Under the pieces are notes generated by a model. It had not been told where the DNA came from, did no database searches, and worked only from the letters and a program-made list of their open reading frames with translations. A DNA stretch of 55,553 nt, taken from assembly GCA_017857175.1 (NCBI GenBank), contig JAFMDS010000008.1, positions 1 to 55,553 of the forward strand, written 5' to 3'. This stretch comes from Candidatus Nanopelagicales bacterium. Lineage in GTDB: Bacteria > Actinomycetota > Actinomycetes > S36-B12. Positions 1 to 55,553 of the stretch are shown here, one piece after another; positions within the stretch are counted from its first letter, which is position 1, and every line of letters starts with the position of its first letter. A program made the position numbers and the translations under genes.

Positions 1-77
1 CGCAATGCGCAGGCGTAGCCCCCGCTTCCGCCCCCGAGAATGAGTACATCAAATGAAGTGGAATCAGCAGAAGTCAT
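1..77 (-). CDS. lpd: Dihydrolipoyl dehydrogenase, N-terminal fragment
   Basis: Only the first 25 codons are inside the window; the gene runs off the left edge. The translation begins MTSADSTSFDVLILGGGSGG and continues YACALR. This is the FAD-binding GxGxxG strand-loop-helix at the N-terminus of dihydrolipoyl dehydrogenases, the E3 subunit of 2-oxoacid dehydrogenase and glycine cleavage complexes. The start is an ATG at 75-77 (reverse strand) with a GGAAGGA ribosome site about 8 nt upstream. Being next to gcvT and pepA is compatible with E3. Other pyridine nucleotide-disulfide oxidoreductases share this N-terminus, so the exact member is inferred. Confidence 0.75.
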   Translation of the reverse strand, partial: MTSADSTSFDVLILGGGSGGYACAL

Positions 78-153
78 GCCCCTATCCTTCCACCGCGGAA
101 GGATTCAGCACACTCGGGTCGGAACGTGCAAAAGTGACACGTTGAGCGGACCT

Positions 154-1662
154 CTAGTTCGCCATTTCTCGGGCTATTTCGACAAATGTCCGAACCATGG
201 ATCCGGTCCCGCCTTTGGGCGTATAACCAAAAGGAGCTGCATCGTTGTATGCGGGGCCAGCAACGTCAATGTGCACCCATGCCTGGGAATCAGGCACAAA
301 CTCCCGCAGAAACACCCCTGCTGAGAGCATCCCACCGAGGCCATCGCCAATATTGGCGATATCCGCGGTCTCAGACTTCAAAGTCTCACGAAGGTCTTTG
401 GGTAGGGGCATTGGCCAGGCTTCTTCGCCAGCCTTCGTCGCCGCCGCAACGACCTGATCTCGTGCCGCGTCAGTGTTGCTCATGACTCCTGCCATCCTGC
501 GCCCAAGGGCAATTCGTTGGGCACCGGTCAATGTTGCAACGTCGATCATCAGGTCCGGCTTCTCCGTGACGGACATCCCGATCGCGTCGGCGAGCACAAG
601 GCGCCCTTCGGCATCAGTGTTGAGAACTTCCACGGTAGTGCCATCGAATGTGGTGAGGACATCTCCTGGACGTTGAGCAGAGCCGCTGGGCATGTTCTCA
701 GCGATCGCGATCCAGCCGGTGACCTGGACCTTCAACCCCAAGGTCGCAATTGCCTGAACCGCACCAATCACGGCAGCAGCACCGGACATATCAGACTTCA
801 TCTCATGCATTTTGCTTGCTGGCTTTATCGATATGCCGCCCGTGTCGAAGGTGATGCCTTTGCCAACCAATGAGAGATGTGAGGTTGCTCCTTTGGGTGA
901 GTAGGTCATTTTCACCAAACGTGGAGGTCGAGACGAACCCAGTCCAACGCCGAGGATTCCGCCGCAACCGTCGGCCTTTAATGCCTTTTCATCCCAGATT
1001 TTGACGGTGACAGGCAGTCCTGCCATTGCGGTTTTGGCTGCTAGAGCCAGGTCGGCGGGTGCCAGATCGTTGGGGGGCGTGTTAATCAAATCCCGGGTGA
1101 GGTAGATCGAGGAAACAACCGCCTGTGCGCCAGCCAATGCTGATTTGAATTCAGATGTGATCTCGCCAGGCACGGCGAGCACGAAAGCAGACGGCATCCC
1201 ATCGCCTTTTTTCTTGAGGTATTTGGTGAATGAGTACGAGGAAAGGCCGGCCGCAATCACCGTGGAATAGATGTGATCGGGAGCGTGCCCAGCCGAGATC
1301 ACAACTTTTTTGTAACCGCTGAGAGCTCGCACTCCGGTACCAATTGCCTGCCGGAAATCTTCAAGGTCAAAATTTTTGCGGAAGTCACCGAGGCCGACGG
1401 CGATAACGACGGAGGCCTTGACACCCGTGACGCCAACCAACTTGATGACTTCGCCGCTCTTTCCGGTCCCCCCGAGAGCCACAATGTCCTTCTGAATGCG
1501 GGTCATTTGCGCAGGAGTAAATCCGTGGGCCACCAATTCAATATTCTTTCCCTTGGCGGGTGTGGTGTTCACCAAGAGGACATCGGCCGCGATGTCGCGG
1601 GGCTTAGACGCACTAAGCGTGAAAGAAGGGACCTTGGTTGCGGTGTCATCTGAAGTAGGCAT
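154..1662 (-). CDS. pepA: Leucyl aminopeptidase (M17 family)
   Basis: A 502-residue cytosolic metallo-aminopeptidase that removes N-terminal residues from peptides during protein turnover. The M17 signature NTDAEGRL lies near residue 348, and the metal and catalytic region KGITFDTGGISIKP is upstream of it near residue 265. The N-terminal third is the less conserved macro-like domain. Length fits the family. The ATG at 1660-1662 is preceded at exactly 6 nt by TAGATT, so the mRNA is probably leaderless, which supports this start. It is divergent from gcvT, with 35 nt between the two start codons. Confidence 0.95.
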   Translation of the reverse strand: MPTSDDTATKVPSFTLSASKPRDIAADVLLVNTTPAKGKNIELVAHGFTPAQMTRIQKDIVALGGTGKSGEVIKLVGVTGVKASVVIAVGLGDFRKNFDLEDFRQAIGTGVRALSGYKKVVISAGHAPDHIYSTVIAAGLSSYSFTKYLKKKGDGMPSAFVLAVPGEITSEFKSALAGAQAVVSSIYLTRDLINTPPNDLAPADLALAAKTAMAGLPVTVKIWDEKALKADGCGGILGVGLGSSRPPRLVKMTYSPKGATSHLSLVGKGITFDTGGISIKPASKMHEMKSDMSGAAAVIGAVQAIATLGLKVQVTGWIAIAENMPSGSAQRPGDVLTTFDGTTVEVLNTDAEGRLVLADAIGMSVTEKPDLMIDVATLTGAQRIALGRRMAGVMSNTDAARDQVVAAATKAGEEAWPMPLPKDLRETLKSETADIANIGDGLGGMLSAGVFLREFVPDSQAWVHIDVAGPAYNDAAPFGYTPKGGTGSMVRTFVEIAREMAN

Positions 1663-1668
1663 GCCCCG

Positions 1669-1674
1669 AATCTA
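1669..1674 (-). promoter_or_regulatory. -10 box of pepA, leaderless start
   Basis: TAGATT on the reverse strand ends 6 nt before the pepA ATG. This spacing and the TANNNT form match actinobacterial promoters that initiate at the start codon. No clear -35 is visible. Confidence 0.55.
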
Positions 1675-1684
1675 ATCATGTGTC

Positions 1685-1690
1685 TAGGGT
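1685..1690 (+). promoter_or_regulatory. -10 box of gcvT, leaderless start
   Basis: TAGGGT lies 7 nt before the ATG at 1698. It argues for that ATG over the GTG at 1680, which overlaps the promoter itself. Confidence 0.5.
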
Positions 1691-1697
1691 TGGGGGC

Positions 1698-2804
1698 ATG
1701 GACAATGCACTACAGCACACCGCTATCTATTCGGAACATGAGGCGCTAGGGGCCAAATGCGCCGATTTTGGTGGCTGGGAAATGCCCATCGAGTACGCGG
1801 GAGCCGTTGCCGAGCATGATGCAGTCCGCTCGGCGGTTGGCGTGTTTGATGTCTCACACATGGGAAAGCTACGGATCACAGGTGCGGGGGCAGTCTCTGC
1901 ATTGAACGCGGTGGTGACGAGCGAGCTCGGGAAAATAACCGCAGGTCAGGCGCAGTACTCCATGCTTTGCAACGACAAGGGTGGAATCATCGACGATTTC
2001 ATTATTTATAGATTTTCCGATGATGACATTTTTGTGATTCCAAATGCTGCGAATGCTTCAGAAGTCTTTGAGGCCCTGCGAAAAGCGTTGCCCAACGGAC
2101 TGAATGTGATAAATGAGCATGAGGAATTCGGCATTATTGCGATCCAGGGCCCCCGCTCGCCCGAGGTGCTCGTCTCACTCAACCTTCCCAATGACCTGGA
2201 TTACATGAGTTTCTCGCAAGCAACCTACGAAGGGCAGTCTGTGACGGTGTGTCGCACCGGATACACGGGCGAAGTCGGTTTTGAAGTTGTTGCTCCCAAT
2301 GAAATTCTCCGGACACTTTGGATAGCAGCCGTGAACGGGGCGGGCGAACAAGGCGGGATGCCCGCTGGGCTTGGTGCCCGAGATTTACTCCGCACTGAAA
2401 TGGGATACCCATTGCATGGTCAAGATATTTCGCCACTGATTACTCCAGTCGAGGCTCTTTTAGGATGGTCCGTCGGTTGGGCGAAGCCAGAGTTCCATGG
2501 CAAAGACGCCTTGACAACCATGCGTGAAGCAGGTGCTCCACGCAAAAGGGTGGCTCTCAAATCAGTGGGCAGAGGTATACCGCGAGCGCATATGGATGTC
2601 TACGCTGATGATGAGCTCACCATCAAGGTCGGCGAGGTAACCAGCGGCACCTACTCACCGTCGCTCAAGCAAGGTATTGCATTGGCACTTATTGATTCTG
2701 CTGCAATGGATAGTGATCCCTCAGGCTTCTACATTGACGTGAGAGGCAAAGCATTGGAATGTGAACGCACGTCACTTCCTTTTGTTGACTCGAGTCCCAA
2801 ATAG
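1698..2804 (+). CDS. gcvT: Aminomethyltransferase, glycine cleavage T protein
   Basis: A 368-residue T protein of the glycine cleavage system. It transfers the aminomethyl carbon from lipoylated H protein to tetrahydrofolate, releasing ammonia and giving 5,10-methylene-THF. The N-terminus (HEALGAKCADFGGWEMPIEY) and the core VFDVSHMGKL are characteristic. The C-terminal beta-barrel ends with VGEVTSGTYSPSLKQGIALA. The ATG at 1698 is preferred because the family begins close to this motif and a TANNNT box lies 7 nt upstream; a GTG at 1680 is the alternative. No other gcv genes are present. The lpd fragment at the left edge may supply the L protein. Confidence 0.95.
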   Translation: MDNALQHTAIYSEHEALGAKCADFGGWEMPIEYAGAVAEHDAVRSAVGVFDVSHMGKLRITGAGAVSALNAVVTSELGKITAGQAQYSMLCNDKGGIIDDFIIYRFSDDDIFVIPNAANASEVFEALRKALPNGLNVINEHEEFGIIAIQGPRSPEVLVSLNLPNDLDYMSFSQATYEGQSVTVCRTGYTGEVGFEVVAPNEILRTLWIAAVNGAGEQGGMPAGLGARDLLRTEMGYPLHGQDISPLITPVEALLGWSVGWAKPEFHGKDALTTMREAGAPRKRVALKSVGRGIPRAHMDVYADDELTIKVGEVTSGTYSPSLKQGIALALIDSAAMDSDPSGFYIDVRGKALECERTSLPFVDSSPK

Positions 2805-2807
2805 CAT

Positions 2808-3584
2808 TCAATTCTTGACGATTTCCCGGAGTAACATCACACTAACGTGCGCACCGACACCAAGTTGGTCACTCAGATCCAGTGGTAAACCGGGAGGTAT
2901 CCCCATGCGATCAACGGCTGCCAAAGTTGCGGGATCGGGCGATGTGGAGCCGTGGCGCCACCAACTGCTGGCTTTCATGCATAAACGTTGGGCAATCAAC
3001 GCACCAACTAAATGATCATTGGTACCGGTAATGACAGGCGTCTTGCGTGCGCTGCTGGCCAGAAGGAGCCCAACGACAAAGTCGATCTGAGGATCGAGTG
3101 CTGAAAGTCTGAGGGGCTCACCTCGAGCCTCAAGATGTTCGCGCATCAGGTCTCGGATTTCAGCCATTGAGACCATGGCTGCTCGATCGCTGGCGCTTTG
3201 CTGATTGGTCCCCTGAAAAAAGACCGAATAGGCATCCTTGCGAGTTAATATGCCGATGAGAGCCCGAACCAGATGTGATTCTGGGGTTGAGTTTGGAGTT
3301 GAATCCGCGGTGAGGAACAAAAGGTTATGCCCACTATCAATTGCTGCATTCGCTGTTGCTATTCCCTCGGCCATGTTGGTAACGACGGGGGATTGAATTT
3401 CCAAGGCCTTTAATGCGCCAGATGCTCGTTGCTGCCACCAACTGCTGAGTTCAGTGAGAGCACCTGTCACTCGATCCGAACTCGCATCAACTTCCTGCGG
3501 AATGAAAGGCTCTATCCGAGCAACCAGCTGATCCAATGTTTCGGCCACATTCCAAGGATAGTCAGGGTGGCTGGCACCTGACAT
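2808..3584 (-). CDS. CobT-like protein, last gene of the B12 uptake operon
   Basis: A 258-residue protein without transmembrane segments. The pattern resembles the C-terminal two thirds of nicotinate-nucleotide:dimethylbenzimidazole phosphoribosyltransferase (CobT). It has a GIATANAAIDSGHNLLFL segment near residue 75, an ITGTNDHLVGALIAQRL segment that corresponds to the CobT vvlDGf..aaAal region, and a tail GLPLDLSDQLGVGAHVSVML resembling LdLrlrLGEGtGAalal. The glycine-rich MGIGNTT substrate loop of true CobT is replaced by a TADSTPNSTPES segment, so catalysis cannot be assumed. It follows the ECF S gene by 6 nt, under the cobalamin riboswitch at 9.1 kb, so a role in cobamide lower-ligand activation or salvage is plausible. 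The family call rests on pattern and context only. Confidence 0.55.
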   Translation of the reverse strand: MSGASHPDYPWNVAETLDQLVARIEPFIPQEVDASSDRVTGALTELSSWWQQRASGALKALEIQSPVVTNMAEGIATANAAIDSGHNLLFLTADSTPNSTPESHLVRALIGILTRKDAYSVFFQGTNQQSASDRAAMVSMAEIRDLMREHLEARGEPLRLSALDPQIDFVVGLLLASSARKTPVITGTNDHLVGALIAQRLCMKASSWWRHGSTSPDPATLAAVDRMGIPPGLPLDLSDQLGVGAHVSVMLLREIVKN

Positions 3585-3590
3585 GGATCG

Positions 3591-4397
3591 CTAGGCGTCA
3601 ACTGGGAAGTGCTGGAACGTCACTGGCGCACCAAACGCGGCTTTTCGTGATGCTCTTCGAAGCAGGAAAAGAATGGGCTTGCCCGCAATCAAGATGAGTA
3701 ACACGGTCAACACCGCACGGGGCAGATCAAATCCGAGTGATGTTGCGAGGTTGAAACGCAGCCAGGCAATGAGGTTGACGCTTAGATCGGCACCCGGTGT
3801 GAATGCGATTTGCGCAGGAAGGTTCAAGGAGAAGGGCCAGAACCAAAGGTTCAGAACGAATCCGAATGCGATCGTTGCACCCGCTGCATAAACGCTGAGC
3901 AGAGCTAATTCCCTTTTGCCTGCGGCTCGAGGCAGCAGGCCTGCACCCAGGCCCACCCAGGCGGCCGCAAGCATCTGAAATGGAAGCCACGGGCCTACTC
4001 CGCCCGTGAATAGGGCTGAAACAAACAAGGATACGGATCCAAGAACAAAACCAAATCCCGGTCCGAGCGCTCGCCCGGCAAGAATCAAGATCACCCAAAT
4101 CGGTTCGATGCCGCCGAGTCCAGCCCCAAGTGGTCGAAGCGCTGCGATCGTTGCCGCGAGTACGCCCAAGAGTGCAATGGATTTTGCATCCATTCCTCCA
4201 TCGGATAGTTGGGCCAAGACGAGCAGGAGCAATAAAGGAATGATCACGGCAAAAAGCAAGGGCGCATCTGCGGCATGGTCAACTACAAATGAACCGGTGG
4301 GGGCAAAAAATGGCCACAGGAAACTTGCTATGCCAATAATTGTTATCAGTGCAACTGCTACTGATGACTTCTTTCCCAAGGGAATGGCGCTGGTCAC
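3591..4397 (-). CDS. ECF transporter S component, probably for cobalamin
   Basis: A 268-residue, highly hydrophobic protein with about six membrane segments, starting VTSAIPLGKKSSVAVALITI. It fits the substrate-binding S subunit of an energy-coupling factor vitamin transporter. The GTG at 4395-4397 is chosen because it overlaps the TGA of the upstream ATPase gene in a GTGA junction. It also has a GGAAG ribosome site 7 nt upstream, and the operon uses similar 4-nt overlaps at its other transporter junctions. An in-frame ATG at 4455-4457 would overlap the ATPase by 64 nt and is less likely. Substrate specificity is inferred from the B12 riboswitch heading the operon. Confidence 0.8.
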   Translation of the reverse strand: MTSAIPLGKKSSVAVALITIIGIASFLWPFFAPTGSFVVDHAADAPLLFAVIIPLLLLLVLAQLSDGGMDAKSIALLGVLAATIAALRPLGAGLGGIEPIWVILILAGRALGPGFGFVLGSVSLFVSALFTGGVGPWLPFQMLAAAWVGLGAGLLPRAAGKRELALLSVYAAGATIAFGFVLNLWFWPFSLNLPAQIAFTPGADLSVNLIAWLRFNLATSLGFDLPRAVLTVLLILIAGKPILFLLRRASRKAAFGAPVTFQHFPVDA

Positions 4398-6040
4398 AAA
4401 TCTTCCAATTTGTTTGCGCGTGCGAGGGCGTCGTGAACTTGACCGACCGTGAGCCACGGTTGTGGAGCCAGGATCTTTGCAACCTGTGGCGCAAACATTG
4501 GGGAGCCCGTAACCACATCAACTGTTGGTCCATCTGCCACCACCTCGGTGTCACCCAGGATGATTACTCGAGTTGCAAGCTCCGCCACTAGCTCAACGTC
4601 ATGTGTTGCCATCACGACGCAGTGACCGGTATCAGCCAGCCCGCGCAAGATGTCGACCAATTTCGTCTTGGTTGGATAATCAAGACCTCGGGTTGGTTCG
4701 TCGAGAAGCAATAGGGGTGGTTTTGCTGCGACGATAATGCAGAGGGCCAAAAGCATCTGTTGTCCATCAGACAAATCGCGAGGGTGCATTGAATCGACAA
4801 TCGCCGGTGCCATCAATGCAAGCAATGCTCGAGTAGTACCCGGTGTGCATCCGGCATCTCGATCGGAGTTTCTACACTCCTGTGCAACATCCTGTGCTTC
4901 AAACAGGTCGCTGGGTTCCTGGGGGACAAGCCCGACGTGATGGAGTAGCTCGCGGGAATTGAGTTCTGAAGGGTCGGCGCTGTGGCTCGCTCCCTGAGTC
5001 ACGAGATCGAGCCGAACCTTTCCGTGCTCAGGGGTGTGCAGTCCAATTAAGCTGCGCAGCAATGTCGATTTTCCAGCACCGTTTCGACCCATGAGGGCGA
5101 TGATTTCTCCAGCATTGAATTGGAGAGAAATATCGCTGAGCACGGGTGTGCGCCCATACCCAACTTCAAGATCGGTGACCGTGGCAATGACGGGCGAGGA
5201 ATGTGGGACTGCTCGCAGGCGAGGGCGTTGGTCAACAAGCGCGTTGCGCAGGGGACCTGCACAACGGCGGGCATCGCGAATCGAGATGGGCAGTGGTGAC
5301 CAGCCGGCAAGCTTCCCGAGGTGGATAACCGGTGGCGCAATTGGTGATTCCGCCATGGCTGAACTGGGATTGGCAATACTGAGCTGGCCGTCCTTGAGCA
5401 AAAGAATTGAGTCGGCGTATTGCACCACGCGTTCGAGTCGGTGCTCAGCCAAAACGACTGTGACTCCAAGATCATGAACTAAACGATGCAAGGCCGCGAG
5501 GACCTCTTCCGCAGCGCCAGGGTCGAGTGCGGAAGTGGGTTCGTCCAACACAAGAACTTTGGGGTGAGCAGTGAGCACTGCACCGATGGCAACACGCTGT
5601 TGTTGTCCACCACTCAATGTTCGTAGCGCTCGGTTTCGCAGATCCGATAGGCCAAGTAGGTCAAGCGTTTCTTCGACTCTTCGGCGCATTGTTTGCTGAT
5701 CAACTCCGAGACTTTCCATCGAATAGGCCAGTTCGTCCTCAACCAGGTCAGTGACGAACCCACTCATGGGGTCCTGAGGCACAAAGCCCACGAGATCGGC
5801 AAGTTCTCGCGGCGGGTAATCCTGAGTTCTACGACCATCGATGGTCACGCTGCCCGCAAGGTGGCCGCCTGAAAAATGGGGAACCAAGCCATTGATAGCC
5901 CGCAACAGGGTGGTCTTGCCGCTCCCTGTTGCTCCGACAAGCAGTGCGAGCTCACCCTCAGCAATATGTGCGGATATATCCCTCAGTACGGGTGCCGGTG
6001 AAGTGGGATACGTGAATGTCACTTGATCAAAATGAATCAT
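4394..6040 (-). CDS. ECF transporter ATPase, two fused ABC domains
   Basis: A 548-residue fusion of the two ECF ATPases (A and A'). Domain 1 has Walker A GATGSGKTT at about residues 36-44, signature LSGGQQQR and Walker B VLVLDEPTSALDP. Domain 2 has Walker A GRNGAGKST near residue 316, a variant signature LSDGQQMLL and Walker B LLLLDEPTRGLDYP. Both nucleotide sites look intact. It energises uptake with the T protein (6037-7173) and S protein (3591-4397). It overlaps the T gene by 4 nt (ATGA), indicating translational coupling. The tail from about residue 510 is a short extension after the second ABC domain. Confidence 0.93.
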   Translation of the reverse strand: MIHFDQVTFTYPTSPAPVLRDISAHIAEGELALLVGATGSGKTTLLRAINGLVPHFSGGHLAGSVTIDGRRTQDYPPRELADLVGFVPQDPMSGFVTDLVEDELAYSMESLGVDQQTMRRRVEETLDLLGLSDLRNRALRTLSGGQQQRVAIGAVLTAHPKVLVLDEPTSALDPGAAEEVLAALHRLVHDLGVTVVLAEHRLERVVQYADSILLLKDGQLSIANPSSAMAESPIAPPVIHLGKLAGWSPLPISIRDARRCAGPLRNALVDQRPRLRAVPHSSPVIATVTDLEVGYGRTPVLSDISLQFNAGEIIALMGRNGAGKSTLLRSLIGLHTPEHGKVRLDLVTQGASHSADPSELNSRELLHHVGLVPQEPSDLFEAQDVAQECRNSDRDAGCTPGTTRALLALMAPAIVDSMHPRDLSDGQQMLLALCIIVAAKPPLLLLDEPTRGLDYPTKTKLVDILRGLADTGHCVVMATHDVELVAELATRVIILGDTEVVADGPTVDVVTGSPMFAPQVAKILAPQPWLTVGQVHDALARANKLEDL

Positions 6041-7173
6041 GCAGACACGACCTCCCGTTCGTTGGTCTGTCTTGCGGAACTGGAGTTTGAAGGTGGCCGG
6101 GGACTAGCAATGGCCGGTATTAGAGCAATAAGGAATGCAGCTATTCCCCAGAGCGGTAACGAGGGCCAACTATCCAGACTCGGGTGTAGTTGCTCCCACA
6201 GTTTGATATTTACTACTACCCTGAGTTCGGCCCAGAGAAAAATTCCCAGCACGGCCAGTCCTGAGCCAGTCACTAGATATTCAGGCAGTAGCCATGGGTC
6301 GGGTCGGTAGACGGTGCGAACGCGCTCTCGGCTTCCGCGCCACAGTGAAGCACCGCCGGCAACGAGCCCCATGAAAACTATGGGCAGTCCAAGAAAGGGA
6401 TGTGCTGCTGTCGTGAATAGTCCATAAAGGCCAACCATGACGAGCACTATCGAGGCCATGAGCAAGCCCACAACTATTCGGCGTGAGCTCGTTGACTGAT
6501 TGCTCACGCGACCATAGCCACGTGAATCCATCGATGCTGCGAGATTGATTGAACGATCGAGTGCGCCAGCGAGCACTGGTATGGCTAGAGACACATAGCC
6601 GCGCATCCCTCGGTCATTTCTCCCGCGAAGTCGACGCATATCCCTGATCCGAACAAAGTCTGTAATGAGTTGTGGAATGAAACTCAATGCAACCACAATG
6701 CTCACGCCCAACTCATAAAGTGCCGCGGGCATTGCTTTAAGTAATTTTCCGGGAGACGCCAAAGAATTAGCTGCGCCAATGACAATCGCGATTGTGGCAA
6801 GGCGTAGGCCGTCATAAAAGGCACCTAATAATGACTCGAGCGTTATGGGACCACCGAGCCGCAAACCGCTCATCCACGTTGGTAGCGATATTCCAGGAAG
6901 TGTGACTAGAACCGTATTGCCAGTTGATGCACCGAAGAGCACTTGAAATACGACACGGATCCCGATTATGAGCCCACCAAGGATCAAAAAGAATTCAAAT
7001 GATTTACCCCATGGAGCATCTGGTTTTCTTGCCGCCACAACTACGGCCGCCGCGGCAATCAGCAACAGCAGCAGTAGGGGATTGGTCACTCTGGTAGCCG
7101 CTGCAGCCAAACACAAAGCCCAAGCCCACCATGCCATCGGGTGGAGCCATCTGGGCCTCATTCGAGATGTCAT
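6037..7173 (-). CDS. ECF transporter T component (CbiQ/EcfT family)
   Basis: A 378-residue membrane protein that couples the ATPases to the S component. Hydrophobic segments occupy the N-terminal 150 residues and the C-terminus. The cytoplasmic coupling region holds DFVRIRDMRRLRGRNDRGMR, followed by ALDRSINLAASMDSRGYG, both characteristic of EcfT proteins. The C-terminus has two further membrane segments beyond the usual core, so it is longer than a typical 260-residue EcfT. The start overlaps the preceding gene's stop by 4 nt. Confidence 0.9.
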   Translation of the reverse strand: MTSRMRPRWLHPMAWWAWALCLAAAATRVTNPLLLLLLIAAAAVVVAARKPDAPWGKSFEFFLILGGLIIGIRVVFQVLFGASTGNTVLVTLPGISLPTWMSGLRLGGPITLESLLGAFYDGLRLATIAIVIGAANSLASPGKLLKAMPAALYELGVSIVVALSFIPQLITDFVRIRDMRRLRGRNDRGMRGYVSLAIPVLAGALDRSINLAASMDSRGYGRVSNQSTSSRRIVVGLLMASIVLVMVGLYGLFTTAAHPFLGLPIVFMGLVAGGASLWRGSRERVRTVYRPDPWLLPEYLVTGSGLAVLGIFLWAELRVVVNIKLWEQLHPSLDSWPSLPLWGIAAFLIALIPAIASPRPPSNSSSARQTNEREVVSA

Positions 7174-7877
7174 CTCGTTCGCCTACGCCAGTAGTAGAAG
7201 CCGGCGATAGCCAAAAGACCAATGACCAAGGCGCTTGAGACTGGAGCCAGTGCATTGGATTCTTCAGATTCCGGTGGCAAAGCCTCGGCAAAGTCAGTTG
7301 GCCCCTCGTCCTGTGCAACTTCCTCACTCGCTGAAATCGGCAGTGGCTCGAATTCGGCCGAGCACTCCATTGCGGGATATGAATTGATTGCGCAAATGAA
7401 TCCATTGTCGGTTCTCAGTTCGGTTACAGAATTCAATAATTCATAGCCTTGAGCTCCAACACTCGCAACCGCGCAAACGGATGAAAGCGCTGGTGGTGTC
7501 TGTCCGACGGGCGCAATCTCTAGTGCACCGGGATCAATGACAATTGCAACGCGCTTCTTATCCATTTGAGCAGGAGTGTTTGCGCAGGCCGCATCAAAAG
7601 CTTCCTTGGGGTCTAGATTCGGTGCGACCGAAGCGGATGCGGCATCTGTCGCTGCAAACACCCAACCTTGAACCGATCCATCGGGTGGAACCGTGCTTGC
7701 TGGTCCAAGCTGTGAGTAGGCCCAGACCCCATCTTCAGCGGTCCAGAAGTTCCAAAATCGATATGTGCTTGCCTGCGCGGCCCCGGGCGCCATGATCATC
7801 AAGACCATTCCCAAAGAAATGCCGAGGGAAGCCAGACGTGTTCGCCACGCTGAACCCAGGGCCGACGCACTATGCAT
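7170..7877 (-). CDS. Exported, membrane-anchored SCO2322-like protein
   Basis: A 235-residue protein with an N-terminal signal peptide (hydrophobic SLGISLGMVLMIMAPGAAQA, cleavage after AQA). It has an extracellular domain of about 160 residues, an acidic linker (EEVAQDEGPTDFAEALPPES), and one C-terminal membrane helix ending YYWRRRTR. The opening YRFWNFWTAEDGVWAYSQLG and the block GFICAINSYPAMEC resemble the SCO2322 family that I recall from actinobacterial B12-riboswitch operons. The latter block is also faintly like the DUF4430 beta-domain of transcobalamin. It starts 8 nt after the terpenoid-cyclase-like gene and overlaps the T gene. A role as an outside-face cobalamin-binding partner of the transporter is inferred. 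Confidence 0.75.
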   Translation of the reverse strand: MHSASALGSAWRTRLASLGISLGMVLMIMAPGAAQASTYRFWNFWTAEDGVWAYSQLGPASTVPPDGSVQGWVFAATDAASASVAPNLDPKEAFDAACANTPAQMDKKRVAIVIDPGALEIAPVGQTPPALSSVCAVASVGAQGYELLNSVTELRTDNGFICAINSYPAMECSAEFEPLPISASEEVAQDEGPTDFAEALPPESEESNALAPVSSALVIGLLAIAGFYYWRRRTR

Positions 7878-7885
7878 GAGCTTTA

Positions 7886-8944
7886 CTACTTTTGGCTCGC
7901 GAGCAGCGTTGAAACCAAGTTGACGCCGCCAAATTTCTTGGGGTTGGTTCCTGTTGACTTGCTCACCATCATGAGCCAGCCAATTGCGCCAGCGTTAGTT
8001 TGGGAATCTTTTAGCGCCCACGACTTCGTGTTTTTCTTGAGTGCCGCCAGTCCCTTAGCAACAGATTGCTTGCCATATCCAGCCATGCCCAAACTGATAA
8101 CGGTTGCTGCGGTTGCGCCGAAATCGTTGCCGTCGTAAGGGTAATAACTCAGCAATCCATCGGTGGACATTTGGTTGGCAAGGTAACTACCCAATCGTGT
8201 GGTCTTATTCGCGCCACATCGAGGATTCGCCTTTAGTTTTCCTGCCTTCCACACTGGCGCATTGCCCTTAAGCCCGAAATAGACATGGGCTGTTGCAGAG
8301 TTATTCGCACCTGGAACTTCATTAGAGTAAGCAGCTGCGCCTCCACGCTCTTGACCACATGGTGTTACCAACGCAGACAGGTAAGCCCGCAAGGATTTGG
8401 CCAGAGCAGAAGTTGGGGCTGCATCATTGATCACGAGGTAACCCAAAGCTGTCGCGATCGCATCAGGTGCGCCACCCTGGATGGTGGGTAAGCCCGTCAG
8501 ACCTTGTGCATCCTTCGTGGCCACACGCTTGAGCCAAGTGAGAGCCTTTTTGCTTTCAACGAACTTACCCTGCGCATTGAGTGCCAATGCAGCGAGAGCA
8601 GTCTGATCTGTACTGGGTCCAGTGAAATTTTCCGGGTCTGGCGAGGCACACGGGATATTTGTGTCGGGACGGTACGCCTGGAATCCGCCGTCTGCGCACT
8701 GTTGATTCACAAGCCATGTCATGGCGGCGCGATTCGCTCCCACGCCGATTGAATCAAGTCCAAGAATGGCAAGTGATTGGTTGTACACGGCCGAATAGGT
8801 GGGATCAGTAGTCCCGTAAAGCCCCTTGTCTGAATTGGCTGCCTGTGCAGGCGATACCGATGTGCCAATTAACAATGCGATGGCGCAGGTTGCGATGAAT
8901 GTATTGCGAGTGCTCTTTAATACTGCACGTAATTTCGAGACCAT
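7886..8944 (-). CDS. Secreted prenyltransferase/terpenoid-cyclase repeat protein, putative B12 binder
   Basis: A 352-residue exported protein with a signal peptide ending SVSPAQA. It has repeated helix-hairpin units with the QC.DGGF signature of alpha/alpha-toroid proteins (QQCADGGFQAY near residue 80). Later repeats include TDQTALAALALNAQGK, NSATAHVYFGLKG and FGATAATVISLGMAGYG. The same fold forms the alpha domain of intrinsic factor and transcobalamin. It is the first gene after the cobalamin riboswitch and terminator, so extracellular capture of cobalamin is the favoured role; no enzyme function is suggested. The ATG at 8942-8944 has AAAGGAC 6 nt upstream. Confidence 0.85.
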   Translation of the reverse strand: MVSKLRAVLKSTRNTFIATCAIALLIGTSVSPAQAANSDKGLYGTTDPTYSAVYNQSLAILGLDSIGVGANRAAMTWLVNQQCADGGFQAYRPDTNIPCASPDPENFTGPSTDQTALAALALNAQGKFVESKKALTWLKRVATKDAQGLTGLPTIQGGAPDAIATALGYLVINDAAPTSALAKSLRAYLSALVTPCGQERGGAAAYSNEVPGANNSATAHVYFGLKGNAPVWKAGKLKANPRCGANKTTRLGSYLANQMSTDGLLSYYPYDGNDFGATAATVISLGMAGYGKQSVAKGLAALKKNTKSWALKDSQTNAGAIGWLMMVSKSTGTNPKKFGGVNLVSTLLASQK

Positions 8945-8962
8945 GGTGGTCCTTTCAGGTGA

Positions 8963-8978
8963 GTGGTCGCTGGACCAC
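8963..8978 (-). other. Short hairpin in the B12 operon leader
   Basis: GTGGTC-GCTG-GACCAC forms a 6-bp stem with a 4-nt loop between the leader terminator and the ribosome site of the first gene. Its distal arm GTGGTC is complementary to the GACCAC just before the start codon, so it could influence translation. That role is an inference. Confidence 0.35.
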
Positions 8979-8998
8979 GCCCTGCGCTAAGCAGACCC

Positions 8999-9028
8999 AA
9001 AAAAACCCTTGCCAAACAGCAGCAAGGG
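8999..9028 (-). terminator. Riboswitch-linked intrinsic terminator
   Basis: On the reverse strand a perfect 7-bp stem (CCCTTGC/GCAAGGG, 9-nt loop) is followed directly by seven U residues. It sits between the cobalamin aptamer and the first gene. That is the expected place for an expression platform that stops transcription when B12 is bound. Confidence 0.85.
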
Positions 9029-9047
9029 AGGGTCAAGCTTTCGCTTG

Positions 9048-9225
9048 AGCGCTCGTCCCGTTACCTCGACGGTGACCGCTCGTATGTGCTAGGTGCTCCG
9101 ACTCATCAGGTGAACAAGTACCTGACACACGGTTGCGGGACAGCGCCGGATTCTCACCGAACTTCCCCTAGATTCACACACGTCGATTCAGTTGTGGGAG
9201 TACCTCACCACGGACGGGGGCCGCG
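9048..9225 (-). ncRNA. Cobalamin (B12) riboswitch
   Basis: The reverse strand carries the B12-box core GGTGAGAATCCGGCGCTGTC at 9139-9158, followed by CCGCAACCGTG. It is preceded by the GGGGAA element, and about 35 nt later comes GAGTCGGAGCACCTAGC, matching the conserved AGTCaGGAgACCtGC segment. A 6-nt kissing interaction is visible between GTCCCG (9136-9141) and CGGGAC (9055-9060), as in L5-L13 of this class. It lies upstream of the prenyltransferase-like gene and controls the operon down to the CobT-like gene at 2808. A TTGACA at 9226-9231 could be a -35, but no good -10 was found. Outer boundaries are approximate. Confidence 0.9.
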
Positions 9226-9299
9226 TGTCAACGTGAACGCGCTAATTGGTTCCATTGTTGTAAGAGTTGCCTGTCACTACCGAGACTTTTATGCAGGCG

Positions 9300-9398
9300 G
9301 GTTTGTTACTCGGCCCGTAAATTCATCGGGCCGGTTTGTTACTCGGCCCGTAAATTCATCGGGCCGGTTTGTTACTCGGCCCGTAAATTCATCGGGCC
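9300..9398. repeat. 33-bp tandem repeat, three exact copies, covering a gene's stop codon
   Basis: Copies lie at 9300-9332, 9333-9365 and 9366-9398 and are identical. Each contains an inverted repeat CGGCCCG/CGGGCCG with a 9-nt loop (the outer C and G extend across copy junctions). Each also contains the last codons and the TAA stop of the small gene at 9372-9584. The gene-proximal copy is the functional 3' end; the other two repeat it downstream. There are no spacers, so it is not a CRISPR. Confidence 0.95.
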
Positions 9399-9584
9399 GT
9401 AAACCTCGCGGTCGCCATCGAGCAGGGTCACAAACCCCACTCCGGAGGCAAGGAGTTCGCGCCACGTGTCACTTACAAATGCTTCAGCATCTGCCTGCGA
9501 TGGAAACCCTGAAGTCACGCAGGGTTCTTGCGGCTCCATGATTGGTGCCCCATCAAGGTCGGAATAGCTCCATGTCCATGCCAT
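9372..9584 (-). CDS. Small conserved actinobacterial protein of unknown function
   Basis: A 70-residue soluble protein starting MAWTWSYSDLDGAPI and ending REVYGPMNLRAE. It resembles a family of short actinobacterial proteins with a W-x-W-x-Y opening, an FPSQADAEAFV...WREL middle and a VYGPM-L ending; no function is known to me. AGAAAGGA lies 7 nt before the ATG at 9582-9584. The last ten codons and the stop fall in the third copy of the 33-bp tandem repeat. It is downstream of the aldo/keto reductase by 29 nt and probably co-transcribed. Confidence 0.75.
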   Translation of the reverse strand: MAWTWSYSDLDGAPIMEPQEPCVTSGFPSQADAEAFVSDTWRELLASGVGFVTLLDGDREVYGPMNLRAE

Positions 9585-9613
9585 TGGAATTGTCCTTTCT
9601 CGGCCAGATTTTC

Positions 9614-10615
9614 TTATGCTCGGGGTTGTGGTGAAACTGTTAGAGCGGCGTCTGTCTGCACGAGGTCGCCAAGTGCATAGTCGATCGCGCTGAGTACGTC
9701 CTCGGGCAGCGTAATGCCCGCAGCCTGAGCATTCTCTGTGATCTGCTCTGGGCGAGAAGCTCCAACAATTGCCGATGCAACATTGGGATTGCTCAGTGTC
9801 CAGGCGATTGCCAGTTGAGACATGGTGAGTTTCATGTCAGCAGCGATGGGCTCCAATTTGGCTACTGCATTAAGAACGGCATCAGTGAGCCAACGTGAAA
9901 CCATGTCGGCGCCGCCATTTTTGTCGGTTGCACGGCTACCTTCAGGAACCGGCTCTCCAGCTTTGTATTTGCCGGTGAGGACTCCTTGCGCAATCGGAGA
10001 CCATACGATTTGACTCAGACCAAGTTCCTCGCTGGCCGGAATGACTTCAGATTCAATGACGCGCCACAACATGTTGTACTGGGGCTGATTGCTGATTATG
10101 CGATCAAACCCCATGTCGGCGGCGATGCGGACTGCATCTCGGATCTGCTGAGCATTCCATTCGCTCACTCCAACATAAAGAACTTTGCCCTGTCGAACCA
10201 GGTCATCGAAGGCACGGAGGGTTTCTTCGAGGGGTGTTTCATAATCAAACCGGTGTGCTTGGTAGAGATCGACGTAATCAGTTTGTAGGCGCTGGAGAGA
10301 AGCGTTGCAAGACTCCATAATGTGCTTTCGTGAGAGCCCGCGGTCATTGACTCCGTCGCCCGTGGGCCAATAAACCTTGGTAAAAATTTCAAGACTTTCT
10401 CGGCGTTGACCTTTGAGAGCCTTGCCCATGACAACTTCGGCTTTGGTCGCCGCGTATACGTCTGCTGTGTCAAAGGTGGTAATTCCTGCATCAAGGGCTG
10501 CATGCATGGTTTTTATAGCTAGATCATCTTGAACCTGTGAACCATGGGTAATCCAGTTGCCGTAGGTGATCTCACTGATTTTGAGGCCACTGCGCCCTAG
10601 GTGACGAAATTCCAT
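9614..10615 (-). CDS. Aldo/keto reductase (potassium-channel beta-subunit-like)
   Basis: A 333-residue NADPH-dependent (beta/alpha)8-barrel oxidoreductase. The family start MEFRHLGRSGLKISEITYGNW is present. The catalytic tetrad is visible as Asp and Tyr in FDTADVYAATKAE (about residues 50-60), Lys in EIFTKVYWP, and His in LYQAHRFD. The C-terminal cofactor region reads AIVGASRPEQITENAQA. The substrate cannot be told; close relatives act on aldehydes such as methylglyoxal. It starts 2 nt after the DUF3043 gene stop, so the two are co-transcribed. Confidence 0.92.
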   Translation of the reverse strand: MEFRHLGRSGLKISEITYGNWITHGSQVQDDLAIKTMHAALDAGITTFDTADVYAATKAEVVMGKALKGQRRESLEIFTKVYWPTGDGVNDRGLSRKHIMESCNASLQRLQTDYVDLYQAHRFDYETPLEETLRAFDDLVRQGKVLYVGVSEWNAQQIRDAVRIAADMGFDRIISNQPQYNMLWRVIESEVIPASEELGLSQIVWSPIAQGVLTGKYKAGEPVPEGSRATDKNGGADMVSRWLTDAVLNAVAKLEPIAADMKLTMSQLAIAWTLSNPNVASAIVGASRPEQITENAQAAGITLPEDVLSAIDYALGDLVQTDAALTVSPQPRA

Positions 10616-10617
10616 AA

Positions 10618-11202
10618 CTACTTCCCTTTCTTTCGTCCGCGCTGGACTCTAGGTTTTGGCATTCGGAGTCGGCGGTATTGCAGAGTCCTCATGAGTGCGT
10701 AGAGCGTGAGACCACGACGGTCTGCTTTATCTGGGAATTCTTTTTTGGCCCTGCTGTTGAGTTGAACAACAAGAATTGCGGTGTCCACGACGATCAGGAT
10801 TGCAACTCCAAAGAAAATGAGTGACACCAGTTGCTGCACTGCCACGTTCGGAATGAATCCGAGTGCGAGCACGATGACCGCCATGAATATGAAGTACTCG
10901 GCCACCGTGTAGCGACCATCAACAAAATCGCGAACAAAAGCTCGTGCTGGTCCCTGGTCCCTGGCTGGTAGGTACCGGGGGTCTCCAGCCAGCATTCCCT
11001 CACGTTGTCGGGCGCGCGCAGCACGATCCGCTTCTTTCGAAGCCTTCTTACCGTCCTTGGTTCCACGAGGAACTCGCACGGAAGCTTTGCGCGCTGCCTC
11101 TGCTTCCTTACGGGTGGGGGTGGGCCGACCTTTGCCTGCCGACTCGCTCGTGGACGCCGGAAGGGACTGATCTTCTGGGCTCGACTTCTTTAATCCAAAC
11201 AT
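10618..11202 (-). CDS. DUF3043 membrane protein
   Basis: A 194-residue protein. The first 80 residues are basic and rich in Lys/Arg (KGRPTPTRKEAEAARKASVR, then an R-A-A-R-A-R-Q-R tract). They are followed by the block AGDPRYLPARDQGPARAFVR, two membrane helices (residues about 105-150) and a basic tail. This is the DUF3043 family, widespread in Actinobacteria and of unknown function. The ATG at 11200-11202 is 9 nt from a TACGCT box, slightly longer than the leaderless spacing seen elsewhere in the window. It is divergent from pspA. Confidence 0.88.
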   Translation of the reverse strand: MFGLKKSSPEDQSLPASTSESAGKGRPTPTRKEAEAARKASVRVPRGTKDGKKASKEADRAARARQREGMLAGDPRYLPARDQGPARAFVRDFVDGRYTVAEYFIFMAVIVLALGFIPNVAVQQLVSLIFFGVAILIVVDTAILVVQLNSRAKKEFPDKADRRGLTLYALMRTLQYRRLRMPKPRVQRGRKKGK

Positions 11203-11308
11203 GATGGTCCCAGCGTAGCCCTAGTGCCATGGACGGCCGCGGGTTGCTCCAATTACCCTAGAGTCACATTCCGTCGAGGAATTGACCAGCAATTGAAGGG
11301 AAGAAACC

Positions 11309-12034
11309 ATGGGCTTATGGCAGAGATTCACCTTAATTTTCAAGTCAAAAGCGAATAAGGCTTTGAACAAGGCAGAAGATCCTAGGGAAATTCTGGATTA
11401 CTCCTATGAAAAGCAACTGGAACTTCTTCAAAAGGTTCGACGGGGCGTGGCTGATGTCGCCACAAGTCGCAAACGAATTGAATTGCAGGTTCAAGGCCTG
11501 GAAAAACAGGAGGTCAAGCTCGAGGAGCAAGCCCGCGCGGCTTTGGCAGGAAACCGGGAGGACCTTGCACGTGAGGCATTAGTGCGACGCAGTGGACTGC
11601 ATCAGCAAATCGCTGATCTCAACGTCCAACTCGCCCAGTTGCAGGAGCAAGAAGAAAAACTCGTTGTTGCGTCTCAGCAATTACAAAGCAAAGTGGAAGC
11701 TTTTCGCAGTCGTAAAGAAACCATCAAGGCAACTTATTCGGCGGCTGAAGCTCAGACCAAAATCAACGAGGCATTTACGGGAATTTCTTCGGAACTCGGT
11801 GATGTTGGTTTGGCAGTGCAGAGAGCTGAAGACAAGACAGCTGAAATGCAGGCGCGGGCCGGAGCCATTGATGAACTCATGGCATCGGGCGCACTTGAAG
11901 ATCCATCCGGGATGAGTAAGGACAGCATCACGGTCGAACTTGAGCGCATGGCGAGCGAGTCAGAGGTTGAAGCCCAACTTGCCGCAATGAAAAATCAACT
12001 GGGATCTGCCGAGAAAAGAGCCATCGAGGAATAA
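11309..12034 (+). CDS. pspA: PspA/IM30 family envelope-stress protein
   Basis: A 241-residue PspA/IM30 (ESCRT-III-like) protein of almost continuous coiled coil. It starts MGLWQRFTLIFKSKANKALN with the family's DPREILDYSYEKQLELLQKV block. Such proteins bind the inner face of the membrane and protect it during stress. The GAAGGGAAG ribosome site is well placed for the ATG at 11309. It heads a rightward cluster with htpX and pspAB; in other Actinobacteria these same genes flank pspA. An alpha/beta hydrolase gene is inserted between pspA and htpX, and no pspAA-type gene is seen. Confidence 0.93.
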   Translation: MGLWQRFTLIFKSKANKALNKAEDPREILDYSYEKQLELLQKVRRGVADVATSRKRIELQVQGLEKQEVKLEEQARAALAGNREDLAREALVRRSGLHQQIADLNVQLAQLQEQEEKLVVASQQLQSKVEAFRSRKETIKATYSAAEAQTKINEAFTGISSELGDVGLAVQRAEDKTAEMQARAGAIDELMASGALEDPSGMSKDSITVELERMASESEVEAQLAAMKNQLGSAEKRAIEE

Positions 12035-12060
12035 GTTCCAGGAGTGAGGTTGGGTGCGCT

Positions 12061-12855
12061 ATGGGGATAAACTCTCCGGCCCATCTTCTTTTGGTGCACG
12101 GGGCCTCGCATGGCGCGTGGTGTTGGACCAATGTGATCAGTGAATTGGGCATGCTCGGAGTTGAGTCCACGGCCTTCGATCTCCCTGGCTCAGGAATGGA
12201 TCAAAGCCCCCGGCGTGACATCACTCTGAACGACTACATAGCGGCGACCATCGCGATGGTTGACGCAATTGAGTCCGATCGTGTGGTGGTGGTTGGGCAT
12301 TCACTGGCAGGCATAACTATCCCGGGGGTGGCAACTGCCAGGCCTGGAAAGGTGATGGGCCTGGTGTTTTTGGCAAGCGTTGTGCTCAATTCGGGGGAGC
12401 GGGGTATCGACTCCATCCCTGAAGATCGACGCGGCACCTACTTCGACATGGCCCAAGACTCAGGGGACTACACAATTCTTCCCGCGTTCGACAACGCACG
12501 CCGCAGATTCTTTTCACATCTAGATTCTGCCCAAGCTCAGAGCGCCTATATGCAGTTAACGCCCCAGCCATTTGAGCCCTACCTGACTGAAATCGTTCAT
12601 GGCGTTGATTCCCGAGCCGTACCGGCCGTGTATCTACTACTTGAACAGGATGTGACCTTTAAACCACCATTGGCGGAGAGTTTTGCGCGCAAAGCTGGAC
12701 TTGTCCCAGACCGGATGCAAGGGGATCACTGCGTCATGCTTTCAAACCCATTTGCGTTGGCGGAAAAATTAGCGCACTATGCATATACGGACTGGAGCAT
12801 TGAGAATTTGACCACTGCAAACGTGGTCAATGTGCCCCACGCGACAAAGGAATGA
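12061..12855 (+). CDS. Alpha/beta hydrolase, HNL/methylesterase-like
   Basis: A 264-residue serine hydrolase. The oxyanion region HGASHGAWCW is at about residues 14-23, the nucleophile elbow is GHSLAG near residue 79, and the catalytic His is in GDHCVMLSNP near residue 221. The HGA.HGAWCW form and short cap are typical of the hydroxynitrile lyase/plant methylesterase-like branch (EstC-type in bacteria). Substrate unknown. It begins 26 nt after pspA and is followed closely by htpX, so it is probably part of the pspA transcript. Its presence inside an otherwise conserved Psp cluster is unusual. Confidence 0.85.
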   Translation: MGINSPAHLLLVHGASHGAWCWTNVISELGMLGVESTAFDLPGSGMDQSPRRDITLNDYIAATIAMVDAIESDRVVVVGHSLAGITIPGVATARPGKVMGLVFLASVVLNSGERGIDSIPEDRRGTYFDMAQDSGDYTILPAFDNARRRFFSHLDSAQAQSAYMQLTPQPFEPYLTEIVHGVDSRAVPAVYLLLEQDVTFKPPLAESFARKAGLVPDRMQGDHCVMLSNPFALAEKLAHYAYTDWSIENLTTANVVNVPHATKE

Positions 12856-12863
12856 TCAAGACC

Positions 12864-13769
12864 ATGGCAACAACTCGATACGGCAAAGATTCGGGCTTAA
12901 CGGCCCGGATGTTCGGCACGCTTTTTGGTTTGGGTTTGCTCTATGTCGTGCTTGCTGGGGTACTGATTGCAGTTGGTGTTAATGCCGTCTTTGTTCTTGT
13001 CCTGTCCGGCGGATTCCTTTTCGCCCAATGGTGGTTTTCAGACACCTTGTCTATGAAAGCCATGCGGGCGGTCGAAGTGAGCCCCGAGCAGGCACCACAA
13101 CTGCATGCACTTGTCGATCGCATTTGTGCGATGGCCGACATGGAAAAGCCTCGCGTCGGAATTTCAGATTCACCTGTGCCCAATGCTTTTGCTACGGGCC
13201 GCAGTCCGAATCGGTCAGTCATCGTGGTAACAACAGGAATATTGAAAAAATTGGACGAAGCCGAGCTTGAGGGCGTTCTGGCTCACGAGCTCTCACATGT
13301 TGCACACCGTGATGTGACGGTGATGACAATTGCCTCATTCACATCCATACTTGCGGGTTTTCTCACGAGGAGTGCAATGTGGGGATCCATGATGCGCGAC
13401 CGTCGAGATCAGAACACGGCTGTCGTATTCATGGCAGTTATGGCTGTCAGCATCATCGTTTATTTCATCTCATTTCTCTTAATACGAGCGCTATCGCGTT
13501 ACAGGGAACTTGGTGCGGATCGCGGTGCAGCCATGCTCACGGGCAAGCCAAGCGCACTAGCTAGCGCATTGGTCAAAATCAGCGGTGAAATGAGTGTTAT
13601 CCCAGACAAAGACTTGCGTGCAATGGAACCGGTTAGTGCTTTTGCATTCGCTCCTGCTTTCAAGGGTGGCAAAGGGCTCGGAATGGAAGCCATATTTGCA
13701 ACTCACCCGCCGCTAGAAAAGCGCCTTGAGCAACTGGCCAAGATCTCGGCGCAATTGGGTGATCGCTGA
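12864..13769 (+). CDS. htpX: HtpX-like zinc metalloprotease (M48)
   Basis: A 301-residue membrane protease for quality control of membrane proteins. It has two N-terminal membrane helices. The catalytic zinc motif is HELSHVAHRD near residue 140, the third zinc ligand Glu is in YRELGADRGAAML, and another hydrophobic hairpin lies between them. The ATG at 12864 (MATTRYGKDSGLTARM) is preferred because the family starts this way. An ATG at 12852 overlaps the previous stop (ATGA), but its AAAGGA directly abuts the start. Followed by pspAB with a 2-nt gap. Confidence 0.92.
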   Translation: MATTRYGKDSGLTARMFGTLFGLGLLYVVLAGVLIAVGVNAVFVLVLSGGFLFAQWWFSDTLSMKAMRAVEVSPEQAPQLHALVDRICAMADMEKPRVGISDSPVPNAFATGRSPNRSVIVVTTGILKKLDEAELEGVLAHELSHVAHRDVTVMTIASFTSILAGFLTRSAMWGSMMRDRRDQNTAVVFMAVMAVSIIVYFISFLLIRALSRYRELGADRGAAMLTGKPSALASALVKISGEMSVIPDKDLRAMEPVSAFAFAPAFKGGKGLGMEAIFATHPPLEKRLEQLAKISAQLGDR

Positions 13770-13771
13770 CC

Positions 13772-14353
13772 GTGGGATTCCTCGACGCTATTCGCGGGCG
13801 AAAGGATCCGGTTCGCCCGAATCTCGATGCATTATTTGCCCTGCCTTCTGCTGCGATCACCATGCAGGTAGACCTTGGCCTAACGTCGACGGGGATTGGT
13901 GGAGTGTGTTTTCGTGCGCCTGAGGGCAAAGCCTTCAGCGACCTTGAGGCAGAGATCCGTGAGTTACTGGATGCCGATGGTGGGCCTCAAGTGGTGGCGA
14001 GTGCAGATGAATACGGATTTGATTGGTTAACGGTGAAGTCAGACCCCCCGGATTTGTCGGCGGTTGTCACCGATGCACATGCGGTAAATAGCTCGCTTGT
14101 ACAAGCTGGATTTGGACCACAATTGTTGTGCTCACTTTTTCCATTCGCTGACCAAGATGGCCGTGTTTCAGGTCTTGTTTATCTATACAAGCGAGGCACT
14201 TTCTACCCATTTGTTCCTGCGCAGGGAGACAAGGTGCGCGATAACGTGGCTGAACTGAAGCTGCGAGACAAACTGACCGGTGAACTTCCACTCGAGACAG
14301 ATGTGTCGCGATGGTTTGCCTTATGGGATGCACCCGGAATGGTCACGTTATGA
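13772..14353 (+). CDS. pspAB: PspA-associated protein PspAB
   Basis: A 193-residue soluble protein of the actinobacterial PspAB family. The opening GFLDAIRGRKDPVRPNLDAL, then FALPSAAITMQ, is the family hallmark. It continues GIGGVCFRAPEG and ends with RWFALWDAPGM. It normally follows htpX, as it does here; its biochemical role is not established. The start is a GTG 2 nt after the htpX stop. The SOUL gene start overlaps its stop (ATGA at 14350-14353). Confidence 0.85.
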   Translation: MGFLDAIRGRKDPVRPNLDALFALPSAAITMQVDLGLTSTGIGGVCFRAPEGKAFSDLEAEIRELLDADGGPQVVASADEYGFDWLTVKSDPPDLSAVVTDAHAVNSSLVQAGFGPQLLCSLFPFADQDGRVSGLVYLYKRGTFYPFVPAQGDKVRDNVAELKLRDKLTGELPLETDVSRWFALWDAPGMVTL

Positions 14354-14850
14354 CCGAACAACAAAAGTATCGAGTAGTGGACTACCACGATGACTTTGAA
14401 ATTCGAGAGTATGCCCCGTGCGTCATCGCTGAGGTAACCATGGCGGGGGAGGCAAGCAAGGTTGGCAACAAAGCCTTTGGGCCTCTCGTTGGGTACATCA
14501 GCCAAAATAAAATTGCAATGACATCACCTGTAATCCAGGAAAAAGGTGATGCGAGCGGCGAATGGAATGTTGCCTTCGTGCTCCCAGAGGGGCAAGAACT
14601 CAAGCAATTGCCTACCCCCCGAGATTCCCGAGTGAGTCTGCGTCACGTTCCTGAGCAACTATGCATTGCCGCAACATGGTCGGGTTCCTGGAAATACTCG
14701 GAAGTTGAAAAGCGGATTGAGGTGCTAAGCAGAAAGCTGGTGGAATTGGGTTTTCACTCGGCGGGTGAACCCCGCTGGGCTCGATATGACCCTCCCTGGA
14801 AACCATGGTTCGCGCGGCGCAATGAGGTCATCATTCCTATTGCCACGTGA
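14350..14850 (+). CDS. SOUL heme-binding family protein
   Basis: A 166-residue protein starting MTEQQKYRVVDYHDDFEIRE. It shows the SOUL/HEBP fold pattern: YEI-RxY beta strand, KIAMTSPVIQ near residue 60, then the WNVAFVLP strand and a C-terminal RYDPPWKPWFARRNEVIIPI. Family members bind tetrapyrroles or act in stress responses; the heme site is variable and cannot be judged here. The ATG at 14350 overlaps the pspAB TGA by 4 nt, so the gene is translationally coupled to the Psp cluster. An in-frame upstream ATG inside pspAB is unlikely to be used. Confidence 0.85.
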   Translation: MTEQQKYRVVDYHDDFEIREYAPCVIAEVTMAGEASKVGNKAFGPLVGYISQNKIAMTSPVIQEKGDASGEWNVAFVLPEGQELKQLPTPRDSRVSLRHVPEQLCIAATWSGSWKYSEVEKRIEVLSRKLVELGFHSAGEPRWARYDPPWKPWFARRNEVIIPIAT

Positions 14851-14887
14851 ATCCTGGATTTTCTTGCTGGTCATGTAAAGATTCGTC

Positions 14888-15406
14888 ATGAAAAAAATTA
14901 CAATGATTCTGGCTTCCGCGACAATGGTCGCAGCCACTTCGCCATTTGTGACAGCCTCGAGTGCCAGTGCTGCAGACCTACCCACTCCCGCCTCATCCGT
15001 GTGCTCTGTAGACACTGGCGATAGAACGTATGCGTGTATGCAAGTGCAGGACCAGAGAGTTCCATCGGGTGACACGGTTACTTTCACTGGCAGTCTTTCC
15101 GTGACGGCTCAAAAAAATCTCAAGAAGTGGACAAAGGGCGACAACATTGTCTGTCTGACGCGCTACAAGACCAAGCCAGAAGCCGATGGTTCTTGGCCAT
15201 GGCAAACCCTCGAAGGTGCCTGCACCACGATGCGAAAGAACGGTCAGTTCACCATCAACGCGGAGTTTGGCCGCAAAGGTTCTTTTTACTATGGACTTGA
15301 AATGGGACCCTGCCGTGGCAGTAAGGGACTTTGTGGCAATGGGGACCAAGGCCTGATCGGCCTCTACGACGAAAACGACAAGGCACTTCTTGTCAAGACA
15401 ACCTGA
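14888..15406 (+). CDS. Secreted protein of unknown function
   Basis: A 172-residue exported protein with a clear signal peptide (MKKITMILASATMVAATSPF, cleavage near SASA-AD). The mature part has six cysteines (CSVD, YACM, IVCL, GACT, GPCRG, GLCGNG) that could form disulfides and is predicted to be mostly beta. I do not recognise a family. A YGLEMGPC-type segment precedes the tail. It stands alone 37 nt after the SOUL gene and is followed by a strong terminator. Confidence 0.7.
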   Translation: MKKITMILASATMVAATSPFVTASSASAADLPTPASSVCSVDTGDRTYACMQVQDQRVPSGDTVTFTGSLSVTAQKNLKKWTKGDNIVCLTRYKTKPEADGSWPWQTLEGACTTMRKNGQFTINAEFGRKGSFYYGLEMGPCRGSKGLCGNGDQGLIGLYDENDKALLVKTT

Positions 15407-15424
15407 TTGACCCAAATTTCTCAG

Positions 15425-15455
15425 GCGCCCAAGAACTTTTTACTTGGGCGCTTTC
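15425..15455 (+). terminator. Intrinsic terminator after the secreted-protein gene
   Basis: A 9-bp perfect stem GCGCCCAAG/CTTGGGCGC (9-nt loop) is followed by TTTCT. It ends the rightward pspA-side transcription and lies just past the nadA stop codon on the other strand. Confidence 0.8.
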
Positions 15456-16645
15456 TAATCAGCTGCAGGTGATACACCAGGCAAGGCAAGCATCCGATCC
15501 AAAGCAACTCGAGCCCATTCGCTGGTATCGGTATCAACGGTGATCTGATTGACGGAGTTGCCCTCAACGAGCTGCTCCAACGACCACACCAGGTGGGGTA
15601 GATCAATGCGGTTCATGGTTGAACAGAAGCACACCGTTTTGTCGAGATAAACAATTTCCTTATCTGGGTGCGCGAGTGCCAGTCGCTTAACAAGGTTCAG
15701 TTCAGTCCCGATTGCCCACGCGGAGCCTGCAGGGGCCGCTTCGATTGCAGCAATAATCTTTTCAGTTGATCCAACTTGATCTGCTTTTTCAACGACATCA
15801 TAGGTACATTCTGGGTGCACGATTACCGTGATTCCAGGGACTTTTGCGCGTACTTCGTCAACGCATTCGGGTGTGAATCGACCGTGTACGCTGCAGTGCC
15901 CTTTCCACAAAATGACCTTTGCTTGTTGAATCTGCTCTACCGTGAGTCCGCCGTTGGGTCGATTTGGGTTGTACACAACGCAGTCATCCAAACTCAGCCC
16001 AAGGTCCCTGACCGCGGTATTGCGCCCGAGGTGCTGGTCAGGGAGGAAGAGAACCTTCTCACCCTGCGCGAATGCCCACTCGAGGCTGACCTTCGCATTG
16101 CTCGACGTGCACACGGAACCACCGTGGCGGCCGGTGAAGGCCTTGATCGCGGCTGTGGAGTTCATGTACGTAATGGGAATTGTCGTGGCTGCAACTCCTG
16201 CGGCGGTGAGGTCAGCCCAGCATTGCTCAACTTGAGTAATCTCGGCCATGTCTGCCATGGAGCAACCTGCAGCGAGATCAGGAAGTATGACTTTCTGTGA
16301 ATCAGCGGTCAAAATATCGGCGCTCTCCGCCATGAAGTGCACGCCGCAAAAAACAATAAATTCGGCTTGTGGCTGCGCTGCAGCCTTCTGCGCCAGTTTG
16401 AATGAATCGCCTGTGACATCGGCGAATTGGATTACTTCATCGCGTTGATAGTGGTGGCCCAGAATGAAAACACGATCGCCCAGTTGCGATTTTGCTTTTT
16501 GAGCGCGAGCCACCAGATCAGGATCAGAAGCTGGAGGCAGATCGCCGGGGCATTCCACTCCACGTTCACTTTTCGAATCAGCCTGATGGCCGAGTAAGAG
16601 CAATGCGAGGGGAGAAGGTGTCGGATCCGTGAATGTTCCCGTCAT
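15455..16645 (-). CDS. nadA: Quinolinate synthase A
   Basis: A 396-residue [4Fe-4S] enzyme that condenses iminoaspartate with dihydroxyacetone phosphate to quinolinate for de novo NAD synthesis. Visible landmarks are ILGHHYQRDEVIQFADVTGD, FCGVHFMAESADILT (first cluster Cys), HPECTYDVV (second), and CFCSTMNRI near the C-terminus (third). The ATG at 16643-16645 (MTGTFTDPTPSPLALLLLG) is chosen. An upstream in-frame ATG at 16816 would add 57 residues of low-quality sequence. GACAAT lies 6 nt before the start, so transcription may be leaderless. nadB and nadC are not in the window. It is divergent from erpA, a carrier of such clusters. Confidence 0.95.
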   Translation of the reverse strand: MTGTFTDPTPSPLALLLLGHQADSKSERGVECPGDLPPASDPDLVARAQKAKSQLGDRVFILGHHYQRDEVIQFADVTGDSFKLAQKAAAQPQAEFIVFCGVHFMAESADILTADSQKVILPDLAAGCSMADMAEITQVEQCWADLTAAGVAATTIPITYMNSTAAIKAFTGRHGGSVCTSSNAKVSLEWAFAQGEKVLFLPDQHLGRNTAVRDLGLSLDDCVVYNPNRPNGGLTVEQIQQAKVILWKGHCSVHGRFTPECVDEVRAKVPGITVIVHPECTYDVVEKADQVGSTEKIIAAIEAAPAGSAWAIGTELNLVKRLALAHPDKEIVYLDKTVCFCSTMNRIDLPHLVWSLEQLVEGNSVNQITVDTDTSEWARVALDRMLALPGVSPAAD

Positions 16646-16881
16646 CTGCTTATTGTCTCGTTTCGGGTTGCGTCCAGGGATTTTGGGGTTGAGCAATGCA
16701 CACTCTGCGGACCGGTCAAAGCGCGGTAGAAGATCAATGTGCGTGCAAAATGGGGGTGCAACGAGCGTAATAGGCACAACGGGCTTACCCTTGACTGCAA
16801 ACGTGAATATGAGCAAGGCTTGGCAGATTCACAGGTTCGGTACGAATGCCGATGAAGAACACGAAGAAAGTAGGCACACAG

Positions 16882-17244
16882 ATGACCACAGAAACCCCCG
16901 TATCCGACCCAGCAGTATCCGATGGCCTTCTCCTGAGTCCCGCTGCGGCAGACAAAGTAAAGGTCCTCCTCGAGGCTGAAGGTCGCAATGACCTTGCGCT
17001 GCGCATCGCAGTGCAGCCAGGTGGATGCTCGGGTCTTCGATACCAACTTTTCTTTGATGATCGCAACCTTGATGGCGATGTCAACAAGGACTTTGACGGT
17101 GTCAATGTTGTCACGGACCGCATGAGTGCCCCCTATCTGAGCGGCGCCACGATCGACTTCGTTGACACGATTGAAAAGCAAGGCTTCACCATCGATAACC
17201 CAAATGCCACGGGTTCCTGCGCATGTGGAGACAGCTTCCACTAG
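16882..17244 (+). CDS. erpA: A-type iron-sulfur cluster carrier
   Basis: A 120-residue HesB/IscA/ErpA protein that delivers Fe-S clusters to apo-enzymes. The three conserved cysteines are visible: GGCSGLRYQLFFDD near residue 53 and GSCACGDSFH at the C-terminus. The start at 16882 (MTTETPVSDPAV) gives the usual length, with AGAAAGTAGG upstream; an ATG at 16846 is an in-frame alternative. It is divergent from nadA and followed by a terminator. Confidence 0.92.
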   Translation: MTTETPVSDPAVSDGLLLSPAAADKVKVLLEAEGRNDLALRIAVQPGGCSGLRYQLFFDDRNLDGDVNKDFDGVNVVTDRMSAPYLSGATIDFVDTIEKQGFTIDNPNATGSCACGDSFH

Positions 17245-17263
17245 TAAAAAAACGTATGTATGC

Positions 17264-17300
17264 GTGGGTCACTGGGAAATCAGTGACCCACATTCATTTC
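17264..17300 (+). terminator. Intrinsic terminator after erpA
   Basis: An 11-bp perfect stem GTGGGTCACTG/CAGTGACCCAC with a 6-nt loop is followed by ATTCATTTCCC. It separates erpA from adoK. Confidence 0.8.
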
Positions 17301-17357
17301 CCTTCCCTTTCTGTGTGTCAATTTGTGATCCTCGGTGTTAATAACGCGGAAGGCATG

Positions 17358-17363
17358 TAGGCT
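17358..17363 (+). promoter_or_regulatory. -10 box of adoK, leaderless start
   Basis: TAGGCT lies 7 nt before the GTG at 17371. It supports that start over an upstream in-frame ATG at 17335. Confidence 0.5.
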
Positions 17364-17370
17364 CCCGCAA

Positions 17371-18357
17371 GTGGCTATTCTCATTACCGGTTCCATTGCA
17401 ACCGATCACCTGATGACATTTCCGGGCAATTTTGTTGACTCCCTGGTTGAGGGACAGCTAGACAAAGTTTCGCTCTCTTTTTTGGTCGACGAACTCGAGA
17501 TTCGGCGTGGTGGGGTTGCACCAAATATTGCATTCGGAATGGGCTGTTTGGGACTGAACCCGGTGCTCGTTGGAGCTGCTGGCCCCGACTTCGCGGACTA
17601 CGACAGTTGGTTGGGGCGACATGGGGTAGACACCAGCGGTGTCCACATCTCGGACAGCGCGCACACGGCCCGATTCGTATGCACCACGGATGCTGAGCAA
17701 AATCAGATAGCCACGTTTTATGCGGGTGCCATGAGCGAGGCTCGAAATATTGAACTCAAACCGATTGTCGATCAAGCAGGCTCTGTCGAGGTTGTTCTGA
17801 TCGGAGCAAATGATCCACAGGCGATGATTCGCCACACTGAGGAATGTCGATTCCGCGGGTATCCGTTCGCCGCCGATCCTTCGCAGCAACTTGCTCGCAT
17901 GAATGGCGATGAAGTGAAACCTCTGATCGAGGGCGCCGAATACTTATTCACCAACGAGTATGAATCTGCTCTCATTGAACAAAAAACGGGGTGGAATGTG
18001 GCTGACATTGCTGGAATGGTGAACGTTCGTGTGACCACCATGGGTGCCAATGGTGCTCGCATTGCACGTCGTGGCCAGGAAATCATTGAAGTTCCCATAG
18101 CTGAGGAACTTCGCAAGGCCGACCCAACAGGCGTGGGAGATGCATTTCGAGCTGGGTTCCTTGCCGGGCAAGCGTGGAGTTTGGGCGATGAACGCTCCGC
18201 GCAAATTGGTGCACTTCTCGCCACCTACGTTATTGAAACGGTTGGTACGCAGGAATATGAATTGGCGCAACAGCATTTCCTGGACCGCATGGCTCAGAGT
18301 TATGGTGATGATGCCGCTGCTGAGGTTCAAGAACATATTTCCTGTGCAAGGCCGTAG
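17371..18357 (+). CDS. adoK: Adenosine kinase, PfkB family (mycobacterial AdoK-like)
   Basis: A 328-residue sugar kinase that phosphorylates adenosine to AMP. The opening VAILITGSIATDHLMTFPG, then the blocks KVSLSFLVDELEIRRGGVAP, GAMSEARNIELKP and AADPSQQLARM, closely follow M. tuberculosis AdoK as I remember it. The PfkB signature 2 with the catalytic Asp is DPTGVGDAFRAGFLAG near residue 250. The GTG start is supported by the family N-terminus and the TAGGCT box. It is 12 nt upstream of aat and probably co-transcribed. Confidence 0.9.
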   Translation: MAILITGSIATDHLMTFPGNFVDSLVEGQLDKVSLSFLVDELEIRRGGVAPNIAFGMGCLGLNPVLVGAAGPDFADYDSWLGRHGVDTSGVHISDSAHTARFVCTTDAEQNQIATFYAGAMSEARNIELKPIVDQAGSVEVVLIGANDPQAMIRHTEECRFRGYPFAADPSQQLARMNGDEVKPLIEGAEYLFTNEYESALIEQKTGWNVADIAGMVNVRVTTMGANGARIARRGQEIIEVPIAEELRKADPTGVGDAFRAGFLAGQAWSLGDERSAQIGALLATYVIETVGTQEYELAQQHFLDRMAQSYGDDAAAEVQEHISCARP

Positions 18358-18369
18358 CTGACCACAGCA

Positions 18370-19065
18370 ATGCGACCGCTTGAGGCAGGGGGCATTGCAC
18401 TCCCACAGTGTTACTGGCAATTGCCTGATCCATTCGGTGCTGACCCTGATGAGGATCTAGTTGGCATTGGTGCAGATATGGATCCCGCCACAGTTCTCCA
18501 TGGATATGCCACAGGGCTTTTCCCAATGCAGGTGAATCTTGCTGATTTAAAAGACTCCCCGGTGCTTGGTTGGTGGTCTCCCAACCCAAGAGGCGTTCTC
18601 CCACTATCTGAACTACGAGTATCGAGGTCCCTCTCTCATTCGATGAAGAAGTTTGAGGTCACTTTTGACAGTGCATTCGTCGAAGTTATGAATGGATGCC
18701 AACGGCCCGGTGAAGAAGGGCAGTGGATCACACAGGAATTCATCAACTGCTATGGGCAATTACATGAGATGGGCTTCGCGCACTCTGTAGAAGTGTGGAA
18801 TCAGACCGGCGAACTCATTGGCGGACTTTATGGAATCGAGTTAGGCGGACTTTTTGCAGGGGAGTCCATGTTTCATCGTGAACGGGACGCGTCGAAAGTT
18901 GCCCTCTCGGCTTTGGTGGAAAAACTATTGAAATGTCAGGGCCCGAGACTTCTCGATGTTCAGTGGAAAACTGACCATCTGGCATCCATGGGAGTTATTG
19001 AGATTTCTCGTGATGAATATCTCGAATCCCTTCAAGTCGCGCTAAAGAACCAAGCATGCTTTTGA
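18370..19065 (+). CDS. aat: Leucyl/phenylalanyl-tRNA--protein transferase
   Basis: A 231-residue N-degron enzyme that adds Leu or Phe from tRNA to proteins with N-terminal Lys or Arg, marking them for ClpAP/ClpS. The motifs GYATGLFPMQ, LGWWSPNPRGVLPL near residue 60, and GELIGGLYGIELGGLFAGES, then MFHRERDASK, are diagnostic. Length is normal. It follows adoK by 12 nt and converges with the cysteine-desulfurase-like gene, leaving 10 nt between them. clpS/clpA are not in this window. Confidence 0.93.
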   Translation: MRPLEAGGIALPQCYWQLPDPFGADPDEDLVGIGADMDPATVLHGYATGLFPMQVNLADLKDSPVLGWWSPNPRGVLPLSELRVSRSLSHSMKKFEVTFDSAFVEVMNGCQRPGEEGQWITQEFINCYGQLHEMGFAHSVEVWNQTGELIGGLYGIELGGLFAGESMFHRERDASKVALSALVEKLLKCQGPRLLDVQWKTDHLASMGVIEISRDEYLESLQVALKNQACF

Positions 19066-19075
19066 CAGCATCGCG

Positions 19076-20200
19076 TTAGTTGTTGCGCACGTGTTCTAAT
19101 GCTAGAGGGAGTTCGCGAAGGAACGTGTCGATAGTTTCCTGACTGCAGTTGCGAGGCAAAGAAATTCGAATGCTTGCATCATTGGGCAGGCCCATGGCCT
19201 CAAGGACATGGGATGGCATTCGCGTGTCTGCTGTGCAGGCGGATCCCGCTGCAACGGAGATTCCGCGTTTATCGAGTTCGGTTACTAGGGCGCCTGCGGC
19301 CGCACCCGTGATCGTGAAAGTGAGAATATGGGGCAAGCGATTGTTCTCATCGCCAGCACAGGTCAGTCCAGATGCTTCGAGTGCGGTGCGCACCTGACTG
19401 ATCTGATGTCTGGCTTGGTTCGCAGAGGACGACCAGTCGATTGATTCCTCTAAGGCAACTGCGGCTGCCGCAGCGGCTGGGATATCAGGGAACCCTCCGA
19501 TCCATCCTCGGTCGGGGGCTTCTTCGGGTCTCCACCGCAAGTGAGGGGCAGTGATCAAGACGGCAACGCCCGGTGGCCCCCCCCAATCCCGCGCGGGGGC
19601 AATCAGTACATCGAAATCTGCAGGGAGTTGATCACGGGTGATGACAGCTGTCGAATCGGCGATCACTGGGACCCCTCGCTCCCTACAAGCCGCCAGGGCT
19701 TGTCCAAATGGTTGCCGCGTACCCACTTCGGCATTGGCAACCTGGAGGCAGACCAGTGCGGGCCCGTTTGGGGGTGCTTGCTCGAGCGAATTGAGGAGCG
19801 AATCAATCGAAATAGCGCCCCACTCATTGCAATCGATCGTGACTATTTCAACCTCCGGAAGTGACTGAGTGCTGCCCATGACCGCCATGGACTCGACGGC
19901 TCCGACGAGCACTTGATGAGAAATAGCGCTCCTTACCCGGTAAATACCGACAATTGCAGCCCTGATGGCATCTGGTGCCGATGCCGCGAAGAACACATTC
20001 TGTGGTGAAACTCCCAGTGAATGCGAGATGCTCGTGCGGGCACTCTCTAGAAGTAGGCCACTTTTTCGCCCTGCATGGTGCATCCTTGCGGGGTCTGAAT
20101 AGGCCTGACTGGCTGCGCTGTTCCATGCAGAAAGCACTGCGGGCGATAGAGGTACCCCCGCGATGGCATCGAGCAATCCAGGTGGAGGGGCAACTGACAT
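19076..20200 (-). CDS. Cysteine-desulfurase-like aminotransferase class V protein lacking the PLP lysine
   Basis: A 374-residue fold-type I protein of the NifS/IscS class. Family landmarks are LSPAVLSAWNSAASQAYSDP near the N-terminus, LQVANAEVGTRQPF, and the catalytic-cysteine loop AAGSACTADTRMPSHVLEAM near residue 320. Where the family has SAHK followed by GGPPG, this protein reads APARDWGGPPGVAVL. The HK pair is RD, so the Schiff-base lysine is absent. The GGGQE-RSGT loop is also replaced by GGFPDIPAA. Desulfurase activity is therefore doubtful. An ATG at 20198-20200 with TAGTCT 6 nt upstream sets the start. It is divergent from ctaC, a placement I recall for similar genes in Streptomyces. 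Confidence 0.8.
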   Translation of the reverse strand: MSVAPPPGLLDAIAGVPLSPAVLSAWNSAASQAYSDPARMHHAGRKSGLLLESARTSISHSLGVSPQNVFFAASAPDAIRAAIVGIYRVRSAISHQVLVGAVESMAVMGSTQSLPEVEIVTIDCNEWGAISIDSLLNSLEQAPPNGPALVCLQVANAEVGTRQPFGQALAACRERGVPVIADSTAVITRDQLPADFDVLIAPARDWGGPPGVAVLITAPHLRWRPEEAPDRGWIGGFPDIPAAAAAAVALEESIDWSSSANQARHQISQVRTALEASGLTCAGDENNRLPHILTFTITGAAAGALVTELDKRGISVAAGSACTADTRMPSHVLEAMGLPNDASIRISLPRNCSQETIDTFLRELPLALEHVRNN

Positions 20201-20206
20201 GCCCCG

Positions 20207-20212
20207 AGACTA
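20207..20212 (-). promoter_or_regulatory. -10 box of the desulfurase-like gene, leaderless start
   Basis: TAGTCT on the reverse strand ends 6 nt before the ATG, the same spacing as for pepA. Confidence 0.5.
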
Positions 20213-20232
20213 GCCATATTTTTGGGCTGCGC

Positions 20233-20247
20233 CTAGATGTGATCTAG
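20233..20247. promoter_or_regulatory. Perfect 15-bp palindrome, candidate operator in the ctaC upstream region
   Basis: CTAGAT-GTG-ATCTAG is a perfect inverted repeat with 6-bp arms. It is located between the divergent desulfurase-like promoter and the ctaC leader. It could bind a dimeric regulator of the oxidase genes; no regulator family is implied by the sequence. Confidence 0.4.
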
Positions 20248-20280
20248 TCGTTCAGCTTTCCCCATAACCCTGAGGAGAAA

Positions 20281-20364
20281 ATGGGGGCCAAGTGCGCTAG
20301 TCTCATGTCCGCGGAGAACCGCGATTATGACATTAGTCCGTACGCCGTGCGGGATGACTTGTGA
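20281..20364 (+). CDS. Possible 27-residue leader peptide upstream of ctaC
   Basis: A short reading frame MGAKCASLMSAENRDYDISP, then YAVRDDL, with a strong GAGGAG ribosome site 4 nt before its ATG. It is one of the best ribosome sites in the window. Its TGA at 20362-20364 lies just before the GAAGG ribosome site of ctaC, so its translation would deliver ribosomes to the ctaC start. It could be a coupling leader or a chance frame; no homolog is recognised. Confidence 0.35.
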   Translation: MGAKCASLMSAENRDYDISPYAVRDDL

Positions 20365-20375
20365 AGGTAGTGAGA

Positions 20376-21236
20376 ATGACTCGCACTGCAGGTGCAGGCA
20401 AGAAGGCACTCCTTGGTGCTGGCGCGACTGCAGGTCTATTCCTGCTCAGTGGTTGCACCGCCAATGAAGCGTTCTTTTTTGACATGCCAGAGCCGGCTTC
20501 AGCAGAAGCTCCCATCATTTTGAATCTGTGGAATGGCTCCTGGATCGCTGCTTGGGGTGTTGGAATATTCACCTGGGGCCTTATGCTGTGGGCGATTTTC
20601 GCGTATCGCCGCCGCAAGATCAACCAGGTTCCCGAGCAAACCAAGTACAACATTCCGCTCGAAATCCTTTACACACTCGTGCCACTGATCATGGTCGCGG
20701 GCCTTTTCTGGTTTACCGCGAAAGATCAGAGTGAGATCCTGACACTCGATAACGATCAGAGCCAAACGGTTAATGTCGTTGGATTTCGCTGGTCGTGGGC
20801 TTTCAATTATTTGGATGAAGATGTGTATTCCATCGGAATGCCGGCCGATTCACAGATGGTTTCTGAAGACCCTGCCATCGCTGAATTGCAACTGCCGATG
20901 CTTGTTTTGCCGGTCGATGAAAAAGTTCGGTTCGAGTTGACCTCACCGGATGTTATTCACAGTTTCTGGGTTCCTTCCTTTCTGTTCAAGATGGATGTCA
21001 TCCCAGGTAAGACGAACGCTTTCGAATTAACACCGGACAAAATTGGAACGTTCGCGGGCAAGTGTGCTGAACTGTGCGGCACTTATCACTCGCAGATGCT
21101 TTTCAACGTCAAGGTAGTTGAGCGGGCTGAGTTTGACGCTTACATCGAAGGTTTAAGGGCTCAAGGGCAAACAGGCACCATCCAAACCGGTCAATCTAAT
21201 TCTGATGGTCAGCGACCAGGGGAGCGGACAATATGA
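20376..21236 (+). CDS. ctaC: Cytochrome c oxidase subunit II
   Basis: A 286-residue lipoprotein subunit of the aa3 oxidase. The signal peptide ends with a lipobox LLSGC near residue 25, followed by two membrane helices. The periplasmic cupredoxin domain carries CuA ligands: His in [10 protein letters not shown] and the block [14 protein letters not shown] near residue 236. The ATG at 20376 has GAAGG 8 nt upstream; a GTG at 20361 is an alternative. It overlaps ctaD by 4 nt (ATGA). Confidence 0.94.
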
Positions 21237-22942
21237 CAATTCTGAATGAGCGCCCAACTACATCTCCAATCCCGGAGAGTGCAGTGCCAGCGCGCAAAAA
21301 GAGTTTTGGAGCCCACGTTGTTAACTGGATGACCTCGACGGACCACAAGTTGATCGGTTACATGTACCTGATCACTTCGGTGCTGTGGTTCTTCGTTGCA
21401 GGTCTCATGGCCTTGGTGATTCGTGCCGAGTTGGCCGTACCCGGCATACAGGTGGTCTCCCTTGAGCAATACAACCAGCTATTCACCATGCACGGCACCA
21501 TCATGCTGTTCCTTTTTGCCACGCCACTCTTTGTCGGATTTGGCAATGTGATCATGCCTCTGCAAATTGGCGCTCCGGACGTTGCGTTCCCTCGCCTAAA
21601 CATGTTCGGCTACTGGCTTTTCCTCTTCGGTGGACTGATCGTGGCGGCGGGATTTTTCACACCTGGAGGGGCTGCTGCATTCGGATGGTTCGCTTACGCG
21701 CCACTGAGCAATGCGGTGAATTCCCCCGAAGTGGGTGCAGATCTTTGGCTCCTGGGTTTGGCCATGGGTGGTCTGGGAACAATCCTTGGTGGAGTTAACT
21801 TCATTACCACGATCTTCACCATGCGGGCCCCGGGAATGACCATGTTCCGCATGCCGATTTTCACGTGGACCATCCTCATCACCAGTGTTTTGGTACTGGT
21901 TGCTTTCCCAGTTCTTGCCGCAGCGCTTGCTGTTGCCTTCATTGACCGACAGTACGGCGCTGTCGTCTTTGCTCCTGAAAATGGTGGAGCGATTTTGTGG
22001 CAGCATCTTTTCTGGTTCTTCGGCCACCCTGAGGTGTACATCATTGCGCTGCCGTTCTTTGGAATTGCAAGCGAGATCATTCCAACATTTGCTCGCAAAC
22101 CTATCTTTGGTTACAAGGGTTTGGTCATGGCAACGATGGCCATTGGTGCCCTATCCGTCGCCGTATGGGCTCACCATATGTACGTAACGGGGTCTGTGTA
22201 CCTGCCGTTCTTCGCCGCGACAACCATGCTCATCGCGGTCCCCACGGGAGTTAAATTCTTCAACTGGATTGGGACCATGTGGAAAGGCTCGGTGTCCTTT
22301 GACACCCCGATGCTCTGGACCATGGGCTTCTTGTTCACATTCCTGTTCGGAGGCTTGACCGGCGTGATCCTGTCAGCGCCGCCACTTGATTTCCATGTTT
22401 CAGATTCCTACTTTGTGGTGGCTCACTTCCACTACACGGTGTTTGGAACCGTTGTCTTCATGATGTTCGCCGGTCTGTACTTCTGGTGGCCGAAAATGAC
22501 TGGCAAGATGTTGGACGAGAAGCTGGGCAAAATCCACTTCTGGCTTCTATTCATTGGCTTCCAAGTGACCTTCTTGGTCCAGCACTGGCTTGGAGTGCAG
22601 GGCATGCCTCGCCGTTATGGCGATTACCTGCCAATTGACGATTTCCAAACCCTTAACATCGTTTCAACGACGGGTGCGGCAATTTTGGGTGTGTCTACCT
22701 TCTTCTTCCTGTGGAATGTGCTCAAGACAGCAAAAACAGCCCCCAAGGTTACGGTTGATGACCCCTGGGGTTGGAGCGGATCATTGGAGTGGGCGACTTC
22801 ATGCCCACCGCCGCGCCACAACTTTGTATCTCTGCCTCGGATCCGCTCCGAGCGTCCGGCATTTGATCTGCACCATCCAGAACTTGCTGACCACCCCGCG
22901 GTGCGCAAGCCAGCTCCGACAATTCAGGGGGCAGGCAAGTGA
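21233..22942 (+). CDS. ctaD: Cytochrome c oxidase subunit I
   Basis: The 569-residue catalytic core of the aa3 terminal oxidase, with 12 membrane helices. Ligands are visible: heme a His in TMHGTIMLF, the CuB His and cross-linked Tyr in [12 protein letters not shown], the CuB HH pair in WAHHMYVTG, and the heme His pair in [14 protein letters not shown]. The C-terminal tail after residue 500 is hydrophilic ([14 protein letters not shown] and onward), typical of actinobacterial CtaD. The start overlaps ctaC and the end overlaps ctaF by 4 nt each. Confidence 0.97.
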
Positions 22943-23334
22943 AAATAGAAAGTCTCGTATTTTTTCTAGGGTTCATCTTCTATTCCGTAATTGCTGCCAT
23001 CTATTGGTATGTCAGCCGCGATGAAGTAGGGACAACCGCTCTTGCTCTGACCGGTGCGCTCGCATTTTTGGTGGCTTTTTACGCGATGTACACCTCTAAG
23101 CGTGTTTATCCGCGCCCGGAGGATCGCCTCGATGCTGAGATCGACGAGGCTGACCCGGAGTATGGATTTTTCAGCCCCCACTCATGGTGGCCTTTTGTTG
23201 TGGCGGCCTCGGTGACTCTCGTAGTTTTCGGTTTGATTTTCGCCGTCTGGCTGATCGTTCTCGGTGTTGCCGCACTGGTTTTTGCCATAGTTGGATGGCT
23301 GTTCGAGTATTACCGAGGCGAATTCGCTCACTAG
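22939..23334 (+). CDS. ctaF: Actinobacterial cytochrome c oxidase subunit IV
   Basis: A 131-residue protein with four membrane helices and a cytoplasmic loop [20 protein letters not shown] near residues 56-75. That matches the small CtaF/subunit IV that stabilises the actinobacterial bc1-aa3 supercomplex. The loop motif [12 protein letters not shown] is typical. The GTG start overlaps the ctaD stop (GTGA). It is the last gene of the ctaCDF unit; 113 nt separate it from the transpeptidase. Confidence 0.9.
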
Positions 23335-23447
23335 CGAGCACCCGCTTGATGTACCAGAAAAGGTATTGACGGGCGTTTTGAAACAGCATTCGAGCAATTT
23401 TCGTCGTACGCTCGTAGTGCAGTGTTTGGAAATGAAACGGAGTTAGC

Positions 23448-24662
23448 ATGGCTTCCCCCACGCTTAGAAGTATTCAACTTTGCGTCTGCCTTGGCGCGCT
23501 GACACTTGGCGTGACGGCCTGCACACCTACGTTGACCCTCACCACCGTGGCCCCTGACGACACCCCGCGCGTCAGCGTACTTGCCCAACCCGTGGCCACC
23601 TCACCCGTGGAACCGGATACCCAGGTAGTGGTGCAGGCACAAGGTGGGATTTTGACACAGGTGGCTGTGATGGGTCCTGAAGGGGAGGTCTCAGGAATTT
23701 TATCCGAAGACGGCTCTCAATGGACTGCTACCGCGGGACCACTTGACTACTCAGCGACATACACGGTGACGGCCACGGGCGCAGATTCGCGTGGCCGTAC
23801 TCAGGAATTCACTAACACATTTGACACTATCGAACCGGAGAAATTTTTCAAGGCTGAGGTATCCCCGACTGCAGGAGAAATCGTTGGGGTTGGGGAGCCA
23901 ATCAGAGTTACTTTTAACAAGAAGGTTGAAAACAAGGATGCAGTGGAAAGTGCCATCGTTGTTCGAACCTCCACCCCAGTGCTCGGTGCCTGGGCGTGGA
24001 TCGATAACCGAACGGCCGAATTTAGGCCAAAAGACTTGTGGCCAGGAAATACTGAAGTGGAAGTAGATCTCAACCTCATGGGTGTGCAGGCCAAACCAGG
24101 CGTCTTTGGAAAATTTGATTCGACCGATAATTTCTCGTTTCGTCGTTCCATGGTCAGCGTGGTCGATGCGGATAAACACACCATGGATGTTTTTGAAAAT
24201 GGAGAGTTGGTTAAGACCATCCCGGTAACCACCGGCAAGCCAGGCTTTGAAACACGATCGGGAACGAAAGTCCTCATCACTAAAGAGCGATCCCGGATCA
24301 TGGATGCAGCCACAGGTGGAACCAGTGAGGGTGATCCGGAGTATTACCGGGTAAATGCTGAGTACGCCATGCGCATGACCTATTCCGGCGAATTTGTGCA
24401 TGCCGCTCCCTGGAGCACGGGCAGTCAGGGAAGTGCCAACGTGTCCCATGGTTGCGTTGGCATGAGCACAACTAATGCGGCCTGGTGGTGGAATGAAAAC
24501 GAAATCGGTGATGTCGTCATTGTTGAAAACACGCCGATTCAACAAACAAATGACGGCAACGGACTCACCGTTTGGAATGAACCCTGGGACGAATGGCTGA
24601 GTCGATCAGCGACCGGACCGCAATTCACCAAATCACTTCGCGGTAACTCTCAGGTTGGCTGA
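23448..24662 (+). CDS. L,D-transpeptidase with Ig-like domain (YkuD family)
   Basis: A 404-residue exported cell-wall enzyme that forms 3-3 peptidoglycan cross-links. It has a hydrophobic N-terminus with a lipobox-like LGVTAC near residue 25, and Ig-like beta domains (residues about 60-230, including FKAEVSPTAGEIVGVGEPIR). The YkuD catalytic domain has the active site VSHGCVGMSTTNAAWW near residue 345. It follows actinobacterial LdtMt2/LppS organisation. ACGGAG precedes the ATG. It converges with the molybdopterin oxidoreductase gene. Similar genes sit between ctaF and qcrB in other Actinobacteria, as far as I recall. Confidence 0.92.
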   Translation: MASPTLRSIQLCVCLGALTLGVTACTPTLTLTTVAPDDTPRVSVLAQPVATSPVEPDTQVVVQAQGGILTQVAVMGPEGEVSGILSEDGSQWTATAGPLDYSATYTVTATGADSRGRTQEFTNTFDTIEPEKFFKAEVSPTAGEIVGVGEPIRVTFNKKVENKDAVESAIVVRTSTPVLGAWAWIDNRTAEFRPKDLWPGNTEVEVDLNLMGVQAKPGVFGKFDSTDNFSFRRSMVSVVDADKHTMDVFENGELVKTIPVTTGKPGFETRSGTKVLITKERSRIMDAATGGTSEGDPEYYRVNAEYAMRMTYSGEFVHAAPWSTGSQGSANVSHGCVGMSTTNAAWWWNENEIGDVVIVENTPIQQTNDGNGLTVWNEPWDEWLSRSATGPQFTKSLRGNSQVG

Positions 24663-24692
24663 CGCTCCTATACGCCTGGCGCGCGGGCTTTT

Positions 24693-26969
24693 CTAGGTGC
24701 CTGCGGCGCGGACACTCACTGGGATCCCGGAGAGCACGGCTGTTCCGCCAAGTGGGTCAATCGATGATGTACTGACCAAAGTGTTGACATTGAAGTCGCT
24801 CCACCCATGAGGAATGCAGATGCACCCTTGCATGACCGAATCAGATGCCAACACCGGAATATCGATGGAACCGACTTCGCTGGAAACCCTCAGAAGTGAT
24901 CCATCGGATACTGAGATTGCGGCGACATCGTCGGGATGCATCATCGCCGTCGGCAGATTTGAACCACCCTGAAGAGTTGGAATGTCTTTCATCCATGAGT
25001 TATTGGAGCGCAATTGCCTGCGACCAATGAGCAGGAATGAACCTGGGTCTGTCTGAGGGATCTGGGAAAGGTGCACTGAAGCCTCTGACAATGCAGTAAC
25101 TAGGACTTCAGGCCCAAATTCAATGCGGCCGCTGGGGGTGCGCAACATTTCCGGGAGGCGGGGCTTGAGAGCTCCGAGATCGATGCCGTGCGGGGCATCG
25201 ATCAGGTGTTGCAGTGTCAGGCCTCCTGAATAAGTCCCACAACCATCACCGTAGGGACCACTGCGAATGCGGATATCGAGAAGTCGATCAACCCCGCGGC
25301 GCGGTGCGACAGCGGCCAGTATTGATTCTGCCGTTTGACCATGACACCGCGATGCCGAATCTTTGGCTGCCTGTGCGGCAACCGCGTATGCCACAAAGTC
25401 ATCCATCGCCTCGGCCGTTGGTTCATTGCCTGTAGTAATTCCCACCGCTATCGAGGCCAAGGTCAGGAGCACTTCGGCTTCGTCCTTCTCGCCGTCTGGG
25501 ATTTCAAAGATGGCAGGGGAGTAGCGAGCTTGATCGCGAACAGCCAAGTTATTAAACGCAATGTCATGATGTGGCCGAGTCAGCGGCGAGGCAACGGGCA
25601 AAATGACATCAGCTAATGAGTTGGTCGCGGTGAGAAATGGGTCTACGGAAACGAAAAGATCCAAAGACTTGAATGCTTTGGTGAGCCTGCCTGAGTCGGG
25701 CGTTGAGACGATTGGATTACCACCCACAACGAAAACAGCCCGAATGTGCTCCCCAGTTTCTGGGTCAGGGGTGTCTATTTCCTCCGCGAGAGTGGAAACA
25801 GGGAATTCACCGAGAACGCTAGGGAGTTTGCGTACTCTCGTGCGCCGCCGTCCGGGGATGCTGACGCCGTGCCCGGTGCCTGAGGTTCCTTCTGTTGAGG
25901 GCCCTCCCGCAACGGCGAGGGGGAACATGACTCCACCTGGTTTATCAAGAGAGCCAATGGCAATGTTCACTACATCAATTAACCATGAGCCTACGGTCGC
26001 GAAGGGAACGATTTGCCCATTGACGCTCAAACCGGAGGTTGTAGTTCCCATGCGTCCGTAGACAGCTGCGCTTTGTGCTTGTGAGAGTTCCTGAGCGATC
26101 CTGCGCGTTGTCGTCGCCTCGATGCCGGTAACGGCAGCGACTGACTCTGGGGTAAATGCGGCGAGAGATTCGGTAACGCTATGCACTTGCTCAGGGTCAA
26201 TCCACTCAGCTGCGGCGCCAAGTGTGGGGGAACTCTCGATGAGTAACACGTGAGCGAGAGCGGCAAGCCAGAGGGCATCGCTACCAGGTCGAATAGTGAG
26301 GTGCTCATCGGCAAATTCGGCCGTTCGAGTGCGGATTGGATCGATGACGATTACTCGGCCACCACGCTTGCGCAGGGCCCGCAGCCGCCCGGGAAAGTCT
26401 GCAGCGGTCATCATGGATCCGTTGGACACCATCGGGTTGGCGCCAATCACTAGAAAGTAGTCGGTGCGATCAATATCTGGGATGGCGACGGAAAGTGCTG
26501 TCCCGTACATCATGGCCGAGGCGGCCTGCTTGGGCATTTGATCCACGGTACTGGCAGAAAAGCGTTGAGTAGTCCCGAGCGCCTTGATAAATGCGGGTAG
26601 CATGAAAGTCCCAGCCAGACTGTGAATATTGGGATTGCCCAAGAACATTCCTACTGCTTCAGGTCCAGCATCTCGCATGATTGCGCCAAGACGGGTCCGA
26701 ACAACACCGAAGGCTTCATCCCAGGTGGCAGGAACGAGGTTGCCCGACGCATTGCGCACCAGGGGATTTCGAAGCCTTGTGGGATCCACATGAAGTTCAC
26801 CGAGGGCCACCCCCTTGGGGCAGATGAATCCATGGCTGAATACATCGTCCGAGTCCCCCCTCACCGAGGTGACCTGAGAATGTTCGATGGTGAGAGTGAG
26901 TCCGCAGTTGGCCTCGCATAACGGGCAAATGCGTTGGACGCTTGTCGATTCGGAGCCATTCGGATTCAT
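24693..26969 (-). CDS. Molybdopterin-dependent oxidoreductase, formate dehydrogenase/nitrate reductase-like
   Basis: A 758-residue Mo/W-bisMGD enzyme. The N-terminal [4Fe-4S] site reads CPLCEANCGL with the fourth Cys in FICPKGVALGE. The Mo-binding domains follow (ANPMVSNGSMM, DPIRTRTAEFADEHL, VVGGNPIVSTPDSGR), and the C-terminal MopB dinucleotide-binding barrel includes LRSNNSWMKDIP and IPHGWSDFN. Near the active site SASTVDQMPKQ has no Cys or Sec ligand, so Ser or another residue would bind the metal. Substrate unknown. No electron-transfer partner subunit is adjacent. It is divergent from the CO dehydrogenase cluster, with which it shares Mo cofactor demand. Confidence 0.88.
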   Translation of the reverse strand: MNPNGSESTSVQRICPLCEANCGLTLTIEHSQVTSVRGDSDDVFSHGFICPKGVALGELHVDPTRLRNPLVRNASGNLVPATWDEAFGVVRTRLGAIMRDAGPEAVGMFLGNPNIHSLAGTFMLPAFIKALGTTQRFSASTVDQMPKQAASAMMYGTALSVAIPDIDRTDYFLVIGANPMVSNGSMMTAADFPGRLRALRKRGGRVIVIDPIRTRTAEFADEHLTIRPGSDALWLAALAHVLLIESSPTLGAAAEWIDPEQVHSVTESLAAFTPESVAAVTGIEATTTRRIAQELSQAQSAAVYGRMGTTTSGLSVNGQIVPFATVGSWLIDVVNIAIGSLDKPGGVMFPLAVAGGPSTEGTSGTGHGVSIPGRRRTRVRKLPSVLGEFPVSTLAEEIDTPDPETGEHIRAVFVVGGNPIVSTPDSGRLTKAFKSLDLFVSVDPFLTATNSLADVILPVASPLTRPHHDIAFNNLAVRDQARYSPAIFEIPDGEKDEAEVLLTLASIAVGITTGNEPTAEAMDDFVAYAVAAQAAKDSASRCHGQTAESILAAVAPRRGVDRLLDIRIRSGPYGDGCGTYSGGLTLQHLIDAPHGIDLGALKPRLPEMLRTPSGRIEFGPEVLVTALSEASVHLSQIPQTDPGSFLLIGRRQLRSNNSWMKDIPTLQGGSNLPTAMMHPDDVAAISVSDGSLLRVSSEVGSIDIPVLASDSVMQGCICIPHGWSDFNVNTLVSTSSIDPLGGTAVLSGIPVSVRAAGT

Positions 26970-27191
26970 GGGGCAAGCCTGCCACCGACGATGGAGCCTG
27001 TCCTCGGTTCAACTGAGAAGGCAACTGGATTTTCCAATACGGCGTGCCCCAAATGCCCGAAATATACAAATTGAGAAATTGATCAGTCAAGTTTCCTGGT
27101 TCGGGGTGCGCTGCTGTGGTGCAAGGTGCAGTATTGCCCTAAGGTTCGGGGGCGCGAATCGTTCGTGAAAAAACAGAGCACAGGAGCATTA

Positions 27192-27827
27192 ATGGAACTG
27201 AAGAACTCGTTCACCGTCCCGGCCGACGTGGAGACAGCGTGGAACACTCTGTTAAACGTAGAGTCCATCGCGCCGTGCATGCCTGGTGCGACTCTGGAAT
27301 CCGTTGATGGTGACGAATTCACCGGCAACGTGAAGGTCAAATTGGGCCCCGTCTCTATGACATACGGTGGAGAGGCTCGTTTCGTGAGCAAAGATGCTGC
27401 CGCGCACATCGCCATCATCGAGGGCACGGGCAAAGAAAGCCGCGGTACCGGTACCGCCAAGGCGCACGTCACCACTGAACTCATTGCTGAGAGCCCAACA
27501 ACGACTCGCGTCGATGTCACAACCGACTTGACCATTACGGGAAAGGCAGCACAATTCGGTCGCGGCGTTATGCAAGAAGTTGCCGGACGTTTGGTTGATC
27601 AATTTGCAGGAAACCTAGAGCAGGTCATTGCTGCGGGTAGCGCTCCAGCCGCCGCTCCAGCCGCTGATGGAACATCTGCCACTGCAGCTGCCCCAGCACC
27701 TGTAAAGCAGGCAGAGGCTTTGGATCTTGGTTCCGTTGCTATGGGACCCGTGCTCAAGCGTGCTATTCCAGTGGTCATCGGAGCCGTTGTTGTTATTGGT
27801 GTTATCTGGTGGTTGATCGCCAAGTAG
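27192..27827 (+). CDS. coxG: CoxG, SRPBCC membrane-anchored CO dehydrogenase accessory protein
   Basis: A 211-residue protein whose first 145 residues are an SRPBCC domain of the CoxG type (MELKNSFTVPADVETAWNTL, then PCMPGATLESVDGDEFTGNV). An Ala/Pro-rich linker follows, then one C-terminal membrane helix (VVIGAVVVIGVIWWLIAK). CoxG proteins link CO dehydrogenase to the membrane, and mycobacterial work points to handling of menaquinone. The start at 27192 is set by AGGAG 6 nt upstream; an earlier ATG at 27126 lacks a site. It is 119 nt upstream of coxM. Confidence 0.9.
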   Translation: MELKNSFTVPADVETAWNTLLNVESIAPCMPGATLESVDGDEFTGNVKVKLGPVSMTYGGEARFVSKDAAAHIAIIEGTGKESRGTGTAKAHVTTELIAESPTTTRVDVTTDLTITGKAAQFGRGVMQEVAGRLVDQFAGNLEQVIAAGSAPAAAPAADGTSATAAAPAPVKQAEALDLGSVAMGPVLKRAIPVVIGAVVVIGVIWWLIAK

Positions 27828-27860
27828 TCGTGGGGGACCCCTTCGATTGCGCACGGCGCA

Positions 27861-27890
27861 TTGGCGGGAAAGTTTAGAACCGCATAAACA
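27861..27890 (+). promoter_or_regulatory. Possible promoter of coxM
   Basis: TTGGCG (27861-27866) and TAAACA (27885-27890) are separated by 18 nt, just upstream of an operator-like palindrome. The match to consensus is weak. Confidence 0.25.
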
Positions 27891-27897
27891 AATAACT

Positions 27898-27921
27898 GCG
27901 TTCCCACAATTGTAGGAATGC
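27898..27921. promoter_or_regulatory. 24-bp imperfect palindrome upstream of coxM, candidate operator
   Basis: The sequence GCGTTCCCACAATTGTAGGA, then ATGC, is symmetric at 10 of 12 position pairs around the fully palindromic ACAATTGT. It lies 25 nt before the coxM start. A regulator of CO dehydrogenase expression could bind here; alternatively it is a leader hairpin. Confidence 0.4.
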
Positions 27922-27946
27922 TCGGCATAAAGGGAAAGGGGACGGG

Positions 27947-28819
27947 ATGCAAACTCCCGCACCATTAGAGGAATATGTGCGCGCCACATCGGTCGCAGAT
28001 GCAATCGCGCAACTGGAAAAATATGGCGAGGATGCACGTCTCGTTGCGGGTGGGCACAGTCTCATCCCGATGATGCGCTTGCGCCTTGCACGCCCTGAGG
28101 CGCTTATTGACATTAACGACCTCGATGAATTGAAGTCCATCAAGGTGGAAGGGAACGAAATCGTGATTGGCGCGATGGTTCGCCACCGCGAGGTTCTTGA
28201 CTCACCTTTACTCTTCGAGCACTACCCGATTTTCCGCGAATGCGAAAAGGTCATCGCTGACCCAGTAGTGCGCAATCGTGGAACCGTGGGTGGCTCTTAC
28301 TGCCAAGCCGACCCTTCTGAAGATCTGTCCGCCCTAGGCTCAGCGCTCAGGGGTTCCGTTGTCATTCAGAATTCCACGGGTACCCGCACGGTCCCCATGC
28401 GTGAGTTCCACTTCGGTCCTTATATGACTCAGGTGGGCGACGGCGAGATTCTGACCGAGGTTCGATTCCCAATCCGTCCCGGCGCAGGCAGTGCTTACGA
28501 AAAAGTCGAACGTCGTGTTGGTGACTGGGCGGTTACGTCCGTGGGCACCTTTGTCGTGGTGAAGAACGGTGTCGTCGAAGACTGTGGCATTGGCCTTGCG
28601 GCCGTTGGTGCAGAGCACTTCTGCGTGCCAGCAGCTGAGGAATTCTTGATCGGCAAAGCGCCGACCGAAGAAAACCTCGTACAGGCTGCAACCTTGGCAG
28701 CTGAGGGGTGCAACCCATCATCTGACCAACGCGGGCCTGCTGACTACAAAAAGCATCTTGCCAAGGAGCTCACCCTGCGTGCGCTTCGCCGTTCCGTCCA
28801 ATCAAGCCAAGGAGCCTGA
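27947..28819 (+). CDS. coxM: CO dehydrogenase medium (FAD) subunit
   Basis: A 290-residue flavoprotein subunit of aerobic Mo-Cu CO dehydrogenase. It accepts electrons from the Fe-S subunit. The two FAD motifs are [15 protein letters not shown] near residue 35 and [15 protein letters not shown] near residue 110. The C-terminal CO_deh_flav_C domain follows. The ribosome site GGAAAGGGG precedes the ATG. coxS begins 1 nt after its stop. Confidence 0.95.
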
Positions 28820-28820
28820 C

Positions 28821-29300
28821 ATGCAGGTAACAATGACAATCAATGGTGAATCAGTCACCAAAGAGTGCGAACCGCGCACACTGCTCGTTCACTTCATCCG
28901 CGACATCGTGGGACTTCGTGGCACCCATTGGGGTTGCGACACCTCCAACTGCGGTACCTGTGTGCTGTGGGTTGACGGCGAACCGGTCAAGAGTTGCACA
29001 ATGTTGGCAGCCATGGCAGATGGCCGCGAGGTGCGCACGGTTGAGGGCCTCGAGCAAAATGGCCAACTCGATCCAATCCAGGAAGGCTTCCGGGAGTGTC
29101 ATGGTCTCCAGTGCGGCTTCTGCACACCAGGCATGATGATGACCGGCCGTTGGATCTTGGACAACAATCCCAATCCTTCCGAGGAAGAAATCCGCGAGGG
29201 AATCTCCGGCCAGCTTTGCCGCTGCACCGGTTACCACAACATCGTTAAGTCAATCCAATGGGCAGCTGAGCACCCCGCAGAGAATGAGGTAAAGGCATGA
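28821..29300 (+). CDS. coxS: CO dehydrogenase small (2Fe-2S) subunit
   Basis: A 159-residue subunit with two [2Fe-2S] clusters. The N-terminal ferredoxin-type cluster uses [11 protein letters not shown] plus KSC (residues about 41-65). The C-terminal cluster uses [12 protein letters not shown] and [10 protein letters not shown]. The start at 28821 is the ATG directly after coxM; the longer in-frame extension lies inside coxM. It overlaps coxL by 4 nt (ATGA). Confidence 0.96.
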
Positions 29301-31744
29301 CCGCAGTAGAGGAAGCACCTCTCAGTCCCGCAGGTAACCCCATTGGGTTCGGCAACATGAAGCGTGTCGAGGATCAGCGTTTTATTCGTGGCGAAGGCAA
29401 CTACGTTGATGACGTTAACCTCCCAGGCATGCTGCACAGCGCGATTCTGCGCAGCCCATACGCGCATGCCCGCATCAAGAGCATTGACACCTCGGCAGCT
29501 GAAGCACTCCCGGGTGTTGTAGCGGTCATCACGGGAAAGACGCTCGAGGGAATTCCGCGTCCTTCACTCCTCGGTGACAACTTCGCTTGGATGCCAACGC
29601 TGTCTTATGACACTCAGGCAGTCCTCGCAACGGACAAAGTCCGTTTTCAGGGGCAAGAGGTTGCTTTCGTTGTTGCAACTGATCGTTACATTGCTAAGGA
29701 TGCACTGGAACTGATCGACGTTGACTACGAACAACTCGAGCCAGTCATGGATGCCAAAAAGGCAATGGAGCCAGGTGCTCCTGTTATCCGTGATGACAAG
29801 GGTCAAACCGATAACTCGATCACCGATGTCCACGGTCACAAGACCTGGGAGTCAGGTAACGCCATTGGTACCGCAGAGGCAATTGCACAGGCTGAGAATG
29901 ACCCCAACTGTGTCGTTGTGACTCAGGAAATCATGTACCCACGTGTGCACCCAGCTCCCATGGAGACCTGCGGTTCCGTGTCCTACCTGGACAAAGTGAC
30001 TGGGCAATTGACCATGTACACAACCAGCCAAGCACCACATGCGCACCGGACGGTTTACGCCATGGTCGCAGGTTTGCCGGAGCACAAGATCCGCATCATC
30101 AGTCCCGACGTCGGTGGTGGATTTGGCAACAAGGTGGGTGTCTACCCGGGCTACGTCCTTTCAGTGATTGGCACAATCGTCACGGGCAAGCCGGTCAAGT
30201 GGATGGAAGACCGTGGGGAGAACCTCATGTCAACATCCTTCGCTCGTGACTACCACATGACGGGAACCATTGCGGCAACTAAAGAGGGCAAGATCCTCGC
30301 TGTTGACGTCGATGTTCTCGCAGATCATGGCGCCTTCAATGGTGTGGCACAGCCAACGAACTACCCGGCTGGCTTCTTCCACATTTTCTCGGGCTCCTAT
30401 GACTACCCACATGCGCACTGCAAGGTGACACCGGTCTACACAAATAAGGCACCCGGTGGCGTGGCATATGCATGCTCATTCCGCATCACCGAGGCTGTTT
30501 ATCTGATCGAACGTCTGGTTGACTGCTTGGCTGCCGAGCTCAACATGGATCCAGCGGAACTTCGTTTGAAGAATCTACTGCGTCCAGAGCAGTTCCCATA
30601 CACCTCGCCAACAGGCTGGGAGTATGACTCAGGCGAGTACGAAAAGACCATGCGCGTGGCAATGGAAATTGCTGGCTACGACGAACTGCGCAAAGAGCAG
30701 GAAGAAAAACGCGCTCGCGGCGAGTACATGGGCATCGGATTCTCCTTCTTCACAGAAGGTGTCGGCGCTGGTCCCCGCAAGGACATGGACATCCTCGGCC
30801 TCGGAATGGCAGACGGCATCGAATTGCGCGTGCACCCCACGGGCAAGGCAGTACTTCGTCTCTCGGTGCAGAGCCAGGGTCAGGCACATGAAACAACTTA
30901 TGCGCAGATCGTTGCTCATGAGTTGGGCATCAACCCTGAAGACATTGAGGTTGTGCACGGTGACACGGACCAGACTCCATTCGGACTTGGCACTTATGGT
31001 TCGCGTTCAACGCCTGTGTCGGGTGCAGCTGCTGCAGTTGTTTCCCGTAAGGTCAAAGAGCGGGCCCGCCAGGTTGCTGCTGCAGCCCTGGAGTGCTCAC
31101 CCGATGACCTCGAGTGGGAGTTGGGCCGCTGGTTTGTCAAGGGTGATAAGGAGCGCGGCAAGACCATCACCGAGATCGCACTTCTGTCCCATGGTTCATT
31201 GGAACTGCCAGAGGGCGTTGAGGGTCACCTCGATGCTACGGCCGTTTACAACCCACCAAACCTGACGTACCCATACGGTTGCTACATCTGCGTCGTTGAC
31301 GTTGATCCTGGCACAGGGCAGGTCAAGGTTCGTCGATTCATTGCAGTTGATGATTGCGGTACTCGCATCAACCCAATGGTCGTTGAAGGTCAAGTCCACG
31401 GTGGCTTGGCCGACGGCATCGGCATGGCACTCATGGAGCTGATTGCATTCGATGAGGACGGCAACAACCTTGGTGGATCCTTCATGGACTACCTGTTGCC
31501 AACCGCAATGGAATGCCCCACCTACGAATTGGGTGAGACGGTTACACCGTCACCACACCACCCAATTGGCGCTAAGGGTGTTGGTGAATCAGCAACAGTT
31601 GGTTCGCCACCTGCGGTGGTAAACGCGGTTATGGACGCCCTTGCACCATTTGGTGTCCGTCACGCTGACATGCCACTCACACCTGCCAACGTGTGGCGTG
31701 CGATTCAGGGTAACCCAATCCGCGTTGACATGGCAGTCGAGTAA
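29297..31744 (+). CDS. coxL: Form I aerobic CO dehydrogenase large subunit
   Basis: The 815-residue catalytic subunit that oxidises CO to CO2 at a Mo-S-Cu centre. The active-site loop reads AYACSFR near residue 390. It matches the AYxCSFR signature of form I (true CO-oxidising) CoxL, with the Cu-binding Cys, and differs from the AYRGAGR of form II. The catalytic Glu lies in [20 protein letters not shown] near residue 765. N-terminal block [20 protein letters not shown] is typical. Length matches family members (about 800). Confidence 0.97.
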
Positions 31745-31769
31745 AGCCAAGAATCCAAGCGATAAACAC

Positions 31770-32660
31770 ATGATCATGTCGAGCGTGCATGAAAGGGCCG
31801 AGCGGTTACGCGCCGAGCGGACTCCTTTCGTGCACGCTCGTGTGGTTTTAGCTGAACGACCAACATCGGCCAATCCTGGTGATGAAGCCATCATCTTGGA
31901 AGATGGCACCATAGAAGGCTTCGTCGGCGGACATTGCGCCGTGGCAACCGTGCGCAATCAAGCTCTGGAATTGTTGCGATCTGGAGATCCAATTCTGCTT
32001 CGCATCACGCCCAATCCGGAGGACAATCAACCTGGGAAAATCGTGGTTCACAATCACTGTTTGTCTGGGGGAAGTCTGGAGATTTTCATGGAGCCGATAA
32101 TTCCCGCACCAATTCTTCAGGTATTTGGCGAATCACCCATCGCTCGTGCATTGCAAAATATTGGCGCGGCAATGGGATACCGCGTCCACGATTGGGACGG
32201 TTCAAATTTACAAGGTGTTGATGCAGTCGTCGTAGCCTCACATGGCAATGATGAAGAGTTGATCCTTGAGCATGCCATCAAGGCTCAAGTTCCATATGTT
32301 GGCTTAATCGCCAGCCCAAAGCGTGCTGCTGCGGTCAAAGAATCACTTGACCTGCCAGATCACCAGAGACAGGTACTGCACTCACCGGCAGGACTGAACA
32401 TCGGTGCTCGAACACCCGAGGAAATTGCACTTTCTATCTTTGCCGAGATAACTGAGTTAAGGCGTGCGCCCTCTGACGCGATGCCTTCCAAGCAGGTTGA
32501 AGTCACGCCGCTCACGGCCATTGATCCGATTTGCAAGATGACCGTTGCCGCTGTTGAAACTTCTATCCACGCTGATGTCGATGGCGAGCGTTGGTACTTT
32601 TGCGCTCCCGGCTGCAAAAAGGCATTTGTTGCGAACCCTGCTGCTTTCCAGCAGGCTTAG
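31770..32660 (+). CDS. XdhC/CoxF-type maturation protein with C-terminal YHS domain
   Basis: A 296-residue protein. Residues about 1-110 form the XdhC/CoxI N-terminal domain (GFVGGHCAVATVRNQALELL). Residues 115-235 form the Rossmann XdhC C-terminal domain (YVGLIASPKRAAAVKE). Residues 250-295 form a YHS metal-binding domain (DPICKMTVAAVE, then WYFCAPGCKKAFVANPAAF, with three Cys). XdhC-type proteins insert sulfur into the Mo cofactor. The attached YHS domain may handle copper for the Mo-Cu centre, which is inference. The start is ATG 31770 or 31776; no strong ribosome site separates them. It follows coxL by 25 nt. Confidence 0.85.
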   Translation: MIMSSVHERAERLRAERTPFVHARVVLAERPTSANPGDEAIILEDGTIEGFVGGHCAVATVRNQALELLRSGDPILLRITPNPEDNQPGKIVVHNHCLSGGSLEIFMEPIIPAPILQVFGESPIARALQNIGAAMGYRVHDWDGSNLQGVDAVVVASHGNDEELILEHAIKAQVPYVGLIASPKRAAAVKESLDLPDHQRQVLHSPAGLNIGARTPEEIALSIFAEITELRRAPSDAMPSKQVEVTPLTAIDPICKMTVAAVETSIHADVDGERWYFCAPGCKKAFVANPAAFQQA

Positions 32661-32663
32661 CCC

Positions 32664-33548
32664 ATGACTCAAGCAGCCGAAATTGATTCGCCCCAGACAC
32701 TCATCAATGCCCTTGAGGGCGCGGGGTATCTCGCCGAGTTGGGTCTAGCCACATCACTTTTTCTGAACATGCGCTTGCCGCAGCCGCTCTTGCTCGAGGG
32801 TGAAGCAGGGGTTGGTAAAACCCAAGCCGCTAAGTCGATTGCAGATCTATTAGACACACCACTTATTCGTTTGCAATGCTACGAGGGTATAGATGCATCC
32901 GAAGCACTCTATGAGTGGAATTATCCGCGCCAGCTTCTATCAATCCGGGTTGCTGAATCCCAGGGCCAGGACATCGGTGAGGAAACCCTTTTTGGCCGGG
33001 ACTACCTCATTGATCGACCTCTCCTGCAAGCACTTGAGCATAAAGGCCCTAACCCAGCTGTGCTTTTAATTGACGAGGTTGATCGAGCTGATGAGGAATT
33101 TGAGGCTTTCCTCTTTGAAATGCTAGCCGAGTGCACGGTTACCGTTCCCGAATTGGGAACCTTGCGTGCCACTCAGCCACCGATTGTCATTTTGACATCA
33201 AACCGAACCAGAGATTTGCACGATGCGCTCAAGCGCCGCTGTCTTTATCACTGGATTGATTACCCCGACCTAGAGCATGCAACACGCATTGTTCACATGC
33301 GACTGCCGGATGCCAATGAGAAACTTGTCGCGCAGATTGCAGGTGCGGTTCAACGCCTTCGCAGTCTCGACTTGCAAAAACCACCTGGTATCGCTGAGGC
33401 CATTGACTGGGCTCACGCGGCACAACTTCTCGGGATTCAGAATCTCAATGGTGACGATGTCATGCGAACCCTCGGCTCTGTGTTGAAATACCGTGAGGAC
33501 CAAGACGCCGCAATTGATCAAGGTGTGGGTTGGGTCGCAGGGGTCTAG
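32664..33548 (+). CDS. coxD: CoxD, MoxR-type AAA+ ATPase
   Basis: A 294-residue AAA+ chaperone-like ATPase required in other CO oxidisers for assembly of the active-site metal cluster. Walker A is GEAGVGKTQ near residue 48, Walker B is AVLLIDEVDRADEEFE near residue 137, and sensor 1 is ILTSNRTRDLHDALKRRCLY. It starts 3 nt after the XdhC-YHS gene and abuts coxE. Confidence 0.93.
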   Translation: MTQAAEIDSPQTLINALEGAGYLAELGLATSLFLNMRLPQPLLLEGEAGVGKTQAAKSIADLLDTPLIRLQCYEGIDASEALYEWNYPRQLLSIRVAESQGQDIGEETLFGRDYLIDRPLLQALEHKGPNPAVLLIDEVDRADEEFEAFLFEMLAECTVTVPELGTLRATQPPIVILTSNRTRDLHDALKRRCLYHWIDYPDLEHATRIVHMRLPDANEKLVAQIAGAVQRLRSLDLQKPPGIAEAIDWAHAAQLLGIQNLNGDDVMRTLGSVLKYREDQDAAIDQGVGWVAGV

Positions 33549-34784
33549 TTGCAGGAATCAAAGGGCGCAGGCCTTGTTGAGATTACAAGTGGTTTCGGGC
33601 ACCTGCTGCATTCCGCTGGCCTTCCAGTAACCCCAGAGCGAAGTGCTCGTTTCGCTGAGGCAGTGCTACTAGCCCAGCCTGTGAGTGTTGATGATCTTTA
33701 TTGGGTGGCGCGGGCAACCTTGGTGACTTCGCAAGAGCAGGTAACAATCTTTGACAATGTCTTTCGTCAGATTTTCCAGGGAATCATTGATTTTGCTGAT
33801 TATCGCCAGCCAACGAGTGAGTTGCCACCACCGCCAACCTCAACAGCATCCGATGAAAAGAGTCCGGGCGATCCTCAGCGCGAAGGGGAGAGCGCTTCAT
33901 CACCCAATGGCACCAGTGCGACCCCGGGCGCAGAAAGTGGCGATGAACATGACGAGGATGACATCAGTGTCTTAGCTGCAGTTAGTGATCAAGAGCGCAT
34001 CAATGACAAACCATTTTCGGCGCTCACCGAACAAGAGCTTGATTTGATCAGGCAACTCATTGAACAGTTGCCTGTTGTGCCGCCCATGCGCAAAGGGCGT
34101 CGTAGCTCTAAGCATAATCAGGGAAAGCAGTGGGATGTCCGCGCCACACTGCGACGGGCGCATCGGACAGGCGGTGACCCTGTGGTTCAAGTCATGCGCA
34201 AACCGGAGTCCAAACCGCGCAAAATTATTCTTATCGCCGATGTCTCCGGATCCATGGAGCCATATGCGCGGATCTACCTTCACCTCATGCGCGGAGCCGT
34301 CAAAGCCATTGGAGCCGAGGCATTTGTTTTTGCCACTCATTTGACCCACCTCACCCGCCAGTTGACCACGACCCACACCGAGATTGCGTATCAAAAGGCG
34401 GCGCAGAGTGCCAAGGACTGGTCGGGCGGAACCAAGATTGGTGGGGCTATTCAGGAGTTCATCGATAAATTTGGTCGTCGAGGTATGGCTCGCGGGTCTG
34501 TTGTCGTAATCGTGAGCGATGGTTGGGAGATGGGTGACACGGCTGAACTCAAAAAAGCCATGGAGCAATTATCCCGGTTGGCCTACCACATCATTTGGGT
34601 CAATCCACGTAAAGCGGGAATGGACTACGAACCTCTGGTGGGCGGCATGGCAACAGCGTTGCCCTACGTAGACACGTTCCTCTCTGGCCACAGTATGAAG
34701 GCACTGCAACAGGTTATGGATGCTATCTCGCAGGTTGGTAACGCGCCTCGAATTCAATCGAAGGGCCTCGTTTCCAGTATTTAA
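33549..34784 (+). CDS. coxE: CoxE, von Willebrand A domain protein
   Basis: A 411-residue partner of CoxD. The C-terminal VWA domain has the MIDAS motif DVSGSME near residue 228, with further metal-site positions in GGTKIGGA and SDGWEMGD. The middle (about residues 95-140) is acidic and low complexity. The TTG at 33549 directly follows the coxD stop and has AGGGG 5 nt upstream, supporting this rare start. No terminator is visible after it; the next gene is 304 nt away. Confidence 0.9.
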   Translation: MQESKGAGLVEITSGFGHLLHSAGLPVTPERSARFAEAVLLAQPVSVDDLYWVARATLVTSQEQVTIFDNVFRQIFQGIIDFADYRQPTSELPPPPTSTASDEKSPGDPQREGESASSPNGTSATPGAESGDEHDEDDISVLAAVSDQERINDKPFSALTEQELDLIRQLIEQLPVVPPMRKGRRSSKHNQGKQWDVRATLRRAHRTGGDPVVQVMRKPESKPRKIILIADVSGSMEPYARIYLHLMRGAVKAIGAEAFVFATHLTHLTRQLTTTHTEIAYQKAAQSAKDWSGGTKIGGAIQEFIDKFGRRGMARGSVVVIVSDGWEMGDTAELKKAMEQLSRLAYHIIWVNPRKAGMDYEPLVGGMATALPYVDTFLSGHSMKALQQVMDAISQVGNAPRIQSKGLVSSI

Positions 34785-35088
34785 TTGGCGCACGGTCCAC
34801 AGAGGGTTTGCCTGTTGATTTTTCACGCCTGCTGAGGAGGTGCGTCCCGCACACGAGACTCCTCAATGCCTGAGCAATGTGAAGGAAACCTCCTTGACAG
34901 ACGGGGAAAGGAACGCAGTGCGATTTCGACAACAGGTTACTTTTGCCGTATCTCGTTGAGGTCTGGCAAGCCCTGGGCGGATGGCAGTGCGCAGAAATTC
35001 CCATTCACACCGCGTGGTGGCGGCACACTGCGCGTTTAAATACCGATCCATGTGAGATCCATGAATTGGCGCCCTAGACTTCGGCGTT
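34785..35088 (+). other. Intergenic region with candidate structured RNA (34833-34895)
   Basis: This 304-nt gap holds no convincing gene. A two-layer hairpin runs from 34833 to 34865: outer arms TGAGGAG/CTCCTCA and inner GTGCG/CGCAC with a 3-nt loop. It is followed by a second small hairpin AAGGA-AACC-TCCTT at 34882-34895. I compared it by eye with common riboswitch classes and found no match. The right end carries the promoter of the amidohydrolase gene. Confidence 0.35.
35075..35080 (+). promoter_or_regulatory. -10 box of the amidohydrolase gene
   Basis: TAGACT lies 8 nt before the ATG at 35089, and no ribosome site is present, so initiation is probably leaderless or nearly so. This suggests the gene has its own promoter apart from the cox operon. 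Confidence 0.45.
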
Positions 35089-36702
35089 ATGGGTTCAACG
35101 CTTTTCAAGAACGCGACGGTCTGGCTCGGCTCCCGGTCACCCTCTGGCGAATGGGCCACGAGCAATGCGGTTCTTATCAAGGGTGATCGGGTTATTGCTC
35201 TGGGAGAGAGTGCCATTGCCATGGGGGCAGACACCACGGTTGACTGCGCAGCTGGATTCCTCGCACCGGCGTTTGCTGACGGACATATTCATACACTCTT
35301 TGGAGGTTTGGAGGCGGTATCCGCCCCCGTGAGGGATTGTGCAAGCGCTCGGGAAGTTGCTAAGTCTGTTGGTCGTTGGGCAGCGGAGCACCCGGAAAAG
35401 AAGTGGATTGAGGGTTCCGGTTTTGATTTGGCCTTGGCTCCAGGCGGTATCTTTCAGGCGGCCTGGCTTGATGAGTTTGTTCCCGATCGACCGGTGTACC
35501 TGCGGGCATCGGACTATCACACGGTGTGGGTCAATTCAATGGCGCTTCAATTAGCTGGATACGTGGGTGAAATCACGCAGCCCCATGATGGTGAGATTGT
35601 GGTGGATGAGTTGGGTGCACCGGTTGGAACTTTAAAAGAGTGGGGGGCTTGGCGCCCCGTTGCCGAATTGCTGCCGCCTGCAATGGAAGATGTTCGGATT
35701 GAGGCTCTGTCGCAGGCAACCGCCAAACTCGCAGCGGCGGGGATCACGTGGATCCAAGAGGGATGGACCGAACCGCGTGACATCGAAACTTGGATCGCAG
35801 CGCATCAGTCCGGTCGATTGAGTGTCGGAGTTGATCTGGCTCTCTGGGCAGACCCGAATAATTGGCGTGCTCAACTAGAGAGTTTCGTGGTTTCGAGGGA
35901 CGCTGCCACCGCGTGTGGAGATTCAAATTTTTCGGCGACCCGAATTAAATTCTTCGCCGATGGAATCTTTGAATCAGGTACGGGCGCACTTCTTGAACCA
36001 TATTGCGGATGCCCCCACTCCAAGGGCCTTCCAAACTGGGAGCCACGAGAGTTGGCTGCTGCCGTTGCAGCCATCGATGCTTTGGGTTTCACTGCACATG
36101 TGCATGCAATTGGCGACTACGCCATTCGAATGACGCTGGATGCATTTGAACAGTGTGCGGCAACTAATCCAGTCCGCGATCGACGTTGGGTCATTGTCCA
36201 CTCTCAACTTATTGCCCCCACTGATATTGAGCGATTCGTACAACTGGGTGTCGTGGCTAATTTTGAGCCACTATGGGCTCAGATGGATGCATGGCAGGAG
36301 CAGTTGACTGCGGAGCGACTTGGTCCCGAGCGAGCAGGGAGACAATTCCAGATTCAAACTGTGGCGGACACAGGTGCGGTGATCTCCTTTGGCAGCGATT
36401 GGCCCGTGACAACCTATAACCCACTGGAATGTCTGCAGATTGCAGTTACTCGTCAGGCAGCACCCTCTAGCCCACCATGGATGCCCCACGAGCGGGTTTC
36501 GGTCGATGATGGTTTAGCAGCGTATACGTCTGGTGTGGCATATCAAGCTGGACGCGATGATGCAGGGGTAATACGGCCGGGAGCCATCGCAGATCTTGTG
36601 CTCCTTCACGCCGATCCACGCCGCGTTGCTCCCAATGAAATCGGTAAGATTGAAGTAATTGGTACTTGGCGTTTGGGCGTTCGCACCTTTGAGTCTTTCT
36701 AA
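35089..36702 (+). CDS. YtcJ-type metal-dependent amidohydrolase
   Basis: A 537-residue member of the amidohydrolase superfamily (amidohydrolase_3/YtcJ). The N-terminal beta-sandwich (TLFKNATVWLGSRSPSGEWA) is followed by the metal motif FADGHIH near residue 66. Further ligands lie in FTAHVHAIGDYAIRMT and VISFGSDWPVTTYNPLE near residue 450. The C-terminal segment IRPGAIADLVLLHADPRRVA returns to the small domain. Substrate unknown; relatives hydrolyse amides or imides. It follows the cox genes but is probably separately transcribed, so a link to CO oxidation is not supported. Confidence 0.88.
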   Translation: MGSTLFKNATVWLGSRSPSGEWATSNAVLIKGDRVIALGESAIAMGADTTVDCAAGFLAPAFADGHIHTLFGGLEAVSAPVRDCASAREVAKSVGRWAAEHPEKKWIEGSGFDLALAPGGIFQAAWLDEFVPDRPVYLRASDYHTVWVNSMALQLAGYVGEITQPHDGEIVVDELGAPVGTLKEWGAWRPVAELLPPAMEDVRIEALSQATAKLAAAGITWIQEGWTEPRDIETWIAAHQSGRLSVGVDLALWADPNNWRAQLESFVVSRDAATACGDSNFSATRIKFFADGIFESGTGALLEPYCGCPHSKGLPNWEPRELAAAVAAIDALGFTAHVHAIGDYAIRMTLDAFEQCAATNPVRDRRWVIVHSQLIAPTDIERFVQLGVVANFEPLWAQMDAWQEQLTAERLGPERAGRQFQIQTVADTGAVISFGSDWPVTTYNPLECLQIAVTRQAAPSSPPWMPHERVSVDDGLAAYTSGVAYQAGRDDAGVIRPGAIADLVLLHADPRRVAPNEIGKIEVIGTWRLGVRTFESF

Positions 36703-36723
36703 GAACGTCTGATTAACCTATCC

Positions 36724-36765
36724 ACGTAAAAGACCCCGCCAATTTAATGGTGGGGCCTTTTACGT
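36724..36765. terminator. Bidirectional terminator between the amidohydrolase gene and qcrB
   Basis: A long stem with arms ACGTAAAAG-A-CCCCGCC and GGTGGGG-C-CTTTTACGT has one mismatch, one G-U pair and an 8-nt loop. It sits between convergent genes and would stop transcription from both sides. Confidence 0.75.
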
Positions 36766-36775
36766 TTAGACGCTA

Positions 36776-38557
36776 CTAGTGGCGCTGGTCAATCTGTTCC
36801 TGATTGGTCATGGCCATGCCAGGGTGGTGCAAGACTCCACCGTGGCCGACTGGATCCTGATCTAGGTCCTCGTAGTCGTGGAGCGGCGCTTCTAATTCAG
36901 CTGTGTGAGCAGCATGAGCTTGGCCCGCTTCAATCTCAGCCTTGCTGGGCTTATCCACGTTGTCGCGCAGGAAGAAGCTGGAGAGCTTGTGCTGGAGATT
37001 ATGAATCGGGTAAAGCTTATTCTTCACACCATCTGCATCAGCTTTTTCAGGGGCGGGAAGGACTGCAATGTCTTCCTTGCCTTGAATTACAGCGAGTTCC
37101 TTGTAGTTCAGTGGTTGATGAACCTCAATGAACTCACCGTGTGGCAGGCGCAAGACTCGACCAGATTCATAACCGTGAAGTAACTTGTCGCGGTCCTTGC
37201 GCTGAAGACCAAGGCATATGCGTTTGGTAATGATGAAGGCAATTGGGGGACCAACGATCAAGAGCACCCGAAGAGCCCAACTAATGGAGTTGATACTCAT
37301 GTTGAAGGTGGTCGCGACAATGTCGTTACCACCACCGATCCACAGAATGCCGTAGAAGACGATCGCCATGACGCCAATTCCTGTTCGGACGGGAGCATTG
37401 CGAGGGCGATCGAGGAGGTTGTGCTCGCGCTTGTCACCCGTTGCCCACGCCTCGAGGAATGGGTAGAGCGCAAGTCCAGTGAACAGGATTCCGGGAATGA
37501 TCACAGAGGGAACGAGAACATTCCAACTTATGGTAAACCCGAAGAGCACCGTTTCAATATTTGGCATAAGGCGTAGGGCGCCATCGAGCCACCCGATGTA
37601 CCAGTCTGGTTGTGTACCAGCCGAGACTTGATCCGGCGTGTAGGGACCAAAAATCCAAATTGGGTTGACGGTAACCAGTCCGCCAATGAGTGCGATGATT
37701 CCGAACACAACGAAGAAGAAACCACCGGCCTTGGCCATGTACACAGGAAGCAGTGGGTAGCCGACCACGTTGTCATTAGTTCGACCTGGTCCAGGGAACT
37801 GAGTGTGCTTCTGGGTCCAGACCATCATGAGGTGAACGGTGATCAGGGCCAGAATGATCCCGGGAATCAAGAGAATATGTGCTGCATAGAGGCGCGAAAT
37901 AATGTCCGTACCAGGGAACTCCCCACCGAACACTAGGAATGCGGCCCATGTACCGACGAGGGGTATGGACTGCAAAATCCCGCGAATAATCTGAAGGCCG
38001 GTGCCTGAAAGGAGATCGTCGGGGAGGCTGTAGCCGGTGAAACCGGCTCCAAGGGCCAGTGCGGTGAGTGTCACACCTACGATCCAGTTGAACTCACGAG
38101 GCTTGCGGAATGCACCAGTGAAGAACACGCGGAACATGTGAACGGCGATGGCAGCGACAAAAATAAGTGCCGCCCAGTGATGCATCTGACGTATCAGGAG
38201 TCCGCCACGAACCTCGAATGAGATGTCAAGTGTTGAGGCGTAGGCCTCGGACATCATGACACCCTTGAGGGGCACGTAGGCGCCGTCATACATGACCTCA
38301 ACCATGCTGGGCTTGTAAAAGAGTGTGAGAAATGTGCCAGTAAGAAGTACGACGATGAATGAGTACAGAGCAATCTCACCGAGCATGAATGACCAGTGAT
38401 CAGGAAAGACCTTGCCTAGATTACGACCGAGGAACCTGTTGCTACCGAGGCGTTGATCGACATATTTTGCAGTTGCTCCACCGGCGATCTCAAGTGGATC
38501 GTCTTTCGGTGTCGTTTCGGCATCACCCAATGCGTTGGTGTTCACCGTGGTGGTCAT
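36776..38557 (-). CDS. qcrB: Cytochrome bc1 complex cytochrome b subunit
   Basis: A 593-residue actinobacterial QcrB, with longer loops and C-terminus than mitochondrial cytochrome b. Heme ligands are visible in RQMHHWAALIFVAAIAVHMF and YAAHILLIPGIILALITVHL. The Qo-site PDWY-like block reads QPDWYIGWLDGALRLMP near residue 315. The C-terminal 150 residues are hydrophilic. It oxidises menaquinol in the bc1-aa3 supercomplex. The start overlaps qcrA by 4 nt. Confidence 0.96.
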   Translation of the reverse strand: MTTTVNTNALGDAETTPKDDPLEIAGGATAKYVDQRLGSNRFLGRNLGKVFPDHWSFMLGEIALYSFIVVLLTGTFLTLFYKPSMVEVMYDGAYVPLKGVMMSEAYASTLDISFEVRGGLLIRQMHHWAALIFVAAIAVHMFRVFFTGAFRKPREFNWIVGVTLTALALGAGFTGYSLPDDLLSGTGLQIIRGILQSIPLVGTWAAFLVFGGEFPGTDIISRLYAAHILLIPGIILALITVHLMMVWTQKHTQFPGPGRTNDNVVGYPLLPVYMAKAGGFFFVVFGIIALIGGLVTVNPIWIFGPYTPDQVSAGTQPDWYIGWLDGALRLMPNIETVLFGFTISWNVLVPSVIIPGILFTGLALYPFLEAWATGDKREHNLLDRPRNAPVRTGIGVMAIVFYGILWIGGGNDIVATTFNMSINSISWALRVLLIVGPPIAFIITKRICLGLQRKDRDKLLHGYESGRVLRLPHGEFIEVHQPLNYKELAVIQGKEDIAVLPAPEKADADGVKNKLYPIHNLQHKLSSFFLRDNVDKPSKAEIEAGQAHAAHTAELEAPLHDYEDLDQDPVGHGGVLHHPGMAMTNQEQIDQRH

Positions 38558-39654
38558 GTGCGATCACGCTCCCAGAAACTAGGTCCAACAGGTTCGGCAA
38601 AGGGTGCCTTCGCCACTAGATATCCTTCAGCATTTACACCAATCGGCAACTGGGGCATGCGACGGGCTGCTGGCCCGAAGACAACATCTCCGCTGTCGGC
38701 GAGGTCAAATGTTGACTGATGACATGGGCAGAGCAGGTGGTGGGTGCGCTGTTCATACAGTGCAATGGGGCAGCCCACATGGGTGCAAATCTTGGAGAAC
38801 GCCACGATCCCGTTGTAGTCCCAGCCTTCACCCTGTTGTGAACGGATTTCGCTGGGTTCCATGCGGACGAGAATGATCGCTGCTTTGCCGCGAGCATTGA
38901 GGTTGTGTTCTTCCTCTTGGATCACACCGATGTCCACGGGTAGTGCGGATACCAAGCCACCAACTGGAAGATCTTCGGGACGAATTCCGCGTGAAGTCTC
39001 AGGTGAGAGCCCAGTTTGATCACCAACGTCGGGGATGATCATGACGCCGTCCTCCCACGGTGTGGTGGACAAGATCTCAACGGGGTTTTCACCGGGTGGC
39101 GTGATCCACAGGTCACGGAGAACAACAATGATCGGGATCGGGAAGAGTGCCATGGCACCCAGAAGTGAGCGGCGAATAATTTTGTAGCGAGCGAAGCCTG
39201 ATTCTTCCTTGCCGCGCTCGTAGTTTGCGGCGGCGGCTTCCTCATCGCTTTTGTCAGAGGTCATGTCGTGTCTTTGTTGAACTACTTCTACATCGGGCAT
39301 GAGCTTCTTGGCCCATTGAATTGCGCCGGCACCAATGAGGAAGACGGCAGCCCCGAACGTGAAGCCTAGGACCACGTTACTGGCGCCTACATCGCCGAGA
39401 ACTGGGATGTACACGTAAGTTCCCTTGTCGATTGCGACATAGGCAACAACAAACGCAATGACGAAGATCATGGACAGTGTGAACATGCCGGCTACTTGAC
39501 GTTCGGCTCTGCGGGCAGCTTTAGGGTCGGTGTCCGTTACACGAGGCTTGTGCGGGATGTCTGCTACGGGTGAGTGTCCGACCTTGGTGGCCACTTCCGA
39601 GCCATGTTCGTGCGCGTCGTCGTTCGCCGCATGCTTGTGATCTATATCGGTCAT
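38554..39654 (-). CDS. qcrA: Cytochrome bc1 complex Rieske iron-sulfur subunit
   Basis: A 366-residue actinobacterial Rieske protein. Three membrane helices lie in the N-terminal half, the third being LLGAMALFPIPIIVVLRDLW. The C-terminal [2Fe-2S] domain has box 1 CTHVGCPI near residue 300 and box 2 CPCHQSTF near residue 320. The ATG at 39652-39654 (MTDIDHKHAANDD) overlaps the qcrC stop in ATGA, so an in-frame start 20 codons upstream is rejected. The first 60 residues are hydrophilic and His/Asp-rich. Confidence 0.95.
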   Translation of the reverse strand: MTDIDHKHAANDDAHEHGSEVATKVGHSPVADIPHKPRVTDTDPKAARRAERQVAGMFTLSMIFVIAFVVAYVAIDKGTYVYIPVLGDVGASNVVLGFTFGAAVFLIGAGAIQWAKKLMPDVEVVQQRHDMTSDKSDEEAAAANYERGKEESGFARYKIIRRSLLGAMALFPIPIIVVLRDLWITPPGENPVEILSTTPWEDGVMIIPDVGDQTGLSPETSRGIRPEDLPVGGLVSALPVDIGVIQEEEHNLNARGKAAIILVRMEPSEIRSQQGEGWDYNGIVAFSKICTHVGCPIALYEQRTHHLLCPCHQSTFDLADSGDVVFGPAARRMPQLPIGVNAEGYLVAKAPFAEPVGPSFWERDRT

Positions 39655-40436
39655 CGTGCTTTGATTCCAATCCAGACGGCCGCGGCGATAAGCGCGGCAA
39701 AGACGGCGACCCACATGAACAGGCCTTCAACAACTGGGCCAAGTCGACCGAGCGAAAGACCACCAGGGCTTGGCGCTTCTTGCAGTCCCATAATGTAAGC
39801 GGTGATTTCCTGCTTTTGTTCGATCGGCAGAGTTTCGTTGGAAAACACAGGCATGCTCTGGGGCCCGGTGACCATGGCCTCGTAGATTTCCTGTGGTGTT
39901 GCCTCCATCAAACTTGGGGCGTACTTGCCTTGCGTCAAGGCTCCACCTTGACCAGCGGCCTGATGGCACTGTGCACAGTTGATGCGGAAAAGTTCGCCAC
40001 CCTTTGCCTGGTCTGCTCCCTCGTAACTGAGGTCTTCTGCTGTTGGGATTGCAGGACCAGGAGCGAGGGATGCAATGTAGGCGCTCATTGCGGCAATTTG
40101 TTCAACGTCATAGATGGGATCTTTGGCAACTGCCTGTGCCCCGGGTGCTGCAAGTGGCATGCGGCCAGTAGCAACTTGAAAGTGCACGGAAGCGGCGCCA
40201 ACTCCGAGAAGGGTTGGGCCATTCATTGTTCCCTGCGCGTCAAGGCCATGGCAGGAACTGCATCCCTCGAGGTAGAGCTTCTTGCCATCTTCGACTTGGG
40301 TTTGTGAACCCATGGCTGCCTCAGCAGGCTTGGCATTTGAAATCACGGAGTAACCAACCCCGGTCATGCCGAGCGCTGCCACGAGCAAGAACAGGGCAAC
40401 CAAGGGGTTGCGCCGGCGTGCTGACAGGAACTTCAC
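39651..40436 (-). CDS. qcrC: Diheme cytochrome c subunit of the bc1 complex
   Basis: A 261-residue membrane-anchored cytochrome c with two heme motifs, CSSCH and CAQCH, each followed by its own cytochrome c fold (Met ligands likely in GRMPLAAPG and QSMPVFSNE). It has an N-terminal signal-anchor (NPLVALFLLVAALGMTGVGY) and a C-terminal helix. It passes electrons straight to the oxidase, replacing soluble cytochrome c. The GTG at 40434-40436 is chosen for its AAGGAAGG site and because QcrC starts VKFLSARRR-like; an ATG at 40508 lacks support. Confidence 0.94.
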   Translation of the reverse strand: MKFLSARRRNPLVALFLLVAALGMTGVGYSVISNAKPAEAAMGSQTQVEDGKKLYLEGCSSCHGLDAQGTMNGPTLLGVGAASVHFQVATGRMPLAAPGAQAVAKDPIYDVEQIAAMSAYIASLAPGPAIPTAEDLSYEGADQAKGGELFRINCAQCHQAAGQGGALTQGKYAPSLMEATPQEIYEAMVTGPQSMPVFSNETLPIEQKQEITAYIMGLQEAPSPGGLSLGRLGPVVEGLFMWVAVFAALIAAAVWIGIKAR

Positions 40437-40530
40437 AGTGGTGGAGCCTTCCTTATCTAGGTGTTGCCAAATATCTATATGTGTGTGTGCACCTTGGGGG
40501 AGTGCCACTCTTGTAACAGTGCGGTTCGAA

Positions 40531-41136
40531 CTATTTCAAGATGTAAATCATGAAGAACAATGCGATCCAAACAACGTCAACAAAGTGCCAGTAGTAGGAG
40601 ACAACGATTGCGCGAGTTGCTTGCTCGTGGGTGAAACGTTTTGCCACGTAAGTCGTTGCAAGTACCAAGAGGAAGGCGATGAGGCCACCGGTCACGTGCA
40701 TTCCATGGAACCCAGTTGTCAGGTAAAAAGCTGAACCGTATGCGTTGCTCGAGAGGGTTAAGCCTTCATGGACCAGTTCGGTGTACTCGGTGATTTGTCC
40801 GCCGATAAAAAATGCCCCCATGAGAAAGGTGATGATGAACCAGCGGCGTAGTCCCTTGACATCGCCGCGCTCAGCTGCGAATACACCAAGTTGGCAGGTA
40901 ACCGAGCTCAGAACGAGAATGGTCGTGTTTAAACTCGCAAAGGGAATGTTGAGGATTGTGGTTTCCTCGGCCCACAACTCGGGGTTGACTGCCCGCAAGG
41001 TGAAATACATTGCAAAGAGGGCGGCGAAGAACATCAATTCACTGGACAGCCACACGATTGTCCCGATCGAAACCATATTCGGACGGTTCGCGGGAGCGTG
41101 CTCATAAGCCTGAGGGATCACCGTTGCATTAGCCAC
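40531..41136 (-). CDS. ctaE: Cytochrome c oxidase subunit III
   Basis: A 201-residue protein with five or more membrane helices ([58 protein letters not shown]). The latter two are diagnostic of COX3. The start is a GTG at 41134-41136. It lies 94 nt upstream of qcrC and heads the leftward ctaE-qcrC-qcrA-qcrB group, the standard actinobacterial order. It is divergent from the receiver-like gene. Confidence 0.95.
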
Positions 41137-41263
41137 ATGCAGAGTCTGTCAGATCACCCTTATTTTTTCTCCTTGACCCCCTCGTTTTTCAGCGTGATTT
41201 CCCCCTCATTCGGGTGGGGCAACGTTGGGCTCACCCGATGTGCCTGTTGAGGAGCAATCTCAT

Positions 41264-41269
41264 TAGAGT
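41264..41269 (+). promoter_or_regulatory. -10 box of the receiver-like gene, leaderless start
   Basis: TAGAGT lies 6 nt before the GTG at 41276, with no ribosome site between. Confidence 0.5.
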
Positions 41270-41275
41270 TGGAAT

Positions 41276-41677
41276 GTGGATTCTGACCTATCAGTGCTCG
41301 TCTACAGCAGCAATAAGAATGTACGCAGCGACGTGATAAATGCCTTGGGTGCGCGACCCTCGACCGACCTTCCCCCTGTGAAATACACGGAGGCTGCCAC
41401 CGAACCTGCCCTCATCACTCTGGTTGATCACGACAAGTATGACCTGATCATTCTTGACGGTGAAGCAGCTCCTGCCGGCGGCATGGGCATTGCCCGCCAG
41501 TTGAAAGATGAAATTTTTAATTGTCCACCCATTCTTGTCCTGATAGCCCGCCCTCAGGATGCATGGTTGGCCACGTGGTCCCGAGCCGACGCTGTCGTAG
41601 CCCTTCCCATTGAGCCTGTAGCCACGGCCAAAGCGGTTACCAAATTGCTAAGCACGCGCATCGCTCTAAGTTCATAA
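41276..41677 (+). CDS. Degenerate response-regulator receiver domain protein
   Basis: A 133-residue stand-alone receiver-like domain without an output domain. The probable phospho-acceptor Asp is in LIILDGEAAPAGGMG near residue 60. The acidic pair after beta-1 is absent (LVYSSNKN), and the conserved Lys near the end is replaced (VVALPIEP). Phosphorylation by a histidine kinase is therefore doubtful; it may be a pseudo-receiver working by protein contact. It lies between ctaE and trpD, a position I recall as conserved in Actinobacteria. GTG start supported by TAGAGT. Confidence 0.7.
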   Translation: MDSDLSVLVYSSNKNVRSDVINALGARPSTDLPPVKYTEAATEPALITLVDHDKYDLIILDGEAAPAGGMGIARQLKDEIFNCPPILVLIARPQDAWLATWSRADAVVALPIEPVATAKAVTKLLSTRIALSS

Positions 41678-41685
41678 TCAGAGTG

Positions 41686-42774
41686 ATGACCACTGAGTTG
41701 ACTTGGCCGCTGGTTTTTGGCGAGTTGGCCGACACCTCTCAACCCCTGAAGCCTGAAACTGTGTCCTGGGCCATGGAAGAAATCTTGGGCGAGCGGGCAA
41801 CAGATGCCCATGTGACCGCCTTTATTCTCGGGCTCAAGCTCCGAGGGGAAACTCCAGAGCATGTCACCGCTCTGGCCAGCGTCATGCTCGATCATGCGCA
41901 ACTAGTACCTCAAAATCACGGTCACTCGGTCATCTTGGACATTGTGGGAACCGGCGGGGATGGCTCCCATTCGGTGAACATCAGCACCATGTCGGCCATA
42001 GTTGCCGCGGCATGCGGCTTTCCTGTGATCAAGCACGGAAACCGTGCGGTATCCAGCGCAACCGGCGCTGCCGATGTCCTCGAGGAATTAGGCGTTGTTA
42101 TCGAGCTTGATCCCGAGCAGGTGTCCCGTGTCGCGCGCGATGCTGGCATCGCATTTTGTTTTGCGCCACTTCATCATCCAGCCACACGATTTGCCGTTCC
42201 CGCACGAAAGTTGCTGGGAATTCCAACTGTTTTTAACATTCTCGGCCCACTCACCAACCCTGCCGGCGCTAATGCGGGACTTATTGGCTGCGCCAATCTT
42301 GACCTCGCGCCCATCATGGCCAGGGTTCTGCAGGAACGAGGAGTCAGTGCCCTCGTGGTTCGCGGAATCGATGGCCTCGATGAAATCTCACTTTCCAATC
42401 CCACCCAGGTCTGGGATGCCACAGGCGGCACGGTGAGAGAAGAACTCCTTCAACCATCAGATTTTGGTGTTATGAACTTTTCTAGCGAGGATTTGCGCGG
42501 AGGCGAGCGAGATCGAAATGCAGAGTTACTCATTAAAGTTTTAGGCGGTCAGCCAAGCGGTGATGATGCAACGAAAATCGTGGCTATTCGCATGAGTGTT
42601 GCGGTGAACGCCGCTGCCGCTCTTGTGGCTGCGAGCTCGGCCGCAGGGCAGACCACTCAAGGAACGTTGGCTGAGCGCATCAACTTGTTTATCCCGCAAT
42701 GCATGGATGCAATTAATAGCGGGGCGGCTTGGGCTTTACTCCAAAAGTGGGTCACTACATCGCGCGAGGTGTGA
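41686..42774 (+). CDS. trpD: Anthranilate phosphoribosyltransferase
   Basis: A 362-residue enzyme of tryptophan synthesis that joins anthranilate and PRPP. The PRPP loop is DIVGTGGDGSHSVNISTMSA near residue 85, followed by VIKHGNRAVSSATGAADVLE and the C-terminal LGGQPSGDD segment. The ATG at 41686 has CATAAT 7 nt upstream, so it may be leaderless; a GTG at 41683 is the alternative. Other trp genes are absent, as is usual for trpD beside the respiratory cluster. Confidence 0.95.
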   Translation: MTTELTWPLVFGELADTSQPLKPETVSWAMEEILGERATDAHVTAFILGLKLRGETPEHVTALASVMLDHAQLVPQNHGHSVILDIVGTGGDGSHSVNISTMSAIVAAACGFPVIKHGNRAVSSATGAADVLEELGVVIELDPEQVSRVARDAGIAFCFAPLHHPATRFAVPARKLLGIPTVFNILGPLTNPAGANAGLIGCANLDLAPIMARVLQERGVSALVVRGIDGLDEISLSNPTQVWDATGGTVREELLQPSDFGVMNFSSEDLRGGERDRNAELLIKVLGGQPSGDDATKIVAIRMSVAVNAAAALVAASSAAGQTTQGTLAERINLFIPQCMDAINSGAAWALLQKWVTTSREV

Positions 42775-42786
42775 ATTATTGACAAC

Positions 42787-44595
42787 CTAGAAATTCACCA
42801 TGCGAGTCATTGCTGAGCGTTTGCCTTCAGGGCGTGAGTAGCCACCTGGGTCGGACACTGCCGAAAGTCGTTCGTTGACAACTCGGCGAATGTCAGAAAG
42901 TTGAACAGTTTCTTTGCCGCCACAATGGATGGGCATATGAGCTGGGGTACTGACCGAGACTAAACGCACTCCGTCAGTTTCTAACCACCGAAGCAGGTCA
43001 AATGTTTCCTCGGTGACTCCTGCAGGGGCTGGGTCTAACCCAGGAACAATGAACTCGGCGGTGGCAATAAGCGCGTCAATGTGAGGCATGGGGTCGAACC
43101 CGGGCTCAACGGTGCCAGCTGCGGCGAGCCGGCCAAAGCGAATAACGTGAATTTCCCAACCTCCATCGATGGTTGGCTGAGCCGCAACTACTTCACTTTG
43201 TGTCGACAACCAACGCAATCGATATGTGCGAAAAGACGCGTTCACATAATGACCAAGCGCTTCACGCCATGCGGCGGCTTCTTCGAATCGTTCCTCTTGT
43301 GAGAGTTTGTTCATGCGTTCGGTGATGTATTGGACCACTGGGCGTACATCACCGGACATGCACATGGCGGCCGAATTAACAACCAATGAGTAGACATCGC
43401 GGTCGTGGTCGCTGGTGCACGGGGCCGCGCACTTTCCGATTTCTGCACGAACACAACCGGGGATATTCGATTTCGGGCTGGTGGCAATTTTAAGTGTGCA
43501 GGTTCGAAGGTTCACGGTCTCATTGATGGCACTCATGGCCTGTTGGGCGGCGGCTCTCGACGTGAATGGGCCTATATACCGGGCACCTTGTGCTACATCA
43601 GCCTTGATTGTGTTAGTGATGATAATTCGAGGTGCAGGTTCCACTGTGAGTTTGAGCCAACTCACAGTGTCCGCCGCGCGTGACCTTCGGTTGTAGCGGG
43701 GCTGCTCGCTAACAATGAGCCGCAGTTCACGGATCTTGGCCTCAAGAATTGTGGCACAAACTATTGGGGTAACTCGCACAGCGATATTGATCATCTCGGA
43801 CATGCGCCGGCGGTTTTCACTCGCGGTGAAATAAGTGCGGACTCGATTCCGAATATTCTTTGAGGTGCCGATGTAAAGTGATTTCCCTTGGGGATCTTGA
43901 AAAATGTACACACCCGGCTTCGCTGGCAGACCATCGGCTAAATGCCGTTTGGTTCGCTGTACGTCACTAACACGACTGGTGAATGCGTTGAGGTCTTCAA
44001 GTGTGTGAACACCGTAGTCACCAAGACGTTCAAAAAGTCGATGTAATACGTCAGTTGTTGCGCGAGCGTCATCGAAAGCGCGATGTGTTGGTTGTATTTC
44101 CGTGTTAAAGAACTTGGCCAGGGTTCCGAGTTTGCAATTGCGCACCTCATCGCGGTGGAGCGCTAATCGCGCGATGCGCGCCGTGTCAATGACTCGATTG
44201 TTGGGCCATGGTAGATCGAATTTTGCGCAGGCTCCTTTGAGAAATCCAATGTCGTAGGGAGCGTTGTGCGCGACGAAAACACACTCACCTGAGAATTCCA
44301 AAAACATGCTGACCGCAATGTGGACATTGGGCGAGGCAGCCACCATGGAGTCATTAATGCCAGTAAGGGATGCGATGAAAGGCGGGATGGGGATTCCGGG
44401 ATTGACCAGGGTTGTGAATTCACCGATGATTTCGCCGCCACGAACTTTGACCGCGCCAATTTCAGTGATGCCCGCATCTACCGCGGCGCCGCCAGTTGTT
44501 TCCAAGTCAACAACTACAAATGTCAGGTCCGAGAGGGCTGAGCCCAAATCAGTCCACGACAATTGCGTGGCCTGACTGGACATGGGCATGGACAC
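42787..44595 (-). CDS. DEDD exonuclease fused to a UvrC-like GIY-YIG domain
   Basis: A 602-residue nuclease. The N-terminal DnaQ-type 3'-5' exonuclease has FVVVDLETTGG (ExoI, residues about 20-30), VFVAHNAPYDIGFL (ExoII) and HRAFDDARATTDVL (ExoIII). A GIY-YIG domain follows near residue 215 (KPGVYIFQDPQGKSLYIGTS). A UvrC-like middle region then follows with APCTSDHDRDVY and a UVR-like helix (MNKLSQEERFEEAAAWREAL). The RNase H-like C-terminal domain of UvrC is missing. Role in repair is inferred. The GTG at 44593-44595 is chosen because TACCGT lies 6 nt upstream; ATGs at 44589 and 44583 are alternatives. Confidence 0.88.
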   Translation of the reverse strand: MSMPMSSQATQLSWTDLGSALSDLTFVVVDLETTGGAAVDAGITEIGAVKVRGGEIIGEFTTLVNPGIPIPPFIASLTGINDSMVAASPNVHIAVSMFLEFSGECVFVAHNAPYDIGFLKGACAKFDLPWPNNRVIDTARIARLALHRDEVRNCKLGTLAKFFNTEIQPTHRAFDDARATTDVLHRLFERLGDYGVHTLEDLNAFTSRVSDVQRTKRHLADGLPAKPGVYIFQDPQGKSLYIGTSKNIRNRVRTYFTASENRRRMSEMINIAVRVTPIVCATILEAKIRELRLIVSEQPRYNRRSRAADTVSWLKLTVEPAPRIIITNTIKADVAQGARYIGPFTSRAAAQQAMSAINETVNLRTCTLKIATSPKSNIPGCVRAEIGKCAAPCTSDHDRDVYSLVVNSAAMCMSGDVRPVVQYITERMNKLSQEERFEEAAAWREALGHYVNASFRTYRLRWLSTQSEVVAAQPTIDGGWEIHVIRFGRLAAAGTVEPGFDPMPHIDALIATAEFIVPGLDPAPAGVTEETFDLLRWLETDGVRLVSVSTPAHMPIHCGGKETVQLSDIRRVVNERLSAVSDPGGYSRPEGKRSAMTRMVNF

Positions 44596-44601
44596 GGACC
44601 A

Positions 44602-44607
44602 ACGGTA
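44602..44607 (-). promoter_or_regulatory. -10 box of the DEDD/GIY-YIG gene, leaderless start
   Basis: TACCGT on the reverse strand ends 6 nt before the GTG at 44595. It is the basis for choosing that start. Confidence 0.45.
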
Positions 44608-44663
44608 AGCCCTATCCCTGACACGTGCCCGAGTCAGTGGGAAGTTATTGGAGTTGGACGCGA

Positions 44664-44669
44664 TAGCGT
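44664..44669 (+). promoter_or_regulatory. -10 box of the small zinc-ribbon gene, leaderless start
   Basis: TAGCGT lies 6 nt before the ATG at 44676. It is divergent from the box at 44602-44607. Confidence 0.5.
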
Positions 44670-44675
44670 TGGGAC

Positions 44676-44945
44676 ATGAATGAACTGCCCGACGCAAAGT
44701 CTCGCTTCCGCTGTGCTCACTGTGGGAACTTGACCCGCTTTGATGTCACCCGAACTGCAACCACCAATGAGTTTTGGCATGTTGATATGGCGGGCAATGT
44801 TCACATCGAGGAGACCACTGTCAAAGGTGAAGACGTATCTTCCGTTTCCTGCCGGTGGTGTGGAGCCTCGGATCGAATAGAGATTGTCCTCCGGCCTGAG
44901 TTTGGCGGACCTGACATGGAAGCTGCGGGAGACGGCGGGGTCTAG
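44676..44945 (+). CDS. Small zinc-ribbon-like protein, conserved in Actinobacteria
   Basis: An 89-residue protein with two CxxC pairs (FRCAHCGNLTRFDVTRT near residue 12 and VSCRWCGASDRIE near residue 57), which together could bind zinc. The middle FWHVDMAGNVHIEETTVKGE is a conserved-looking strand pair. It resembles a short actinobacterial protein family of unknown function that I recall beside DEDD/GIY-YIG genes. Divergent from the nuclease by 80 nt, which may mean joint control. Confidence 0.7.
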   Translation: MNELPDAKSRFRCAHCGNLTRFDVTRTATTNEFWHVDMAGNVHIEETTVKGEDVSSVSCRWCGASDRIEIVLRPEFGGPDMEAAGDGGV

Positions 44946-45002
44946 GCCCCGATTTGTGCACGGGCGCTACCCCACAAGGCGGTGAATGTCAGGGGTCTGA
45001 CT

Positions 45003-45008
45003 TAGCGT
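45003..45008 (+). promoter_or_regulatory. -10 box of the 64-residue gene, leaderless start
   Basis: TAGCGT lies 6 nt before the ATG at 45015, identical in sequence and spacing to the box before the zinc-ribbon gene. Confidence 0.5.
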
Positions 45009-45014
45009 ATTGCC

Positions 45015-45209
45015 ATGGTTATTGATTGCGGTACGTGTGAGGTCGCAGGGTTGGCCTGTCAGGACTGTGTTGTGTCCGTGCTCTTAGGGGTACCTGAAAT
45101 GCCCCTGAAGGCTGAGGTCTCTGACGAGCATGTGGGGGCGTTATCGGTTTTGGCTGACTCGGGACTTGTGCCCCCCTTGAGGCTGATTCCCTCACAAAAG
45201 ACGGGTTAA
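45015..45209 (+). CDS. Small cysteine-rich protein, conserved in Actinobacteria
   Basis: A 64-residue protein opening MVIDCGTCEVAGLACQDCVV, with two CxxC pairs in the first 18 residues, and ending VLADSGLVPPLRLIP. A family of this form, of unknown function, accompanies NlpC/P60 genes in Actinobacteria as I recall. The clustered cysteines suggest metal binding. It has its own leaderless-type promoter and precedes the NlpC/P60 gene by 175 nt. Confidence 0.7.
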   Translation: MVIDCGTCEVAGLACQDCVVSVLLGVPEMPLKAEVSDEHVGALSVLADSGLVPPLRLIPSQKTG

Positions 45210-45384
45210 AACCCCCAATATGGGGTCTCTGGGATGCAGATCGACATCAATCTGTTACCTTTTTGGGATATTTGGGAACGATGCCCCCTCAGACCACGTC
45301 AGAGGTGCATCTCTCCCCATTTGAGTTGAGATCTAACTCTCCAGCGAAGGCCGCTTGACCGAGCAAATCGACAGGAGGACGTGT

Positions 45385-46455
45385 ATGCGCAACCGTCACC
45401 TCCGTCGCGCCATCTCCAGCATTGGGATCGCAACAGGTGTTGCTGGACTCCTCGTTTCAGGTTTTGTCGTAGCTCCGAGTGCAGGTGCCGCAAATCTTCA
45501 GCAAGTGCGCATGCAGGTCATGGATCTCCAGGGTAAGGCTGAAGCGGCCACGGAACGCTATAACGATGCTAGAAACCGCCTTGGCAGCATTCAAAAGGAG
45601 TTAGACACTCTCAAGGCCAAAGTTAAGCGGGAGCGCAAGGAACTCAACCAAATCATGGGTTCGGTCGATGATCTCGCCCGCGCCACCTACACATCGGGTG
45701 GTATTGATTCTTCACTTCAGATCCTCTTAGCCGAGGACCCCAATGAATTCCTGTCCCAAGCAGCAGCACTCGATCAGGTGCAAAAAGGCCAAGCTGCTGC
45801 CATTCGCTCAACGCAGACCACGCGATTGAGGCTGGCCCAAACTGAAGCAGCACTTCTTGACAAGGAAACTACTGCAAAGAAAATCCGCAGTGAGATGGGC
45901 GACGCCAAATCGGAGGCAAATAACCGCCTTCGTGAGGCTCAAGCGGTCCTTGCCGGACTTGAAGCGGCTGAGCGTCGGCGTATTGCCCAAATGGCGGCAG
46001 ATGAGCGAGCCGCGGCCTTGGCCGCAGCTCGAGCTGCTTCTCAGGCGATCAGTTCAGGGAGTTCATCGACAGGCGGTGGTTTCACCGGTGGCGGGCGAGT
46101 TGCTCGAGTACTCCAATACGCGCTGTCGCAGGTGGGAGACCGCTATGTGGCCGCTGCCAGCGGGCCAAGTTCCTTTGATTGTTCAGGTTTGACCATGGCC
46201 GCCTGGCGCCAAGCGGGCGTTTCGCTTCCACATTACAGTCGTTCTCAGTACAGCAGCACCCGACGAATTCCATTGAGCCAGGCACAACCCGGTGACCTAG
46301 TTTTCTACTTCGGTAGCGGGGCCCACCATGTTGGTCTCTACATCGGTGGCGGAAAAATGGTCCACGCGGCCAACCCCAGTAGCGGTGTGATTGTCTCCAA
46401 CATCTTGGGGCCCTGGTACAACACACGCTTTAGCGGCATTGGTCGTGTGGGTTAA
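45385..46455 (+). CDS. Secreted NlpC/P60 peptidoglycan endopeptidase with coiled coil
   Basis: A 356-residue exported hydrolase. The signal peptide (ATGVAGLLVSGFVVAPSAGA) is followed by a coiled coil of about 200 residues (QVRMQVMDLQGKAEAATERY onward), then a Ser/Gly linker. The C-terminal NlpC/P60 domain has the catalytic Cys in SFDCSGLTMAAW and His in GAHHVGLYIGGG. The coiled coil resembles RipA/RipC-type proteins, where it controls access to the active site. The ATG at 45385 has AGGAGG 7 nt upstream; a TTG at 45355 is rejected. I looked for the c-di-AMP riboswitch often found before such genes and did not see it. Confidence 0.92.
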   Translation: MRNRHLRRAISSIGIATGVAGLLVSGFVVAPSAGAANLQQVRMQVMDLQGKAEAATERYNDARNRLGSIQKELDTLKAKVKRERKELNQIMGSVDDLARATYTSGGIDSSLQILLAEDPNEFLSQAAALDQVQKGQAAAIRSTQTTRLRLAQTEAALLDKETTAKKIRSEMGDAKSEANNRLREAQAVLAGLEAAERRRIAQMAADERAAALAAARAASQAISSGSSSTGGGFTGGGRVARVLQYALSQVGDRYVAAASGPSSFDCSGLTMAAWRQAGVSLPHYSRSQYSSTRRIPLSQAQPGDLVFYFGSGAHHVGLYIGGGKMVHAANPSSGVIVSNILGPWYNTRFSGIGRVG

Positions 46456-46479
46456 TAAAAATTCGTTTTGAGCAAAAGA

Positions 46480-46510
46480 AACTGGGCAAACCCTGAGGGT
46501 TTGCCCAGTT
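46480..46510. terminator. Bidirectional terminator between the NlpC/P60 and acyl-CoA ligase genes
   Basis: A perfect 14-bp stem AACTGGGCAAACCC/GGGTTTGCCCAGTT with a 3-nt loop sits in the 72-nt gap between convergent genes. It is the strongest hairpin in the window. Confidence 0.85.
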
Positions 46511-46527
46511 CGTATTCTTGAGGTCTG

Positions 46528-48324
46528 CTAGTTGTAAAGAGCGAAGATCTCAGCCTCATGGTCTTTCATGACCACATTGCGCTTGAGTTTCATTGAAGGG
46601 GTCATTTGGCCGTCCTCCTCAGTCCAATCAATGGGCAGAACCGTGAACTTTTTAATCGCCTCTGCATTGGAAACCGCTTTATTGGCTCCATCAACTGCCC
46701 CTTGAATTTCAGCCAGGAGAACCTCGTCACTTACCAAGTCTGCGATCGGGGTGTCCTCGGCACGACCCTGTTGCTTGAGCCATGCAGGGATGGCCTCCGG
46801 GTCAAGGGTGACAAGAGCGGCGATAAACGGTTGGGCATCTCCCACGACCATGCACTGGCTAACGAGATAGTTGGACCTCAGTCGATCTTCTAGGACAGCG
46901 GGAGCGACGTTCTTACCGCCGGAAGTCACGAGAAGTTCCTTTTTGCGACCGGTAATCCGGACAAAGCCACGATCGTCAATTTCACCGATGTCGCCCGAAT
47001 GGAACCAGCCATCGGCTTCAAGAACCTCTGCTGAGGCTGCTGGGTTATTCCAGTAGCCAGCGAATATTTGATCACCCGCGAGGAGGAGTTCGCCGTCTTC
47101 GGCGACCTTGACACTCGCACCAGGGAATGGTTGGCCAACGGAACCAATCGTCAATGCATTGGGTCGGTTGACCGTTGTTGATGCAGCGGTCTCAGTCAAC
47201 CCGTATCCCTCAAGGATTGTTACACCGATGCCGCGGAAGAAGTGACCGAGGCGAGACCCCAGTGGAGCGCCACCTGAGACGGCCCATTCGATCTTGCCGC
47301 CCATGGCAGCACGGATTTTGCTGTAGACCAACTTGTCAAAGATGGCGTGTTTGATTTTCAAGCCGATTCCTGCGCCACCCTCATCGAGTGCTTCGCTGTA
47401 TTCGATTGCCACCTTGGTTGCACTCTCAAAGATGTTGCCTTTGCCGCCCGCTATGGCCTTCTGTTGAGATGAGTTAAAAATCTTTTCAAAAACGCGAGGC
47501 ACGGAAAGTACAAATGTTGGCTGGAAACTCCCGAGAAGAGGGAGGAGTTCCTTGACGTCTGGGGCATGGCCCATGCGGACGCGAGCACGGACACAACCCA
47601 GTTGAATTGTGCGACCGAATACGTGAGCTATGGGCAGGAACAACAGAGTGGATGAATTGGGACTCAAGAATACGTCGGAGAGACCTTGAACAATATTGTC
47701 CACTTCAAACATGAAGTTCTTGTGCGTGAGCATGCAGCCTTTGGGGCGCCCAGTTGTGCCCGAGGTGTAAATGATGGTGGCAATAGTCTCCGGTTGTAGC
47801 GAGATGCGACGTGCCTCCAGCTCGGAGTCGGAGACATCGACTCCCGCACTCGAGAGCGTGTCAATTGCGCCCTCATCAAAAACCCAAACGTGTGTGACGT
47901 CAGGTAGATCGACAGCTACTTCATCAAAAACTTCTTTATTTGAATGTCGCTCACAGAAGAGTGCTACGGCATTCGAATCGGACAAAATCCATTGAACCTG
48001 CTCAGCCGATGAGGTTTCATAAACGGGGACGCTGATGCAGCCAGCCCACCAAATGGCGTAATCGACCAAGGTCCATTCGTATCGAGTGCGCGACATGACG
48101 GCAATGCGATCGCCGGCTTGAATTCCACTGGCGATGATTCCCTTGGCCACGGCTTTGACCTGTGACAGGAACTCTTCCGTGGAGACCCCGACCCAAGCAT
48201 CCCCGCGGGGAATCGAGAACACAATTTGGCCGGGATTTGTCGCGGCATTTTCCAAGACGTGGTCCGTCAGGTTGCCTGAGGTGGGGGCGGGCACGATTGC
48301 CGGGATACTGAACTCCTTGAGCAT
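46528..48324 (-). CDS. Long-chain fatty acid--CoA ligase (FadD15-like)
   Basis: A 598-residue AMP-forming acyl-CoA synthetase. The P-loop-like motif A3 is IIYTSGTTGRPKGCMLTHKN near residue 190, motif A5 is GYGLTETAAS near residue 375, and the hinge region is GWFHSGDIGEIDDRGFVRIT, followed by GRKKELLVTSGGKNVAP. It activates fatty acids for degradation or lipid synthesis. The ATG at 48322-48324 has AAAGG 9 nt upstream. The ribosome site overlaps the perfect palindrome at 48337-48350, suggesting repression by a fatty-acid-responsive regulator. Confidence 0.92.
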   Translation of the reverse strand: MLKEFSIPAIVPAPTSGNLTDHVLENAATNPGQIVFSIPRGDAWVGVSTEEFLSQVKAVAKGIIASGIQAGDRIAVMSRTRYEWTLVDYAIWWAGCISVPVYETSSAEQVQWILSDSNAVALFCERHSNKEVFDEVAVDLPDVTHVWVFDEGAIDTLSSAGVDVSDSELEARRISLQPETIATIIYTSGTTGRPKGCMLTHKNFMFEVDNIVQGLSDVFLSPNSSTLLFLPIAHVFGRTIQLGCVRARVRMGHAPDVKELLPLLGSFQPTFVLSVPRVFEKIFNSSQQKAIAGGKGNIFESATKVAIEYSEALDEGGAGIGLKIKHAIFDKLVYSKIRAAMGGKIEWAVSGGAPLGSRLGHFFRGIGVTILEGYGLTETAASTTVNRPNALTIGSVGQPFPGASVKVAEDGELLLAGDQIFAGYWNNPAASAEVLEADGWFHSGDIGEIDDRGFVRITGRKKELLVTSGGKNVAPAVLEDRLRSNYLVSQCMVVGDAQPFIAALVTLDPEAIPAWLKQQGRAEDTPIADLVSDEVLLAEIQGAVDGANKAVSNAEAIKKFTVLPIDWTEEDGQMTPSMKLKRNVVMKDHEAEIFALYN

Positions 48325-48336
48325 GGCGACGATACC

Positions 48337-48350
48337 TTTCGCTAGCGAAA
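48337..48350. promoter_or_regulatory. Perfect 14-bp palindrome at the acyl-CoA ligase start, candidate operator
   Basis: TTTCGCTAGCGAAA is a perfect inverted repeat without spacer, 12 nt upstream of the fadD-like ATG. It touches the ribosome site. TetR-type regulators of fatty acid genes use short palindromes of this kind, but the regulator is not in the window. Confidence 0.5.
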
Positions 48351-48487
48351 TCGGGGACGCAAGTCATGGGGACAAGTCCACTTACGAGATCTGTTTGTAT
48401 GGGGGCTACTTATTGGCCTACGGTACGCGAATTCCTAGTAATTGGCTAGGGATCTTTACTGAGGAATTTCACCGCGATCACAGGGGT

Positions 48488-48493
48488 TATCGT
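48488..48493 (+). promoter_or_regulatory. -10 box of the first SRPBCC gene, leaderless start
   Basis: TATCGT lies 6 nt before the ATG at 48500 and supports that start over longer in-frame extensions. Confidence 0.5.
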
Positions 48494-48499
48494 TCTTCC

Positions 48500-48931
48500 A
48501 TGAGCGGTATGACCCAGGTGGCCATTGACATCGCCGATGACACCTACATTGTTGCCAATATTTCGCGGGTTTCTGCAGTTTTTCGTGATGAAGCGCGTTG
48601 GCGAACGTGGTGGCCTGATCGACTCTTGACCGTCTACAACGATAGAGGTGAAAAAGGCCTTCGCTGGACGGTAACGGGTGAATTCATTGGCTCGTCTGAA
48701 GTTTGGCTGGAGCAAGCCCATGCTGGTGTGATCGTGCACTACTACCTACGCGTTGACCCAACGGTGGAGGGCAGCACCACTCAACGCCGTGAGTTCACGG
48801 GTTCTCCTCGCGCTCAAAGGTATGTTTCGAAAATTCGCCACAGGCAAGTGACTTCGTGGAAAAAAATCATTTGGCAAATTAAAGATGACCTCGAATTGGG
48901 CGCCAATCATTCGCGTCCCGGAGTTGCGTGA
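48500..48931 (+). CDS. SRPBCC superfamily protein (polyketide cyclase-like)
   Basis: A 143-residue protein whose start (MSGMTQVAIDIADDTYIVAN, then ISRVSAVFRDEARWRTWWPD) fits the helix-grip fold with its hydrophobic ligand cavity. The C-terminal helix is RQVTSWKKIIWQIKDDLE. Ligand unknown. It is coupled to the metallophosphoesterase gene, whose GTG overlaps its TGA. A second SRPBCC gene lies two genes on (49746). Similar gene sets precede glk in Streptomyces, from memory. Confidence 0.7.
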   Translation: MSGMTQVAIDIADDTYIVANISRVSAVFRDEARWRTWWPDRLLTVYNDRGEKGLRWTVTGEFIGSSEVWLEQAHAGVIVHYYLRVDPTVEGSTTQRREFTGSPRAQRYVSKIRHRQVTSWKKIIWQIKDDLELGANHSRPGVA

Positions 48932-49713
48932 GTGTGCGCGTCCATATTGCGAGTGACGTACACGGTGCGACCAAGGCGATAAGTGCGGCTGCGCAAGGCA
49001 GTGACGTCTTCGTGTGTCTCGGAGACTTAATATTGTTTCTCGATTACGACGATCCGGGTCATGGAATATATGCGGATCTTTTTGGCGAGGATTACGCCCG
49101 TACTTATATTGAATTACGCACCGCGAATAAATTTGATGAGGCCCGAGAGTTCAGTGCGAATGCATGGCAAGGCATTGGGGTATCTAGTCAAGATCAGCGG
49201 TGGGGCGTGCTCCAGCAAAAGGTGCGTGAGCAGTACGAGATCATGTTTGAGGCGATGCCTGCCCCTGCGATTCTTACCTATGGCAATGTGGATGTGCCGG
49301 CGCTCTGGCCGGAATTCATCAAAACAGAACACCGCGTCCTTGACGGAGAGGTCATCGAGATGGACGGCAAGCGTTGGGGCTTTCTGGGCGGAGGGTTGGT
49401 GAGTCCCATGCGCACACCATATGAATTGACTCCTGAGGAGTATGCAACCAAGTTGCAAGCGATGGGGCAGGTGGATGTTCTATTCACGCATATTCCTCCG
49501 AGACATGAGCTCCTCAATTACGACACCGTGGCCCGGCGATTTGAGGTGGGAAGTTCAGCACTGACGGAATACATCGTTGAATACCAGCCTAAGTATCACT
49601 TTTTTGGTCACGTGCACCAACCATTGCGTTCCAGAGTCCGAATGGGGAAAACTGAATGCATCAATGTGGGGCATTTTCACGGTCGCCAAACACCATTCGT
49701 GATAGATCTCTAA
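48928..49713 (+). CDS. Calcineurin-like metallophosphoesterase
   Basis: A 261-residue phosphoesterase with the full motif set. Residues HIASDVHGATKA (DxH) are near the start, followed by CLGDLILFLDYDD (GDxx), YGNVD (GNxD near residue 115), FTHIPPRHE, and FGHVHQPLRS (GHxH near residue 230). Two metal ions are expected. Substrate cannot be told. The GTG start overlaps the previous gene's stop (GTGA). Confidence 0.88.
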   Translation: MSVRVHIASDVHGATKAISAAAQGSDVFVCLGDLILFLDYDDPGHGIYADLFGEDYARTYIELRTANKFDEAREFSANAWQGIGVSSQDQRWGVLQQKVREQYEIMFEAMPAPAILTYGNVDVPALWPEFIKTEHRVLDGEVIEMDGKRWGFLGGGLVSPMRTPYELTPEEYATKLQAMGQVDVLFTHIPPRHELLNYDTVARRFEVGSSALTEYIVEYQPKYHFFGHVHQPLRSRVRMGKTECINVGHFHGRQTPFVIDL

Positions 49714-49733
49714 TGGCAAAGATTGATTAGGAG

Positions 49734-49739
49734 TACGGT
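49734..49739 (+). promoter_or_regulatory. -10 box of the second SRPBCC gene, leaderless start
   Basis: TACGGT lies 6 nt before the ATG at 49746, so this gene can be transcribed separately from the two before it. Confidence 0.45.
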
Positions 49740-49745
49740 TGGCTC

Positions 49746-50195
49746 ATGGCTGAACAAACCCAATCAAGTATTTCGATAGACGCCACGCCTGAACGCATCA
49801 TGCAGGTTATTGCCGACCTTGAGGCGTACCCCCAATGGAGCGATGGAATTACGTCGGTCACTATTTTGAGTAAATTCGAAGACGATGATCGTCCCGCTGA
49901 TGCGCGCTTCACTTTGGCATCGGGCCCGATAAAGGACACCTACGAATTGGAATACGACTGGACTGGCAACAGCAAGGTCACATGGACGCTCACCAAAGCT
50001 GAAATGTTGACGGCAATGGACGGTGAGTATGAACTCTCGGATAACGGTGATGGAACGACCACAGTTCATTATCGACTTTCGGTTGACGTCAAAATCCCCA
50101 TGATTGGCATGCTCAAGCGCAAAGCGGAAAAAGTAATTGTCGATACTGCACTTAAGGGACTAAAGCAGCGCGTCGAATCCGGAGCTTCAGCTTAA
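49746..50195 (+). CDS. SRPBCC superfamily protein
   Basis: A 149-residue helix-grip protein beginning MAEQTQSSISIDATPERIMQ, then VIADLEAYPQWSDGITSVTI. It ends with the long helix IGMLKRKAEKVIVDTALKGL. The ADLEAYPQW block is characteristic of actinobacterial SRPBCC proteins encoded near glk. Ligand unknown. It precedes the ArsA-like gene by 9 nt. Confidence 0.8.
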   Translation: MAEQTQSSISIDATPERIMQVIADLEAYPQWSDGITSVTILSKFEDDDRPADARFTLASGPIKDTYELEYDWTGNSKVTWTLTKAEMLTAMDGEYELSDNGDGTTTVHYRLSVDVKIPMIGMLKRKAEKVIVDTALKGLKQRVESGASA

Positions 50196-50204
50196 GCATT
50201 CATC

Positions 50205-51119
50205 ATGGGTATACGATTTCTCTGCGGCGCAGCGGCCCACGAATTAGGGTTGAGTTCAACTTCAGCGGAACGTTCGCAAATTCCTAGAGCCTTGAAGCAT
50301 TTTTTTTCTGCTTTACATGCGAAAAATGATTTTGCGCAGCCTAGTCTTGATGTCGTCGACAACCTATCCTTGTTCTCAAATTTTCAGAGGTTTCCAGGGG
50401 ATCAATCCTCAGAACTCGTTGAATGGCAATCACTCTCGGGGTTAGTCGGTGCAATTTCAGATCTTGATGCACTTCAGCAATTCTTAAATCAAATTGATTC
50501 ACCATCCTTTGCCATGTGGTGCGGCACTCACCAGTCTGAGGCTCGGACTGCGTTGTTGGAGTTACAAGCCGAGGTGAACAAAACACTTACTGCGCTCCGA
50601 TCCGAGTCCACAAGTGTGATCTCAGTCATTGGGGCTTCGCACTTTTGTGTCGATCGGGAACGGCTCAACATTCAACAGGCAGGTTTGTTGGGATTACGCG
50701 TTGACCAAGTTATCTTGGTATCAGATTCGTTGGTGAACTCCCGTAAGCAAGAGGCGTGGATTAAGAAACTCAGAAGAGCAGGCGCGGGCTCAATCGCGGT
50801 CATCCATGCACCCGAGCTTGGCAAATACTCCAAGAAAATTGACAAGAGGACGCGTCGTGGCAAATGTCTTGTCCCAGGAGACGTTACAGACGCTGGTGAC
50901 GGAAACTACGTGTATTCCTTGATCATGAAGCGCGCGAAAAGAATGCCTCTTGACGTTGGTGTTTTGGGCAACGTCCTCATTATTGACTTGCAAGGGGTCC
51001 GCCGATCCATCGAGTTGCCAGCGGCGTGTTCACGAATGACAGCTGAGCGTGTGCATCTCGATGGCCAAGGAATCTCGATTCACCTGAGCGCGAAGAGGAA
51101 CTTATGGCCAACAATGTAA
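50205..51119 (+). CDS. ArsA/GET3-like protein lacking the P-loop
   Basis: A 304-residue protein. The segment TSVISVIGASHFCVDRERLN, then IQQAGLLGLRVDQVILVSDS, matches the region of ArsA-type ATPases that reads ..P..l.v.E..R....L...g..vd.vvvNrv. The tail VLIIDLQGVRRSIELPAACS, then RMTAERVHLDGQGISIHL, matches the ArsA C-terminal beta domain. The N-terminus (MGIRFLCGAAAHELGLSSTS) has no GKGGVGKT-type Walker A, and no upstream in-frame extension restores it. It is therefore probably a non-hydrolysing paralog. An ArsA-family gene occupies this place in related genomes, from memory. Confidence 0.6.
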   Translation: MGIRFLCGAAAHELGLSSTSAERSQIPRALKHFFSALHAKNDFAQPSLDVVDNLSLFSNFQRFPGDQSSELVEWQSLSGLVGAISDLDALQQFLNQIDSPSFAMWCGTHQSEARTALLELQAEVNKTLTALRSESTSVISVIGASHFCVDRERLNIQQAGLLGLRVDQVILVSDSLVNSRKQEAWIKKLRRAGAGSIAVIHAPELGKYSKKIDKRTRRGKCLVPGDVTDAGDGNYVYSLIMKRAKRMPLDVGVLGNVLIIDLQGVRRSIELPAACSRMTAERVHLDGQGISIHLSAKRNLWPTM

Positions 51120-51373
51120 ATGAGAATCCGAGTGCATCTGAGGGTGAGTCGTCAGAGGAACCCATGGAGTTAGCTGCTTGGCTGGAATCCTTGGGAACCC
51201 CCTCGTCCATCACGAGCTTGATGCCCGCTGACCTGCGGTCAATCGATATCGGAGCACTCATGAGGATGCTTGGCGGAGTGGGAATTGAAACGAGCTCAAG
51301 CCATTCCAATGACCCGATCACTTCATCGCTAGAACGACAGCACATCCGATGGCTGCCCATCAGTCGGAGTTAG
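51104..51373 (+). CDS. Small acidic protein of unknown function
   Basis: An 89-residue frame MANNVNENPSASEGESSEEP, then MELAAWLESLGTPSSITSLM, overlapping the ArsA-like gene's 3' end by 16 nt. It is acidic and disordered at the start, with one predicted amphipathic helix. In Streptomyces a small acidic DUF gene sits in this place before glk, which supports but does not prove that it is expressed. No family is recognised. Confidence 0.5.
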   Translation: MANNVNENPSASEGESSEEPMELAAWLESLGTPSSITSLMPADLRSIDIGALMRMLGGVGIETSSSHSNDPITSSLERQHIRWLPISRS

Positions 51374-51402
51374 TCGGGGGACCTTGGTAAACCGAGGGTA
51401 GT

Positions 51403-51408
51403 TACGCT
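51403..51408 (+). promoter_or_regulatory. -10 box of glk, leaderless start
   Basis: TACGCT lies 7 nt before the GTG at 51416. Confidence 0.5.
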
Positions 51409-51415
51409 CTGCTCC

Positions 51416-52381
51416 GTGGGAATTAGCGTCGGGGTCGATATCGGTGGCACGAAAATTTTGGCCGGCTTGGTCGACGATCACGGTGAAATCCTGACCAAAG
51501 TGCGCAAGAAGACTCCAAGAGCCGATGCATTGGGTGTCCTTGAGGTCGTCGCGGAAGTTATCGATGAAACTATTGCAAATGTCGACGGGACCATTGCTGG
51601 AATTGGTGTCGCGATTGCAGGTCCTGTTGATCTATCAGGTTCGACCGTCCTTTTTGCCCCCAATTTGCAGTGGGCAGATGTTCCCGCGAGAGCGATCCTC
51701 GAGAATGCCACCAGTCTTCCCGTACTCGTGGAGAACGACGGAAATGCGGCGGCATGGGGAGAGGATGTTTTTGGCGCTGGAGCGGGAGCCAAAAACGTTG
51801 TCACGGTGACTGTTGGGACTGGTATCGGTGGAGGTGTGATCCTCAACGGCGAACTTCTTCGTGGCGCACATGGCGCCGCAGGCGAGATCGGTCACATGGG
51901 AGCTGTCGCGGACGGACTGCTCTGTGGATGCGGCCGCAAAGGGTGTTGGGAGCAGTACGCAAGTGGAAATGCGCTTGTTCGTGAAACCCGGAGACTTGCG
52001 GCCGAGAGACTGTTTGACGCTGGCATCTTGCTTTCACTCGGCGAGGGAACACCGGAGGGCATTACAGGTGAACACATCACTCAAGCGGCGATGGAAGGCG
52101 ATCCCGTTGCGTTGGCATCGTTGGAATCCCTAGGCATGTGGCTGGGTCGAGGGCTGGCCAGCCTCACCGCCGTTTTAGACCCTGAAATGTTCATTATTGG
52201 GGGCGGTGTATCCGAGGCTGGTGACCTGCTACTCAATAGTGCTCGCACAACCCTGGCCGATCGCGTAATGGGGCGGGCCTACCGCCCAATTCCGACAATC
52301 AAAGCCGCAGAACTGGGAAATAAAGCCGGCATTGTGGGAGCAGCAGATCTCGCCCGCAGGAAGTTCTCATCAATTAACTAG
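51416..52381 (+). CDS. glk: ROK-family glucokinase
   Basis: A 321-residue kinase that phosphorylates glucose with ATP. The N-terminal phosphate loop is VGVDIGGTKILAGLVDDHG, the sugar-binding and catalytic ENDGNAAAWGE block lies near residue 105, and the ROK zinc motif CGCGRKGCWEQYASGNAL is near residue 170. The GTG start is supported by the leaderless promoter and family N-terminus. No DNA-binding domain is present, so it is an enzyme rather than a ROK repressor. Confidence 0.95.
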   Translation: MGISVGVDIGGTKILAGLVDDHGEILTKVRKKTPRADALGVLEVVAEVIDETIANVDGTIAGIGVAIAGPVDLSGSTVLFAPNLQWADVPARAILENATSLPVLVENDGNAAAWGEDVFGAGAGAKNVVTVTVGTGIGGGVILNGELLRGAHGAAGEIGHMGAVADGLLCGCGRKGCWEQYASGNALVRETRRLAAERLFDAGILLSLGEGTPEGITGEHITQAAMEGDPVALASLESLGMWLGRGLASLTAVLDPEMFIIGGGVSEAGDLLLNSARTTLADRVMGRAYRPIPTIKAAELGNKAGIVGAADLARRKFSSIN

Positions 52382-52420
52382 TTGCTTGAAGTCATCGCAG
52401 GCTGGATAGTCAGATTGCTT

Positions 52421-52537
52421 CTGGTCCCGTCAAACGACGGCACCATCACGTGTCTATGTGGCATCTGGTCCCGTCAAACGACGGCACCATCACGTGTCTA
52501 TGTGGCATCTGGTCCCGTCAAACGACGGCACCATCAC
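52421..52537. repeat. 44-bp tandem repeat, 2.7 exact copies, covering a gene's stop codon
   Basis: Copies lie at 52421-52464, 52465-52508 and a partial copy at 52509-52537, all identical over the shared length. Each contains an inverted repeat CCGTC-AAAC-GACGG whose loop side includes the TGA stop of the reverse-strand gene at 52518. The gene uses the stop in the partial copy; the other two copies repeat its last codons, stop and hairpin downstream. Confidence 0.95.
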
Positions 52538-52928
52538 CGAAATCCTCGCCTGGAGGCACGTGTTTGTCTCTACGGGAGATGAGGAATGCGAAGCCACCAA
52601 TCGTTGCAACGAGCCCTGCAACTGAAACAACGGTTCCAAGACCGATGACGTAATTCCCCAGCATTGCAACCGGTCCACCTATGACTCCGGCCCACGCGAA
52701 CCTAGCGATGGCGTCATCGGGTGCTTTTATTGGCGGCGGTTCTGGCGGTTCGTAACCCTCATCAAAGTAGGCATCGATGTAGTCAGGTGATTCTGGCGCC
52801 AGTTCTTTGGGCTCAGGCTCTGGAGTGAACTGGGGTCCCAGATTCACCTGTCCGCTGAGGTCAGCCACGATTGCATCCCAGGCATTGTTCTCCTCGGGAG
52901 TGATGTCACCATCTTCGTGCTCAGGCAT
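52518..52928 (-). CDS. Small actinobacterial membrane protein of unknown function
   Basis: A 136-residue protein. The N-terminal 75 residues are acidic and Pro-rich (PEPEPKELAPESPDYIDAYF, then DEGYEPPEPPPI). Two membrane helices follow (FAWAGVIGGPVAMLGNYVIG and VVSVAGLVATIGGFAFLI) and then a short polar tail ending GDGAVV. This arrangement is common in uncharacterised actinobacterial proteins. It begins 2 nt after the hydrolase gene's stop, so the two form an operon. Its 3' end lies in the 44-bp tandem repeat. Confidence 0.75.
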   Translation of the reverse strand: MPEHEDGDITPEENNAWDAIVADLSGQVNLGPQFTPEPEPKELAPESPDYIDAYFDEGYEPPEPPPIKAPDDAIARFAWAGVIGGPVAMLGNYVIGLGTVVSVAGLVATIGGFAFLISRRDKHVPPGEDFGDGAVV

Positions 52929-52930
52929 GG

Positions 52931-53680
52931 CTACTTGCCAGTAATTTCAATTATGAAGTCAGCACTCATTGATTCAATAATGTCAGCATCGTTATCGAGA
53001 GTTGCCACGTGATACGAGTCATGGAGTATTACTTCACGTGTTGATGTCGAACTGACATGAGCGAGAATCCATTCGGCGTTGGAGGCTTCAACAACGTGAT
53101 CGTCTTCGCTGCGGAAAAGTAAAATTGGCTGATCCACTCGAGCAATGTCACTCTTGACAATTTTCCAAAGTTTGGACAGTGAATGCGCAGCTTTTAATGG
53201 AATCTTTTCGTAGGCAACTTCATCCTGTCCGGGTTTCTTAATGTCATTTGAAATTCCTGGAAAGGACTTGAGAACTCGTGATATTGCTGGGAGAAGGTGC
53301 CGGTCGGGTCGCTCAGAATGGACAGCCGCATTGACCAAAACAATCCCAGAGATTTCGCTGCCGTGCTGTTCGGCGAGCCTGAGAGTTAAGGAGCCACCCA
53401 TGGATAGACCACACACGAAAACATGATCGCAACTGGCTTTCAAAATTTGAAAATTTCGTTCCACTTCGGAGTACCAGTCTTCCCAGGTGGTCAAATTCAT
53501 GTCCTGCCAGCGAGAGCCGTGACCTGGTAGCCGGGGAACTCGAATGGTCCATCCGTGCTGGGCCATTGCTTTCGCCCACGGTGTCATTGAGGCAGGGGAC
53601 CCGGTAAAGCCGTGGATTAGGAGGACTCCGGTGGAATTTCCATCGTGAAACCACGGTTCGGCACCAGGCATCAGCGGCAT
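52931..53680 (-). CDS. Alpha/beta hydrolase, carboxylesterase/monoacylglycerol-lipase-like
   Basis: A 249-residue serine hydrolase. The oxyanion block is LLIHGFTGSPASMTPWA near residue 22, the nucleophile elbow is GLSMGGSL near residue 92, the catalytic Asp is in LFRSEDDHVV near residue 195, and the His is in DSYHVATLDND near residue 226. The RLPGHGSRWQDMNLTTWEDW block is typical of Est30/lysophospholipase-type esterases. The ATG at 53678-53680 has AAGGAG 4 nt upstream; an in-frame start at 53707 is less likely. It is divergent from the acyltransferase, perhaps joint lipid metabolism. Confidence 0.88.
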   Translation of the reverse strand: MPLMPGAEPWFHDGNSTGVLLIHGFTGSPASMTPWAKAMAQHGWTIRVPRLPGHGSRWQDMNLTTWEDWYSEVERNFQILKASCDHVFVCGLSMGGSLTLRLAEQHGSEISGIVLVNAAVHSERPDRHLLPAISRVLKSFPGISNDIKKPGQDEVAYEKIPLKAAHSLSKLWKIVKSDIARVDQPILLFRSEDDHVVEASNAEWILAHVSSTSTREVILHDSYHVATLDNDADIIESMSADFIIEITGK

Positions 53681-53798
53681 GAGATCTCCTTGTCTGACTC
53701 GACACAACTTGATGTGCCCATTCTGTACCCTGCGAGTTTAGACAGCACCTACGCCTTAGGCTCTGGGCTGAAGCGAGATACCCGAGGGAGGTGCAGTG

Positions 53799-54515
53799 AT
53801 GTTGTACTGGTTTTTGAAGTACATCCTCATTGGGCCGTGGCTCAAGGTGCTTTTTCGCCCATGGCTTGAGGGAGAGGAATATATTCCTGAATCGGGTCCA
53901 CTCATTATGGCGAGCAATCACCTTTCTTTTTCCGATTCATTTTTCCTGCCACTCATGGTCAAGCGCCCAATGACCTTCCTCGCAAAAAGTGACTACTTCA
54001 CAGGCAAGGGTTTCAAAGGTTTTTTCACAAGAATGTTCTTCAGTGGGGTGGGTCAACTTCCTGTAGATAGATCGGGTGGGAGAGCCTCGGAAGCTGCGAT
54101 TTTGACCGCACTTCAGGTTCTTGGGCGCGGAAAAATTCTTGGCATATATCCGGAGGGCACTCGATCGCCGAATGGAATTCTTTACAGAGGCAAGACAGGG
54201 TTGGCTCGCATGGCGCTGGAAGGTAACGCGCCGATCATGCCCGTTGCCATGATCAATACTTATGAGATTCAGCCACCCGGAACCATTCGGCCGCAATTGA
54301 TGCGTGTTGGTATTCGGTTTGGGAAGCCACTCGACTTTTCGCGATACGAAGGCTTGGAAGATGACCGATTCGTGCTTCGTTCTGTAACAGATGAAGTCAT
54401 GTATGAGTTGATGACGCTTTCGGGTCAGGAATATGTTGATATGTATGCGACACGCGCAAAGGAATTGATCTCAAAGGGCGAGCATGCAGACTCGCGTTCG
54501 GCATTGCCATCCTGA
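53799..54515 (+). CDS. 1-acyl-sn-glycerol-3-phosphate acyltransferase (PlsC family)
   Basis: A 238-residue membrane-associated acyltransferase of phospholipid synthesis. The HX4D catalytic motif reads SNHLSFSDSFF near residue 40. The substrate block is FFSGVGQLPVDRSGG, and motif III is GIYPEGTRSPNG near residue 115. The start is ATG 53799 (or GTG 53796), with GGGAGG 9 nt upstream. Acyl preference unknown. Confidence 0.9.
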   Translation: MLYWFLKYILIGPWLKVLFRPWLEGEEYIPESGPLIMASNHLSFSDSFFLPLMVKRPMTFLAKSDYFTGKGFKGFFTRMFFSGVGQLPVDRSGGRASEAAILTALQVLGRGKILGIYPEGTRSPNGILYRGKTGLARMALEGNAPIMPVAMINTYEIQPPGTIRPQLMRVGIRFGKPLDFSRYEGLEDDRFVLRSVTDEVMYELMTLSGQEYVDMYATRAKELISKGEHADSRSALPS

Positions 54516-54542
54516 AATTGTGTTGCCCGGCTCACCCAATTA

Positions 54543-55553
54543 CTAGTCAACCCAATTGAGGGAGCGCTCTACCGCGCGGCGCCACTGCATGTGCTCTTTC
54601 GTTCGGTCCTTTTGAGGAATGAACTCTCCCAGGGTATGCGCGCGTTGGACCACTTCTTCTTTGGTTTGCCAAAAGCCCACTCCGAGGCCTGCAAGGAATC
54701 CTGCTCCCAACCCAGTTGTTTGCAGTTGCTGACTGCGCTTGACAGGAATGTTGATGAAGTCCGCTTGAAGCTGACACAGCAATTTATTTTCTGCGGCGCC
54801 GCCATCAACGGCCAGAAATGGCAACTCGTGGGAACCTTCGGCGACCATTAGGTCAACTGCATCTTTTACTTCACAAGCGATCGCACTCAACGTGGCGCGA
54901 GCTATGTGAGCGCGAGTGGTTGCCCGAGTGATGCCGATGATGAGTCCACGCGCATGTGGGTCCCAATCCGGGGCCGCGAGTCCGGTCAATGCTGGAACAA
55001 AAATGACGCCGCCAGAATCTTCCACCTCTCCGGCTATTTCCTCGATCTCACTTGCGCTATGAATGATGCCAAGTCCATCGCGTAACCACTGGACAGCAGC
55101 GCCCGTGACAAAAATTGAACCTTCGAGTGCAAATGCTCGCTCACCACCGGGCTCTCCCAAGGCAACGGTTGTGAGTAACCCATGTGGGGAGTGGACGATT
55201 TGAGCGCCCGTATGCATTAACAGAAAGGATCCGGTGCCATAGGTGCATTTGGCACTTCCCGCAGTGAAGCCACCATGGCCAACGAGCGCTGCCTGTTGAT
55301 CACCGGCAACACCAGAAATCGGAGCATCTATACCGAGAAAGACCTGAGGGTCGGTGTGGGCAAGAACGCCGTATGAAGGAACAATCTCTGGAAGTGCGCT
55401 GAGCGGTACGCCGAAAATTTCGCATAACTCACTGCTCCAAGAGCCTGATTCGATGTCGTAGAGCAAAGTTCTTGAGGCGTTGGTGTGATCTGTGATGTGT
55501 TCGAGTCCACGAGTCATGCGAGCGATCAAGTAAGAGTCGACGGTTCCAATGGC
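54543..55553 (-). CDS. glpK: Glycerol kinase, C-terminal part (5' end outside window)
   Basis: The last 336 residues of an FGGY kinase. The frame enters the window as AIGTVDSYLIARMTRG and continues HITDHTNASRTLLYDIESGS. Features are GVAGDQQAALVGHGGFTAGS, then AKCTYGTGSFLL (ATP-binding Gly-rich loop), FVPALTGLAAPDWDPHARGL, and AVDGGAAENKLLCQLQADFI with QTTGLGAGFLAGLGVGFW at the C-terminus. These are typical of GlpK, which makes glycerol 3-phosphate. It converges with the acyltransferase gene, which would use that product. The start is not visible. Confidence 0.93.
   Translation of the reverse strand, partial: AIGTVDSYLIARMTRGLEHITDHTNASRTLLYDIESGSWSSELCEIFGVPLSALPEIVPSYGVLAHTDPQVFLGIDAPISGVAGDQQAALVGHGGFTAGSAKCTYGTGSFLLMHTGAQIVHSPHGLLTTVALGEPGGERAFALEGSIFVTGAAVQWLRDGLGIIHSASEIEEIAGEVEDSGGVIFVPALTGLAAPDWDPHARGLIIGITRATTRAHIARATLSAIACEVKDAVDLMVAEGSHELPFLAVDGGAAENKLLCQLQADFINIPVKRSQQLQTTGLGAGFLAGLGVGFWQTKEEVVQRAHTLGEFIPQKDRTKEHMQWRRAVERSLNWVD

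What the first reader, a model, noticed from the sequence alone, without database searches (positions are those of the whole stretch)
52421..52928. Second, unrelated gene shows the same 3'-end triplication architecture
The membrane protein gene at 52518-52928 also ends in a tandem repeat (44 bp, 2.7 identical copies). Each full copy again holds the last codons, the stop codon and an inverted repeat. The sequence differs from the 33-bp repeat, yet the layout is the same: stop inside a hairpin, about three copies, reverse strand. Two independent cases in 55 kb suggest a genome-wide process that multiplies 3' hairpins rather than chance.
Basis: partly seen in the sequence, partly recalled or inferred. 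Interest (0 to 1): 0.6.

Follow-up and report, generated by a model that had tools for sequence, protein, structure and literature searches.

The report
Tandem repeats straddling gene stop codons
In a group of uncultured aquatic actinobacteria, short stretches covering the very end of a gene, including its stop codon, have been copied head-to-tail two to five times at about 1% of genes; this looks like ordinary repeat-copying mistakes that survive because they leave the protein unchanged, and what is unusual is how often they sit on stop codons and that some persist across species.

Summary
Window 52420-52537 is a 44-bp tandem array (2.7 copies, 100% identical) that starts 17 bp before the stop codon of gene 52518-52928(-). 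Every copy carries the gene end, the stop and a hairpin. The second case (33 bp x 3.2, 9296-9399) is also real and unrelated in sequence.

In 0.85 Mb of this Ca. Nanopelagicales genome and 0.54 Mb of a relative (G010), all 10 non-coding TRF arrays of period 25-60 span a stop codon. Four other actinobacterial genomes gave 0 of 6. A looser scan gives 17 stop, 12 intergenic, 1 start.

The same gene carries different arrays in G010 (34 bp) and in another genus (27 bp). Orthologous arrays occur in related species with diverged units and different lengths, so arrays arise repeatedly and some persist.

"Multiplying hairpins" is not general: only some units fold well, the window array has no U-tract, and its unit is not dispersed.

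Best reading: VNTR-like duplication, frequent in this clade and kept where it is silent. Closest published parallel: Borg tandem repeats. A process aimed at gene ends remains possible but unproven.

The parts
52420..52537 (-). Tandem array, 44-bp unit, 2.7 identical copies, spanning the stop codon of gene 52518-52928(-)
   Evidence: TRF, 100% matches, score 236; single copy in the genome
52508..52537 (-). Core copy 1: last 17 coding bases, stop TGA, 10 bases after it; hairpin 52510-52533
   Evidence: sequence; fold -15.5 kcal/mol
52494..52507 (-). Spacer 1 (14 bp, identical to spacer 2)
   Evidence: sequence
52464..52493 (-). Core copy 2, hairpin 52466-52489
   Evidence: sequence
52450..52463 (-). 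Spacer 2 (14 bp)
   Evidence: sequence
52420..52449 (-). Core copy 3, hairpin 52422-52445
   Evidence: sequence
52518..52928 (-). Gene for an uncharacterised 136-aa protein with hydrophobic C-terminal half and conserved C-terminal -DGAVV; its stop is inside the array
   Evidence: ORF; homologs in 81 of 97 relatives; no Pfam or NCBIfam family
51416..52381 (+). ROK-family glucokinase gene, convergent with the array gene
   Evidence: PF00480 E 3.7e-84; TIGR00744 E 1.9e-95
9296..9399 (-). Second stop-spanning array, 33-bp unit, 3.2 copies, hairpin in the coding end just before the stop
   Evidence: TRF; fold in the top 1% of stop contexts
9372..9584 (-). 70-aa gene whose stop lies in the 33-bp array; the G010 orthologue has the hairpin but no array
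   Evidence: gene call; orthologue

Best explanation
The array is a locus-specific tandem (VNTR/minisatellite-type) duplication of the 3' end of a gene. Shown: in this clade of Ca. Nanopelagicales such arrays recur at unrelated genes, straddle the stop codon, start 0-28 bp inside the gene, have units mostly of 14-44 bp not tied to multiples of three, and differ in sequence and length between species. Inferred: they form by slipped-strand synthesis or unequal exchange during replication, helped where the gene end can fold back on itself. They survive at stops because the first copy keeps the last codons and the stop, and no promoter or ribosome site is displaced, whereas duplications inside genes (unless a multiple of three) or across starts are selected out. 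Once formed they keep turning over copies, so copies stay alike within a species while diverging between species. The hairpins, when present, are passengers or seeds and not a demonstrated terminator.
For: Array confirmed and single-copy. 10 of 10 non-coding arrays of period 25-60 in G000 and G010 span a stop; exact-repeat scan gives 17 stop, 12 intergenic, 1 start; repeats cross stops at 1.2-1.8% of genes but hardly ever starts. Stop arrays have periods of any remainder modulo three, in-gene arrays of period 20 or more in G000 are all multiples of three. Carriers are convergent or before gaps of at least 50 bp, never before a close co-directional gene (0 of 10, base rate 48%). Different arrays at the same gene in G010 and genus g10. 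Orthologous arrays with diverged units in G000/G010 and in G007/G010 (77-80% identical arrays of different length beside a 97% identical protein). The hairpin without array in the G010 orthologue of the 9372-9584 gene. Array-bearing stops tend to be more structured than GC-matched stops (combined p 0.02 for eight non-window units).
Against: If tolerance were all, wholly intergenic arrays of period 25-60 should outnumber stop-spanning ones about two to one by available placements; none was found by TRF in G000 and G010. Partial end copies of 19-30 bp are hard to get from simple slippage between short direct repeats. Persistence of arrays between species at about 78% protein identity is longer than expected for neutral DNA. 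No copy-number variation within a population could be tested.
Confidence: 0.6

Rival explanations
1. Selected multiplication of 3' signals: each copy is a (bidirectional) terminator or an mRNA 3'-end stabiliser, and extra copies are kept because they insulate convergent genes.
For: Hairpin stable on both strands; 6 of 10 carriers are convergent and all lie at ends of close gene runs; homologous array kept in G000 and G010; units persist in three species of genus g10.
Against: No T-tract after any copy in the window array; the arrays of the same gene in G010, G031, G115, G116 do not fold better than shuffles; most homologs of the gene have no array; convergent fraction 6 of 10 against about 30% of stops is not decisive.
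Confidence: 0.2
2. A duplication process aimed at gene ends in this clade, for example replication stalling where transcription terminates, producing tandem copies centred on the stop.
For: All long-period non-coding arrays in G000 and G010 span stops, p about 3e-4 to 6e-3 against tolerated placements; narrow range of starts 0-28 bp inside the gene; the same gene hit in several lineages with nearly the same start point.
Against: Small numbers; intergenic DNA also carries promoters, so the tolerated space is overestimated; shorter-period arrays do occur between genes (12); G031 shows 6 intergenic and 1 stop.
Confidence: 0.12
3. Metagenome assembly artefact: extra copies made by the assembler.
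For: The host is a metagenome-assembled genome in 83 contigs; no reads were available.
Against: Arrays at the same gene appear in separately assembled genomes, within contigs of 0.97 Mb (G010) and 1.42 Mb (G031); units differ by species and copies carry their own substitutions.
Confidence: 0.04
4. Dispersed palindromic element (REP/BIME, MIRU or MITE) inserted in tandem.
For: Hairpin units at gene ends in tandem resemble such elements.
Against: The array has one match in the genome; units at different genes are unrelated; each unit contains the host gene's own coding end.
Confidence: 0.02

Closest known systems
Tandem repeats of archaeal Borg elements (PMC9879509)
   Same: Locus-specific unrelated units, independent origin, flanking partial repeats, about half intergenic or with the first unit within a gene end, in-gene units in multiples of three, some units form hairpins
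   Different: Borgs are linear extrachromosomal elements with A-rich units and many in-gene arrays; here the units are not A-rich, lie on a bacterial chromosomal contig and those of period 25-60 outside genes all span stops
Bacterial VNTR/minisatellite loci, for example M. tuberculosis VNTR3239 between rnc and fpg1 (PMC2734929)
   Same: Lineage-specific tandem expansion of a short intergenic region, 37-79 bp units, copy number differs between relatives
   Different: VNTR3239 starts 40 bp after the stop and reaches a start codon; here the array begins inside the coding end
MIRU of mycobacteria (PMC12548453)
   Same: Short repeats, sometimes tandem, overlapping codons at gene borders
   Different: MIRUs are one dispersed family and insert at start codons; this unit is single-copy and stop-centred
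REP/BIME palindromes (own knowledge)
   Same: Hairpins at gene 3' ends, sometimes clustered
   Different: REPs share one sequence family genome-wide; this unit is single-copy

Membership tests
VNTR/minisatellite tandem array | Head-to-tail near-identical copies of a 10-100 bp unit | tested here: met
   44 bp x 2.7, 100%
VNTR/minisatellite tandem array | Unit is local, not dispersed | tested here: met
   one match in the genome
VNTR/minisatellite tandem array | Copy number varies within a species | not testable with these tools
   no reads or conspecific genomes; between species length and unit differ
Intrinsic (Rho-independent) terminator | GC-rich hairpin | tested here: met
   9 pairs with one mismatch, -15.5 kcal/mol
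Intrinsic (Rho-independent) terminator | U-tract directly after the stem | tested here: not met
   no terminator-like site in the array on either strand; sequence after each stem
REP/BIME or MIRU dispersed repeat | Related copies at many loci | tested here: not met
   single match; other arrays have unrelated units
CRISPR array | Unique spacers between identical repeats | tested here: not met
   both spacers are identical
Borg-type tandem repeats | A-rich units on a Borg element | tested here: not met
   44-bp unit has about 23% A; bacterial MAG contig
Borg-type tandem repeats | Partial repeat copy at the array edge | tested here: met
   2.7 copies, final spacer missing; similar fractions in the other arrays

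The most novel reading that the evidence does not exclude
In one clade of Ca. Nanopelagicales a duplication process acts preferentially at gene 3' ends, coupled to transcription or translation termination, and repeatedly rebuilds stop-codon-spanning arrays at the same genes in different species.
Probability: 0.1. Interest if true: 0.7.

Novelty: new variant of a known kind. Interest (0 to 1): 0.4.

Why it matters
Tandem repeats are usually catalogued as intergenic or in-gene. Here is a chromosome on which the long-period non-coding ones found so far all sit on stop codons, with the same gene hit in several species. If neutral, stop-straddling arrays are natural readouts of slippage that leave proteins intact and could serve as strain markers for uncultured aquatic actinobacteria. 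If not neutral, they would link gene ends to a mutational hotspot or to multiplied 3' signals. Either way, whether the bias is tolerance or targeting can be counted across a sequenced clade.

Tried and rejected
Dispersed repeat: rejected, single match in the genome. Known RNA family: only an AdoCbl riboswitch elsewhere in the window. Canonical terminator: no T-tract. My first gene caller was too weak (coding 5-90%) and its table was discarded; a retrained caller gave 85-93% coding. A general hairpin peak at stops was not found, only a mild rise 30-40 nt after the stop in G000. Homology of the 44-bp and 34-bp arrays at the same gene is suggestive only (302 of 5000 shuffles as good); homology of the 38-bp and 36-bp arrays at the 505-aa gene is better supported (29 of 5000). 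The 27-bp array of genus g10 shows no similarity after the stop and is taken as separate. Literature searches for stop-overlapping arrays and for tandem repeats in Nanopelagicales returned nothing directly on point.

Full report
WHAT IS THERE. TRF reports 52420-52537 as a 44-bp array of 2.7 copies at 100% identity. Read on the gene strand it is core-spacer-core-spacer-core, with a 30-bp core (GTGATGGTGCCGTCGTTTGACGGGACCAGA) and a 14-bp spacer (TGCCACATAGACAC). The first core is the end of gene 52518-52928(-)...GDGAVV-TGA. The hairpin TGGTgCCGTC-GTTT-GACGGgACCA is stable on both strands (-15.5 and -12.9 kcal/mol, z -4.7 and -4.6), and the whole array folds better than 200 of 200 shuffles. The other case, 9296-9399, is 33 bp x 3.2; its hairpin is inside the coding end, with the stop right after it. 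The 44-bp array occurs once in the genome.

WHERE. The window is contig 15 of a 2.0-Mb genome in 83 contigs. Relatives found in named records are mostly labelled Ca. Nanopelagicales or actinobacterium MAGs. The gene has no Pfam or NCBIfam family but is found in 81 of 97 genomes searched, 29 of 35 genera, with a conserved C-terminus D/N-GAVV-stop. It converges on a ROK glucokinase gene. In most genus members the two gene ends lie close together with no array.

IS IT A GENOME-WIDE PATTERN? I sampled 0.85 Mb of the genome and 0.54 Mb of G010, called genes with a codon-pair model and ran TRF. With period 25-60 outside coding sequence, G000 has 7 arrays and G010 has 3, and all 10 contain a complete stop codon. 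The intergenic arrays in these two genomes have shorter periods (18-24). Three of the ten were known in advance (two in the window, one orthologue), leaving 7 of 7. Random placement expects 0.88 stop arrays among the 12 arrays of the first G000 sample, against 7 seen. For 30-bp segments, the available placements stop: intergenic: start are 21784: 47626: 17459 in G000, so 7 of 7 among stop and intergenic placements has p about 3e-4. If the starting segment was longer than one unit, the stop share rises to roughly 48% (my estimate) and p to about 6e-3. Four other actinobacterial genomes (400 kb) gave 0 stop, 3 intergenic and 3 start arrays of period 25 or more. Fisher p is 6e-4 for 7:0 against 0:6; dropping the one control of period 104 gives about 1e-3 (own arithmetic). 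The three intergenic controls come from one genome, so they are not fully independent. An exact-repeat scan found 17 stop, 12 intergenic and 1 start cluster in G000+G010. Direct repeats cover about 1.2-1.8% of gene ends around the stop but almost no start codons. In G031, from another genus, the scan gave 6 intergenic and 1 stop, so the bias is not a rule of the whole order.

WHAT THE PLACEMENT SAYS. The arrays begin 0-28 bp inside the gene. Their periods are not tied to multiples of three, whereas the in-gene arrays of period 20 or more in G000 are. The carriers are at convergent ends or before gaps of 50 bp or more (the arrays themselves add to those gaps), never before a close co-directional gene, although 48% of all stops are of that kind. 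This is what purifying selection on slippage products would leave: a duplication that starts in the last codons and ends past the stop changes no protein and moves no promoter.

RECURRENCE AND PERSISTENCE. A pattern search of 166 genomes of the order found duplications of the GAVV-stop sequence in G000 (44 bp), G010 (34 bp) and three species of genus g10 (27 bp: G031, G115, G116), starting 15-17 bp before the stop. G006 has a partial 16-bp duplication there. At a 505-aa gene G000 has 38 bp x 3.8 and G010 has 36 bp x 4.6, with the same start (13 bp before the stop) and related but different units, while the other genus members whose stop region could be read have none. G000, G007 and G010 form a clade (support 0.98; about 78% protein identity between G000 and the other two). 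At a G010 gene whose protein is 97% identical in G007, the G007 array matches at only 77-80% and covers about 138 bp against 114. For the 9372-9584 gene, G010 has the hairpin (GGGCC...GGCCC) but no array, so there the hairpin came first. Arrays are therefore born repeatedly, some outlive speciation, and copies appear to be homogenised within species. The last statement is an inference from few loci.

HAIRPINS. The two window units are in the top 1-2% of structure among stop contexts of the same offset. The others range from the 5th to the 27th percentile, GC-matched from 6% to 34%. Combined over the eight non-window units p = 0.02. The 34-bp and 27-bp arrays at this very gene fold no better than shuffles. 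The conserved peptide Asp-Gly-Ala-Val is itself near-palindromic in DNA (GAC GGC GCC GTC), a ready source of a fold at this gene end. So structure may favour array birth but is not the common denominator; the stop is. No U-tract follows any copy of the window array.

COMPARISON. The closest described phenomenon is the tandem repeats of Borg elements: locus-specific, independently formed, flanked by partial repeats, about half intergenic or beginning within gene ends, with in-gene units in multiples of three (PMC9879509). M. tuberculosis VNTR3239 is a lineage-specific expansion of a short intergenic region but starts 40 bp after a stop, and its length is correlated with expression of the downstream gene (PMC2734929). 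MIRUs are dispersed and insert at start codons (PMC12548453).

VERDICT. Observation confirmed. The genome-wide claim is supported for G000 and its relative G010. The hairpin-multiplying claim is not supported in general. Most likely this is VNTR-type slippage filtered by tolerance; a modest unexplained excess on stops keeps a targeted process open.

LIMITS. 43% of G000 sampled; gene calls are my own; few arrays; metagenome assemblies without reads.

Noticed in passing
window 9046-9193 (-): AdoCbl (cobalamin) riboswitch (RF01482, 52.9 bits) lies directly downstream of the other array gene, in the same orientation.
   Followed up: no
window 52518-52928: Uncharacterised small protein family with an almost invariant C-terminus D/N-GAVV-stop across the order; such a fixed C-terminus could be a recognition or degradation tag.
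   Followed up: partly
   Followed up: no
L024, L028, L030 (genus g10), L019 (G026): Other relatives lacking the stop-spanning array have different repeats right after the same stop: 15-bp units TTTCGGTTACCGAGA, or two copies of a strong hairpin CGTTTCTCCCACCTAGTGGGAGAAACG.
   Followed up: partly
G010:C18:285365-286884 (L199, L200): The 505-aa gene in G010 is split into two hits near its C-terminus, which suggests a frameshift just before the array or a sequencing error.
   Followed up: no
G007:C392 (L012): The G007 contig ends inside what would be the first array unit of the DGAVV gene, as short-read assemblies often do at tandem repeats; the array may be present there too.
   Followed up: no
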